Source of the DNA: Bacteroidales bacterium
GTDB taxonomy: Bacteria; Bacteroidota; Bacteroidia; Bacteroidales; Bacteroidaceae
Direction of reading: 5' to 3'
Assembly: GCA_012729225.1 (NCBI GenBank)
Contig: JAAYDO010000016.1
Coordinates: 1 to 46,812 of the forward strand
Length of the DNA: 46,812 nt
Shown here: piece by piece, positions 1 through 46,812 of the stretch
Layout of the letters: every line of letters starts with the position of its first letter
Position numbering within the stretch: the stretch's first letter is position 1
Translations under genes and position numbers: made by a program
Notes under the pieces: model-generated
Databases searched by the model: none
Told to the model about the DNA's origin: nothing
The model's input: the letters and a program-made list of their open reading frames with translations, nothing else

Positions 1-130
1 TCAAAGATCAAATGCTTCCGAGCACAAGTGAAAGGAGTCAGAGACATCCCTTTCTTCATGTATCGTTTGTCGACAGTTTTGGGGTAGCATCCGTACATCT
101 TCCCCACAGGGTTTGTCGGGTGCGCCATTT
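1..130 (+). mobile_element. possible insertion-sequence end (transposase C-terminal tail)
   Basis: On the + strand bases 1-87 are open in frame 1 and end with TAG; the peptide ends GVRDIPFFMYRLSTVLG. This resembles the C-terminal tail of a Bacteroidetes transposase more than it resembles chance sequence, but I cannot name the family. If right, an insertion sequence enters the 3' end of the propeller gene near base 130. The alternative is that this is simply the 3' part of the - strand gene, which is also open here. No matching terminal inverted repeat could be seen. Confidence 0.25.
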
Positions 131-1265
131 TTTGTTTTGGTTTCATTTTAAGAACAAAGAAATTGTTCTTGCTATCTAACCTATCTTTGTGTTGATTGAT
201 TTTGTTGCAAAGTTCAGGCGAAAATGTAGGTAATGCTTTTTCGTATGCCTCTTGCATATTTTTCAATGAATTTGGTTGCACAACAGCATAGATATAACCA
301 TTTTTATATGTCATTGCTTCAATAGAAATAAAGTCTATAAAGGGACATACTTTCGCCTCTTTCGTGTCAATGTTTAATTCGTAATAAGAATAATTTCTAC
401 CATAATGCATCCATCCGAAAATTTTATTTCCATCACTAAATACAGAAAGGATTTTGTCGTGACTTGTTTTAAACATGTCACCATTAACCATGTCTTCGTA
501 AGTGTATGGAGCAGATGTTTTTATATCATATTCATCTTGATATGATAGGTCGTTTAAGTTGAAGACAAAAAACTTATTCTGGAAGATGTCGAGGAAAATA
601 CAACTATCACCTAACATACATAAAGAAGGGTCATGATGCAAGGGTGATTCTTTCATGGGTTTTGCAGGGATTAGGATTTTTTCCTCAAGTAGATGAAGAT
701 TCTCATCAAAGAAATATAACAAATGGTTTCTTGAGTTAAGTGATGTCGAACCATTATGCAATGAGGACAAGATGTATTTACCTTTACTGTAGTCCATTGT
801 CCAATAATAATTCTCGGTGTCAAGTTTCTTGGCAGAAACAAAAGCCCCTTCACTATTATAAAGTTTGACCACATTCCCGACATCGAGTAAGCACACCATA
901 CTATCTCCTTTTGTCGTGAAGTCGAAAAGCCATGTATATTCATTTTTTGCGTGACCTTTGTTTCCTACTTTTCCTTTATAACCACCATCTTCGCCAAAGA
1001 TGTGTACAGCCTCTACAGACCCCTTGTCCATAATGTATATGTCCTCTCCAAGAATCTGTATTTTTTGTGCTTTACTCAGCATGCACGAACGATTGTTTTC
1101 AGGTGGGATTAATTGAAAATCCTCAAACATGCTACTATAGGCGGCAAAACTGTCTGCATGAACAAAATTAACATTCCCGCTATTTCGAACCAGATCATTG
1201 GATGTTGAACATGATACAACAATAAAAGAAATGAAAACTTGTAATGTTAATAATGTTTTCTTCAT
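1..1265 (-). CDS. 6-bladed beta-propeller lipoprotein, runs off left edge
   Basis: The frame is open from an ATG at 1265 to base 1. The N-terminus is MKKTLLTLQVFISFIVVSCS, a type II signal peptide with lipobox VVSC, so an outer or inner membrane lipoprotein is expected. The body has repeated beta-rich blocks with aromatic and GxV/GN spacing (for example VHIFGEDGGYKGKVGNKG, residues about 90-110), as in the BF3164-like/6-bladed propeller lipoproteins of Bacteroidetes; their function is mostly unknown. The family-like part seems to end near NNFFVLKMKPKQ (around base 135). The last 45 codons to the window edge do not look like propeller sequence and may be foreign DNA read through (see the entry at 1-130). 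The gene is AT-rich compared with the metabolic genes to its right, which suggests accessory origin. No convincing promoter was found upstream. A second gene of this type lies at the other end of the window. Confidence 0.7.
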   Translation of the reverse strand, partial: MKKTLLTLQVFISFIVVSCSTSNDLVRNSGNVNFVHADSFAAYSSMFEDFQLIPPENNRSCMLSKAQKIQILGEDIYIMDKGSVEAVHIFGEDGGYKGKVGNKGHAKNEYTWLFDFTTKGDSMVCLLDVGNVVKLYNSEGAFVSAKKLDTENYYWTMDYSKGKYILSSLHNGSTSLNSRNHLLYFFDENLHLLEEKILIPAKPMKESPLHHDPSLCMLGDSCIFLDIFQNKFFVFNLNDLSYQDEYDIKTSAPYTYEDMVNGDMFKTSHDKILSVFSDGNKIFGWMHYGRNYSYYELNIDTKEAKVCPFIDFISIEAMTYKNGYIYAVVQPNSLKNMQEAYEKALPTFSPELCNKINQHKDRLDSKNNFFVLKMKPKQKMAHPTNPVGKMYGCYPKTVDKRYMKKGMSLTPFTCARKHLIF

Positions 1266-2000
1266 ATTAGGACAGTTTTGTTATGAAATTCTAAACACTG
1301 GATTCTTCTGAGTTTCAGCAAATCTTCAGTGTGCTTGCCATCAGCGTATATGTCGCATGAACCGTCATTCTTGTTATGTTCGTGACTGATAAGGGTCTTT
1401 ACACCTATTCATTGTTCAATGGGTAGAACTTCCTTCGAAAGGTGTTTTCTACGAAAAAGATTTGGTTTCAAAGACAAGCGACAGAATTCTTGTGAGAATT
1501 TTCTGCAATATTAAAGAAAGTTTGTATAAATCAAAAAAACGAACCACTATTTGATGAAAAAGCATGTTTTTTGTGTTGCTTGACACAAACAATGTTTTTT
1601 CCCCTCCCAATAATATCAGTGAACGTGAGTCTGTTAAAATGATGTTTGGTTGTATAATATTTCCTCGCAGAAAAGGCAACTCCCCTTCAGCGGTTATCGA
1701 ACAATGGTTCGTTTGCCATCGAAGCATTGATCATTGACACTTGAAGCATTGTTCGTTGGCCATTGAACAATTGTTCGTTGAAGCATGAAGAAAACTTAGG
1801 TTGCGTGATGTGTCTAATTGCAGGACAATCTTGCTGTTGTATCCCAATGCACATCTATTGCTGTTTCCTGCTCTGATGAGGGATTGGAACTTGAAGATTT
1901 TATTGAACTCGCATGGCTGTAAACTTTCCGAGTCTTTCGTTGTTCCTTATGCCAACCGCTACGATTATGTGTTGTGCGTCTAAGATATGTGTGAAAAAAA
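1266..2000. other. AT-rich gene-free interval with a 22-bp repeat array
   Basis: No gene-like ORF is supported in this stretch between the propeller gene start and the GH97 terminator. It contains the 22-bp repeat array at 1698-1785 and its tail to about 1845. A single degenerate repeat-like stretch (ATTGTTCAATGGGTAGAAC) occurs near 1410-1430. Short ORFs on both strands here have no family features. Confidence 0.6.
1698..1785 (+). repeat. 22-bp tandem repeat array A, four units
   Basis: Four exact 22-bp units start at 1698, 1720, 1742 and 1764. The shared core is GAASMATTGTTCGTTGGCC. The first three units end in CAT or a variant of it, while the last ends GAAGCA and is followed by TGAAGAAAAC. 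The tail to about 1845 holds the box TGATGTGTC (1806-1814) and a small hairpin GCAGG/CTTGC (1820-1834, one G-U pair). The same order is found at the other copies of this family. Confidence 0.85.
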
Positions 2001-2036
2001 CCGTGTATCAACCTGTAGGGAAAGGTTGATACACGG
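2001..2036 (-). terminator. rho-independent terminator of the GH97 gene
   Basis: A perfect 14-bp stem, CCGTGTATCAACCT (2001-2014) with AGGTTGATACACGG (2023-2036), has an 8-nt loop. Read on the - strand it is followed by a run of seven T (complement of 1994-2000). It lies 90 bases beyond the GH97 stop codon and closes the leftward block. Confidence 0.9.
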
Positions 2037-2125
2037 TGTGTTTGGTTCTATGTGCGTTGAACTCTTGCTCTGTAAACTTGTTACTTGTGGATAATCAACA
2101 CGCTACTTGAATGCTTGAGGTTATG

Positions 2126-4150
2126 TCATTTGACAATGATGAATCCGCCCTGATCGACCATCGTGATGGTCACGGCCTTGGGGTTGCTCACCTTGAGGGT
2201 GGTCTTCTGAGGCTCGCGGTCCTTCAGGTTGTCGCTATAGAGGGTGGCTTGGTCGCCCTTGTTGAGCATGGGAAGATTGAGGGTCAGTTTGAGAGGAGCA
2301 CCTGTAGCATTGTTGCCTGCAATGTACCATGTGTTGCCATGACGGCGAGCGAGCACGCAATACTTGCCTGGATAGCCGTCGATGAAGACTGTCTCATCCC
2401 ATGTGGTGGGTACTTCGCGAAGGAAGTCCATGCTGATGGCAGGGGCAGGTGCGCCTTCCTCCGTAGGCTTCATGTTCTTGGTTTCCTCGGTAGGAAGGTT
2501 TTCGGGAGTGATGGCGAAGTACTGAACAGGGTTTTGGAAGAGCACGCATGTGGCCAGTTCATGGCAATCGGATGTCTTGCGAGTGACGCCACCCTTGTTG
2601 CCACGCTGGATGTGGCGGTTCATGAAACAGCCTCCAAATTCCATACATCCAATGGCATTGCGGATGAATGGATGGGTGGCGGCGTCTTTAGCCTCCTTGT
2701 CGGCCGCGCCCTGACCAAAATAGATGTTCTCAGAAGCAAGCACGGCTTCGCTGCCCACGTAGTTGGGATACATGCGTTCCCATCCTCGGGGAATGGTGCA
2801 ACCGTGGAAGATGACCATGATATTGTTGTCGTCGGCATCAGAGAGAATCTGCTCGTAGTGACGCATGGTCTCTTGCTTGTCGCCTCCGAAGAAATCGACT
2901 TTGATGCCCTTCACTCCTATCTCCTTCATCCAGCGCATATATTGCTTGCGGAGGATAGGGTCGCTCATGATGTTGATAGGGCCTTGCTCGATGTCGTTCC
3001 ACCAGCCACTTGAACTGTACCACAAGAATACGTCCACACCTTGGCTCTGTGCGTATTTCACCAGTTCAGTCATCTTGTCCTTGCCAATCTTGGTGTCCCA
3101 CCAGTTGTCAATCAACACATATTTGAAGCCCATGTCCTTGGACAATTTGATATACTTCACTTGGTCTTCATAGTTGATGGAGTTGTCTTGCCACACAATC
3201 CAGCTCCATGTGCCTTTGCCATACTGATAGTTGTTGGCTGTCTCGTAGCGTGGGGTCACATAGTTCCACGGAATGGTTGTCTCCACAATGGGCTTCAGGC
3301 TTGAACCTACCGTGATGGTGCGCCAAGGGGTGGCTCCAGGGAGCGCAAAGGCAGGCTCTACTGTGCCATTGCCATTGTTCTCTTCTGCCATGGGGAACTC
3401 TATGGTGTAGAGACCGTTGCCTTGCATGTCTGACAGACGAGAGGCGCAATAGTAGGAATCAACGCCTGTCTCTGAAATCAGCACCCATCCATCCTGCTTC
3501 TCTCCTGCCGTTGCATTGACATGGAAGAGGGCAGGGAAGGTGTAGCCATGTCCGTAGCCGCTTCGCTTGTTCATAGGCTCGTCATAGCCATATCCTTCCT
3601 CATAACTGGGCTTTGTGCCCTTCCACCCGATCATGGCATCCGACTGAGGTGTGAGGAATGTAGTGGTTTGGCTTGGAAAGTCGAAGCCTGTCATTTCCTT
3701 CATGATGCGGATGGAGAACTTCTTCTCATTGCGGTTGGGGAAGTTGGGCAACACATAGCGGAAAGCCACATCGTTGTTGCTCACACGGAAATCTACGTCA
3801 TACTTATGACCTCTGGCGTTCTTGAGTGTGACCACCAGCTGGTTGGCACTCACATGCACCTGGCTGAACTTGGAGCGCGAGAGTTCGTAGTCGAACTCCA
3901 GATATTTTTCGCTCTTGCTGTCGAAGGAAAGATTCTGTGAGAAGTCTCCATTGTCGGCCACAAATCCAAGAGGACTCTCGTCCAACATCTGACGTCCTTC
4001 GTACTTCACTTCATAGACAGGCTTGCCGTCTTTCACATCTACGTGGAGTGTCAGTTTCCCATCTGGACTGCTCACGCTTGCCACTTGAGCAGACAGACTT
4101 GCTGAGGTCAGCAATAGGGAAAGGAATAAAAGATTGGTCTTCATTTTCAT
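2126..4150 (-). CDS. glycoside hydrolase family 97 (alpha-glucosidase/alpha-galactosidase type)
   Basis: This is a 674-residue secreted enzyme. A Sec signal peptide (about residues 1-21, ending SLSAQ) is followed by the GH97 N-terminal beta-sandwich, a (beta/alpha)8 barrel from about residue 305 and a C-terminal beta domain. GH97 enzymes cut alpha-linked glucose or galactose from glycans in the periplasm; SusB is the founder. The barrel motif GIKVDFFGGDKQ places Asp419 where retaining GH97 members have their nucleophile. Glu474 lies 55 residues later, the same spacing I recall between nucleophile and acid/base (Asp415, Glu470) in the retaining B. thetaiotaomicron alpha-galactosidase. That points to the retaining subgroup rather than SusB itself. 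There is no susC/susD pair nearby, so it is not part of a visible utilisation locus. It lies 37 bases after nrnA and may share its transcript. Substrate is inferred, not seen. Confidence 0.9.
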   Translation of the reverse strand: MKMKTNLLFLSLLLTSASLSAQVASVSSPDGKLTLHVDVKDGKPVYEVKYEGRQMLDESPLGFVADNGDFSQNLSFDSKSEKYLEFDYELSRSKFSQVHVSANQLVVTLKNARGHKYDVDFRVSNNDVAFRYVLPNFPNRNEKKFSIRIMKEMTGFDFPSQTTTFLTPQSDAMIGWKGTKPSYEEGYGYDEPMNKRSGYGHGYTFPALFHVNATAGEKQDGWVLISETGVDSYYCASRLSDMQGNGLYTIEFPMAEENNGNGTVEPAFALPGATPWRTITVGSSLKPIVETTIPWNYVTPRYETANNYQYGKGTWSWIVWQDNSINYEDQVKYIKLSKDMGFKYVLIDNWWDTKIGKDKMTELVKYAQSQGVDVFLWYSSSGWWNDIEQGPINIMSDPILRKQYMRWMKEIGVKGIKVDFFGGDKQETMRHYEQILSDADDNNIMVIFHGCTIPRGWERMYPNYVGSEAVLASENIYFGQGAADKEAKDAATHPFIRNAIGCMEFGGCFMNRHIQRGNKGGVTRKTSDCHELATCVLFQNPVQYFAITPENLPTEETKNMKPTEEGAPAPAISMDFLREVPTTWDETVFIDGYPGKYCVLARRHGNTWYIAGNNATGAPLKLTLNLPMLNKGDQATLYSDNLKDREPQKTTLKVSNPKAVTITMVDQGGFIIVK

Positions 4151-4187
4151 GTTTTTGATGAATGGTTATTGCATGTTTTGTTGTATG

Positions 4188-5282
4188 TTATTTCTCTTCT
4201 TGTTTGGAGGTTTCTTGTTCGACCTCGTTGGAGGCAGGGACAGGAGCGTCGGCGAGTTTGTCTCTCCACATCTCCAATGCCTTCATGGTCAATTCCACGG
4301 CTTTCTCCATGCTGCATTCCAGAGTGCCGCCTGACGCATTCTTGTGGCCTCCTCCATTGTAGAACTGCGCACAGAACTCGTTGCAGGCAAGGTCATCTAC
4401 AGAGCGTGTGGATACTCGGATGAGTGGGCGTTCGGTGTCCTCTCTCAGCAGGATGCTCAATTTGTGCCCTTTGATCTGTAGAGGCATGTTCACAATGCCT
4501 TCCATGTCTCCCTTGAGATAATGGAACTGGCTGAGTTCTTCTTTCTTTATGTAGATGAGTGATGCGTGCAGGTCGGGGAAGACTTGTAGTTTCTCATAGA
4601 GAACATAGCCTATCAGTTTCAGACGGTCGGCAGAATAGTTGTTCTGTATTTTTCGGTTGATGAGGTCTTTATCAATGCCTTTTTTCAACAGTTCACTGAT
4701 GATGAGGAATATGTCAGGGTCATTACTGTTGTAGGAGAAGAAGCCTGTGTCTGTAGCCATGCCTGCATAGAGGTCTTCTGCTCCAGCCAAGGTCAGTTTG
4801 TCCATATCGCCTAAGGAATTGATGATACGGAATACCAACTCGCAGGTACTGCTTGCCTCGGGGTGGGAGATGATGTGGCGGAATTGCTGATGATTGGGAT
4901 GCAGGTGGTGGTCTATGAGCAGTCGGTCGCACTTGGTACGCATTACAGCCACACCCAAATCATCTATGCGGCTTATCTCATTGAAGTCAAGACAGCAGAT
5001 GAGGTCTGCCATCTTGAGTATGCTGTAAGAAAGGCTCTTCTGACGATCAAACATGATGATCTTATCTGCATCTTTCATCCAGTGCAGGAAATCTGGAAAG
5101 TAGTTGGGCACAATCACGGTCACATTTTTCCCCTTGCGCTTCAAGTATTCATACAATGCTAATGAAGAGCCAATGGCATCTCCGTCTGGTGATGTGTGAG
5201 TGACGATGACCACGTTCTTGCACTCATTCCATTTTTTTCTTGCAATGTCTAATTCTTGTGGTGTTATCTTTTGTTTAAGCAT
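4188..5282 (-). CDS. nrnA: DHH/DHHA1 phosphoesterase, NrnA-type
   Basis: At 364 residues this matches bifunctional oligoribonuclease/pAp phosphatases of the NrnA family, which degrade nanoRNA and 3'-phosphoadenosine 5'-phosphate in the cytoplasm. Metal ligands are visible in order: TSPDGDAIGSS (Asp33, Asp35), CCLDFN (Asp99), LLIDHHLHP (Asp124-His125-His126) and ATDTG (Asp178). The C-terminal DHHA1 substrate motif GGGHKNASGG follows near residue 316. The last 20 or so residues are a polar Glu/Pro/Ser-rich tail. It sits between plsC (165 bases upstream) and the GH97 gene (37 bases downstream). The 165-base gap may hold its own promoter, but I see no clear TAnnTTTG box. Confidence 0.9.
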   Translation of the reverse strand: MLKQKITPQELDIARKKWNECKNVVIVTHTSPDGDAIGSSLALYEYLKRKGKNVTVIVPNYFPDFLHWMKDADKIIMFDRQKSLSYSILKMADLICCLDFNEISRIDDLGVAVMRTKCDRLLIDHHLHPNHQQFRHIISHPEASSTCELVFRIINSLGDMDKLTLAGAEDLYAGMATDTGFFSYNSNDPDIFLIISELLKKGIDKDLINRKIQNNYSADRLKLIGYVLYEKLQVFPDLHASLIYIKKEELSQFHYLKGDMEGIVNMPLQIKGHKLSILLREDTERPLIRVSTRSVDDLACNEFCAQFYNGGGHKNASGGTLECSMEKAVELTMKALEMWRDKLADAPVPASNEVEQETSKQEEK

Positions 5283-5447
5283 AAATAATCTTTGTATTGT
5301 AATAGTCGAGTTGAGAAGGAAGTGCGTTCGCTTTAGGAAGAATCTGCATGGGCTGTGTCCCCAAAGATGGGATGGAGCAATAAGACTCTAAAATGAATGC
5401 TCTTCCAGATAGAGTGATAGGGAGGCTTCCCTCCCCTTGTCTGTCTC

Positions 5448-6197
5448 TTATGATTTGTATTTTTCTTCCAGTCCGTCGTTGATCACATCATAAACCTCTT
5501 GCATGATGACCTTGGTCTGCTTGCCTTTGCGCTCTTCTGCTGTGATAGGCTTATGGATGGTGAGTGTCACTGTACCAAAATTGACAGATTTGTCATGACG
5601 GCTAAACACATCAAATGAACCATTGATGGTGAGAGGAACGATAGGAAGTCCGATTTCGTTGGCAAGCATAAAAGAGCCTCGCTTGAACTCGGCCATCTTT
5701 CCATTGCGAGTACGGCTGCCTTCTGGGAAAATGACCATTGACATGCCGCCTTGAAGTGTTTCGCGGGCTTGTTCCACTGCCTTCTGAATGCCAGAGATGC
5801 CCTCGCCAAGGTACACCATCTTGCATTTCACACAGGCATAACCCACAAATGGAATCTTCTTCAGATATTCTTTCATCATCCATTTGAAGTTGTGCCCGAG
5901 ATAGCCATACACGAGGAAAATGTCAAAATAGCCCTGATGGTTGGCCAGGAAAACATAGCTCTCCTCCTTCTTGATGTTCTCTCGTCCTTCTACTTTCACT
6001 CGAAGCAGGTGAAGCCAAAAGGCACTCTTAGACCAAAACTTGGGCAGGTAATATGAAGTGGTGTTGGTATCACCCAAGAAACTGGCTATAATCACGGAGG
6101 TGGACACGAAGATTGTGATGACCACAAAGATGGGAAGGGCGATGCAGAAGCAATAGATCTTATAAAGGATGTTGAGAACAAACTTGATAACTTTCAT
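5448..6197 (-). CDS. plsC: 1-acyl-sn-glycerol-3-phosphate acyltransferase (PlsC family)
   Basis: At 249 residues, this membrane-bound acyltransferase adds the second acyl chain to lysophosphatidic acid in phospholipid synthesis. An N-terminal hydrophobic segment (about residues 8-40) is followed by the catalytic HX4D motif NHQGYFD (His87, Asp92) and the substrate-binding motif FPEGSRTRNG (Glu159). Both are intact. It lies 27 bases after the metallophosphoesterase gene in the same direction, so co-transcription is likely. PlsC-fold proteins can also act on other lipids (for example ornithine lipids), so the exact acceptor is inferred. Confidence 0.88.
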   Translation of the reverse strand: MKVIKFVLNILYKIYCFCIALPIFVVITIFVSTSVIIASFLGDTNTTSYYLPKFWSKSAFWLHLLRVKVEGRENIKKEESYVFLANHQGYFDIFLVYGYLGHNFKWMMKEYLKKIPFVGYACVKCKMVYLGEGISGIQKAVEQARETLQGGMSMVIFPEGSRTRNGKMAEFKRGSFMLANEIGLPIVPLTINGSFDVFSRHDKSVNFGTVTLTIHKPITAEERKGKQTKVIMQEVYDVINDGLEEKYKS

Positions 6198-6224
6198 GAT
6201 AAAAATGATTTAATGATTGAGTGT

Positions 6225-7442
6225 CTATTTGGTGGGCAAGCCACGTCGAAGAGTTATGATATTGATTTCTGGCCATGCACCAAAACGGAAGGGGAACATT
6301 ACTGCGCCAATGCCATCACTTATATTAAGTATCTGCTGACCCTCAATATAAGCCCCCGACCATTCGTTGTAAACGTGTGTGACGGGTGACCATCCAAAGA
6401 GTTTGAATTGCCCAGCATGCGTGTGCCCAGATAGGGTAAGTTGGATGTTGGTCTCGGGAATGATGCTGCGTCTCCAGTGGGTAGGGTCATGACTCATCAG
6501 TACAGTGAAGCAATCTGGGCTCAGTCCCTTCATTGTCTTCTTGAGGTCGCCAAGAGCAGGGAAGGGAGGACGACCGTCATTCTCCACTCCTGCAATGACT
6601 AAGGAATCACTTCCTCTGCGAATGATGCGATGCTCGTTGAGCAAGAGATTCCACCCATAACTGCGTATTCTTCTCTGAAGTTCCTTCACATCTTCCTCGC
6701 GTTTCTTCTCGTCTGGATATTTGATATACATGCTGTAGTCATGATTTCCCATAACAGCAAACACGCCATCAGGCGCATGAAGTTTGTTGAGATCACGCCT
6801 GAAGCCGTCTAATTCAGAACTCTGATGATTGACGAGATCGCCTGTGAACATGATGACGTCACAGTGTTGCTGGTTGATAAGATCCACAATCTTACGAGCA
6901 TCCTGTTCATTGCCATCACGTAGAGTACCAATGTGCATGTCTGAAAACTGTGCAATACGATAGCCCTCAAATTCTTCTGGAAGATCAGGGAAAAAGAAGG
7001 TCTGTTGATGCACTACGTAGTAATGACGGCCGAAGAAATAACCAAAGCAGAGGAGTATGACAGAGAAGATTCCCAGTGTCATTCCTGTGATGCGGAAGAA
7101 GCGAACGAAGATACAATCGCCACTATCTTCTCTTTTCTTTGCTCCACGGGTAACCAACCAGTTGATAGTATGACCAATACTGTCCACCACCATGAATAAA
7201 GTCTTAGGAATACAGAAGCCTAAGAAAACAATCATATAGATGCTCACCCATGGCTGATGCTCTGGCTTCATGTCGTTGTGGCTCATGATGTATGCGGCTG
7301 CAATGGCAAGTAACAATGAAGGTACGAGCCATAGAAGTTTCAGCCAGCGTCGTTGTGTCCAATGACGTACATACATGAAGTAGATGTACGCATCGGGCAA
7401 TACAAGCATGAGGACAATTAATATGAGTATTCTTAAGAGCAT
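6225..7442 (-). CDS. membrane-anchored metallophosphoesterase (calcineurin-like, YaeI type)
   Basis: This 405-residue protein has about four predicted membrane helices in its first 145 residues, then a calcineurin-like phosphoesterase domain. Di-metal ligands are complete: FSDMHIG (Asp168, His170), GDLVNH (Asp202, Asn205), GNHD (Asn233-His234-Asp235), MSHDP and SGHTHAGQF. YaeI/YkuE-like relatives are reported to act on lipid-linked phosphate, which would fit the acyltransferase next door, but the substrate is unknown. It overlaps the gene before it (7433-8272) by 10 bases, a sign of translational coupling. Confidence 0.88.
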   Translation of the reverse strand: MLLRILILIVLMLVLPDAYIYFMYVRHWTQRRWLKLLWLVPSLLLAIAAAYIMSHNDMKPEHQPWVSIYMIVFLGFCIPKTLFMVVDSIGHTINWLVTRGAKKREDSGDCIFVRFFRITGMTLGIFSVILLCFGYFFGRHYYVVHQQTFFFPDLPEEFEGYRIAQFSDMHIGTLRDGNEQDARKIVDLINQQHCDVIMFTGDLVNHQSSELDGFRRDLNKLHAPDGVFAVMGNHDYSMYIKYPDEKKREEDVKELQRRIRSYGWNLLLNEHRIIRRGSDSLVIAGVENDGRPPFPALGDLKKTMKGLSPDCFTVLMSHDPTHWRRSIIPETNIQLTLSGHTHAGQFKLFGWSPVTHVYNEWSGAYIEGQQILNISDGIGAVMFPFRFGAWPEINIITLRRGLPTK

Positions 7443-8272
7443 TGTACGTATTTCTTAATCTCTTCGAGTGTCATTTGACGTCGTTGAGCATAATCAGCCA
7501 ATTGTTGGCCATTGATTTTTCCTACTGAGAAGTAGTGTGCTTGAGGAAGACTGATCATCAATCCACTCACGGAGGCATGTGGCTGCATCATGGCAGAAGA
7601 GGTGAGTGTTACTCCAATACTGTCTAAATGAATCAGATTGTCGATGACTCGGTTGAGCGAGATGTCGGGCAGGCAAGGATAACCTATGGCAGGTCGGATG
7701 CCTTGGAACTTCTCTTGATGCAGTTCTTCTATTGTCAGATGCTCGTTAGGAGCGTATCCCCAAGTGGATTTCCTCACCTCTTCATGCAGACGTTCTGCAC
7801 CAGCCTCCGCCAGTCGGTCGGCAAGGGTCTGATACATCATCTGGTTGTATTCATCTTGATGGAAGTTTTGCTCTGTCTCCATCTGGGCGGAAGTGGCAAA
7901 TACACCAATGCGGTCTTGCTTGAGAGAGGTCTTCGGACGAATGAAATCACTCAGGCACAAGCAGAAACCGTCTTTCCCTGGCACTTGCTGACGAAGCATG
8001 GGCAAGCGTATGGGATCTCCGTAGGGATGAGATAGCCCACATTCACAAGGAAAAACCTTCTCCACGAAAATATCATCTTCCTCACTATAGGCAGGCAGAA
8101 TCTCTACCACAGCCTTCACTTTCAGATAAGGCTGAAGCCTTTGCAGAAACTTCTGGGCTTCTTCATATAGGTGCTTCCCCTCCTCAGATGATCCTGGCAC
8201 GGACCAAGCATGAAAGAAATACACCCAATTGATGTATGGAGCTAAATCACTGATTCTGTAATCTTTGCGCAT
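7433..8272 (-). CDS. stand-alone MetH activation (AdoMet-binding) domain protein
   Basis: The 279 residues end in a module that matches the C-terminal reactivation domain of cobalamin-dependent methionine synthase: RPAIGYPCLPD, LTSSAMMQPHASVSG, YFSVGKING and QLADYAQRR follow in the family order. In MetH this domain binds S-adenosylmethionine and remethylates inactive cob(II)alamin. Here there are no homocysteine, folate or cobalamin domains, and the first 130 residues are a separate alpha/beta part. It may reactivate a MetH that lacks the domain, encoded elsewhere. It overlaps the metallophosphoesterase gene by 10 bases and lies 34 bases after pyrC. The domain call is firm; the role as a separate protein is inferred. 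Confidence 0.82.
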   Translation of the reverse strand: MRKDYRISDLAPYINWVYFFHAWSVPGSSEEGKHLYEEAQKFLQRLQPYLKVKAVVEILPAYSEEDDIFVEKVFPCECGLSHPYGDPIRLPMLRQQVPGKDGFCLCLSDFIRPKTSLKQDRIGVFATSAQMETEQNFHQDEYNQMMYQTLADRLAEAGAERLHEEVRKSTWGYAPNEHLTIEELHQEKFQGIRPAIGYPCLPDISLNRVIDNLIHLDSIGVTLTSSAMMQPHASVSGLMISLPQAHYFSVGKINGQQLADYAQRRQMTLEEIKKYVQCS

Positions 8273-8306
8273 GTCTTGATACGTAGAGCCTCAGTTTCTC
8301 TCCTCT

Positions 8307-9650
8307 TTATAAGTTGAACCTCAGTTCTTTTCCTCTAATGCCATCCACCACGATGCCATCGCAATAGGCTGTGATACCATTCACGATGGTGCGACACACT
8401 CTCCACTTGAACACACGCTCATCCATAGGAGTCCATTCGCATTTGGTATAGTAGCGTCCCTCCTTCACTTGCCAGTTAGCATTAGGATCAACCAGCGTGA
8501 GGTCTGCATAGTAGCCAGGACGAATGTATCCTCTCTTTTCTATGCGGAAGAGTTCTGCAGGGTTATGTGACATGAGAGTAGGGATGCGTTCGATAGGCAG
8601 AACTCCCTGGTCGCTCATTTCAAGCATAGACACAAGAGAGAACTGAATCAGTGGCATGCCAGAAGCAGCCTTCAATGCACCGCCCTTCTTCTCATTTGCC
8701 AGATGGGGAGCATGGTCTGTCGCCACCACATCAATGAGACCATTAGTCAGTGCTGCTCTCAGTGCCGCTCTGTCCTCTGGCGTTTTGATGGAAGGATTGC
8801 ACTTGATACAAGAGCCCAATGTATCATAATCCTCTGTGGTGAACATCAAGTGTGCAATGACTGCTTCAGCTGTGATCTTCTTCTCCTTAAGAGGCTTGTT
8901 CTCGAAGAGTGATAACTCTTTTGCAGTCGATACATGTGCAATGTGCAGACGTGCTCCAGTGTCCTTTGCCAACTCTACAGCCAGAGAAGAGGAAGCGAAA
9001 CATGCGTCCACACTGCGAATGCGAGAATGATAGCGGACAGGAAAATCGTTCTGTCCTTTATATTTCTTTTTGAAGGCTCTGATGTTTGCCTCTATAATGC
9101 CAGTGTCTTCACAGTGCGCCATCAACAAAAGAGGAGAGGTGGCAAAGATGCGCCGAAGGGATTCGGCACGGTCCACAAGCATATTGCCTGTGCTACTTCC
9201 CATAAAGACTTTCACGCCAGCCACACGACTGGTGTCCAGCACCTTCAGTGTCTCCACATTCTCGTTGGTAGCACCAAAGTAGAAAGAGTAGTTTACACGG
9301 CTATGATTAGCTGCAATCTGGAATTTCTCCTCCAGTCGCTCAATCGTGGTAGTAGGTGGCTGAGTGTTGGGCATTTCCATGTAAGATGTCACGCCACCAG
9401 CAGCGGCTGTGCGGCTTTCACTGGCAATATCTGCTTTGTGTGTCATGCCAGGCTCTCGGAAATGCACATGGTCGTCAATCACACCAGGGAAGAGATACAA
9501 CCCTGTGGCGTCTATTTCCAAATCGTAAGTCTGTGAAGAATCGTCAGAACCTTCCAGCACTTCCTGAATCATCTCGTCTTCAATCACCACAGAACCAGGA
9601 AACTTGCGTCCCTCGTTCACGATTGTTGCGTTTCTGATAATTGTCCTCAT
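8307..9650 (-). CDS. pyrC: dihydroorotase, class I
   Basis: At 447 residues this is the cytoplasmic amidohydrolase that closes N-carbamoyl-aspartate to dihydroorotate in pyrimidine synthesis. Zinc-site motifs are in order: DDHVHFREPG (His61, His63), GVKVFMGSS (Lys147, a candidate for carbamylation), AHCED (His179), HIAHVST and ATDHAPH. Length and order fit class I dihydroorotases, including those of Bacteroidetes. It lies 24 bases after the DPM-type glycosyltransferase and 34 bases before the MetH-domain gene. An allantoinase or hydantoinase is the main alternative, but the FREPG and TDHAPH motifs favour dihydroorotase. Confidence 0.92.
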   Translation of the reverse strand: MRTIIRNATIVNEGRKFPGSVVIEDEMIQEVLEGSDDSSQTYDLEIDATGLYLFPGVIDDHVHFREPGMTHKADIASESRTAAAGGVTSYMEMPNTQPPTTTIERLEEKFQIAANHSRVNYSFYFGATNENVETLKVLDTSRVAGVKVFMGSSTGNMLVDRAESLRRIFATSPLLLMAHCEDTGIIEANIRAFKKKYKGQNDFPVRYHSRIRSVDACFASSSLAVELAKDTGARLHIAHVSTAKELSLFENKPLKEKKITAEAVIAHLMFTTEDYDTLGSCIKCNPSIKTPEDRAALRAALTNGLIDVVATDHAPHLANEKKGGALKAASGMPLIQFSLVSMLEMSDQGVLPIERIPTLMSHNPAELFRIEKRGYIRPGYYADLTLVDPNANWQVKEGRYYTKCEWTPMDERVFKWRVCRTIVNGITAYCDGIVVDGIRGKELRFNL

Positions 9651-9674
9651 AGGTCTTGGGTAGTTCTCTTTCTG

Positions 9675-10481
9675 CTATTGACTATGGTTTTTTTGTTCTT
9701 CTTCACTTGTGGCTTCAGTCTGTTGGGCAGACTGGCCTGCAGGAGTGGGGTATTTCTTGAACCATCCATCCCATCTCAGTCTCATCACGCCAAAAAATGC
9801 TTCGCCAAAAATACCACTGTTCATCTTCGATACTCCTTCTGTGCGATTGACAAAGATGACTGGCACTTCCTTGATCTTAAATCCGCACTTGTAGGTGGTA
9901 AACTTCATTTCTATCTGGAAGGCATAACCCTTGAAACGGATAGAATCCAGATCAATTGTCTCAAGCACCCTGCGTTTGTAGCACTTGAAGCCAGCAGTGG
10001 TGTCATGCACCTTAAAGCCTGTGACAAAGCGGACATACTTTGATGCAAAATAACTCATCAGCACTCTGCCCATAGGCCAGTTTACCACATTCACTCCTGA
10101 AATGTAGCGACTGCCAATGGCAAGGTCATATCCCTCGTCGGCACATGCTGAATAAAGCCTTGGTAGATCGCTGGGTGCATGAGAGAAGTCAGCATCCATC
10201 TCAAAGATATATTCATACCCCTGCTTCAATCCCCACTTAAAGCCTGTGATGTAGGCTGTGCCCAATCCCAGTTTTCCAGTACGTTCCAAGATGAAAAGAC
10301 GGTCAGAGAACTCCCTCTCCATCAGTCCTTTTACGATGGCTGCTGTGCCGTCGGGAGAACCATCATCAATCACGAGAATGTGAAAACATTTTTCCAATGC
10401 AAACACTGCACGAATAATCTTCTCAATGTTCTCCTTCTCGTTGTAGGTAGGTATGATAACAATACTGTCGCTTTCGTTCAT
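9675..10481 (-). CDS. polyprenol monophosphomannose synthase-like GT2
   Basis: This 268-residue GT-A fold enzyme resembles dolichol/polyprenol-phosphate mannosyltransferase. Visible motifs are VIIPTYNEKENI, VIDDGSPDGTA (Asp39-Asp40), EMDADFSHAP (Asp96, Asp98 metal site), and IGSRYISG followed by GFKCYKR. The DPM1 class moves a sugar from GDP-mannose (or another nucleotide sugar) to a polyprenyl phosphate at the inner membrane. It lacks the C-terminal membrane helices of the fused forms; the polar tail is rich in Gln and Glu. It is the first gene of the leftward block and has a strong promoter (10528-10559). Confidence 0.88.
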   Translation of the reverse strand: MNESDSIVIIPTYNEKENIEKIIRAVFALEKCFHILVIDDGSPDGTAAIVKGLMEREFSDRLFILERTGKLGLGTAYITGFKWGLKQGYEYIFEMDADFSHAPSDLPRLYSACADEGYDLAIGSRYISGVNVVNWPMGRVLMSYFASKYVRFVTGFKVHDTTAGFKCYKRRVLETIDLDSIRFKGYAFQIEMKFTTYKCGFKIKEVPVIFVNRTEGVSKMNSGIFGEAFFGVMRLRWDGWFKKYPTPAGQSAQQTEATSEEEQKNHSQ

Positions 10482-10527
10482 TTGCCGATAGTGATTTATC
10501 TATGCTTTTTGTTGTTTTTTTATGTTG

Positions 10528-10559
10528 CAAAGTTAGCATAATCCCCTCGTTCTCCCAAA
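10528..10559 (-). promoter_or_regulatory. Bacteroidetes promoter for the 10481-to-2126 block
   Basis: On the - strand a -33 box TTTG (complement of 10556-10559), 20 bases, then -7 box TAACTTTG (complement of 10528-10535). This matches the Bacteroidetes housekeeping consensus. Transcription should begin near 10521, about 40 bases before the ATG at 10481. Confidence 0.8.
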
Positions 10560-10668
10560 TAAAAGCACTTATTTTTTGTTAAACCCTTCACTTTTTATCT
10601 TTTGCATGTCAAGGTGCGGTTAAACAATGTTAAATATGACGAATAGGACAGGATAGAGGACACTTAGA

Positions 10669-10701
10669 TTGCACTTATGTTTTGGTTTTTTCCTAACTTT
10701 G
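10669..10701 (+). promoter_or_regulatory. probable promoter of the inositol-phosphate synthase gene
   Basis: A -7 box TAACTTTG lies at 10694-10701; the -33 element is only a weak TTG at 10669-10671, 22 bases away. It predicts a leader of about 120 nt before the ATG at 10832. The leader shows no strong hairpin. Confidence 0.5.
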
Positions 10702-10831
10702 TATTCGATAATGGTTCTTCTCTTGGGGAAAGAACTGTTTTGTGGTGTGGTGTGTTGCGTGAAAGATTATTTCCTTTCACTGATAATACTTACTACCTGG
10801 TAAATAAGTTGTAAAATAGAATATTTTAGAA

Positions 10832-12160
10832 ATGAAAAATCAAAATGTGAAGCCTGCTGAAGGTAAACTCGGTATTATGGTCGTAGGACTTGGTGCCGTT
10901 TCCAGTACATTCATGACAGGTGTGTTGATGGCCCGCAAGGGGCTGGCAAAGCCTGTGGGTTCAATGACTCAGTATGACAAGATTCGTGTAGGAAAAGGTG
11001 CAGACAAGAAGTATCTCCACTATTCCGAAATTGTTCCAATGGCACAACTCAACGATATTGTGTTTGGCGCATGGGATGTTTATCCAGCCAATGCCTTCCA
11101 GAGTGCCATGTATGCTGAGGTGCTGAAGGAAAAAGATATACTTCCTGTGAAGGAAGAATTGCAGAAGATTGTGCCAATGAAGGCTGCTTTCGACAAGAAT
11201 TTTGCCAAGCGTCTTGATGGCGACAATGTGAAGGACTGTGCCACTCGCTGGGAGATGGTAGAGGCTCTTCGTGAAGATATACGCAAGTTCAAGGCAGAGA
11301 ACAACTGCTCCCGCATCGTGGTGGCTTGGTCGGCATCTACAGAAATCTATGTGGAGCCAAACATGGAGGTGCACGACACGCTTGCACATCTTGAGGCAGC
11401 CATGAAGGCAAACGACACTGTGAACATTGCTCCATCCATGTGCTATGCTTATGCGGCCTTGTCTGAAGGTGCTCCTTTCATCATGGGTGCGCCTAATACA
11501 ACTGTTGATATTCCTGCTATGTGGGAAATGTCTGAGAAGTTGGGTTTGCCAATCGCAGGTAAGGACTTCAAGACTGGTCAGACGCTTGTCAAGTCAGGCT
11601 TTGCACCAATCATCGGCACTCGTTGCCTTGGTCTGGCAGGTTGGTTCTCAACCAATATTCTGGGCAATCGTGATGGTCTTGTGTTGGATGAGCCAGCCAA
11701 TTTCCGCACCAAGGAGGTGTCAAAACTTTCCACTCTCGAAACCATCTTGAAGCCAGAGGACCAGCCTGATCTCTATGGTCATGGCAATGACACTGACGAC
11801 CAGTATTATCACAAGGTGCGCATCAACTACTATCCTCCTCGCAATGACAACAAGGAGGGATGGGACAATATCGACATCTTCGGATGGATGGGCTACCCCA
11901 TGCAGATAAAGATTAACTTCCTCTGTCGTGACTCCATCCTTGCTGCTCCATTGCTCCTCGACCTCTGTCTTCTCAGTGACCTTGCAGCACGTGCAGGCAG
12001 AAGTGGCATTCAACGCTTCCTCTCTTTCTTCCTCAAGGCTCCTATGCACGACTACACCAAGGGCGAGGAAGCGGTCAATCACCTCTTCCAGCAATACACC
12101 ATGCTTAAGAATGCTATCCGAGAGATGGGTGGATATGAGGCTGACGAAGAAGTGGATTGA
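10832..12160 (+). CDS. ino1: myo-inositol-1-phosphate synthase
   Basis: The 442 residues match inositol-3-phosphate synthase, which isomerises glucose 6-phosphate with NAD to inositol phosphate. The Rossmann motif GLGAVSSTFMTGV is at residues 19-31; later family blocks include VVAWSASTEIYV, the GAPNTTVDIPA region and DDQYYHKVRINYYPPR. In Bacteroidetes this enzyme starts inositol-lipid synthesis; it was studied in B. thetaiotaomicron. The partner genes (CDP-alcohol phosphatidyltransferase, phosphatase) are not in this window. It is monocistronic, with its own promoter and a terminator 40 bases past the stop. Confidence 0.93.
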   Translation: MKNQNVKPAEGKLGIMVVGLGAVSSTFMTGVLMARKGLAKPVGSMTQYDKIRVGKGADKKYLHYSEIVPMAQLNDIVFGAWDVYPANAFQSAMYAEVLKEKDILPVKEELQKIVPMKAAFDKNFAKRLDGDNVKDCATRWEMVEALREDIRKFKAENNCSRIVVAWSASTEIYVEPNMEVHDTLAHLEAAMKANDTVNIAPSMCYAYAALSEGAPFIMGAPNTTVDIPAMWEMSEKLGLPIAGKDFKTGQTLVKSGFAPIIGTRCLGLAGWFSTNILGNRDGLVLDEPANFRTKEVSKLSTLETILKPEDQPDLYGHGNDTDDQYYHKVRINYYPPRNDNKEGWDNIDIFGWMGYPMQIKINFLCRDSILAAPLLLDLCLLSDLAARAGRSGIQRFLSFFLKAPMHDYTKGEEAVNHLFQQYTMLKNAIREMGGYEADEEVD

Positions 12161-12199
12161 TGGCTGACAACTTTATCAGCAGCAGCAATCTCTAATAAC

Positions 12200-12230
12200 A
12201 AACCGCATGGCTCACAAGGCTGTGCGGTTT
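12200..12230 (+). terminator. terminator of ino1
   Basis: Stem AAACCGCA (12200-12207) pairs with TGCGGTTT (12223-12230) around GGC/GCT inner pairing, followed by TTCGTTT. It lies 40 bases after the ino1 stop. Confidence 0.85.
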
Positions 12231-12409
12231 TCGTTTGAGATGAATGTGATGAACTTACGTTTGTGTGAAGTCCCTTCTGACGTAATCTTTATGAATTGTC
12301 ACGTTCCGCCATTATCGTTAGGGAGAGTAGATAAAGGCAAGCATTTGGGAGAATGAAATGGCTGGCTTTCCCTGGCATTTGACATCTCGTGTGATTGAAG
12401 CATTCTTCA

Positions 12410-12497
12410 TGTTTCAACGAACAATGCTTCAATGGGCAACGAGCAATGGTTCAAAAGCCAACGAACAATGGTTCGATGCCCCATGAACCATGTGTGC
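12410..12497 (-). repeat. 22-bp tandem repeat array B, four units, inverted
   Basis: Read on the - strand, four 22-bp units occupy 12497-12476, 12475-12454, 12453-12432 and 12431-12410. They share the core GAACCATTGTTCGTTG with array A. The last unit again ends AAACA instead of CAT and is followed by TGAAGAATGCTTC, as in array C. The tail reaches about 12356 and contains GATGT, CAGGGAAAGCC and a weak AAATG/CATTT hairpin (12356-12380). Confidence 0.85.
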
Positions 12498-12920
12498 GTT
12501 TTGCTCTTAAAAACATGATGTTTTCGCTTCTCTATAAATGATTGTGTATAAAGAAGATATGAGGATTCTCAGAAGGTATTGGAAAGTCTTTCGCCATCTT
12601 GGAAGGCTTGCCCCACGACAAAACCTGCCAAAATCTCTTGCCCCTTCTTTTACGGTGAATGAATTCAAGTAAATATAGCCTGGATTTTGGCAATAAAATG
12701 AAAAGAAGGGGTGTGGCTGAAAAGAGATGCAGGTAATCAAGACCAACTTATTTCATCTTGCAAATGAGAGGAACTCATATTGTTCATGATTTTCAGAAGC
12801 GAAACATGTTGGGAGCGTCCATGTGAAAGCACCTCCAGATGCTTTGGCCTTATTCTTTGAAACAAACACCCGCATCCCATCATCCTTGCTCCTGCCGTCT
12901 ATGATGCCTTGGTTGGGTCG

Positions 12921-15900
12921 TTATTGATGCCTTTCCACCATGCAGTCCAGCACCTTGAGTGCTTCGTCCATCGTTTTGATGTCTTTAATCAGCAGCGACT
13001 TTCTTTCTCCGTCTCTCAGGGTGCACATTCTTCCGTGACTGCCTACATACTTCAATACTTTCTCAAAAGCTCGGCTATGGAAATACTGTGGCTCAGTGGT
13101 GAAATAGAGAATCATGCGTTTCTGCTTGAGCACCACCTTCTCGATGCCCAAGCGTTGAGCATTCCATTTGATGGGCATCACCTTGAGCAGAGCCTCTCCC
13201 ACGGCGGGGATAGGACCAAAGCGGTCGATGAGACGCTTCTTGTAGTCTTCCAGTTGTTGCGGTCTTGTGAATGAATCCATCTCTCGGTAGAGGCTCATTC
13301 GTTCACTGCTGTTAGGCACATATTCTTCGGGGAAGAAGGCTTGGATGTCACTTTCCACATTCGATTCTGCCACGAACTTCTCACCGCTCAACTTGCCTTC
13401 TTCGTCCTTGTCTTGGTCGGCGAATAGTGTGCTGAACTCGTGCTCTTTCAGTTCGGCAACTGCTTCATTCAGAATCTTTTGGTAGGTCTCATAGCCTAAG
13501 TCGGTGATGAAACCGCTCTGTTCTGCTCCCAGCATATTGCCCGCACCTCTGATGTCAAGGTCCTGCATGGCGATATGAATGCCACTGCCCAAGTCGCTGA
13601 AGTTCTCCACAGCCTGCAATCGTCTTCTGGTCACATCGTTGAGTGCCGCAAGAGGAGGAGCAATCAGATAGCAGAAAGCCTTCTTCGTGCCTCGTCCCAC
13701 GCGACCTCTCATCTGGTGAATGTCTGATAGTCCATAGTTTTGAGCACTATTGATGATGATGGTGTTGGCGTTTGGCACGTCAATGCCACTCTCTATGATC
13801 GTGGTGGAAATCAGGACATCATAGTCATAGTTCATGAAGTCGAGGAGAATCTTCTCCAGTTCCTGGGGATTCATCTGCCCATGCCCCACACATACTCGTG
13901 CGTCAGGTACATACTTGTGAACCATTTCCTCCAGTTCGTGAAGGTTGCTGATTTTGTTGTTCACAATAAATACCTGCCCGTTTCGGCTCATCTCAAAGTT
14001 GATGGCTTCAGCGAATAGTTCTGGCGAGAAAGTGTGAATCTCTGTCTGGATGGGGTATCTGTTGGGTGGAGGAGTCTGAATGATGGAGAGGTCTCTTGCC
14101 CCTAAGAGTGAGAACTGCAATGTCCTCGGGATAGGGGTGGCTGTCAGAGTGAGTGTGTCCACATTCACCTTCATCGCCCTCAGTCTCTCTTTGGTCGAAA
14201 CTCCAAACTTCTGTTCCTCGTCAATAATCAGCAATCCCAAATCCTTGAAATGCACTTGCTTCCCAATCAATTTATGTGTGCCGATGATAATGTCCACTTT
14301 GCCATCCTTGAGGTCGTCAAGTACGCCCTTCAACACTTTAGGCGAACGTGCTCTGGTTATATAATCAACCCTGACAGGGAAGTCTTTCAACCTTGAGGAG
14401 AAAGTCTGGAAATGCTGGTAGGCCAATACGGTGGTAGGCACCATCACTGCCACCTGCTTGCCGTCTGTGGCGGCCTTGAATGCGGCTCTGATTGCCACTT
14501 CTGTCTTGCCAAATCCCACATCTCCGCATACCAATCTATCCATCGGACGCTCCTTCTCCATGTCAGCCTTCACGTCTTGGGTAGCCTTCAGTTGGTCGGG
14601 TGTGTCTTCATAGACAAAACTTGCCTCCAGTTCATGTTGCATGTAGCCATCCTTGCTGTAGGAAAAACCCTTCTCCTTCAGGCGGGCCGCATACAGTTTG
14701 ATGAGGTCGCGTGCAATGTCCTTCACTTTGGCTTTCACGCGTTCCTTCATGCGTTCCCATGCGCCTCCACCTATTCTGTTCAGTGTGGGGGGCTCGCCCT
14801 CTTTCCCCTTGTATTTGGAAATCTTGTGCAAGGCATGAATGGACACATAGACTGTATCGTCGTTCTTATAGATAATCTTGATCATCTCCTGCATCATATC
14901 GCCTTGAGGGACTCTGACAAGTCCTCCAAAACGTCCCACTCCATGATCGATATGCACCACATAGTCATCTACGTCAAACTGCTGTAACTCCTTCAGTGTG
15001 AGTGCTACCTTACCCTGCCTTGCCTTGTCGCTTTTCAGGTTGTATTTGTGAAAACGGTCAAACAACTGATGGTCTGTGAAGAAACAAACCTTCAGTGTGT
15101 TGTCGATGAATCCCTCATGAATGGCATTGTTGATAGGCTGGAAATGGATCACATCAACCTCTGTCTTCGCCATCTCTTCAAAGATGTCTTGCAGACGCTT
15201 GATTTGCTTCTCGCTATCTGAAAAGATGTATATTTTGTATCCATCATCCATGAGTTTGTGAAACTCTTTGTCCACGAGTTCAAAGTTCTTGTGGAACAAA
15301 GGTTGTGGTGAGGTGGAGAAATGCACAGCCTGATGGTCGTTCGATGTGTTTTTCTTCAGTTCCAGATGTCGGAACTTCACGATTTCCCTCTTGAAAGTAT
15401 CCTCGTCAATGATGAAGTGGTCCACCAGTGACTCATCGTTGGTTTCTGCCTCCGATTGGGCTTGTGTGGAGAAGCCCTCCTTGTGAATCTGTGCAATCTT
15501 GTCGCACACATACAGCAGGCTCTGTGTCACCACAATGGTGTCTTGAGGAAGAAATTCCATGAAGGAAATATATTCTACATTAGCCTTCTCCATCTTTGGC
15601 ACAATGGTCATGCCCTTCACCTTCTCCTCGCTTAATTGTGTGGTTACATCGAAGGTTCGGATACTATCCACCTCATCACCAAAGAAGTCAATACGATAGG
15701 GCTGGTATGAAGAGAAGGAATAGATGTCCACGATGCTGCCTCTGATGGCAAACTGGCCAGGCTCATACACGTAATCTGTCCGTTCAAAGCCTAAGTCGAA
15801 GATGCTTCTCTCCAATTCGTCGATGTCAAAGGTGTCGCCCAGCCTTATCTCCAGCGTGCTCTTGTCCAGTTCCTTCTTCGACACAACTCGTTCTGCCAAC

Positions 15901-16331
15901 GCATCAGGATAGGTCACAATCATCTTTCCTCCTTCATCTTCCTCTGTGTCTTGCTTCTCCTCGTGAGGCAGAATCATGGAGAGTACCTTGGTTCTCAGAA
16001 TCTCATTGCCTGCATCCTTTTGGTTGTACTTGATGGCTCTACGGTAGGATGAAGGGAAGAAAAGTACTCCTTCCTCACCTGTCATCTGTGTGAGGTCATG
16101 ATACATGTAGCCTGCGTCATCCAAGTCATTCATCACCACCAGCATGTTGGGAGTTTTCCTCTGGCTTTTCTTAGATGAAAGCTGACCAAGGGCTGCCAAC
16201 ACCAAAGCGGCCGACGAACCGCATAGGCCGTCTGCCTTCACTTGCTTCTCTTTGCCATTCCTAATGCGTAAAGCAAGTTCCTTGACTTCATCAGATGAAG
16301 CCAAGGAATTGAAAATCTTACTTGTTTCCAA
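12921..16331 (-). CDS. mfd: transcription-repair coupling factor
   Basis: At 1136 residues this is full-length Mfd, which removes RNA polymerase stalled at DNA damage and recruits UvrA. Domains in order: a UvrB-like N-terminal module (to about 350), the RNA-polymerase-interacting domain with DYVVHIDHGVGRFGGL (456-471), and a RecG-like translocase with Walker A GDVGFGKT (Lys609) and DEEQ (704-707). The QMRGRVGRG motif VI and a C-terminal TRCF domain follow. It begins 21 bases after a 46-codon ORF (16353-16493) that probably shares its transcript. Nothing is missing. Confidence 0.96.
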   Translation of the reverse strand: METSKIFNSLASSDEVKELALRIRNGKEKQVKADGLCGSSAALVLAALGQLSSKKSQRKTPNMLVVMNDLDDAGYMYHDLTQMTGEEGVLFFPSSYRRAIKYNQKDAGNEILRTKVLSMILPHEEKQDTEEDEGGKMIVTYPDALAERVVSKKELDKSTLEIRLGDTFDIDELERSIFDLGFERTDYVYEPGQFAIRGSIVDIYSFSSYQPYRIDFFGDEVDSIRTFDVTTQLSEEKVKGMTIVPKMEKANVEYISFMEFLPQDTIVVTQSLLYVCDKIAQIHKEGFSTQAQSEAETNDESLVDHFIIDEDTFKREIVKFRHLELKKNTSNDHQAVHFSTSPQPLFHKNFELVDKEFHKLMDDGYKIYIFSDSEKQIKRLQDIFEEMAKTEVDVIHFQPINNAIHEGFIDNTLKVCFFTDHQLFDRFHKYNLKSDKARQGKVALTLKELQQFDVDDYVVHIDHGVGRFGGLVRVPQGDMMQEMIKIIYKNDDTVYVSIHALHKISKYKGKEGEPPTLNRIGGGAWERMKERVKAKVKDIARDLIKLYAARLKEKGFSYSKDGYMQHELEASFVYEDTPDQLKATQDVKADMEKERPMDRLVCGDVGFGKTEVAIRAAFKAATDGKQVAVMVPTTVLAYQHFQTFSSRLKDFPVRVDYITRARSPKVLKGVLDDLKDGKVDIIIGTHKLIGKQVHFKDLGLLIIDEEQKFGVSTKERLRAMKVNVDTLTLTATPIPRTLQFSLLGARDLSIIQTPPPNRYPIQTEIHTFSPELFAEAINFEMSRNGQVFIVNNKISNLHELEEMVHKYVPDARVCVGHGQMNPQELEKILLDFMNYDYDVLISTTIIESGIDVPNANTIIINSAQNYGLSDIHQMRGRVGRGTKKAFCYLIAPPLAALNDVTRRRLQAVENFSDLGSGIHIAMQDLDIRGAGNMLGAEQSGFITDLGYETYQKILNEAVAELKEHEFSTLFADQDKDEEGKLSGEKFVAESNVESDIQAFFPEEYVPNSSERMSLYREMDSFTRPQQLEDYKKRLIDRFGPIPAVGEALLKVMPIKWNAQRLGIEKVVLKQKRMILYFTTEPQYFHSRAFEKVLKYVGSHGRMCTLRDGERKSLLIKDIKTMDEALKVLDCMVERHQ

Positions 16332-16352
16332 ATAAATGAGATGGATGAATCG

Positions 16353-16493
16353 TTAAACAGTGCCCATCATGGAGGGTTCATACACTCTTGCAAACAACTG
16401 CAGGAAGAATAGTGTGTCTTTTGATGGACTCAGCAGTTCCTTGAACTGAGAAAGTTTGGATGTCGATTCGTCGGATGGAGTAGAATTGTTCAT
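16353..16493 (-). CDS. 46-residue small protein upstream of mfd
   Basis: An ATG at 16493 opens 46 codons to a TAA at 16353-16355, 21 bases before mfd. The peptide is polar at first (MNNSTPSDESTSKLSQ), then holds FKELLSPSKDTLFFLQLF and ARVYEPSMM. The pattern SPS-x2-TL-x-F-x2-x-FAR-x-Y resembles small conserved Bacteroidales proteins I recall, but this cannot be verified here. There is no signal peptide or membrane segment. Its position suggests translation from the mfd transcript. The chief alternative is a chance ORF in the mfd leader. Confidence 0.55.
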   Translation of the reverse strand: MNNSTPSDESTSKLSQFKELLSPSKDTLFFLQLFARVYEPSMMGTV

Positions 16494-16699
16494 AGGCAAC
16501 TTGTTTGTTCTTTTCTATATACCTTAGTCTTTATTCGGGGTTCTCTTATATTATATAAGATGTGTATCTTGTGAAGATGTTTCTTTTGTCAGAAACTTTT
16601 TTTGCTATTATTATTGCTTGTTTGTTATATATAACGAGCAAGAACTGAGAATATTATATCAATCTGAGTTTTTTATTTGAGCATGAGCCTAAAAAGTCC
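16494..16699. other. divergent mfd/mtaB control region
   Basis: About 200 AT-rich bases separate the two leftward genes from mtaB. It holds an 8-bp-arm palindrome TCTTATAT/ATATAAGA at 16544-16560 and a 12-base palindrome GTTATATATAAC near 16625. A clear promoter is seen only toward mtaB; the mfd promoter is not recognisable. Confidence 0.5.
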
Positions 16700-16707
16700 T
16701 ATCTTTG
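16676..16707 (+). promoter_or_regulatory. Bacteroidetes promoter of mtaB
   Basis: TTTG (16676-16679), 20 bases, TATCTTTG (16700-16707). Transcription is expected near 16714, so the ATG at 16705 lies inside the promoter and the ATG at 16726 is the true start. Confidence 0.85.
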
Positions 16708-16725
16708 CATCAAAATAGAATTGGA

Positions 16726-18036
16726 ATGATAGATTCAAGCATATTGCAGGGAAAGAAGGCTGCCTATTTCACATTGGGATGCAAGTTGAATTTTGCTGAA
16801 ACGAGCACGGTGGCGCAACAACTCTCTCGCCATGGTGTGACCAAAGTGCAGAAAGGTGAGGTGGCTGATGTGGTGGTGGTCAATACGTGCAGTGTGACGG
16901 AGGTTGCAGACCACAAGTGCAGACAGGCTATCCACCGATTGGTCAAGGCTAATCCTGGTGCTTTTGTGGTGGTCACGGGTTGCTATGCTCAACTCAAGCC
17001 GCAGGAGATTATCAATACTCCAGGAGTGGATCTCGTGTTGGGCAGTGATGAGAAGGCTAACATCATCCCTATGATTCTGGAGAAGATGACAGGTGCTCAT
17101 ACTGTGAGGACAGCCGACATTCTTTCGTTTGCTCCAAGTTGTTCAAGAGGTGACCGCACCCGCTACTTCCTCAAGGTGCAAGATGGTTGCAACTACTATT
17201 GCACCTATTGTACCATTCCAATGGCACGTGGGCGCAGTCGTAATGGTAGCATCCAATCGATGGTGGAACAGGCTCGGCAGGTAGCCCTGGATGGTGGAAA
17301 GGAAATCGTGATCACAGGTGTGAATATTGGTGATTTTGGTCAATCTACAGGTGAGGCCTTTTTTGATTTGGTCAAGGCACTGGATCAGGTGGAGGGCATA
17401 GAACGCTACCGCATCTCCAGCATAGAGCCTAATCTCCTCACTGATGAGATAATAGACTATTGTGCTCATTCTCGTGCCTTCATGCCACACTTTCACATTC
17501 CTCTTCAAAGTGGCTCGGACGAGGTGCTCAAGTTGATGCGCAGGAAATATGATACCAACCTTTTCCAGCATAAGGTCAATCGGATTCGTGAGGTGATGCC
17601 CGATGCCTTTGTGGGTGTGGATGTGATTGTGGGCACTCGTGGCGAGACAGAAGAACTCTTTGAGCAAGCCTACGAGTTCATGAATCAGGTGGATGTGTCA
17701 CAATATCATGTGTTCTCCTATTCTGAGCGTGCAGGCACTAAGGCATTGGAGATTCCTCATGTGGTCACTCCTCAGGAGAAGCGCAGGCGCAGTCAGCGTG
17801 TGCTGGACCTTTCTGCTCAGAAGACACATGACTTCTATGCGCGCTTCATTGGGACAGAACGCCCGGTGTTGCTTGAGCATGCTCCTGCCCGTAAGGCAGT
17901 GATGAACGGATTTACAGATAATTATATTCGCGTGGAACTTCCCAACATGCCTAACCTTGACAACCGTATTGTGCAGGTGAGGTTGGGTGACTTCAACAAG
18001 GAAGGTGATGCGCTTTGTGGAGAAATCATCTCATGA
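16726..18036 (+). CDS. mtaB: tRNA (N6-threonylcarbamoyl-A37) methylthiotransferase MtaB
   Basis: A radical-SAM enzyme of 436 residues from the ATG at 16726, which converts t6A37 to ms2t6A37 in tRNA. The N-terminal UPF0004 domain supplies Cys19 (TLGCKLN), Cys55 (VNTCSV) and Cys86 (VTGCYAQ) for the auxiliary cluster. The radical-SAM cluster motif CNYYCTYC gives Cys155, Cys159 and Cys162. A C-terminal TRAM-like part follows. An in-frame ATG at 16705 was rejected because it lies within the promoter. The stop codon overlaps the next gene's ATG (ATGA), which implies translational coupling. TLGCKLN and overall length favour MtaB over MiaB or RimO. Confidence 0.93.
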   Translation: MIDSSILQGKKAAYFTLGCKLNFAETSTVAQQLSRHGVTKVQKGEVADVVVVNTCSVTEVADHKCRQAIHRLVKANPGAFVVVTGCYAQLKPQEIINTPGVDLVLGSDEKANIIPMILEKMTGAHTVRTADILSFAPSCSRGDRTRYFLKVQDGCNYYCTYCTIPMARGRSRNGSIQSMVEQARQVALDGGKEIVITGVNIGDFGQSTGEAFFDLVKALDQVEGIERYRISSIEPNLLTDEIIDYCAHSRAFMPHFHIPLQSGSDEVLKLMRRKYDTNLFQHKVNRIREVMPDAFVGVDVIVGTRGETEELFEQAYEFMNQVDVSQYHVFSYSERAGTKALEIPHVVTPQEKRRRSQRVLDLSAQKTHDFYARFIGTERPVLLEHAPARKAVMNGFTDNYIRVELPNMPNLDNRIVQVRLGDFNKEGDALCGEIIS

Positions 18037-19052
18037 AGAAATTGGCGATTGTCATATTGAACTGGAATGGGGCAGGCATGATGCGACAGTATCTGCCTAC
18101 TGTAGTGGAAAACAGTGTGGGCGATGTGATTGTGGCAGACAATGCCTCTACCGATGGGTCTGTGCGCATGCTGCTTAGGGAGTTTCCAGAGGTGCCTTGT
18201 GTGGTGCTCGAAGAGAACTTCGGTTTTGCGGAAGGGTATAATCGGGCATTGGAACAACTGTCTGATTATGAATATTACCTCTTGCTCAATTCGGATGTGG
18301 AGATTCGGCAGAAGGATTGGGATGTTCCTCTCATCCAATATATGGATGCTCATGCTGAGTGTGCCGCTTGTCAGCCCAAGTTGATGTCGCTTCGTTCACC
18401 AGAGATGTTTGAATATGCAGGAGCGGCAGGAGGTTATCTGGACAAGTATGGCTACCCTTTCTGCCGTGGTCGTGTGATGGGAACTGTAGAGAAGGATGAG
18501 GGGCAATACGATACTGTTGTGCCACTTCTGTGGGGAACAGGTGCTGCATTGATGCTACGTGCTTCCGACTGGCGTGAGAGTGGTGGCTTGGATGCTCGCT
18601 TCTTTGCCCATATGGAGGAGATAGATCTCTGTTGGCGACTTCGTACTATGGGTAAGAGCATCGTTTGTGTTCCAGAGAGTCGTGCTTATCACTTGGGTGG
18701 TGCTACTCTTCATCAAGGCAATCCACGCAAGACATTCCTCAACTTTCGCAACAATCTTTTAATGCTTTATAAGAATCTGCCAGATTGTGAACTGTCTTCA
18801 GTGATGCATGTGCGTCGCTTCTTTGATTATCTTGCTGCTTTTCAGTTTCTCTTGAAAGGCGATTCCAAAAACTGTGTGGCTGTCTTCAAGGCCAGAAGAG
18901 CCTTTTACCGTCTCAAATCGGATTTTGATAAAGATCGTCGGCATATTCAGCAGTTGCGAAAGAATATTCGTGTCAAAGAGCGAACTGAGTTTTCTCTTCT
19001 TTGGCAGTATTATTGTAAAGGAAGGAAGACTTTCTCGGCATTGATGAAATAA
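18033..19052 (+). CDS. family 2 glycosyltransferase (rhamnosyltransferase-like)
   Basis: 339 residues from the ATG at 18033, which overlaps the mtaB stop as ATGA. The GT-A domain shows LAIVILNWNGAG, DNASTDGS and LLLNSDVEI (DxD-like Asn-Ser-Asp-Val), then GTGAALMLRA and FFAHMEEIDLCWRLR. This is the pattern of GT2 enzymes such as WbbL-type rhamnosyltransferases that build surface polysaccharide. There are no membrane helices, so it works at the inner face of the inner membrane. The donor sugar cannot be read from sequence. Its coupling with mtaB is by position only. Confidence 0.88.
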   Translation: MKKLAIVILNWNGAGMMRQYLPTVVENSVGDVIVADNASTDGSVRMLLREFPEVPCVVLEENFGFAEGYNRALEQLSDYEYYLLLNSDVEIRQKDWDVPLIQYMDAHAECAACQPKLMSLRSPEMFEYAGAAGGYLDKYGYPFCRGRVMGTVEKDEGQYDTVVPLLWGTGAALMLRASDWRESGGLDARFFAHMEEIDLCWRLRTMGKSIVCVPESRAYHLGGATLHQGNPRKTFLNFRNNLLMLYKNLPDCELSSVMHVRRFFDYLAAFQFLLKGDSKNCVAVFKARRAFYRLKSDFDKDRRHIQQLRKNIRVKERTEFSLLWQYYCKGRKTFSALMK

Positions 19053-19269
19053 GCGGCGAGGTGCGGAACTCTCTGAGAGGACATTTTGATGCGCATCCTT
19101 TAGAAGGCCTTTCCGATAATTCCAAATCAGTCATTGGAGCATTGTTTCCTGCCTCATGTCCTTTGTTTAGCCCTCCCCGTAATTTTACTTCTCTCCCGTC
19201 ACCCTTCGATAAGAGTTCGATAGCCCTTCGATAGCGTCCGTAAGGAAATGTGTCTAAATTCATCGTCAT
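18973..19269 (-). CDS. doubtful 98-residue ORF with a promoter, antisense to the GT2 3' end
   Basis: On the - strand an ORF starting MTMNLDTFPYGRYRR (19269) overlaps the last 80 bases of the GT2 gene on the other strand. A promoter-like TAACTTTG (complement of 19377-19384) with TTTG 23 bases upstream (complement of 19408-19411) precedes it. The sequence is basic and has no domain I recognise. It is partly built from an 11-bp phased TTCGATA repeat (19205-19233). The stretch may be a conserved non-coding element read as protein. Confidence 0.25.
   Translation of the reverse strand: MTMNLDTFPYGRYRRAIELLSKGDGREVKLRGGLNKGHEAGNNAPMTDLELSERPSKGCASKCPLREFRTSPLISSMPRKSSFLYNNTAKEEKTQFAL
19205..19233. 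repeat. TTCGATA x3 with 11-bp period
   Basis: TTCGATA occurs at 19205-19211, 19216-19222 and 19227-19233, exactly 11 bases apart and so on the same helical face. This could be a protein-binding cluster. Confidence 0.7.
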
Positions 19270-19473
19270 ATTTGTGTGTTTTTTTGATTGGCGATGACAA
19301 CTTAGCAAAGCTATCTCGCCGAAGAAAATAGCGAACGTCGAACGTAGTGAGGTGCGCGTCTCTGATTTTCTGAGTGCAAAGTTACGGACAATTTCTGTCA
19401 TCATCACCAAAAGAAAAAAACTTGTCGGTCACTTTTTTCTGTCTGTCTTGTACAGAAATGGTTGTCGCACTAC

Positions 19474-19658
19474 TTGTCTCAATTGTCTCAATCTCACCTC
19501 ATCTGATACGCACACCCACTGTCATGTCCAATTCAGACTTTTAAAAGAGAATATAATATATTTATATATTATATTCTCTTTTAAACCTTGATTTTTACTT
19601 TTTTTCTCCATGTGCCATGTGTGTCTCTGGGGAATTGTGATTGAGACAATTGAGACAA
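19474..19658. repeat. nested perfect inverted repeats (20-bp arms around a 22-bp-arm palindrome)
   Basis: The outer arms are 19474-19493 (two TTGTCTCAA copies plus TC) and its exact complement at 19639-19658. Centred between them is an AT-rich palindrome with 22-bp arms, 19540-19561 and 19564-19585, and only 2 bases between the arms. Both are perfect by my reading. The structure could extrude as a cruciform or fold as RNA. It lies beside the small helicase-associated-domain gene, so it may be a site acted on by that protein or a remnant of a mobile unit. Confidence 0.85.
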
Positions 19659-19672
19659 TTTGTCTAATAAAA

Positions 19673-19728
19673 GAAGAAGTAACAAGACGGTTGGATGGAA
19701 AAACATCGTTCAGTCTTGTTACTTCTTC
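19673..19728 (-). terminator. 16-bp hairpin downstream of the helicase-associated-domain gene
   Basis: GAAGAAGTAACAAGAC (19673-19688) is an exact inverse of 19713-19728 with a 24-base loop. On the - strand it follows the stop of the 19767-20096 gene and is followed by TTTTATTAG, so it can serve as its terminator. The long loop is unusual; it may belong with the other inverted repeats. Confidence 0.55.
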
Positions 19729-19766
19729 GTTGCTTTTAATGTGTTTGTTACTTTTGCCAAGGCAGA

Positions 19767-20096
19767 CTACTCTTTGTCTTCTGTGGCATTTACTTTTACG
19801 ACCACCTTTCTTGTTGCCGTCTTGTTACCGTTCTTCCTTGGCCTGCCTACAGGAACGTAAGTGGTGTAGCTGTGTTGGTTTACGCGGAGATACTTGTCAG
19901 CAAGCTTCAAGAGTTCTTTGAATCGTGAGATCCTATTCTTCTTGAGAGTGTTTTGGGCAAGTTTCTTCTTTTGGTACTTAAACCAATTGAGCATCGGTAG
20001 GTCTTCTGTGCGGTGCTTTGACGGACGACGTTTGTTGGTCTTCATGAATTCGAAGATTTGGTCGTAATTTTTGTTCCAAAGTTCATCTTGTGTCAT
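19767..20096 (-). CDS. small helicase-associated (HA) domain protein
   Basis: The 109 residues hold one helicase-associated domain by pattern: LWNKNYDQIFEFMKTNKRRP, then LPMLNWFKYQKKKL and RISRFKELLKLADKY. In this family the Trp, Tyr, Pro-Ser and Trp-x5-Lys positions recur, usually in several copies behind a helicase; here the helicase is absent. The C-terminal 30 residues are basic (GRPRKNGNKTATRK), like an AT-hook. The domain is thought to bind DNA, but its role is not established. It stands alone between the inverted-repeat region and comEC, with its own promoter (20172-20203). Confidence 0.65.
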   Translation of the reverse strand: MTQDELWNKNYDQIFEFMKTNKRRPSKHRTEDLPMLNWFKYQKKKLAQNTLKKNRISRFKELLKLADKYLRVNQHSYTTYVPVGRPRKNGNKTATRKVVVKVNATEDKE

Positions 20097-20171
20097 AAGA
20101 TGTAGATTAGGTCTGTCCTTATCGGGCAGTTTTGATTAATAAGTTTGTTGATAAATGATCCCAGTCGGTTG

Positions 20172-20203
20172 CAAAATTAAATAATTAAAGTCTAAAATAC
20201 AAG
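20172..20203 (-). promoter_or_regulatory. promoter of the HA-domain gene
   Basis: On the - strand CTTG (complement of 20200-20203), 20 bases, TAATTTTG (complement of 20172-20179). Transcription should start near 20165 and leave a leader of about 70 nt. Confidence 0.6.
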
Positions 20204-20267
20204 GGATATGGAATGATTTTCAGTCTTGTGGGTGAAAATTATAATTATTTAACCGTTAAAGTAAGAA

Positions 20268-21788
20268 TTAGTGAGCCTTTTTTACTCTTGAAGTGTAGAA
20301 AAATGTAAAAAAGAGGATGCACATGTATAGAATTGTGGTAAGGAGTATCCCTGGTTTCCATTCCAAGGTGGACATACTTGAGGAGGAAATGAAATGCACA
20401 ATTTCATTCATCAGGTTGGCAGCCCACTCCACCAACAGGAGGATGATTCCATTTCCCCATATCCACCCCAGACTGAGCCACCACAACATGCTTCCCCACA
20501 TGATGATATACACGAAAGGGATGATGGCAAGATTACTTACCACGGACCATATCGGTGCCTTGCCGAAGTGGTAGGCTACCAGTGGAGTGGTGAACAGCGT
20601 GCATGCGAGTGAGATGAAGATGATGTTCCACAGCATTCGTATCACCGTATTACTGCTTGGACAAGATTCAAGAATGCTTTTGCTCCATAGGCTGATGCCT
20701 GATACCGATAGGAAAGAGAGTTGGAAGCCTATGTCAAAGAGATAAAAAGGATTGATACACAGCATGGTGAAGAAAGTGAGGGCGCAGGAATCTAACGACA
20801 TGAATGTTCCAGAGCCTGTTTGACAAAGCATGAGGATGCTAAACATGGTGGTGGCTCTCACGAGCGAAGGAGAGAGACCTGTGATGGCGGTATAGCCCCA
20901 TAATGTGAAAATCAGGAGGAGGTTTACTCCCCATTTCCATTTGCGGGGAAGGATGGATGAGAAGAAGAACACTTGCATCAGCATGACAATCACTCCTACA
21001 TGGAAGCCCGAAAGTGCTAACACATGACTCACTCCTGCCTCTGTAAAGGCTTTACGTGTGTGTTGAGCGAGGATCGTCTTTCTGCCAATGGTCATTGCTT
21101 CCACAATGCTTCCCGCTTCTCCCTTTATGCCTCGCTCGTCATAGATTTGGTGCATTCTTTCTTGAAGTTCTTTGGCAACAGAGAGAGGGTTGAAAGATAG
21201 GTTTGAAGGTTTCCAATCCCAGTGCTGGGCATTGCAATAGGCCGTGGCGGTCACATCATGATGAAATAGATAGTCGTAGTAGGGAGCAAAAGTATTGTCC
21301 TCACAGGTGTTGGTGGCAGTAAGATACTTGATTTGAGCAAGGATTGTGTCCCCTATGTGTAGAGAGGCAAACTGTACGCTATCAGTTTGTGGAGAAGTGC
21401 TTCGGCTCTTCCCTATATATAATAATATATGTGAACCATTTTCTTGACGAAGGTTGAGAGCCCACGAATGTGCTTTCTCAACAGGTCGCTCGGTCAGTGT
21501 GCCTTGACAGAAGGAAGAGTCCACAGGTATGCCTTGTGAGATGCGCTCGTGTTTGCTGGTGAAGAGTGTCATGCCTAAGAGGAAAGCCAGCGCTGTAGCC
21601 CACATGCCAAAGACCTTCTTGGATTGTGGTTGCTTGGACTTGACATGTAAAAGGGTGGGGGCGAGTGCCAGACAACACAACACAAATAGGACGGATAGAT
21701 TCAGTGAGTCCATCAAGCAATTCGCCCCAACCATTCCCAATGTGAAGGGAAGGACGAGGCGAATGAGCGGATGGCTGAAGCAATCCAT
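20268..21788 (-). CDS. comEC: ComEC/Rec2-family DNA-uptake channel, short form
   Basis: The 506 residues carry the ComEC competence domain. Membrane helices lie near residues 10-65, an OB-like DUF4131 region follows, then the signature from AMTIGRKTIL to SHVLALSGFHVGVI and about seven helices to the C-terminus. ComEC forms the inner-membrane channel for single-stranded DNA in transformation. The metallo-beta-lactamase-like nuclease domain that many ComEC proteins carry at the C-terminus is absent; the frame ends right after the last helix. It lies 24 bases after rpe and is last in the rpe operon. Natural transformation is not implied by this gene alone. Confidence 0.88.
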   Translation of the reverse strand: MDCFSHPLIRLVLPFTLGMVGANCLMDSLNLSVLFVLCCLALAPTLLHVKSKQPQSKKVFGMWATALAFLLGMTLFTSKHERISQGIPVDSSFCQGTLTERPVEKAHSWALNLRQENGSHILLYIGKSRSTSPQTDSVQFASLHIGDTILAQIKYLTATNTCEDNTFAPYYDYLFHHDVTATAYCNAQHWDWKPSNLSFNPLSVAKELQERMHQIYDERGIKGEAGSIVEAMTIGRKTILAQHTRKAFTEAGVSHVLALSGFHVGVIVMLMQVFFFSSILPRKWKWGVNLLLIFTLWGYTAITGLSPSLVRATTMFSILMLCQTGSGTFMSLDSCALTFFTMLCINPFYLFDIGFQLSFLSVSGISLWSKSILESCPSSNTVIRMLWNIIFISLACTLFTTPLVAYHFGKAPIWSVVSNLAIIPFVYIIMWGSMLWWLSLGWIWGNGIILLLVEWAANLMNEIVHFISSSSMSTLEWKPGILLTTILYMCILFFTFFYTSRVKKAH

Positions 21789-21812
21789 ATAAAGATTGAT
21801 TGGAGGTGTTGC

Positions 21813-22460
21813 TTAGAGTGCTTTGAGTTGCATGATGTTGGCTATAGGGTCTTGTGCTCCAAAAATATAGCTTCCAGCCACCAGCACGTCCACTCCTGCT
21901 TCCACCAGTTGCTTGCCTGTCTTTTCATTCACACCTCCGTCCACTTCGATCAGTGCATGGCTGCTGGTCTCCTTGATAAGTGCTTTTAGTTTCTTCACTT
22001 TCTCAATAGAATGTTCGATGAATTTTTGTCCTCCAAAGCCAGGATTCACAGTCATGAGCAATACCATGTCCACATCCTGAATGATGTCTTCAAGCACATT
22101 GACAGGTGTGTGAGGATTGAGAGTCACTCCAGCCTTCATGCCTGCATGATGAATCTGTTGGATGGTGCGATGTAGATGTGGACATGCTTCATAGTGCACA
22201 TTCATCATGTATGCACCCAAAGCCTTCACCTGTTCAGTAAACTTGCCTGGGTCTGCAATCATCAGATGCACGTCAAGCGGCTTCTTGCAGATTTTAGCCA
22301 CAGCCTCCATGACAGGAAAACCAAAACTGATGTTGGGTACAAACACACCGTCCATCACATCAAGATGAAGCCAATCAGCCTTGCTTTGATTGATCATGTC
22401 AATATCCCTTGCCAGATTGGCAAAGTCGGCGGCCAATAGAGATGGTGATACTTTAGTCAT
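21813..22460 (-). CDS. rpe: ribulose-phosphate 3-epimerase
   Basis: 215 residues from the ATG at 22460, which starts MTKVSPSLLAADFANL, the usual beginning of Rpe. It interconverts ribulose 5-phosphate and xylulose 5-phosphate. TIM-barrel metal and catalytic positions are present: LHLDVMDGVFVPN, HLMI, TVNPGFGGQ, and EVDGGVN near the end. An in-frame ATG at 22490 lies inside the upstream gene and was rejected. The gap to the upstream stop is one base, so translation is likely coupled. Confidence 0.94.
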   Translation of the reverse strand: MTKVSPSLLAADFANLARDIDMINQSKADWLHLDVMDGVFVPNISFGFPVMEAVAKICKKPLDVHLMIADPGKFTEQVKALGAYMMNVHYEACPHLHRTIQQIHHAGMKAGVTLNPHTPVNVLEDIIQDVDMVLLMTVNPGFGGQKFIEHSIEKVKKLKALIKETSSHALIEVDGGVNEKTGKQLVEAGVDVLVAGSYIFGAQDPIANIMQLKAL

Positions 22461-22461
22461 A

Positions 22462-23382
22462 TTATTGCAAAGTAAAACTGGTCTGTCCAATCATTTGATT
22501 GTCGCAGAAGACAAAGACTTTGTATTGTCCAGCCTCGATGTATTCCTCAATGTTGCTGTACATGGTCACTTTCTGTTCCTCGCCAGTATAGTCTAAATAT
22601 TTCTTTTCTGAATAGTCAAGTTGTGTGTTCTCGTAAGAAAAAGCCCCCTTCTTGCCCATCACGGAATTGTCGGGCTTGAGAATACGCACATAGATGGTGC
22701 GTTGTCCATTCGTGGCTGTCACATTCTTCACGATGGTGAAGCCGAAAGATATTTTCTTCACGTCCTTTGCCTTGTTGGCATCCTTGCTCTTCTTGTTCTT
22801 GGGCGATACCCAGAAGCCTGTGGCATCCAACTGAGCAGCAATGTCCACCTTGTCTTTCAGTACGTTGCGCTCGCTGGAGAGGTTGCTGATTTGAGTGTTT
22901 GCCACAGAAATCTGTTCCTTGTATTGTGTGTTCTCCTCGTTGAGATGCTGATTCAGTCGATTGAGTGAATCCACCTGCATGATGTAGCTTCTCAGCACAG
23001 CCCTCAGCGATGTGATTTCCTCCTTCAGTCTTTTAATTTCGGCAGCATCCGTAGATTTTGTGCGTTCCAATTCCTCCAATAACTGCTGAGTGTGGCGACG
23101 CTCTTTTTCAATCTGGGCGATGAGGCTATCATTGTTCAGTCGGCTTTGTAGCATCTCATACTGTGCCTCAAACTCCCTATACTGTGTCTCCATCTCCTTC
23201 TTGTCAATCTCAGCCAACTCTTTCAGCTCCTCATTCTCCTGAGCCAAGGGTTTTGCATAGAGATAGTGGTAGCATGCCACAGCAATGACAATAGCCGCCA
23301 GAGCCGCTGCAATGCCAATCACCATGAGTTTGGTTGTGCCTTTCTTCTGTTCTTGTTCTTGTATATGTTGATTTTCTTCCAT
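22462..23382 (-). CDS. inner-membrane anchored coiled-coil protein
   Basis: A 306-residue protein of unknown function, with a short polar N-terminus and one membrane helix (about 20-42, VIGIAAALAAIVIAVACYHY). A long coiled coil rich in Glu, Leu and Gln follows (about 50-190), then a beta-rich C-terminal domain of some 110 residues ending FVFCDNQMIGQTSFTLQ. Topology suggests the coiled coil and beta domain lie in the periplasm. It heads the rpe-comEC operon behind a good promoter. I recall similar proteins in Bacteroidales but no function. Confidence 0.75.
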   Translation of the reverse strand: MEENQHIQEQEQKKGTTKLMVIGIAAALAAIVIAVACYHYLYAKPLAQENEELKELAEIDKKEMETQYREFEAQYEMLQSRLNNDSLIAQIEKERRHTQQLLEELERTKSTDAAEIKRLKEEITSLRAVLRSYIMQVDSLNRLNQHLNEENTQYKEQISVANTQISNLSSERNVLKDKVDIAAQLDATGFWVSPKNKKSKDANKAKDVKKISFGFTIVKNVTATNGQRTIYVRILKPDNSVMGKKGAFSYENTQLDYSEKKYLDYTGEEQKVTMYSNIEEYIEAGQYKVFVFCDNQMIGQTSFTLQ

Positions 23383-23402
23383 GTCTTGTTTCTATTCTTT
23401 TG

Positions 23403-23433
23403 CAAAGTTACGATTAAGTGATAACAAAACAAA
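23403..23433 (-). promoter_or_regulatory. promoter of the coiled-coil/rpe/comEC operon
   Basis: On the - strand TTTG (complement of 23430-23433), 19 bases, TAACTTTG (complement of 23403-23410). The start at 23382 follows about 15 bases after the expected transcription start. Confidence 0.75.
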
Positions 23434-23575
23434 AAGAATAAGCATTTTTTAGCATTTTGATTGCAGAACGTGAGAAGACCCTTCACCACCTCTCTGCCTC
23501 CGCCTTTGTTCCATTCTTTTCTTTTATAAATGTATAAGAGGCACGCATATCCTGTGGATATGTGGACAGACACCT

Positions 23576-24652
23576 TTACCCCTCACGGAAGAAGTCAAGC
23601 ATGTCGAAAATCTCTTCCTTAGTGGCGGTCTGATTGATGCGGATGTCGCCAATGCCCCCAAGCAGAGTGAAGTTGATAGTGTCGGCAGTGTTCTTCTTGT
23701 CGTGGGTCATGTAAGAGTAGAGTTCCTCGTAATCCTTGCAGGTGATGGGAAGTAATCCGTAGTGCTCTTTAATGAAATGCACCGCTTGGCGCATCTTTTC
23801 GGTAGGGAAACCAGTCTTGGTGCAAGAGAGATAGAGTTCGCAGATAAGTCCCCATGCCACAGCGTATCCGTGAAGTACTGGGTGGATGCCACGTGTGTTT
23901 TGTGGGTCGTTCTCATATTTCAGGCAGAAACTTTCCAGAGCATGCCCTGCTGTGTGACCCAGGTTGAGTGCCTTTCTGATGCCATGCTCAAGTGGATCTT
24001 CCTCCACAATGCGTTCTTTGATGGCTACAGAAGTGCCCACCATTTCGCCCAAAAGACGGTAATCCACATTGTTGAGGTCAAAATTGAGGAGTTGAGCAAA
24101 GTTCTCGTTGTTGGAAATCAATCCATGCTTGAGCATTTCCGCATAGCCTGAACAGAGGTTCTCATGGTTGAGCGTGTGCAGAAAGGCAGTGTCGATAATC
24201 ACAGTTTCGGGTGCATTAAACACACCAATCTCGTTCTTCAGTCTATTGAAATTGATGCCAGTCTTTCCCCCCACGCTTGCATCTACCATCGAGAGCAGAG
24301 TGGTTGGGATATTGATGTAGGTGATACCTCTCTTGAAGGTGCTGGCGGCAAATCCTCCCAAGTCAGTGACCATGCCACCGCCCAGATTGATCATGAGTGA
24401 ATGACGAGTGCCTCCTCCGTTGCTCAACGCTGTCCACACACTGGCAAGCGTATCGAGCGTCTTGTGAGTGTCGGTGGCAGCAATGGTGATGGAGATGGCT
24501 TCCTTCATGCAAGGAATGTCTTGGATGAGTGGAAAGCAGAGTTGATGAGTGGTCTCGTCGGTCAGGAGAAAGAGTTTGTCATGCTTCACTTCCTCTATAG
24601 CCTGCAAGAGCGTTTGTGTGATATGGGTTGAGATAACAACTTTATTTGCCAT
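23576..24652 (-). CDS. aroB: 3-dehydroquinate synthase
   Basis: 358 residues from the ATG at 24652 (MANKVVISTH). AroB cyclises DAHP to 3-dehydroquinate, using NAD and a metal ion, in the shikimate pathway. Motifs seen: NLGGGMVTDLGGFAAS, INIPTTLLSMVDASVGGKTG, GYAEMLKHG and LNLGHTAGHALE with the metal-binding histidines. An ATG at 24673 lies inside the promoter and was not used. It diverges from rfbC and shares promoter bases with it. No other shikimate gene is nearby. Confidence 0.95.
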   Translation of the reverse strand: MANKVVISTHITQTLLQAIEEVKHDKLFLLTDETTHQLCFPLIQDIPCMKEAISITIAATDTHKTLDTLASVWTALSNGGGTRHSLMINLGGGMVTDLGGFAASTFKRGITYINIPTTLLSMVDASVGGKTGINFNRLKNEIGVFNAPETVIIDTAFLHTLNHENLCSGYAEMLKHGLISNNENFAQLLNFDLNNVDYRLLGEMVGTSVAIKERIVEEDPLEHGIRKALNLGHTAGHALESFCLKYENDPQNTRGIHPVLHGYAVAWGLICELYLSCTKTGFPTEKMRQAVHFIKEHYGLLPITCKDYEELYSYMTHDKKNTADTINFTLLGGIGDIRINQTATKEEIFDMLDFFREG

Positions 24653-24666
24653 AATCAATGAAAATT

Positions 24667-24698
24667 TTTGCAAAGATAAGATATTTTCTTTAATTTTG
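24667..24698 (+). promoter_or_regulatory. promoter of rfbC
   Basis: TTTG (24667-24670), 20 bases, TAATTTTG (24691-24698). Transcription is expected near 24705, 18 bases before the ATG at 24723. Confidence 0.8.
24671..24678 (-). promoter_or_regulatory. -7 box of aroB, abutting the rfbC -33 box
   Basis: TATCTTTG on the - strand (complement of 24671-24678). It touches the rfbC -33 TTTG, so both polymerases cannot sit at once. The aroB -33 element is poor. Confidence 0.65.
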
Positions 24699-24722
24699 CA
24701 TCATCAATAAATAGGAATAGTT

Positions 24723-25298
24723 ATGATCAATGTGATTGATACCGAAATAGAAGGTGTGAAAATAATAGAGCCTAAGATTTTTGGTGATGCCAGAGGCTAC
24801 TTTTTTGAGTCCTTCTCTCAGCGTGAGTTTGAGGAGAAAGTGTGTAAGACCACTTTTGTGCAGGACAATGAAAGTAGGTCTGTGGCTGGTGTGGTGAGAG
24901 GTTTGCATTTTCAGAAGCCTCCCTTCACTCAGTCAAAATTGGTGAGAGTGGTGAAAGGCTCTGTGCTGGATGTGGCTGTGGATATTCGCAAGGGGAGTCC
25001 TACTTTTGGCAAGCATGTGGCAGTTGTGCTTTCTGCCGAGAATCATCGTCAGTTCTTTGTGCCGCGTGGCTTTGCTCATGGCTTTGCCGTGTTGAGCGAA
25101 GAAGCGGTGTTCCAGTATAAGTGCGACAACTACTATGCTCCACAGAGCGAAGGTGCTATTGCTTGGGATGATCCGGACCTTGGTATTGACTGGATGGTGC
25201 CTACTGCAAACCGCATCCTCTCTGAGAAGGATGCGCATCACCCGCAGTTGAAAGACGCAGAGCAGGTGTTTGACATTAACACGCCACTGTACGAGTAA
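24723..25298 (+). CDS. rfbC: dTDP-4-dehydrorhamnose 3,5-epimerase
   Basis: 191 residues, the usual RmlC length. The cupin fold shows VVRGLHFQKPP with catalytic His62, RVVKGSVLDVAVDIRKGSPT, FVPRGFAHGF and CDNYYAPQSEGAI with the active-site tyrosine. It makes dTDP-4-keto-L-rhamnose, a precursor of dTDP-rhamnose for surface glycans. rfbA, rfbB and rfbD are not in this window. A strong terminator lies 47 bases after the stop. Confidence 0.95.
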   Translation: MINVIDTEIEGVKIIEPKIFGDARGYFFESFSQREFEEKVCKTTFVQDNESRSVAGVVRGLHFQKPPFTQSKLVRVVKGSVLDVAVDIRKGSPTFGKHVAVVLSAENHRQFFVPRGFAHGFAVLSEEAVFQYKCDNYYAPQSEGAIAWDDPDLGIDWMVPTANRILSEKDAHHPQLKDAEQVFDINTPLYE

Positions 25299-25344
25299 GA
25301 GGAGACCCCCTCTCCCTGCTTTCAGACGCCATCGTGCTTGAATG

Positions 25345-25384
25345 AACAAAGCCACTGACTCCATTTGGAATCAGTGGCTTTGTT
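25345..25384. terminator. bidirectional terminator between rfbC and a convergent GT2 gene
   Basis: AACAAAGCCACTGA (25345-25358) pairs exactly with TCAGTGGCTTTGTT (25371-25384); an inner TCC/GGA extends the stem with a single mismatch. It serves rfbC (+) and, from the other side, the GT2 gene ending at 25460. Confidence 0.9.
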
Positions 25385-25459
25385 GTTGCCTTGTGGCTTT
25401 TGTTGTGTGCCTTGCTGTTTTTTGTTCCCTTCAAGGGAAGAGGAATCCTCCTGCTTGTT

Positions 25460-26479
25460 TCACTCTTCAATGATGCTTTCTCTTCTTGCCTTCTTGCTCA
25501 TGGCAGAGTTCAAGGCCATTCTCCATGCTCCTCGCCCTCCCAGCATCGTGTAGATGCGCAGGAAGTTGGCAATGCATTTCTGCCTGAAAGTGGGATGGAA
25601 ATTGTTCTTTCTGAAGAAAGTGAGTGCCTTTGCCGCCATCTTGTAAGTGCCACATTTGCCTGTTATCTTCTCTCTTTGCATGTGTCCGAGCAGGATGCTG
25701 ATGTGGAGATAGAGTGGATACATGAGCAGGTCAATATGTGGATACAGACAGCCCAGATGCTGTGCGTGATAGCGAGAGAGTGGCTGAAGGATGGAGGAGT
25801 GGAGGTCATTGACCACAACAGTGAGCGAACGAATCAGTTCCTTGTAGTGTTGAGAGAAACTTCCACCCCAAAGACCGTTTCTGCTCACATGGATTTCATG
25901 GAAGGCACGCTCGTTCAACCAAAGGATGTTGGGCTGGTGAAGGAGTGCTCGCAAGCCGAGTTCCCAGTCTTCCCAGATGTGGCAGGCTGGATTCCATGCA
26001 CCGATGTCCTTGAGGAAATCAGTGCGGAAGAGCATGTTCTGACAGCCCAGCACATTGCCAATCATCTGCACACGAGGGTCGTTGGACGGGATATAGTTGC
26101 GCAGGAAACGTTTGTTGTCCACCACGCGCTTGGTGGGAAACACCACCATGTCATAGTCCTTTGCCTCCATCTGATTGAAGGTGGAGATGAAGTTGTAGTC
26201 AAACACACCATCGCAATCAAAGAAGTAAACCCATTCAGTCTTGCACGATTTGAGTCCTTTGTTGCGTGCTGCAGAAGCCCCGGGGAAGGTCTCGCGCAGG
26301 AGAGTGGCGTTAGGTCTGTCCTTGATGTACTGCTCGCAAAACTGGTAGGAACCATCCGTGCTTTCATTGTCCACGATGATTACTTCTTTAGGCATCATGC
26401 CCAACTTGAAGATAGAATCGAGGGTCTTGCCTATATGGTCACGTCTGTCTTTGACCGGAATGATTACAGTGATGTCCAT
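25460..26479 (-). CDS. family 2 glycosyltransferase
   Basis: 339 residues if begun at the ATG at 26479 (MDITVIIPVKDRRDHI), the standard GT-A start. Longer in-frame starts at 26512 and 26536 exist. Motifs: IIVDNESTDGS, PGASAARNKGL, WVYFFDCDGVFD (DxD equivalent) and CHIWEDWELGLR. The C-terminal half has a hydrophobic stretch near IDLLMYPLYLHISILLG. It adds a sugar during surface glycan assembly; donor and acceptor are unknown. It diverges from the next glycosyltransferase at 26613 and converges on rfbC. Confidence 0.85.
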   Translation of the reverse strand: MDITVIIPVKDRRDHIGKTLDSIFKLGMMPKEVIIVDNESTDGSYQFCEQYIKDRPNATLLRETFPGASAARNKGLKSCKTEWVYFFDCDGVFDYNFISTFNQMEAKDYDMVVFPTKRVVDNKRFLRNYIPSNDPRVQMIGNVLGCQNMLFRTDFLKDIGAWNPACHIWEDWELGLRALLHQPNILWLNERAFHEIHVSRNGLWGGSFSQHYKELIRSLTVVVNDLHSSILQPLSRYHAQHLGCLYPHIDLLMYPLYLHISILLGHMQREKITGKCGTYKMAAKALTFFRKNNFHPTFRQKCIANFLRIYTMLGGRGAWRMALNSAMSKKARRESIIEE

Positions 26480-26586
26480 CTTTTTATGTTCTGAATTTGA
26501 TATATGCATTCGTGGAAGTAAAAGTAATATGTGCAAAGGTAATAAATTAAATTAGTAATTGTTTCTTTTTCAAGAAAAAATAATTG

Positions 26587-26594
26587 TACCTTTG
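26587..26594 (+). promoter_or_regulatory. -7 box of the 26613 glycosyltransferase
   Basis: TACCTTTG with a weak TTTC at 26562-26565, 21 bases upstream. A mirror TACCTTTG on the - strand (complement of 26534-26541) probably serves the divergent GT2 gene. The 26610 TTG codon is too near; ATG at 26613 is preferred. Confidence 0.55.
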
Positions 26595-26612
26595 CAAAAA
26601 AGTTCATAATTG

Positions 26613-27755
26613 ATGAGAATACTTCTATTAGGTGAATATTCTAATGTGCATGCGACCTTGGCAGAGGGTTTCAGAGTTTTGGGACACGAGTGCGTGGTGG
26701 CGAGTGATGGTGATAGTTGGAAAGATTACCCGCGTGACATAGATTTGAGAAGAGGAGAGGGCAAGCGTGAGAAGATGCGTTTCCTTATGAAATGTGTGAA
26801 GTCTGTGCCTTCCTTCAAGGGGTTTGATGTGGTGCAGCTCATCAATCCGATGTTTCTCGAACTGAAGGCACAGCGACTCGTTCCCCTCTATCACCACTTG
26901 CGCAAGCACAATGGCAAGATGGTGATGGGTTCGTTTGGGATGGATTACTTCTGGGCACATGTGAACACCCATCTGCGTCCACTCCGATACAGTGACTTTA
27001 ATTTTGGTGAGACTATACGCATGGATCAAGAGGCGGAGATGTATAGGAAGGAGTGGATGGACTCACCCAAGGAAGCACTCAACCGCATGATTGCGGACGA
27101 CTGCGACGGCATTGTGGCGGGACTCTATGAATATTGGGCCACCTATCAGGCTCCTCGCATGCCCGAGGGTAAAAGGGGGGTAGAGAATGAGAGCAAGGGG
27201 CTCTTTGAGGACAAATTGACCTTCATCCCCTTTCCCGTCAAGATGCCCGAAGGAGTGCCTACGGTCTTTGAGCAGCCCAAGAGGGTGAAAATCTTTGTGG
27301 GAATCAGCAAGGGAAGAAGTGTTTATAAAGGTACGGACATCATGCTGAGGGCTGCTCAGAAGGTGCAGGAGAAATATCCCGAACGCCTGGAGATAGAGGT
27401 TGCCAGTGGTGTGCCCTTTGCCAAATATCAGGATATGATGAACAGTTCGGACGCTATTCTCGACCAACTTTATAGTTACACTCCAGCCATGAACTCCCTT
27501 CTGGCCATGTCGAAAGGAATCATCAATATTGGTGGTGGTGAGCCTGAAAACTACGAGATATTGGGGGAGAAGGAACTGCGACCCATCATCAATGTGCAGC
27601 CCACGCTGGAGAGTTGTTATGAGGAGATAGAGAAACTGGTGTTGCATCCCGAAGGCATCCCGAAACTGAAGCGGGAGAGTGTGGAGTATGTGAAAAAGCA
27701 CCACGACTATGTGAAGGTGGCACAACAATATTTGGATTTTTACGAGAAACTGTAA
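26613..27755 (+). CDS. glycosyltransferase, GT-B fold (family 4-like)
   Basis: 380 residues from ATG 26613. The N-terminus MRILLLGEYSNVHATLAEGF is a GT-B start; FVGISKGRSVYKGTDIMLRA begins the C-terminal Rossmann domain, and MSSSD-like NSSDAILDQLYSY and GIINIGGGEPENYEIL mark the nucleotide-sugar site. The expected GT4 EX7E is weakly seen (EPENYEILGEKE). Substrate unknown; the neighbourhood suggests surface polysaccharide. It is followed 26 bases later by msrC in the same direction. Confidence 0.75.
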   Translation: MRILLLGEYSNVHATLAEGFRVLGHECVVASDGDSWKDYPRDIDLRRGEGKREKMRFLMKCVKSVPSFKGFDVVQLINPMFLELKAQRLVPLYHHLRKHNGKMVMGSFGMDYFWAHVNTHLRPLRYSDFNFGETIRMDQEAEMYRKEWMDSPKEALNRMIADDCDGIVAGLYEYWATYQAPRMPEGKRGVENESKGLFEDKLTFIPFPVKMPEGVPTVFEQPKRVKIFVGISKGRSVYKGTDIMLRAAQKVQEKYPERLEIEVASGVPFAKYQDMMNSSDAILDQLYSYTPAMNSLLAMSKGIINIGGGEPENYEILGEKELRPIINVQPTLESCYEEIEKLVLHPEGIPKLKRESVEYVKKHHDYVKVAQQYLDFYEKL

Positions 27756-27781
27756 GTTTTCTCCTTCATAAAAGTTTTGAC

Positions 27782-28273
27782 ATGGCAGAATCATTTTCCA
27801 AGATTGAAGGAACGAAAGAAGACAAATACCAGCACCTGCTGTCTCAGGTCAAGGCAGTGGTTGAGGGTGAGTGTGATATGATAGCCAACATGGCGAATGT
27901 GGCAAGCATGTTGCATGAGACTTTTGGCTTTTGGTGGACGGGCTTCTATCGTGTCTTGCCGGTCTCTTCCGCAGAAAAAGGTGAGCAGACCTTGGTTTTA
28001 GGGCCTTTTCAAGGTCCTTTGGCTTGCACACGCATCAAGAAAGGAAAGGGTGTGTGTGGCTCTGCTTGGTTGCGTGAAGAAACTGTCATCGTGCCTGATG
28101 TGGATATGTTTCCCGGTCATATTGCTTGTTCCAGTCTCAGCAGGAGCGAGATTGTGGTGCCTGTCAAGAAGGATGGTCAAGTCATTGCAGTGCTGGATAT
28201 AGACAGTAAGGAACTTGCCACTTTTGATGAGACGGATAAGGAGTATCTTGAAGCCATCTCAAGGTTGCTTTAG
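27782..28273 (+). CDS. msrC: free methionine-(R)-sulfoxide reductase (GAF domain)
   Basis: 163 residues, one GAF domain. Three cysteines, Cys82 (LACTRI), Cys92 (GVCGSA) and Cys116 (HIACSS), have the spacing 10 and 24 that I recall for E. coli fRMsr (84, 94, 118); the last is the catalytic one. GPFQGPLACTRI, PDVDMFPGHI and SEIVVPV are family blocks. It reduces free Met-R-sulfoxide with thioredoxin in the cytoplasm. Likely co-transcribed with the glycosyltransferase before it. Confidence 0.92.
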   Translation: MAESFSKIEGTKEDKYQHLLSQVKAVVEGECDMIANMANVASMLHETFGFWWTGFYRVLPVSSAEKGEQTLVLGPFQGPLACTRIKKGKGVCGSAWLREETVIVPDVDMFPGHIACSSLSRSEIVVPVKKDGQVIAVLDIDSKELATFDETDKEYLEAISRLL

Positions 28274-28987
28274 TATGAGTTCTTCAGATATGGGAATCAT
28301 ACGGTTGGTGCGTCGATGATGTGTGCATCTTTTTTTGACCCAGCCTTTTTCCTTCCGTTCCCTCTTCAAAATTCACCGAAAATATAATGGAGATTCACCT
28401 TCAGTGGAGGACTGATGTGGTGAATCTGGCAGAGACTGTTGCAGGGTGATTCCTGCTGGTGAGCAAATGATGATGGGCGAGGTGGCAGAGTTCTTTGTAT
28501 CCTTTTGAAATACAGTGAAATGGTGTTCCTGAAAAAGAGTGTCCTTGTGAGGCTGAAATGAAGTATACGTGCGTTGGTCATCGCACCATTGTTCGTTGGA
28601 GCATGAAGAATGCTTCGATTCTCTGATGTGCCAAATAGCAGGGAAAAGCCTTCTGCTTTCTGTCCTTACCGCATCCGTTTATCTACCATCCCCAATATAG
28701 AATTTCCGTAGAAGAGAAATGAAATTGCCATGTATGCCACACCTCCGTTCGGGAAAAGCATCGCCTTTCAATGAATGTCGTTTGCCTTGAAGGTGCTGTT
28801 TTCAAGATGCTTTCTTGTTCTGAACTCGTGTGGTGAATAGACCGGCACAGTAGATTTCCGACATGAAAACTATTTCTTTGAAACGCCAACTCGTGCCATC
28901 ATCTCTGACAGCACGAGGGATGTGAACAGTGTGTTCAACTAATCTTATTTATTTGCAAAGCTTGTTGCGGAGTTGTGCATTGGCTGA
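28274..28987. other. convergent gap between msrC and the M56-TonB gene
   Basis: 714 bases between two 3' ends. A weak hairpin with a T-run (28313-28334) could end the msrC transcript. An 8-bp inverted pair GATTCACC/GGTGAATC occurs near 28392-28427. The short 22-bp array C lies at 28559-28603, with its tail to about 28665. No gene is supported. Confidence 0.6.
28559..28603 (+). repeat. 22-bp repeat array C, two recognisable units
   Basis: The last unit (28582-28603) has the family core CGCACCATTGTTCGTTGG and ends AGCA, followed by TGAAGAATGCTTC. The unit before it is one base longer and degenerate; earlier units are not recognisable. The tail carries TGATGTGCC (28624-28632) and a hairpin AGCAGGG..CC..CTGCT (28637-28657). 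Confidence 0.75.
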
Positions 28988-30715
28988 TTATTGTAGTCTG
29001 AAGGTGATAGGAACTGTGTAGCGCATTCTTACTTTCTGACCGTTTTGCTCGGCTGGTTTCCATTTGCCACTGGTGAGATAGATCACCCTGATGCTCTCTT
29101 CTTCCATCTGTTTGGCAATGGCTTCTGCTTCTGCTTGGGTGAGAATAGGCTTTCCTGCTTCCTTGTTTTCTTTTGTCATGACCGTCACTTCTGAGTATTC
29201 TTCAGGGGTGATGTATGGTTTGATGTCTATTCCACGGATGGAGTGAGCATCGCTCACACTGCCGTCTTTGTTGATGATGAACTGAATGAAAACTCGCCCT
29301 TGCATGCCTTGTTCTGCTGCTTTGACTGGATACTTGAGGTTCTGCGCAAAGAGTTGCATGAGAGCACCTGCTCCTCCTTCGTATTCTGCAATCTTTTCCG
29401 CAACATCAAAAACGGCGTATTCATCGGTATTGGGAAGGAGTGCGCTTGCTTCTTCATCGGCTGATTGCCAAACGATCAGAATGGGTTCGTTGGTTGCATC
29501 GCTCTTGATTTCATACATGACATTCTTCCATGTCTTCCATTCTTGATAGTTCTTGAGTTCTTCTTCTTTGGCTTGATGTCCTTTGATGATCACATGTTGG
29601 TGGTCAAAGACAAATCTTTTCATGTTTTCTGGAGGTGTGCCTTCATGTGTAAATCCTGTGATTCTGCCATACTGGTCTGTTACGGGGTGGATGGTGAAAG
29701 GCTCATCTATCTGCTTCACATTGCTGGTCTCATTCTTGGGTTCTGATGTGGAAATAGTGCTTTTGACCATGTTGGAAGTTTTGTTTGCATTCACGGTCTG
29801 TGCGTCAAGATGGCTGACCATCTTCTCCACAGAGTTGTTGGGTGTGGCAAAAGCGTTGAGCGTCAATGCCACTACTGGGATGGCGCAGAGTGCTTTGAGC
29901 ATGAGCCATCGGTTGGAGGGTTTTTGATACATCATGATAATACGTTTTTTGAGTGAGCCGTGATTGAGATTGTTGGCAAAAGGCTGCAGTCGATTCCCTA
30001 CTACCTTGATCACGAGAAGTTGTTGGTATGATTTGGCATCAATGCCTTTATGAATGACGGCTTGGTCTGCCTCATATTCGTGCACAGACTTGAGGTCTTG
30101 GCTGAGAAACCAGATGAACGGGTTGAACCACTGGAGTGTCTTTACTGCTTCGAGCAGGAGGAGGTCGTATGTGTGCCCCTGTCGGATGTGCTCCTGCTCG
30201 TGGGTGAGGATATACTGACGGTTGTTCTCATAGTCCTTCACGCTCATCACAATGTGGCGGAAGATGCTGAAGGGGGAGACTTCGCCTTTCTGGAGAATCA
30301 CTGTATTGCCCTGGCTGTCGGTGTGGCGCAGTCCTCCTCTCAGGTATCTTGTGAGCGAGATGACCTGAATGAGGGTGATGATGAGCATCACACCAACGCC
30401 TGCCCAATAGATATATGTGACTATGGTTATCCATGTGAGGGGCTCAGCAACAGTTTCCTTTGCCTCTGCTTGCTGCTGGAACTCCTTGGGTGCAGTGGCT
30501 GTCACAATGATTTCCTGTAGTTCGAACACCTCTTGATGCAGACGAGTGGGATGTTCTACTGTGAAGTGGAATAGAGGTATGATGAGGGAAGACAGCATGA
30601 TGGATACCAACATGATTCGATTGAACCTGTGGAATGTCTCTTTGCTCAGAAAGAAAAAGAAACAACTGTAGAGGAGTGCCAGTGCAATGGCTGCCTTGAG
30701 AATGTATAACATCAT
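28988..30715 (-). CDS. M56 (BlaR1-like) membrane peptidase with C-terminal TonB domain
   Basis: 575 residues. Membrane helices at about 4-22, 34-52 and 95-120 bracket the M56 metallopeptidase, whose zinc motif HEQEH (His172-His176) is intact; a further helix lies near 280-295. A long periplasmic linker leads to a TonB C-terminal domain (about 470-575, YPVKAAEQGMQGRVFIQFII to VRMRYTVPITFRLQ). The TonB part has roughly 40 extra residues between RGID and KWKPAEQNGQ. BlaR1-type proteins sense a signal outside and cleave the BlaI repressor; the fused TonB domain is common in Bacteroidetes but its job is unclear. It follows blaI by 53 bases. Confidence 0.85.
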   Translation of the reverse strand: MMLYILKAAIALALLYSCFFFFLSKETFHRFNRIMLVSIMLSSLIIPLFHFTVEHPTRLHQEVFELQEIIVTATAPKEFQQQAEAKETVAEPLTWITIVTYIYWAGVGVMLIITLIQVISLTRYLRGGLRHTDSQGNTVILQKGEVSPFSIFRHIVMSVKDYENNRQYILTHEQEHIRQGHTYDLLLLEAVKTLQWFNPFIWFLSQDLKSVHEYEADQAVIHKGIDAKSYQQLLVIKVVGNRLQPFANNLNHGSLKKRIIMMYQKPSNRWLMLKALCAIPVVALTLNAFATPNNSVEKMVSHLDAQTVNANKTSNMVKSTISTSEPKNETSNVKQIDEPFTIHPVTDQYGRITGFTHEGTPPENMKRFVFDHQHVIIKGHQAKEEELKNYQEWKTWKNVMYEIKSDATNEPILIVWQSADEEASALLPNTDEYAVFDVAEKIAEYEGGAGALMQLFAQNLKYPVKAAEQGMQGRVFIQFIINKDGSVSDAHSIRGIDIKPYITPEEYSEVTVMTKENKEAGKPILTQAEAEAIAKQMEEESIRVIYLTSGKWKPAEQNGQKVRMRYTVPITFRLQ

Positions 30716-30768
30716 GATTCAGGTTTTTGTAAGATTGTTGGAGAAGGGATAAAAGCGATGGGGTAGCC

Positions 30769-31182
30769 TTATTTCTCTTTGATGAGTGTCAGAATCTCAG
30801 CCAAGTCTTCGTCCGACACTTCCTCTTGTTTGGCGAAATAGGAGAGCATGGATCGGAATGACCCTGCAAAGAAGGTGCTCTTCACTTCTTTCATCACTCG
30901 GTTGGTGTATTCCTCTCTGCTGATGAGTGGGTAGAACACGAAGGTCTTGCCACCTCCTTCTTGCTTGCACGACTGGATGAAGCCTTTGTTGGTGAGAATC
31001 TTCAGGAAGGTTGCAATGGTGGAGTAGGCTGGTTTGGGCTCTGGATAGCAACTGATGATTTCATGAGTGGTCATCCCTGCAGGCTCATCAACAGTCTTCT
31101 TGTCGCTGGCATTTGTCCAGAGAATGTCCATGATTTCCATCTCAGCCTTTGTGAGTTGTCTTTCTTCTTCTTTTCGTTTCAT
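30769..31182 (-). CDS. blaI: BlaI/MecI-family transcriptional repressor
   Basis: 137 residues. The winged-helix domain begins LTKAEMEIMDILW and continues with YSTIATFLKILTNKGFI, the BlaI recognition helix region; a C-terminal dimerisation part ends LAEILTLIKEK. It represses its own operon until the M56 partner cleaves it. A 7-bp-arm palindrome in the promoter (31216-31231) is a candidate operator. No beta-lactamase gene is present, so the target may be a general envelope-stress operon. Confidence 0.9.
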   Translation of the reverse strand: MKRKEEERQLTKAEMEIMDILWTNASDKKTVDEPAGMTTHEIISCYPEPKPAYSTIATFLKILTNKGFIQSCKQEGGGKTFVFYPLISREEYTNRVMKEVKSTFFAGSFRSMLSYFAKQEEVSDEDLAEILTLIKEK

Positions 31183-31207
31183 ATTTAATTCTTTAGATTT
31201 TCTGTTG

Positions 31208-31231
31208 CAAATATAATCTAAAGTTTTAGAT
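31208..31231 (-). promoter_or_regulatory. blaI promoter with candidate BlaI operator
   Basis: The -7 box TATATTTG (complement of 31208-31215) abuts a palindrome ATCTAAA-GT-TTTAGAT (31216-31231). A further TTTAGAT half lies near 31191-31200. A bound repressor would block the -7/-33 region. Confidence 0.55.
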
Positions 31232-31322
31232 ATAATCGAATGAAAAGTGAAGAAAATGAATGCTTGACAAATCTTTTAACAGTTTTTGTTAGATATTCAA
31301 CCTGAATTATTAGATATTAAGA

Positions 31323-31350
31323 AAGGGAGCGACTGTATTGTCACTCCCTT
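31323..31350 (-). terminator. terminator of lemA-htpX
   Basis: On the - strand AAGGGAGTGAC pairs with GTCGCTCCCTT (complement of 31340-31350 and 31323-31333, one G-U), followed by TCTTAATA. It lies 30 bases after the htpX stop. Confidence 0.8.
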
Positions 31351-31379
31351 GATGATGTTGTATGAAATGGAGATACTTG

Positions 31380-32381
31380 TTAGAACTGCTCCAGGATGCG
31401 GATGCGCTCTTGGGTGTTTGGATGACTGCTGAACATGGAGGTCAGCGAATCTAAGAAGCCTTGTTTGAGTTTTTGGGGATGGATGATGAAGAGTTGCGCC
31501 ACATCTTCACGATTGACATGACCAAGTCCAGGGTTGGCAGATATCTTGCGGAGCGCAGAGGCCAAGGCACGAGGATTGCGGGTCAGTTCTGCTCCTCCTG
31601 CATCAGCCATGAACTCACGTTTGCGAGAAATGGCAAAGCGAGTGAGCAGGGTAAGGAAGTAGGCAATGGCAGCACAGACTATGGCCACAATGACCACCAC
31701 GATGATGCCTGCTCCTCCATTGTTCTTTCCAGATCGGCGAGAACCTCCGCCTCCCCAAAGGAAGTATCGAAGCACGCCACGCGTGAGCAAGGTGAGCACG
31801 GTGGAAAGGATACCTACAAACACGATGCTGACAATGAGCACTCGGGTGTCACGATTGCGGATGTGGGTGAGTTCATGTGCTACCACACCTGCGAGTTCCT
31901 CATCGTCGAGCAGGTTAATGATGCCTGTTGTGAGGGTGACGGTGTAGGTCTTCTGGTTGATGCCTGAAGCAAAGGCATTGAGTTGTGGATCATTCACAAT
32001 GTTGATCTTTGGCATAGGCATGCCACAACTCATGCAAAGATTCTCCACAATATTATATATACGTGGATTTTCCCTGCGTTCAAGGGGCTTTGCTCCTGTG
32101 GCATGCTGAATCATCTGTGCGTTGAACAGGTAGGCTATGCCCAGCCAAATGGCGACAATGGCAATGGCCCAAGGTGCCAGACTGACCCAAGCCTCATTGA
32201 CAAAATCCCAGTTGAAGTAGGAGTATTGCTCGTTGCTATAGTAGTCGTAGGCGGTTTGATAGCCGAAGATACAACAGAACACCCACAACATGCCCAAGAT
32301 GATGCATGGGAACATGAGGAGCAGGACGATGCTGTTCCAGTTGTTTTTGGCAATCTGTGTCTGTATGCCGACGTATTGCAT
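31380..32381 (-). CDS. htpX: M48 zinc metalloprotease, HtpX-like
   Basis: 333 residues with two N-terminal membrane helices (about 17-40 and 68-86), the zinc motif VVAHELTHIRNRD (His169, Glu170, His173), then two more helices and the third-ligand region FMADAGGAELTRNP. HtpX-like proteases degrade misfolded inner-membrane proteins. A glycine/serine-rich loop (GGGGSRRSGKNNGGAG, about 208-225) is in the usual place between helices. It follows lemA by 39 bases, a pairing common in bacteria. Whether it is the HtpX orthologue or another M48B member is not decided. Confidence 0.88.
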   Translation of the reverse strand: MQYVGIQTQIAKNNWNSIVLLLMFPCIILGMLWVFCCIFGYQTAYDYYSNEQYSYFNWDFVNEAWVSLAPWAIAIVAIWLGIAYLFNAQMIQHATGAKPLERRENPRIYNIVENLCMSCGMPMPKINIVNDPQLNAFASGINQKTYTVTLTTGIINLLDDEELAGVVAHELTHIRNRDTRVLIVSIVFVGILSTVLTLLTRGVLRYFLWGGGGSRRSGKNNGGAGIIVVVIVAIVCAAIAYFLTLLTRFAISRKREFMADAGGAELTRNPRALASALRKISANPGLGHVNREDVAQLFIIHPQKLKQGFLDSLTSMFSSHPNTQERIRILEQF

Positions 32382-32420
32382 TCCTTGTCTTTGGTCTTTA
32401 GTCTTTAGAACTTTGTGTGC

Positions 32421-32981
32421 TTAAAACTTGATTTCAGGTGCTTTCTCTACAGCTGCACGCTCTGAAGCCTCAATCTCGTACATGGACTCTTTGTGGAAAC
32501 CGAACATGCCAGCAAGGATATTGCCGGGGAAGGTCTGTACGGCATTGTTGAGCTCGCGAGTGGCAGAGTTGAAGAAGCGACGCACGGCTGCAAGCTTGTT
32601 TTCAATGTCGGAGAGTTCGCCCTGCAACTGCAAGAAGTTCTGGTTGGCTTTGAGGTCTGGATAGGCCTCAAGTGTCACCTTCAAGCCGGAAAGGGCAGAG
32701 GTGAGCATGTTGTCGGCAGCAATCTTGTCGTCGATGGAAGAAGCATTGACCGCGGCAGAACGAGCGACTGTCACAGCCTCAAGGAGTTCCTTCTCATGAG
32801 TGGCATAACCCTTGACTGTGGCTACTAACTGAGGCACGAGGTCATAACGCTGTTTGAGTTGAACGTCGATGTCGGCAAATGCGTTTTCACGATTGTTGCG
32901 AAGTTTCACGAGGTTGTTGTAGATGCCAATCACGAAGAGGACAAGCACTGCTACAACGATAAGGATGATAATCCATGTCAT
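32421..32981 (-). CDS. lemA: LemA family protein
   Basis: 186 residues. One N-terminal membrane helix (about 3-22) and an all-helical domain with the family blocks IYNNLVKLRNNRENAFADID, QLKQRYDLVPQLVATVKGYA and a C-terminal helix pair FNSATRELNNAVQTFPGNI. LemA proteins are anchored in the inner membrane; the function is uncertain. It is the first gene of the pair with the M48 protease. A -7-like TAGATTTG on the - strand (complement of 33013-33020) lies about 30 bases upstream. Confidence 0.92.
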   Translation of the reverse strand: MTWIIILIVVAVLVLFVIGIYNNLVKLRNNRENAFADIDVQLKQRYDLVPQLVATVKGYATHEKELLEAVTVARSAAVNASSIDDKIAADNMLTSALSGLKVTLEAYPDLKANQNFLQLQGELSDIENKLAAVRRFFNSATRELNNAVQTFPGNILAGMFGFHKESMYEIEASERAAVEKAPEIKF

Positions 32982-33073
32982 AAGGCAATAGTTTTTAATG
33001 AATAATTTGATGCAAATCTAATACAATTTATTTATTTATAGGCATCTTTTAGTCTTTTTTAGCGGAAATTATG

Positions 33074-33081
33074 TAACTTTG
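33074..33081 (+). promoter_or_regulatory. -7 box of alaS
   Basis: TAACTTTG; no good -33 box. The expected transcription start near 33088 excludes the ATG at 33086 and supports the ATG at 33110. Confidence 0.6.
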
Positions 33082-33109
33082 CACTTTGAAAATAATTAAA
33101 CTCAAAAAT

Positions 33110-35728
33110 ATGACAGCAAAAGAGATACGTGAGTCTTTCAAAACCTTCTTTGAAAGCAAACAGCACCTGATTGTGCCCTCAGCTCCTATGGTCGTGAAGG
33201 ATGACCCAACGCTGATGTTTACCAATGCAGGTATGAATCAGTTTAAGGATATCATTCTCGGCAATGCCACACCGAAGTGCCGTCGTCAGGCTGACACACA
33301 GAAGTGCCTTCGTGTAAGTGGTAAGCATAATGACCTTGAGGAGGTGGGACACGACACTTATCACCACACCATGTTTGAGATGTTGGGTAACTGGTCGTTT
33401 GGTGACTACTTCAAGAAGGAGGCCATCTCATGGGCTTGGGAGTATATTGTTGATGTGTTGAAGATTGACCCTAAGAATCTCTATGCAACAGTGTTTGAGG
33501 GAAGTCCTGAAGAGGGGCTCTCTCGCGATGATGAGGCTGCCAGCATCTGGGAGCAGTTCTTGCCTAAAGACCATATCATCAATGGCAACAAGCATGATAA
33601 CTTCTGGGAGATGGGCGACACAGGTCCTTGCGGTCCTTGCTCAGAGATTCATGTGGACTCTCGTTCAGAGGAAGAGAAGGCAGAGATACCTGGTCGTGAA
33701 CTTGTCAATAAGGATCATCCTCAGGTGATAGAGATATGGAATCTTGTGTTCATGCAGTTCAACCGCAAGGCTGATGGTTCTCTTGAGGGTCTGCCTGCCA
33801 AGGTGATAGATACGGGTATGGGTTTTGAGCGTCTCGTGCGCACTCTCCAGGGCAAGACTTCCAACTATGATACAGACGTGTTCCAGCCTCTCATCAAGGT
33901 GCTGGCGGACATGGCTGGTTGCAAATATGGTGATGACGAGAAGAAGGACATTGCTCTTCGTGTGGTGGTGGATCACTTGCGTGCCATTGCTTTTGCCATT
34001 GCTGATGGCCAGTTGCCATCTAATGCCAAGGCGGGTTATGTGATTCGCCGCATCCTTCGTCGTGCCGTGCGTTATGGCTATACCTTCCTCGGTCAGAAGG
34101 AGGCATTCATCTATAAGCTTGTTCCTACACTTGTGGAGGAGATGGGAAATGCTTTCCCTGAGATTGCCGCTCAGCAGAAACTTGTGATGAAGGTGATGCA
34201 GGAAGAGGAAAGTTCATTCCTCCGCACATTGGAGAATGGCATTAAACTCCTTCAAGGTGTGATTGATGAGACGAGGGCTGCAGGTAAGACAGAGATTGCT
34301 GGTGACAAGGCTTTCACGCTCTTCGACACTTTCGGCTTCCCTCTTGACCTTACTGAACTGATCTGTCGTGAGCAGGGGTTCACGGTGGACGAGAAAGGCT
34401 TTGATGTGTGTATGCAGGAGCAGAAGAACCGTGCCCGCCATGCTGCGGAAGTGAAACTCGGTGACTGGGTAGTGCTGGGTGATGCAGAATGTGAGTTTGT
34501 GGGTTATGACTACACGGAGCATCCTGCTCATATCCTCAAGTATCGTGAGGTGCAACAGCAGAAGAAGACAACATACGAAGTGATTCTTGACCAGACTCCA
34601 TTCTATGGTGAGATGGGTGGTGAAGTAGGCGACACGGGGGTGCTTGTGAGCGAGACAGAAGAGATTCTGGTACTCGACACTAAGAAGGAGAACGGTGTGG
34701 CTGTCCACATCGTGGATAAGTTGCCTGAGCATCCAGAGGCTGAGTTCATGGCATGTGTTGATACAGAACGTCGTCGTGCTGTAGAGGCAAACCATACTTG
34801 TACCCACCTCCTTGATGCGGCACTGCGTGAGGTTGTTGGCTCTCATGTGGAACAGAAGGGTTCTCTTGTCACTGCTGAAGGTCTGCGTTTCGACTTCTCT
34901 CACTTTGAGAAGGTAACTCCAGAGCAGTTGCGTGAGGTGGAGCACATTGTGAATGCAAAGATTCGTGAGAACATCCCTCTCAAGGAATACCGTGATTATC
35001 CTATTGAGGAAGCCAAGAGGTTGGGTGCTATAGCCCTTTTCGGTGAGAAGTATGGCGACAGGGTGCGTGTTGTTCAGTTTGGTTCAAGCGTGGAGTTTTG
35101 TGGTGGTTGCCACGCTTCAAGCACAGGCCGTCTGGGCATGATGCGCATCGTGTCTGAAAGTTCTATAGCTGCTGGAGTGCGTCGTATTGAGGCAATCACA
35201 GGAAAGGCTGTGGAGGAGACTCTCGACAAGATGCAGGACTTCATGGCAGATCTTCGTGGTTTGTTCAACAATGCTCCTGATCTCATGGGCACTATTCAGA
35301 AGGCAATAGCGGAAAACAAGGAGTTGCAAAGCCAGGTGGAAGTCTTCAAGGCTCAACAGGCACAGTCGTTCAAGCATGCGCTCATTGAGAAGGCTCGTGA
35401 GGTGAATGGCGTGAAGGTTATCACAGGAGTGCTTCCTCTCGAAGCCCAATTGGTGAAAGATATTGCTTTCCAACTTCGTGGTCAGTTTACTGAACGTCTC
35501 CTTGTGGCTATTGGTAGTGAGGCGGCTGGCAAACCAGCACTTACTGTGTCTATGTCAGACGACCTTGTGGCTGAGGGTAAGAACGCAGGTCAGTATGTGC
35601 GCGAGGCAGGCAAATTCATTCAAGGCGGCGGTGGCGGTCAGCCTCACTTCGCTACGGCTGGAGGAAAGAACCCAGAAGGCTTGAAGTCTGCAGTTGATAA
35701 GATTGTGGAACTTGCAGGCTTGGCTTAA
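33110..35728 (+). CDS. alaS: alanyl-tRNA synthetase
   Basis: 872 residues from the ATG at 33110 ([16 protein letters not shown]), the usual AlaS start. Class II catalytic core (motif 1 to 3, with [16 protein letters not shown]), tRNA-recognition domain, editing domain with the zinc motif [12 protein letters not shown] and later CGGCH, and C-Ala domain ending IVELAGLA. The editing metal-site residues HxxxH and CxxxH are present. It stands alone; a terminator follows 95 bases after the stop. Confidence 0.97.
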
Positions 35729-36273
35729 GGTGGACACTTATATAATATAGGAATGCAATCAATATAATATAAGAAGAATAGAAGCCTACACGGAAAATCG
35801 TAGGAACTGATATGGATAAATGAAGGGGATGGTTTCAGCGCCGCCCCTTTGTTTTTTTCCTTTCAAACGCTTATTCGGTATTGGATGAGGGCCTATGCGT
35901 CCTGTCATGTGTCAGAGTTCTCATTCGTAGGCATGGTATGTGGATTCACGAAATTCGCATACCACAAAATTCACAAAATAGACATTGCAGGTATTCTATG
36001 CCAGCGTCAGTTTTGTTTCCATCTCACATTCCTTCATGTTGCAAAGGAAAAAGACGATGGAATTATCTGATACTCATCTCGAAGGCATCTCGAAGGTAGG
36101 CAGAAGTGTGGGGAGAGAATGTTTGTTCCTGAATGATTCTTAGTCATTTGTTTTGCGTTTCGCATCACGTGGACGTGAATGTGCGAGCATCTCTTGCTGG
36201 TAGGATAGGGTTGATGCGTATGAATGACTTGAGTGCGACATGAGAAACTCCTGTTTGGTTGAAAAGATGATGC
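35729..36273. other. convergent gap between alaS and the RecD-like helicase
   Basis: 545 bases with the alaS terminator (35823-35849), an imperfect inverted repeat CTTATATAATAT/ATATAATATAAG (near 35737-35780) and a loose TGGTATG/CATACCA hairpin (near 35934-35965) with two ATTCAC direct copies. No gene is supported. Confidence 0.5.
35823..35858 (+). terminator. terminator of alaS
   Basis: AAGGGG (35823-35828) pairs with CCCCTT (35844-35849), with GG/CC inside, then TGTTTTTTT. Confidence 0.75.
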
Positions 36274-37779
36274 TTATCCCGAACAGGTGTCTTTCAAGGT
36301 CTGTTCTTCCTTCCAGTTCACAAAGAAAACCCTCTTGGTGGCTCGTGTGATAGCGGTGTAGAGCCAGCGGAAGTAGTCGGGTGTGAGCATGTCCTCGGTT
36401 AGATAACCTTGGTCGATAAACACGTTGGTCCACTGTCCACCCTGCGCCTTATGGCAAGTGATGGCATAGGCATACTTGATTTGAAGGGCATTGTAGTAGG
36501 GGTCTTTGCGAAGTGCCTTGAGTTTTTCGGTCTTGGAACGTAGTGCGGGATTGTCGCTGTATTCCTCCATGATGGCATTATACAAGGCGTTCTGCTGCTC
36601 TTGAGTGAGGGCTGGGGCTTCCGCTTGCAGTGTGTCGAGGAGCACAATGATGTCCATCTCGTAGTCGTCATAGTCGGGAAACTCAAGTGTGGCATCAGCA
36701 AAGGTGAAACCGTAGAAGTGTCGTTCGTTCCTCACTCTTCTGATGATGGCAGTGTCACCATTGGCAATGAAATCAAATGGCACTATTTCTGCTTCCTCGG
36801 GTTTCTTGCCTTCCGCTTGTGCATTTGCCAAAAGTTCCAAGTTTGTCTTCTCTGTCCAATAGTAATTGTTTTTTGCCACCATGAGCATATCACCACTCTC
36901 CAAAGGCTCTTCTCTCCACAGAATTTGTGCTCTGATGCCGTTATTATAGATGTTGGCACGTTTGTTGCTTCGGTTCACCACAATGGTCTCATCCTCACCA
37001 TCTCTATGATAACACTCTTCCAATGCCTCAATCAGTTCGTTTCCTGGAATATTCTTCACATCAGGAAAGCCTTGAAAGCGTATTTTGGGAAAGTCGAATA
37101 TGTCTTCATTCTCAAGTAAGGTGCGCAGATGAGTGGCGTTCCACAGGATACCCGATGAATCTGCTTGTCTCACAACTTCAGTAAGTGTGTGACTAACCAC
37201 ATGAAGACCAAATCCGCTCATGTAGTCATCCTGCAAGGCTGGACTCTCTTCATCGCCCACAGGAGGCAACTGGGCAGTGTCGCCCATGAGGATGAGACGA
37301 CAGCCCTTTCCTCCATACACAAAGTGTACCAAATCGTCCAGCAGCCTACCTGTACCGTATATGCTTCCCGACAAGTATTCGTCATTGGCAATCATTGAGG
37401 CTTCATCACAGATGAAGAGCAGGTTCTGACGCATATTGAAGTTGAGTGTGAAGATGCTGTCCTTGTCTATGGACTTCTGCCTGTAGATACGTTTATGGAT
37501 GGTGTAGGCTGGGTGGTCTGCATAGAGCGAAAAGACTTTGGCGGCTCTACCAGTAGGGGCCATGAGCACGCATTCCCTGTCCAACTGTTCAAGGGTCTTT
37601 ACCAGAGCACTTACGAGTGATGTCTTTCCCGTGCCAGCAAAGCCTCTCACAATCAACACCGCATCTGCATCGGGCGATAAAATGAACTGCGCAAGCGAGT
37701 CAATGACTTTTGTTTGGTCGGCTGTCGGTTTTAAGCCAAAATGATGCAAAATGAGGTCTTTGAGATAGTCAATTAGCAT
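36274..37779 (-). CDS. RecD-like superfamily 1 DNA helicase
   Basis: 501 residues. Q motif region TADQTKVID, Walker A RGFAGTGKTS (Lys52), motif Ia MAPTGRAAKV, Walker B ICDEASM (Asp125-Glu126), motif III MGDTAQLPPVG, and the C-terminal UvrD_C_2 part YAITCHKAQGGQWTNVFID and WLYTAITRATKRVFF. This is the order of RecD/Dda/TraA-type 5'-3' helicases. It lacks the N-terminal extension of RecD2. A role in recombination or repair is inferred. Single gene, converging on alaS; no strong promoter seen. Confidence 0.88.
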   Translation of the reverse strand: MLIDYLKDLILHHFGLKPTADQTKVIDSLAQFILSPDADAVLIVRGFAGTGKTSLVSALVKTLEQLDRECVLMAPTGRAAKVFSLYADHPAYTIHKRIYRQKSIDKDSIFTLNFNMRQNLLFICDEASMIANDEYLSGSIYGTGRLLDDLVHFVYGGKGCRLILMGDTAQLPPVGDEESPALQDDYMSGFGLHVVSHTLTEVVRQADSSGILWNATHLRTLLENEDIFDFPKIRFQGFPDVKNIPGNELIEALEECYHRDGEDETIVVNRSNKRANIYNNGIRAQILWREEPLESGDMLMVAKNNYYWTEKTNLELLANAQAEGKKPEEAEIVPFDFIANGDTAIIRRVRNERHFYGFTFADATLEFPDYDDYEMDIIVLLDTLQAEAPALTQEQQNALYNAIMEEYSDNPALRSKTEKLKALRKDPYYNALQIKYAYAITCHKAQGGQWTNVFIDQGYLTEDMLTPDYFRWLYTAITRATKRVFFVNWKEEQTLKDTCSG

Positions 37780-37830
37780 GTTTTTTGAAAAAAAGTATGT
37801 CAGTTATGGGTGCAATTAAAAATTTTGCAC

Positions 37831-37838
37831 TATTTTTG
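37831..37838 (+). promoter_or_regulatory. possible -7 box for the 37946 operon
   Basis: TATTTTTG without a good -33 box. It would give a leader of about 100 nt before 37946. Confidence 0.35.
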
Positions 37839-37945
37839 CAACGAATATAGTGATTATTCGTGGAATGGGCTATAAGTGAGCTGAAAATCTTGCTTTTCAG
37901 ACCATAAAAAGGTATAAAAAACATAAAAAATTAACAAAGCATATC

Positions 37946-38701
37946 ATGAAAAAAAGTATTTTAAATGGCCTTCTTGTCGTATGCGCATTGGGCCTTGTCG
38001 CAGCATGCTTCATGAGCATTTATAGTGACATTTCCTTCGACGAGGAGAAGGAGGCGCGTGAGAAACTTGTCAAAGCTCGTTTGATGGACATCCGCAATGC
38101 GGAGGAACAGTACAAACAGACCTTTGGCGAGTATTGCGGCACCATCGACTCGTTGATAGACTTTGTGAAGACGGGTAGAACTGTTGATAAGATTATCAAG
38201 GAAGGTGAACTGACAGATGACCAGTTGGAGTCAGGTATGACTGAAAGACAGGCTGTGGCTTTAGGTCTCATCAAGCGTGACACCGTTTGGATCAGTGCTG
38301 CACAGAAGTTGGGAATCTCTAATCCAGACTCTATGAAGTTTGTTCCAGTAGGTCGCAAGTATGATGGTAAATCTAAGGATGTTTACACTCCTTCTTTTAA
38401 TGATGGTACAGGTCCTATCACTGTCTATCATGGCTTGATAGAACTTCGCAAAAAGGCTCAGTATAACATGAAGTCCCAAGAATTTGACATGTTGGTTGAG
38501 TTTCGTGCGCGTCTTGATGACTACTTGGATGGCATGAATGAGAAAAAGATTAAGAATGTGAAAGCCGAATTGAAGAAGCGTTCCAAGAACTGTGCTGAAT
38601 TGATGTTTGACAATGAGGACAAAACAGAAGGTGAATGGTATGGTCTTCGTATGGGTGATCTTGAGGAAACCAACAACAAGATGGCTGGTAACTGGGAGTA
38701 A
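37946..38701 (+). CDS. single-span membrane protein of unknown function
   Basis: 251 residues. A single N-terminal membrane helix (ILNGLLVVCALGLVAACFMS, 4-23) is followed by a Glu/Lys/Arg-rich helix and the segment AEEQYKQTFGEYCGTIDSLI, which resembles the N-terminal part of pilin-like or general-secretion pseudopilins in Bacteroidetes. A cysteine at residue 22 could be a weak lipobox, but its spacing is poor. The rest is soluble and mixed. It is 11 bases before the DUF3822 gene, so they are likely one operon. I cannot assign a function. Confidence 0.65.
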   Translation: MKKSILNGLLVVCALGLVAACFMSIYSDISFDEEKEAREKLVKARLMDIRNAEEQYKQTFGEYCGTIDSLIDFVKTGRTVDKIIKEGELTDDQLESGMTERQAVALGLIKRDTVWISAAQKLGISNPDSMKFVPVGRKYDGKSKDVYTPSFNDGTGPITVYHGLIELRKKAQYNMKSQEFDMLVEFRARLDDYLDGMNEKKIKNVKAELKKRSKNCAELMFDNEDKTEGEWYGLRMGDLEETNNKMAGNWE

Positions 38702-38715
38702 ACCTTTGAAACATG

Positions 38716-39528
38716 ATGGCAGAAACGCAAATGATTCATAAAAGTTTGTCCATTCGGCTCTGCTCGAATGGACTTTCTTTTTGTACCTATGCCCCTGGGC
38801 AAAAGGAACCATTCGACTATAAGGTGTGGGATGTCAATCACACCGTCTCCCTTGCAGCCAATTTGAAGGAGGCACTGATGACCGAACCGATGCTCAAGCA
38901 AGAGTATCAGCGTGTCAATGTGCTCGTCACCACACCTCACTTCACCACAGTGCCTGTGGCTGCGTTCAGGAAAGAAGACATTCAAGACATCTATCAGTTT
39001 GTCTTTCCAAAGGACAAACCTCAGCATGTGAGCTATAATGTGCTCCGACGTTCGGGCATTGCCATCGTCTTCGGACTTGAGCGAAGCATCTATCAGCTCT
39101 TGCTTGATGACTTTCCCCGTGCTCGTTTCTATGCTTCGGCCAGCACACTCATTGAATTCTTTGCCGAGAAGAGTTTCCTTGGTAGAGGAAAGAAGATGTA
39201 TGTGTATCTTCATGAGAAGGAGATAACAATATATGCTTTTGAACAGGGCCGCATGCTCTATGCCAACACGTTTGATGCGCAGGGAGTGTCTGATATCCAA
39301 TACTACACACTCAATGTGTGGAAGGAACTTGACTTCGATCAGATTGAAGATTCCCTCTACGTGGTAGGTGATGTAGAGAAACGCTCCAAGGAACTAACTG
39401 AAAAGATCAGATATTTCCTTCAAAACGTTACCCTCATAGACCGTAGCGAAGACTTCAAAGATCGTCTTACAATGGGAAATAACTTCATTCCATACGACTT
39501 GCAGGCTTTGCTCATTTGTGGCTTCTAA
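38716..39528 (+). CDS. DUF3822 family protein
   Basis: 270 residues (ATG at 38716; 38713 is one codon earlier). Blocks such as LVTTPHFTTVPVAAFRKED, YQFVFPKDKPQHVSYNVL and YASASTLIEFFAEKS match Bacteroidetes DUF3822. The fold is thought to be actin/ASKHA-like, as in PilM-type proteins. A PilM-like role together with the pilin-like protein next to it would be attractive but is inferred. rsmD follows, an arrangement I recall from other Bacteroidetes. Confidence 0.82.
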   Translation: MAETQMIHKSLSIRLCSNGLSFCTYAPGQKEPFDYKVWDVNHTVSLAANLKEALMTEPMLKQEYQRVNVLVTTPHFTTVPVAAFRKEDIQDIYQFVFPKDKPQHVSYNVLRRSGIAIVFGLERSIYQLLLDDFPRARFYASASTLIEFFAEKSFLGRGKKMYVYLHEKEITIYAFEQGRMLYANTFDAQGVSDIQYYTLNVWKELDFDQIEDSLYVVGDVEKRSKELTEKIRYFLQNVTLIDRSEDFKDRLTMGNNFIPYDLQALLICGF

Positions 39529-39618
39529 AATTATTCTTTACTGGGAACAGCAGGCGTGATTCAAGGTATGATGAATCAGACCAACTGTCTCCAGTATCTT
39601 TTTTTATCCAATCAGGCA

Positions 39619-40149
39619 ATGAGAATTATTAGAGGAAAATATAAGGGACGCCGTTTCCCCGCACCCACAGGATTCAAGGCACGTCCGACAACCGACTTTG
39701 CCAAGGAAGGACTCTTCAATATTCTGGAGAATGTTTATGTAGATTTTGAAGAAGGCCCTCTCGCACTCGACCTCTTTGCAGGCACAGGCTCTATAGGCTT
39801 GGAATTGGCTTCCCGGGGTTGTAGTAAAGTGGTCTCTATCGAGAAGGACTTCAAGCATTGGCAATTTCTCTCACGTGTGCAGAAGGAGCTACAAGCCAAG
39901 GAGTGGTTTCCTCTTAAGGGCGATGTGTTTAAGTATGCCCAGTCCAGCAAAGAACACTTTGATATTATCTTTGCCGATCCTCCTTATGCATTGGAAAACC
40001 TTAAGGATATTCCTGACACCTTCCTCCCTCTTTTGACCGATGGTGGACTTCTGGTCTTGGAGCATGGTCGTGATTATGACTTCTCACAGCATTCCAGATT
40101 TATTGACCACCGAAGTTATGGAAGTGTTCATTTTTCCTTCTTTCGGTAA
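39619..40149 (+). CDS. rsmD: 16S rRNA (guanine966-N2)-methyltransferase
   Basis: 176 residues from the ATG at 39619 (MRIIRGKYKGRRF), the normal RsmD start; an earlier ATG at 39556 adds an unrelated 21 residues. SAM motif ALDLFAGTGSIGLE and catalytic IIFADPPY are present. It methylates G966 of 16S rRNA in the 30S subunit. Last gene of the operon with DUF3822. Confidence 0.93.
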   Translation: MRIIRGKYKGRRFPAPTGFKARPTTDFAKEGLFNILENVYVDFEEGPLALDLFAGTGSIGLELASRGCSKVVSIEKDFKHWQFLSRVQKELQAKEWFPLKGDVFKYAQSSKEHFDIIFADPPYALENLKDIPDTFLPLLTDGGLLVLEHGRDYDFSQHSRFIDHRSYGSVHFSFFR

Positions 40150-40245
40150 AAGTTCTCTACTGAAAACTCATCCTGAACAGGCATACTTGTTGTGCTCATA
40201 ACAAATGCTTTCCTTTTCCCTAAAAAGCACATCGCTCTCTCTTAG

Positions 40246-40333
40246 ACTATATGGTTCGTAAGTGAAAACTATATGGTTTGTGAGTAAATACCATATGGTT
40301 GCTACTCTTCCACCATATAGTTGCCAGTCACGG
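40246..40333 (-). repeat. 22-bp tandem repeat array E, four units, divergent
   Basis: Four exact 22-bp units at 40246, 40268, 40290 and 40312. On the + strand the core is ACYATATGGTT. On the - strand it reads AACCATATAGT, sharing GAACCAT with arrays A-D. Beyond the array on the - strand come GATGTGC (complement of 40227-40233), TTTTTAGGGAAAAGG and a GCTTT/AAAGC hairpin (40207-40228), like the tails of A-D. The array is therefore taken as a divergent member in - orientation. Confidence 0.75.
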
Positions 40334-40464
40334 ACATATATATACCAGTTTTTGTTTTCAAGTCCAGCAATCAATCCCAACTCGTCAAACTCGCATACTT
40401 ATGTGTTTCCGATGATTGATTTGGGCTTAAGAGACAAAGTATCTTCCAAGCAGGAGTAACAATA

Positions 40465-40491
40465 AAGGCTCGGCCAATTTGGTCGAGCCTT
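40465..40491. terminator. bidirectional terminator
   Basis: AAGGCTCGGCC (40465-40475) pairs with GGTCGAGCCTT (40481-40491) with one G-U. The - strand continues TTTATTGTTACT. It serves the barrel gene (-) and probably rsmD (+). Confidence 0.8.
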
Positions 40492-40546
40492 ACTATTTTG
40501 TGTGTCCTGATCGTTCTATGAGAACTTTCTGGTAAGTGTTGTGGCT

Positions 40547-43537
40547 TTATCTTCCACGGCCTCCTCCACCGAAGTTGCCTCCAGGGCCACCGCCTCCGAA
40601 GTTGCCTCCACGGCCGCCTCCACCGAAGCCACCCCATCCGCTGCGAGCATTATCAGTGCCATTAGAGTTCTTTCCACCAAAGATGTTGAGTTTGTAAATT
40701 ATGTGGAGCATACCGTAAGAGTAGATTGCGTTGTAGCGACTGTCGCTGCTCTGATAAGCAGAAATTTGACGACTGATGTTGCTTCGGTTCTTCAATATAT
40801 CGTTCCACTGCAAAGAAACTGTGAGCGCATTGCCCTTTAGGAAAGACTTTGCCACCTGAGCGTTCCAAAGGAGTTCGTTGGTGTTCATGCTGGCTGATGA
40901 GTAACCTCTACGACTGCTCTGGCTAATGTCGGTAGAGAAGGAGAGGCCATTGTTGAAGATAAGGTTCATCTCAGCACCATAACCGAAGTTCCATGTTTCC
41001 ATGTTACCGGTCTTCACCACAGAGTTGCGAGAGTTGTTGTAACTTACATTACCGTTCACACCAAAATCAAACCAATCCTTACGGAAGTTAAAGCCGAGAC
41101 TTTCAGACACGCCTGTTGTGTTTGTCTTTGACTTGTCTTCTGTATATTGCTGTGGGTCGAGATAACTGACCTGATGATTGTAGTTGAGGCTTGTGAACGT
41201 GTTCATGGTGAAGTAGTTGTTGGCATCCAAAGAAGTGTTGAAACCACCACCAATGTTGGCACTCCAGTTACCATTGATGTTTTCAGGCTTTGTAATTCTT
41301 ACACCAGTAGTCTCATTGTAACTGGTACGGTTGGCTGTGCTGTTATTAGTCATATTCACACCACCCCAAGCAAAGATACTTCTCTGATGTGCCATCTGGA
41401 AGGTGTTAAAGTTGAAGTTGATGTTGTGACTGAAAGAAGGTTTCAGTCCAGGATTTCCCTTTGTGATGTTCAGAGGGTTGGAATCATCAGTGATATCAAG
41501 CAGATTGGTCATGCTTGGCTGAGAAGTACGTCCTCGGTAGTTCAAACGCAGATTCGTCTGCTGAGTGAAGTTGTAGCGGAAGTCAATATTGGGAGCAAGG
41601 TTGAACACATTACGTGTAATCTCTGGATATTGATTTCCCATGTATTTGTAGTCGAGCACACTTCGCTGTGGCAAGAGGTCAAGACCGAGGTTTAAATTAT
41701 AGTAGTCAGTGATCTTGCGCAAACTAATACTGATGGTATGGTCGTAGTTCTTGTACTGAGAGTACTGGCTCAATTTGTTAGCCTCCTCGTTCTCATCGGC
41801 ACCAATTTTATCGAAGCCTTGAGAAAGCAGGTAGTCCACTGCTCCATCTATATTGTAGCGGTATCTGTCCAGAGAGTTGGACAATTCCGTGTAGGCTGTT
41901 GGATCATAGAGGAATGCCTGACGGTCAGAGCGATTGTAACTATAGTTGTATCTGTAAGAAAATTGCAGATATGTTCTGTTTGCGATTGGTTCAGAATAAG
42001 ATAATTGAGCAGAAAAAGCACTGTTTCGACCTGGAGTGGTGTAATAGCGGTTATTGGTCGTTTCTCCGCCAGTCTGCTTATAGAGAATGTTGGCGGCAGA
42101 GAGTTGCTTGCTTTCCGAACTGCCGAAATTACCTGTCGCACGCAAGGTGATGTTACGTCCGTAGTTGTTCAGTATGCGGTTCACCTGCAATTCACCATTT
42201 ATGCGCTTGTTCTCGCTGTAAGTCTGCTGTTTGCTTACATTTGTGTTTACAATGAGATCCAGAAGACCATCTACAGCCGTAGGGTTATCTATAGCATTGT
42301 TCAATGGATCGTCAGTCAAAGGATTGGGGTCATCATTGAATGTTGCAGATGAATTATTGCTGTAGCCCTTGTTTTTGGTGAAGCTTCCTGATGGACGGAA
42401 GATGATGTTTGTCATTGAGTCTGGTCTCCATTCCATGCGGAAGTTGGCATTCCAATTGTTTGCACCACTTCTGTTTGCGCTGTGGCTATTGCTGAACGAA
42501 CCTCTTTCGGTCACGAAGCTTTTGGTGGAAGACCAGTTCTGTGTATCGTTACCATTATAGTTGTATCTCACGCTTCCACCCGCTTCAAGTTTCTCTGTGT
42601 CCTTCGCAAAGTTGAAGCCAACGTTCTTGGAGTTTCTGAGTCCACCGCCTCCACGGCCTCCCCAGCCTCCACGACCACCGCCACCGCCGAAGCCCATGTC
42701 GCCAGTGTTGTTGGCACCACCTGTCAGCGTGTATTGACTGTTGTCGGTAAAGCGGTTCACCGTTATTCGGTTCGACCAGCGGTCTTCTGTGCCATAGCCT
42801 GCATCAAAGTTGCCAAACCAACCGTTGTTCATGCCTTTCTTCACAGTCAGGTCAAGCACCGTCTCTTCTTCGCCATCGTCAATACCTGTCACGCGAGCGA
42901 AATCACTCTTGCGGTCATAGGTCTTGATTTTGTCAATCATGTTGGTGGGGATGTTCTTCAATGCCATATTGGGATCATCGAGGAAGAATTCCTTGCCTTC
43001 CACAAGAATCTTCTTCATCGTCTTACCATTGATGGTGATATTGCCGTTCTCATCAACCTTGGCGCCAGGGAGTTTCTTTATGAGGTCTTCCAGCACAGAA
43101 CCCTCAGGCACACGATAGGCAGAGGCGTTATACACCAGCGAATCACCTTTCACCTGCACTTGGGCTGCGTTTGCGCTCACGGTCACTTCCTTCATCATCT
43201 TAGAGTCTGGGATGATATACATATAGCCCAACTCCACGTTCTTGTCCTTCTTGTTGGTCAGGTCAAGTTCCAGCACTCTGGTTCGGTAGCCAATGTAAGT
43301 AATCTTCAAGGCATATTTACCTGCCTTTACCTTTTTGATATTAAAACTACCGTCGGTGGTGGTGGCTGCACCAGCCACCATACTGCTGTCGGGAAGCGAC
43401 AAGATTCTTACAGTAGCCGCAATGACAACTTCGTTTGTCTCATCTTCAAGAATAGTGCCCGACACGTTGTAGGTTGATTGGGCGTTTGCACCTATGCTCA
43501 TAAGCATGAGCAACATGGCGAGAAGAGAATGTTTCAT
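40547..43537 (-). CDS. outer-membrane beta-barrel protein with CarboxypepD-like domain and Gly-rich tail
   Basis: 996 residues. A signal peptide (1-20, ending IGANAQ) is followed by a carboxypeptidase-regulatory-like beta sandwich (about 21-105), a plug-like domain with EGSVLEDLIKKLPGAKVDENG, and a large beta-barrel (OMP_b-brl_3 type) from about 240. Such TonB-receptor relatives often lack a SusD partner; none is here. Two glycine-rich inserts stand out: GFGGGGGRGGWGGRGGGG (about residues 275-292) and the C-terminal 45 residues (GGFGGGGRGGNFGGGG repeated, ending GRGR). The tail lies beyond the final strand, YGMLHIIYKLNIFGGK, where such proteins usually end with an aromatic residue. Cargo is unknown. 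Confidence 0.88.
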   Translation of the reverse strand: MKHSLLAMLLMLMSIGANAQSTYNVSGTILEDETNEVVIAATVRILSLPDSSMVAGAATTTDGSFNIKKVKAGKYALKITYIGYRTRVLELDLTNKKDKNVELGYMYIIPDSKMMKEVTVSANAAQVQVKGDSLVYNASAYRVPEGSVLEDLIKKLPGAKVDENGNITINGKTMKKILVEGKEFFLDDPNMALKNIPTNMIDKIKTYDRKSDFARVTGIDDGEEETVLDLTVKKGMNNGWFGNFDAGYGTEDRWSNRITVNRFTDNSQYTLTGGANNTGDMGFGGGGGRGGWGGRGGGGLRNSKNVGFNFAKDTEKLEAGGSVRYNYNGNDTQNWSSTKSFVTERGSFSNSHSANRSGANNWNANFRMEWRPDSMTNIIFRPSGSFTKNKGYSNNSSATFNDDPNPLTDDPLNNAIDNPTAVDGLLDLIVNTNVSKQQTYSENKRINGELQVNRILNNYGRNITLRATGNFGSSESKQLSAANILYKQTGGETTNNRYYTTPGRNSAFSAQLSYSEPIANRTYLQFSYRYNYSYNRSDRQAFLYDPTAYTELSNSLDRYRYNIDGAVDYLLSQGFDKIGADENEEANKLSQYSQYKNYDHTISISLRKITDYYNLNLGLDLLPQRSVLDYKYMGNQYPEITRNVFNLAPNIDFRYNFTQQTNLRLNYRGRTSQPSMTNLLDITDDSNPLNITKGNPGLKPSFSHNINFNFNTFQMAHQRSIFAWGGVNMTNNSTANRTSYNETTGVRITKPENINGNWSANIGGGFNTSLDANNYFTMNTFTSLNYNHQVSYLDPQQYTEDKSKTNTTGVSESLGFNFRKDWFDFGVNGNVSYNNSRNSVVKTGNMETWNFGYGAEMNLIFNNGLSFSTDISQSSRRGYSSASMNTNELLWNAQVAKSFLKGNALTVSLQWNDILKNRSNISRQISAYQSSDSRYNAIYSYGMLHIIYKLNIFGGKNSNGTDNARSGWGGFGGGGRGGNFGGGGPGGNFGGGGRGR

Positions 43538-43617
43538 ATTGTGATGTTAATTATTGATTTTTTCCCGTTTATGTACCCAAATTGACTTCAAAGTGTAGAA
43601 AAGGTTTAATGGTATGC

Positions 43618-43647
43618 TTTGTTTTTTATTTATTATGCCTAATTTTG
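43618..43647 (+). promoter_or_regulatory. promoter of the MORN-menA pair
   Basis: TTTG (43618-43621), 18 bases, TAATTTTG (43640-43647). Transcription near 43654 rules out an ATG at 43614 and supports the ATG at 43689. Confidence 0.7.
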
Positions 43648-43688
43648 CATGGAAAATAAAACCCTACAATCCATCAATCCAACGAATC

Positions 43689-44318
43689 ATGCATAAAGTC
43701 ATCCTTTTATTCGTTATTTTATTCTCTTCCTTCTCTCTCTCGCTCCACGCACAGTTCGCTCGTTTGGAGAAGTATCCTAACATTCCCTCTCAGTATGATG
43801 CAGCCTTTGTGGATTATGTGAAGGACTTTGCCAGTGGCGTGGCCAAATCATCCTATGGACAATACTTCGGACAGATTACCCGTGAGCGCAATGTGTATGG
43901 CTTTGGGGCTTACTACACCGACAACGACGGCATCATCTATGGTCAATATCGTCTGGGCAACTTCCTTTTTGGCATCAAGATGGGAACTCAGATGGCACGT
44001 GTGGGCTCTAACGACCACTATATCTGCTATGACCTCACCACAGGCGACCCGCTCTACATCATGAAGGATAGTGCCAAATACTCTCTTCCTGCTGAATATG
44101 GGCAGACTTATCGTTTTGAGTCGCTCAACTATCAGAATGGAGACAAGTATGTGGGCGAGACTGTGAACGGCAAGCGTGAAGGCGTGGGCATCTATTATTA
44201 TAGTAATGGCAATTACTACTACGGACGCTATCGCAACAATGAGCGTCGAGGCTTCGGAGCCATGTTCTTCACCAACAACACACTCACCATTCAGTATTGG
44301 AAGGGAGAGGATGAATAA
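43689..44318 (+). CDS. secreted MORN-repeat protein
   Basis: 209 residues from ATG 43689, giving a signal peptide MHKVILLFVILFSSFSLSLHAQ. MORN-type repeats (Y-x-G-x2-x-G-x-R-x-G-x-G) are visible, for example YVGETVNGKREGVGIYYYSN and YYGRYRNNERRGFGAMFF at the C-terminus and a looser pair near 80-105. MORN repeats form flat beta-hairpin arrays that bind lipid or protein; the role here is unknown. The stop overlaps the menA start by 8 bases. Confidence 0.8.
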   Translation: MHKVILLFVILFSSFSLSLHAQFARLEKYPNIPSQYDAAFVDYVKDFASGVAKSSYGQYFGQITRERNVYGFGAYYTDNDGIIYGQYRLGNFLFGIKMGTQMARVGSNDHYICYDLTTGDPLYIMKDSAKYSLPAEYGQTYRFESLNYQNGDKYVGETVNGKREGVGIYYYSNGNYYYGRYRNNERRGFGAMFFTNNTLTIQYWKGEDE

Positions 44319-45357
44319 CTCTTCCGTCACTGCCAACAGCATCAAAGCCTGGTTTCTGGCTGCTCGTCCCAAGACGCTTACAGGAGCCGTAGCCCCCGTC
44401 TTGGTAGGTGGCAGCATGGCTTTCTCCACTGGAGGTGATGGCATCATCTTTCTCTTTTGTCTTCTGTTTGCAATCTGTATGCAGATAGATGCCAACTTCA
44501 TCAATGACTATTTTGACTTCCGCAAAGGCACTGACCGTGAAGACCGCTTAGGTCCTGAACGTGCCTGTGCCCAAGGCTGGATAACCCCATCAGCCATGTG
44601 CTGGGGCATCCTCCTCACCACAGTCCTTTCCTGTCTGGTCGGTCTCATCATCCTCATCCTTGCTGTGTGTGACGACTTCTCCACCCTCATCAACATGGCG
44701 ACTTCTGAACCGCATCAATTTGATTTCTCGTCTGTTGTCTGCCCCATCACTCCAGAAGGCTTCCAGCGAGGCATCATCCTGCTCCTGGTCGGCCTCTTCT
44801 GTGTGGTTTTCAGTTTTCTCTACACCACCAGTCTCTCCTATCTCGGCTTGGGCGATCTCCTTGTCCTTGTCTTCTTCGGGCTTATCCCCGTCGTCTTCAC
44901 CCACTATGTCATGACCCAAGGTCAGTGGAGTTATCCCCTTCTCACAGCAGGCATCGCTATGGGACTCGTCACCGACAGTCTCCTCATGGTCAATAACTAC
45001 CGCGACCGTCACCAAGACAAACTCAGTGGCAAGCGCACCATTGTCGTGCGCATCATCCAATTGCAGACTCGTCGCCTCGGCACAGAGGTTGGTCAGCAGT
45101 CAGCCAGCCTCATCAGCCTCCGTCTCTACCTGTGGCTTGGCATTCTCTCAGCCCTTTTTGGCTTCGTCACCGCCCTTCTTCTTGGCGATGGTCACATCAT
45201 CCGTGGTCTTCTCTCCATGCTCCTCTTCATGGGCATGCATTTCGCCACCTACCGTAAGATGCTCCTTCTTGATGGCAAAGCCCTCAACTCCATCCTCGGG
45301 GCAACAGCCCGCAACATCTTCTTCTTTGGGTTGCTTTTGGCTTTCACGGTGTTGTGA
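44311..45357 (+). CDS. menA: 1,4-dihydroxy-2-naphthoate polyprenyltransferase
   Basis: 348 residues from ATG 44311, which overlaps the MORN gene stop (ATGAATAA). A UbiA-family membrane protein of about nine helices. First Asp-rich motif FINDYFDFRKGTDREDR and second motif NNYRDRHQDKLSGKRT are typical of MenA. It attaches the isoprenoid chain in menaquinone synthesis at the inner membrane. Longer in-frame starts (44176) run within the MORN gene and were rejected. An additional loop of about 30 residues (around 125-150) is larger than I expect for MenA. Confidence 0.9.
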   Translation: MNNSSVTANSIKAWFLAARPKTLTGAVAPVLVGGSMAFSTGGDGIIFLFCLLFAICMQIDANFINDYFDFRKGTDREDRLGPERACAQGWITPSAMCWGILLTTVLSCLVGLIILILAVCDDFSTLINMATSEPHQFDFSSVVCPITPEGFQRGIILLLVGLFCVVFSFLYTTSLSYLGLGDLLVLVFFGLIPVVFTHYVMTQGQWSYPLLTAGIAMGLVTDSLLMVNNYRDRHQDKLSGKRTIVVRIIQLQTRRLGTEVGQQSASLISLRLYLWLGILSALFGFVTALLLGDGHIIRGLLSMLLFMGMHFATYRKMLLLDGKALNSILGATARNIFFFGLLLAFTVL

Positions 45358-45673
45358 GAGGAGGACGTAGAAAGTATGTTCGGCGCATTCAACTCATTTC
45401 GATAAATTCAGTAGAAAACTGCAATCCATTTCGATTGCTGGCATATATTCTCCATCACACTTCTTCCCTTTCTTTTTTTGCGAAAATAAAAGGTCATTCA
45501 GCGATGATTCAACTTCAGTGGAAAAAGGGTAAGGCGATTTTAGGAGGCTTTTTCGATGGACGGTCTTTTCAGGAGCGTGAATGATGCAATGCTAATGCTC
45601 GATAGCGTTCGTATCCTTTTTATTTACAATTACTTATGCTTCTCTAAAAATTCCACGCTGATGATGGCTCAAA

Positions 45674-45761
45674 CGCACCATTGTTCGTTGGTCATCGCAC
45701 CATTGTGCGTTGGTCATTGAAGCATTGTGCGTTTGCCATCGCACTATTGTTCATTTACGCA
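45674..45761 (+). repeat. 22-bp tandem repeat array D, four units
   Basis: Units start at 45674, 45696, 45718 and 45740, each 22 bp, with core CGCACCATTGTTCGTTGG. The last unit ends CGCA and is followed by TGAAGCATGCC. The tail carries TGACGAGCC (45782-45790) and a perfect 7-bp hairpin AGCATGG/CCATGCT (45794-45812). It is the cleanest copy of the family. Confidence 0.88.
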
Positions 45762-45990
45762 TGAAGCATGCCTCCATCATTTGACGAGCCTATAGCATGG
45801 GGAATCCATGCTGTTTCCTCCTCTTGAGCACCATTCTTCATTTGCTCTCCCTGACAAAAGGAGGAGGACATGTTAATTTTACCAAACCTCTTTTAATGAT
45901 GAAAAATCACCTTATCTGATATTCGCTACCCCCTTTTAAATGCCAAAACACATCTTTTTATTAAATAATTGTTATTTTTTTTAGATTTTA

Positions 45991-46022
45991 TTTGTGAGTG
46001 ACAGAAGAATTATCTATATTTG
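45991..46022 (+). promoter_or_regulatory. promoter of the right-hand propeller gene
   Basis: TTTG (45991-45994), 20 bases, TATATTTG (46015-46022). A second TATATTTG at 46050-46057 lacks a -33 box. Transcription near 46029 would leave a 250-nt leader before 46280. Confidence 0.7.
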
Positions 46023-46279
46023 CCCCAGTATTTCATACTAATCAATCTGTATATTTGATGATAGAAGAACAATCTGTAGATGCCTTCATGTCATCTTACT
46101 GACCACTATTACAGCATGCTCCATCGCATGCGTCGTCATCTGCCAGTTTCTGCGGTATCAGACATGATTTTATTTAACTAAATAAAAATGTTGAAAAATC
46201 GATATCCTTGCTAAAAAAGGATGTCGGATGTACCTTTTGCTAATCAATAAAGTATTCAAGTTGGAGAATAAAAAACGAA

Positions 46280-46696
46280 ATGAAGACAAATATCGTATTA
46301 TTGATAGTTTTTCCTTTATTTCTTCTTAGTTGCTTTCAAAAAGAAAGAAAAGGAATATACTTTGATAAAGTGGAATATATACAAGAGTTCCCTTTCAATT
46401 CAAATCTTACTAATGGGGAAAAATATCCAACCACAGTAATAGGTAAACTTGACTTATGTGTTCAAGATACATTCCTTATCTTCTACACACAAAACTATAA
46501 GGGACTTTGGAGTATAATGTCAATTCGGACAAATAAAGAACTTGGAACTCTTTTTTGCAAGGGGCATGGTCCTTTTGAATTTGTGCAAGGTCCTAACCTC
46601 GATTCATGTCCAACCTTTTTTCACAACAACGACAGTTTATACGCCACTGTATATGATTTTGGTACAGGAAAACTATATTGCATTAATATAACGTGA
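46280..46696 (+). pseudogene. propeller lipoprotein gene cut off by an insertion
   Basis: The 138 codons give a lipoprotein signal (MKTNIVLLIVFPLFLLSCF, lipobox LLSC) and the first propeller blades (YTQNYKGLWSIMSIRT, then FEFVQGPNLDSC). Related lipoproteins run to 350-400 residues, so about two thirds are missing. The stop TGA at 46694-46696 is made at the junction with sequence that reads as the tail of a transposase on the other strand. The gene is AT-rich like the left-edge propeller gene. The truncated product is unlikely to fold. Confidence 0.6.
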
Positions 46697-46812
46697 GTTC
46701 GACGAATTCAGAACAAAGCAATCTGTGTGTCAAATGTCCTTTGTACATTGATGCACGGTTTCTTTGGGAACAGGCAATATGCTGCAATGGCGCCCAGTAA
46801 GTTGACTATGAA
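46695..46812 (-). mobile_element. insertion sequence, end with transposase C-terminus
   Basis: On the - strand 46812-46708 is one open frame of 34 codons ending TGA; the peptide includes NLLGAIAAYCLFPKKPCINV and ends TQIALF. This looks like the end of a DDE transposase with the final helix and a short tail; the family is not decided. The outer end would be near 46695, beginning GTGAGTTCGACGAATTC. The other end lies beyond the window. Confidence 0.55.

Follow-up and report, generated by a model that had tools for sequence, protein, structure and literature searches.

The 22-bp array at positions 45674–45761 of the analyzed DNA is an internal module of a non-autonomous transposon of about 500 bp, a near-certain MITE with IS982-type ends and 7-bp target duplications. 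Similar arrays occur as a class in relatives; in the loci read they are mostly free-standing and consist of about four palindromes with centers 21 bp apart, against 22 bp here. The best reading, which we consider probable, is a binding platform phased at two helical turns for an autoregulated HU-wHTH protein, spread in this genome as MITE cargo. The window, the whole 46,812-nucleotide stretch analyzed, comes from a draft Bacteroidales genome of 2.89 Mb in 213 contigs with 88.8% completeness.

A MITE with IS982-type ends and an internal array

Direct sequence checking and unit scoring place four exact 22-bp units at 45674–45761 on the plus strand, and the polarity, the final unit without its CAT ending and the TGAAG that follows are all as originally predicted. 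Immediately downstream is a tail unit, TGAAGCATGCCTCCATCA (45762–45779, plus strand, from sequence and model match), where the stretch covered by model R1 ends. The original prediction held that the array and its tail were the repeated thing, an idea rejected by the sequence common to the copies. A blastn search of the genome with 45600–45900 gave at least 42 matches (40 candidates scored), and an iterated profile built from 39 aligned stretches around them revealed that the copies share sequence far beyond the array. The shared element measures about 500 bp and holds the array at model positions 284–371; its consensus starts with AACGTGAGTTCGACGAATTT and finishes with GATTTCATCGAACTCACGTT, an inverted repeat. 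The terminal inverted repeats are IS982-type (ACGTGAGTTCGA), and a full transposase would not fit into some 500 bp. The proposal of an element moving as one piece thus stands as to mobility, with the IS982-type MITE as the unit of movement.

A further suggestion had been to search the genome with a model and to look for target-site duplications, and both searches were positive. A sequence-only array model produced 184 matches, some of them two per array, and by our reading well over 100 distinct array places are present among the matches listed. MITE sequence beyond the array adjoins 18 of 20 further arrays (19 weak-scoring, 1 strong), so most arrays in this genome look like MITE cargo. Both ends are present in 18 of 57 copy records, and in these the 7-bp target duplication is perfect twice (TAAAATA and TAAGACA) and matches at six of seven bases in a third copy. 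Over all 18 copies flank agreement averages 3.06 of 7 bases versus 2.05 of 7 for mismatched pairings (permutation p=0.0003); most copies have lost the duplication, which is perfect only in 2/18. Among 40 other genomes of the genus searched, none yielded the element and one had two short inverted-repeat matches.

Within the window, the MITE copy around the array spans 45391–45893 on the plus strand (nhmmer model positions 7–497, ends extrapolated); both of its ends are degenerate, and no target duplication is seen (0/7 flanking bases agree). Profile and unit counts identify a second full-length copy at 12280–12780 on the minus strand with a four-unit array inside 12392–12501, a plus-strand copy at 1699–1915 that lacks the left part and has a four-unit array, and a plus-strand copy at 28275–28698 with a contracted array (28559–28619). 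Of five array copies first reported, the sisters at 1698 and 12410 (minus strand) therefore belong to the same family with four units, the array at 28559 retains one scored unit in place of four, and that at 40246 belongs to another sequence family (ACYATATGGTTCGTGAGTAAAT). This second repeat family, at 40130–40403 on the plus strand (limits approximate), has its own 22-bp array from 40246 with unit ACCATATGGT and one end that is of the MITE's type but degenerate. Counting fragments and the window copy, the genome has 34 matches to this family, which may represent another MITE with an array as cargo. At L145, a distinct 23-bp tandem array of 6.5 copies (891–1040) adjoins a family-2 array, and the window also contains a 27-bp tandem repeat at 40553–40628 within the reading frame of an outer-membrane protein gene (40547–43537).

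The inverted repeat of the family-1 MITE occurs at 78 places with up to two mismatches, versus 2 for the reversed pattern. At several of these sites the contig ends about 105–200 bp away, apparently because assembly halts at near-identical IS copies. In the window, the end of an IS with this repeat (46690–46812, plus strand) interrupts ORF 46280–46696, and the contig stops about 120 bp inside the IS. One IS with this repeat in the window's genome has an initial 45-residue stretch 82% identical to a relative's open frame, and the relatives' IS at L113 and L115 encode IS982 transposases (NF033520, 280.7 and 267.7 bits against a cut-off of 130, with PF13612 matching too); this family test covered L113 and L115. 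Five IS copies with both ends visible, their flanks read by eye, show a 7-bp duplication at L115 and L117, 6 bp at L119 and none at L114 and L118. IS982 target duplications are given in the available text of PMC7335449 as 2–10 bp when present, with 7 bp for IS1187. The MITE thus has inverted repeats in common with an IS982 element and target duplications of the IS982 kind. Loci L102–L106, L065, L069 and L071 also start with the same inverted repeat, and those scanned had no family-1 match; they are probably further MITE families belonging to this IS group. At L076 (2339–2913) two inverted repeats lie about 575 bp apart and both ends of a transposase frame remain, which looks like an internally deleted IS and a possible stage of MITE birth.

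Both a MITE with a minisatellite (BrickBuilt) and an IS982-derived MITE (MITECca01) are known kinds, as seen in parts of PMC4596501 and PMC9769881. The original remark that no described element with such a layout was known accordingly requires qualification: a minisatellite inside a MITE has been described as BrickBuilt in Porphyromonas gingivalis (PMC4596501, in part). BrickBuilt is likewise a Bacteroidales MITE with an internal tandem array, an intergenic location and whole-unit gains and losses. It differs in its GAGACCTTTGCA-type inverted repeats (ISPg1-like) and its range of 1–22.8 units, and it pairs 23-bp units with GAGACC-type repeats where the element here has a 22-bp unit and an ACGTGAG inverted repeat. 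The portions of PMC4596501 consulted name P. gingivalis and P. gulae as the sole species with nucleotide matches to BrickBuilt and describe for it neither a dyad code nor a linked protein. Table 2 of the same source lists P. gingivalis MITE239 (ACGTGAGTTCGA), MITE700 (TCGAACTCACGT) and ISPg3 (ACGTCAGTTCGA), whose inverted repeats are equal or near-equal to those of the MITE here. Unlike our element, MITE239 and MITE700 have no array described in that text, which also files ISPg3 under IS5, whereas our analysis found IS982 transposases in two IS copies with this repeat. MITECca01 of Cardinium, from ISCca4 (IS982), resembles the present element as an IS982-derived Bacteroidota MITE of very high copy number (169); it differs in being about 240 bp long, and the word 'tandem' is absent from the main text of PMC9769881.

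Unit number and conservation of the array

Scoring 51 arrays with a weight-matrix chain gave one unit in 1 array, three in 3, four in 33, five in 13 and six in 1, after a tail pseudo-unit was taken off by hand in 7 copies and 6 of the 57 copy records were left out (a place repeated, opposite-strand self-matches, array-less fragments). The fixed unit number of the original prediction is better described as a strong mode of four (33/51) within a range of 1–6, and the unit steps printed for the window's genome are all 22 bp. Units 1–4 differ from one another in like manner in most copies printed, and these position-specific sequences suggest that the usual number of four descends in part from a four-unit master. 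The predicted tail hairpin is present in the consensus, at 45794–45812 on the plus strand of the window copy, and is not maintained as a structure across copies: RNAalifold found no consensus pairs in 31 copies (the 33 four-unit copies minus 2 too close to a contig end; 26 were used for model R1), and two named tail hairpins showed no covariation beyond shuffles. On these two tests we reject a conserved hairpin RNA in the copies of the window's genome.

The inherited appearance of the units, the MITE anatomy with its target duplications and the BrickBuilt precedent (PMC4596501, in part) would all suit a plain MITE in which the minisatellite is passive filler of the master copy and nothing is bound. 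We regard that explanation as unlikely, and one argument against it is that the array is better conserved than the body and the inverted repeats, with a bias from array-based picking that partly remains. In 36 long copies, nearly all detected via the array and so subject to selection bias, identity to the majority base averages 0.895 for the array and 0.887 for the tail unit, versus 0.73 and 0.70 for the body parts, 0.69 for the tail and 0.77 and 0.71 for the inverted repeats. Eight separate copies from loci chosen on other grounds (L140, L110, L149, L107, L143, L077, L134 and L141) were used in place of the printed array total, which includes opposite-strand self-matches. Measured against a reference consensus built from array-picked copies, the array exceeds the body in 8/8 (0.71–0.92 versus 0.56–0.74). 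The first four, with at least 200 body bases each, score 0.84–0.92 for the array versus 0.69–0.74 for the body; the other four, with 32–86 body bases, are a weaker test in which the array dominates the match and the bias partly remains. Excluded from this comparison were L068, which coincides with a copy already picked through its array, and L076, L146, L066 and L136, where no stretch of array is available for comparison. The array thus seems to outlive its MITE carrier.

Phased dyad arrays and genome-specific cores in relatives

Under stricter filters, the array model found weak matches in two others among 45 genomes of the genus, G043 and G019, at five loci that hold short arrays of four palindromes with a 21-bp pitch. 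No pair of IS982-type inverted repeats was seen within about 1.5 kb at these five loci, where L157 has a lone site with two mismatches; a like architecture without the inverted-repeat pair also argues against the plain MITE. A model of the relatives' arrays matched 9 of 41 genus genomes, the window's genome among them, and their unit is a palindrome, TTCA-n7-TGAA. Three successive TTCA-n7-TGAA-n6 units with up to three mismatches occur in 29 of 301 family genomes and 9 of 30 genera, a count in which some genomes (for example G002, G168 and G310) look like chance or coding repeats and for which a reversed-pattern control matches in some genomes too. The pattern has no match in the window's genome because the pitch there is 22 bp. 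Named genomes, a set that perhaps leaves out the window's own, yielded 0 matches to a single exact pattern in the window's dialect, and viral contigs yielded 0 to a single exact pattern in a relatives' dialect.

Eighty array loci were read from 17 genomes chosen out of the model and pattern match lists. The step between units is 21 bp in 236 of 237 cases, and an unrestricted histogram of dyad distances has 141 counts at 21 bp, 28 at 42 bp and one each at 22 and 56 bp. After trimming of array ends according to edge and dyad criteria, 62 arrays have four units, 15 have three and 3 have five; in one genus three units are the norm (G064, G181, G207, G220 and G258, 10 of 11 loci). Longer inverted flanks with CCCTAGGG-like motifs accompany the mostly three-unit arrays at L281–L284, L273–L276, L297 and L298, all of one genus, in which the element around these arrays may be larger. 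The putative homology of the window genome's array to the 21-bp arrays is based on a weak model match (best E value 3.1e-9) and on like sequence (TTCATTGTCATTGAACAATTG versus TTCATTGGCCATTGAACAATTG). Its dyad is less perfect than that of the relatives: perfect-edge 16-bp dyads in 39 loci of the window's genome form only three close pairs, all 22 bp apart.

Across 309 untrimmed units of the relatives' arrays with an edge score of at least 6, two of the three inner dyad pairs are 90% and 91% complementary versus 58% and 51% expected, and the third is weak, at 50% versus 40%; these inner pairs played no part in unit detection, and expectations come from column composition. The middle linker pair is high (78% versus 48%) and the outer linker pair falls below expectation (42% versus 50%). 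Halves pair at 0.77 within their own array, 0.81 with other arrays of the same genome and 0.46 with other genomes; pairing is no worse between arrays of one genome than inside an array, so the core is a property of the genome and not of the single locus. Half-sites are identical in 0.90 of within-genome array comparisons versus 0.34 between genomes. Several arrays lie at orthologous loci with flanks 74–99% identical, and the cores differ at such loci between G013 and G019, G013 and G043, and G181 and G064. Across four orthologous comparisons, 24 inner pairs differ in both bases with pairing retained, 5 differ in both bases and no longer pair, 10 differ in a single base and 6 are unchanged; the eight orthologous pairs were chosen by us, the four counted have differing cores and do not overlap, two others are repeats and two have the same core with few changes. 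Cores are thus alike within a genome and different between genomes, orthologous loci included, and the retention of dyads through core turnover is a further point against passive filler. At one locus the array of G011 is two units (42 bp) shorter than that of G010. An empty site was considered and rejected at the L236 locus, where G011 is two units shorter and G032 is array-less inside a larger gap, with no clean insertion boundary in view.

Changes on both sides of a dyad could also fit RNA hairpins. Such a REP/BIME-like explanation takes the palindromes as nucleic-acid hairpins, acting as stabilizers of mRNA 3′ ends or as terminators, or as sequences moved by a REP-type Y1 transposase, and we consider it quite unlikely. 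The arrays resemble REP/BIME sequences in being intergenic, multicopy, palindromic and genome-specific in sequence; their predicted folding is strong (mean z −7.07 over 79 arrays) and some begin at gene ends. The partly consulted literature describes REP/BIME as multicopy intergenic palindromes in regular composite arrays with protein binding sites, from which the arrays here differ in their 21-bp pitch and about four units. REP/BIME elements are marked by a GTAG/CGTC tag and a linked Y1 transposase. The exact 21-bp pitch has no obvious RNA reason, and the conservation of array positions between species counts against such an explanation, as do the absence of T-run enrichment and of convergent bias and the Rfam search of 10 array loci, in which a tRNA was the single match.

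By crude ORF calls, 41 of the 80 arrays lie between tandem genes, 13 between convergent and 10 between divergent genes, 10 overlap genes and 6 are at a contig edge, against a background of 40/9/16 tandem/convergent/divergent; the arrays have no orientation bias, and the context hints at no general promoter or terminator use. T5 runs beside arrays are not enriched (4/158, 2.5%, versus 2.1%). From the lack of convergent bias and of T-run enrichment we reject an intrinsic terminator; neither the covarying helix of a structured RNA nor the T-run of a terminator was found, and no Rfam family matches in the window.

An HU-wHTH gene downstream of some arrays

A Pfam scan of 10 neighbors at six conserved loci identified HU-HIG proteins (PF18291) at L256 and L275. 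Neighbors at four of the six are TrpE/TrpB-like, a sugar transporter and DUF5107, FtsW and a Mur ligase, and MsrA and a radical SAM protein. Comparing the L256 and L275 proteins with all 80 loci located an HU-wHTH gene at nine (G013, G043, G032, G264, G213, G064, G220, G008 and G181), each with the array 66–116 bp upstream of the first Met, and six more loci (G016, G242, G095, G197, G113 and G028) have the array 73–152 bp upstream. The array is upstream of the HU-wHTH gene in 15/15 cases, at 66–152 bp overall, in 15 genomes of five genera; the array of G242 is the weakest among them, and the genomes are not independent, with G013/G032/G043 and G064/G220/G181 being orthologous loci and others belonging to the same genus. 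The number of independent cases is therefore below 15; even as one inherited arrangement, it was kept while the array core changed. At L214, L215 and L217 (G095, G197 and G113) the arrays upstream of HU-wHTH genes mix ATCA...TGAT edges with TTCA...TGAA.

HU-HIG proteins are a recognized Pfam family (PF18291), the family of the gene beside these 15 arrays, and are reportedly covered by a 2017 survey by Burroughs and others. We know of no DNA binding site for the family. A literature search, which left most subscription papers outside its reach, found none for HU-HIG proteins, and the available part of a Bacteroides study (PMC11035120) merely names an HU-HIG protein in a table. Eight of eight aligned HU-wHTH members match PF18291 and TIGR01201 at E values up to 0.01, and their profile weakly matches HU and IHF structures (E 0.002–0.009); a single-sequence structure prediction was too weak for use (mean pLDDT 51.1). 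Searching named contigs for the HU-wHTH protein gave a single match, the G013 locus itself. There were 0 matches in 283 kb of the window genome's loci, and the gene is absent from the loci of that genome taken by place (344 kb of 2.89 Mb). It was not seen beside the arrays read in 8 of the 17 genomes (G010, G011, G019, G024, G099, G207, G250 and G258; 1–8 loci each) or at the loci read of G003, G036, G037, G150, G171, G176 and G236. The link between array and HU-wHTH protein is an association.

An upstream position at 66–152 bp, dyad symmetry and genome-specific cores would also suit an ordinary transcription factor with an operator array confined to its regulon, for which the HU-wHTH gene would be just one target and the binder another protein. 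We judge this quite unlikely: 13 of the 64 arrays with both neighbors called are convergent and others extend into gene ends, and the neighbor genes at four of the six conserved loci scanned are unrelated. The two-turn pitch, the dyads, the few units, the genome-wide dialects and the HU-wHTH neighbor together fit the reading we favor, a cooperative, autoregulated platform for HU-wHTH dimers. The original suggestion of a binding platform on one DNA face gains indirect support from the stand-alone arrays of relatives, with their near-constant 21-bp pitch (236/237), the dyads kept through core turnover and the HU-wHTH neighbor. HU-wHTH dimers would bind the array cooperatively along one face of the DNA, with two helical turns per unit, and may use the upstream array to repress or tune expression of their own gene; other intergenic arrays would be architectural or regulatory sites for the same protein. 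In the window's genome, a MITE may have captured such an array and been spread by IS982-family transposases, and binding by the host protein would keep the array intact while the remaining MITE decays.

A broader proposal, which we put forward tentatively and at less than even odds, is a family-wide code in which the HU-wHTH nucleoid protein and arrays of about four dyads at 21 or 22 bp co-evolve as genome dialects, with cores switching together while position, pitch and number stay. The window's transposon would then have adopted the host dialect and spread more than 100 platforms; it may do so in order to be tolerated, or may itself be the target of policing by the protein. In the literature searched, with most subscription papers outside that search, we found no description of phased arrays of dyads that have genome dialects and lie next to an HU-wHTH gene. 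If the arrays are HU-HIG sites, their target, helical phasing and species dialects become directly testable, with 15 genomes supplying array–protein pairs. In that case the arrays would also exemplify a transposon that has a host protein's binding platform as cargo, and a concerted change of DNA sites throughout a genome.
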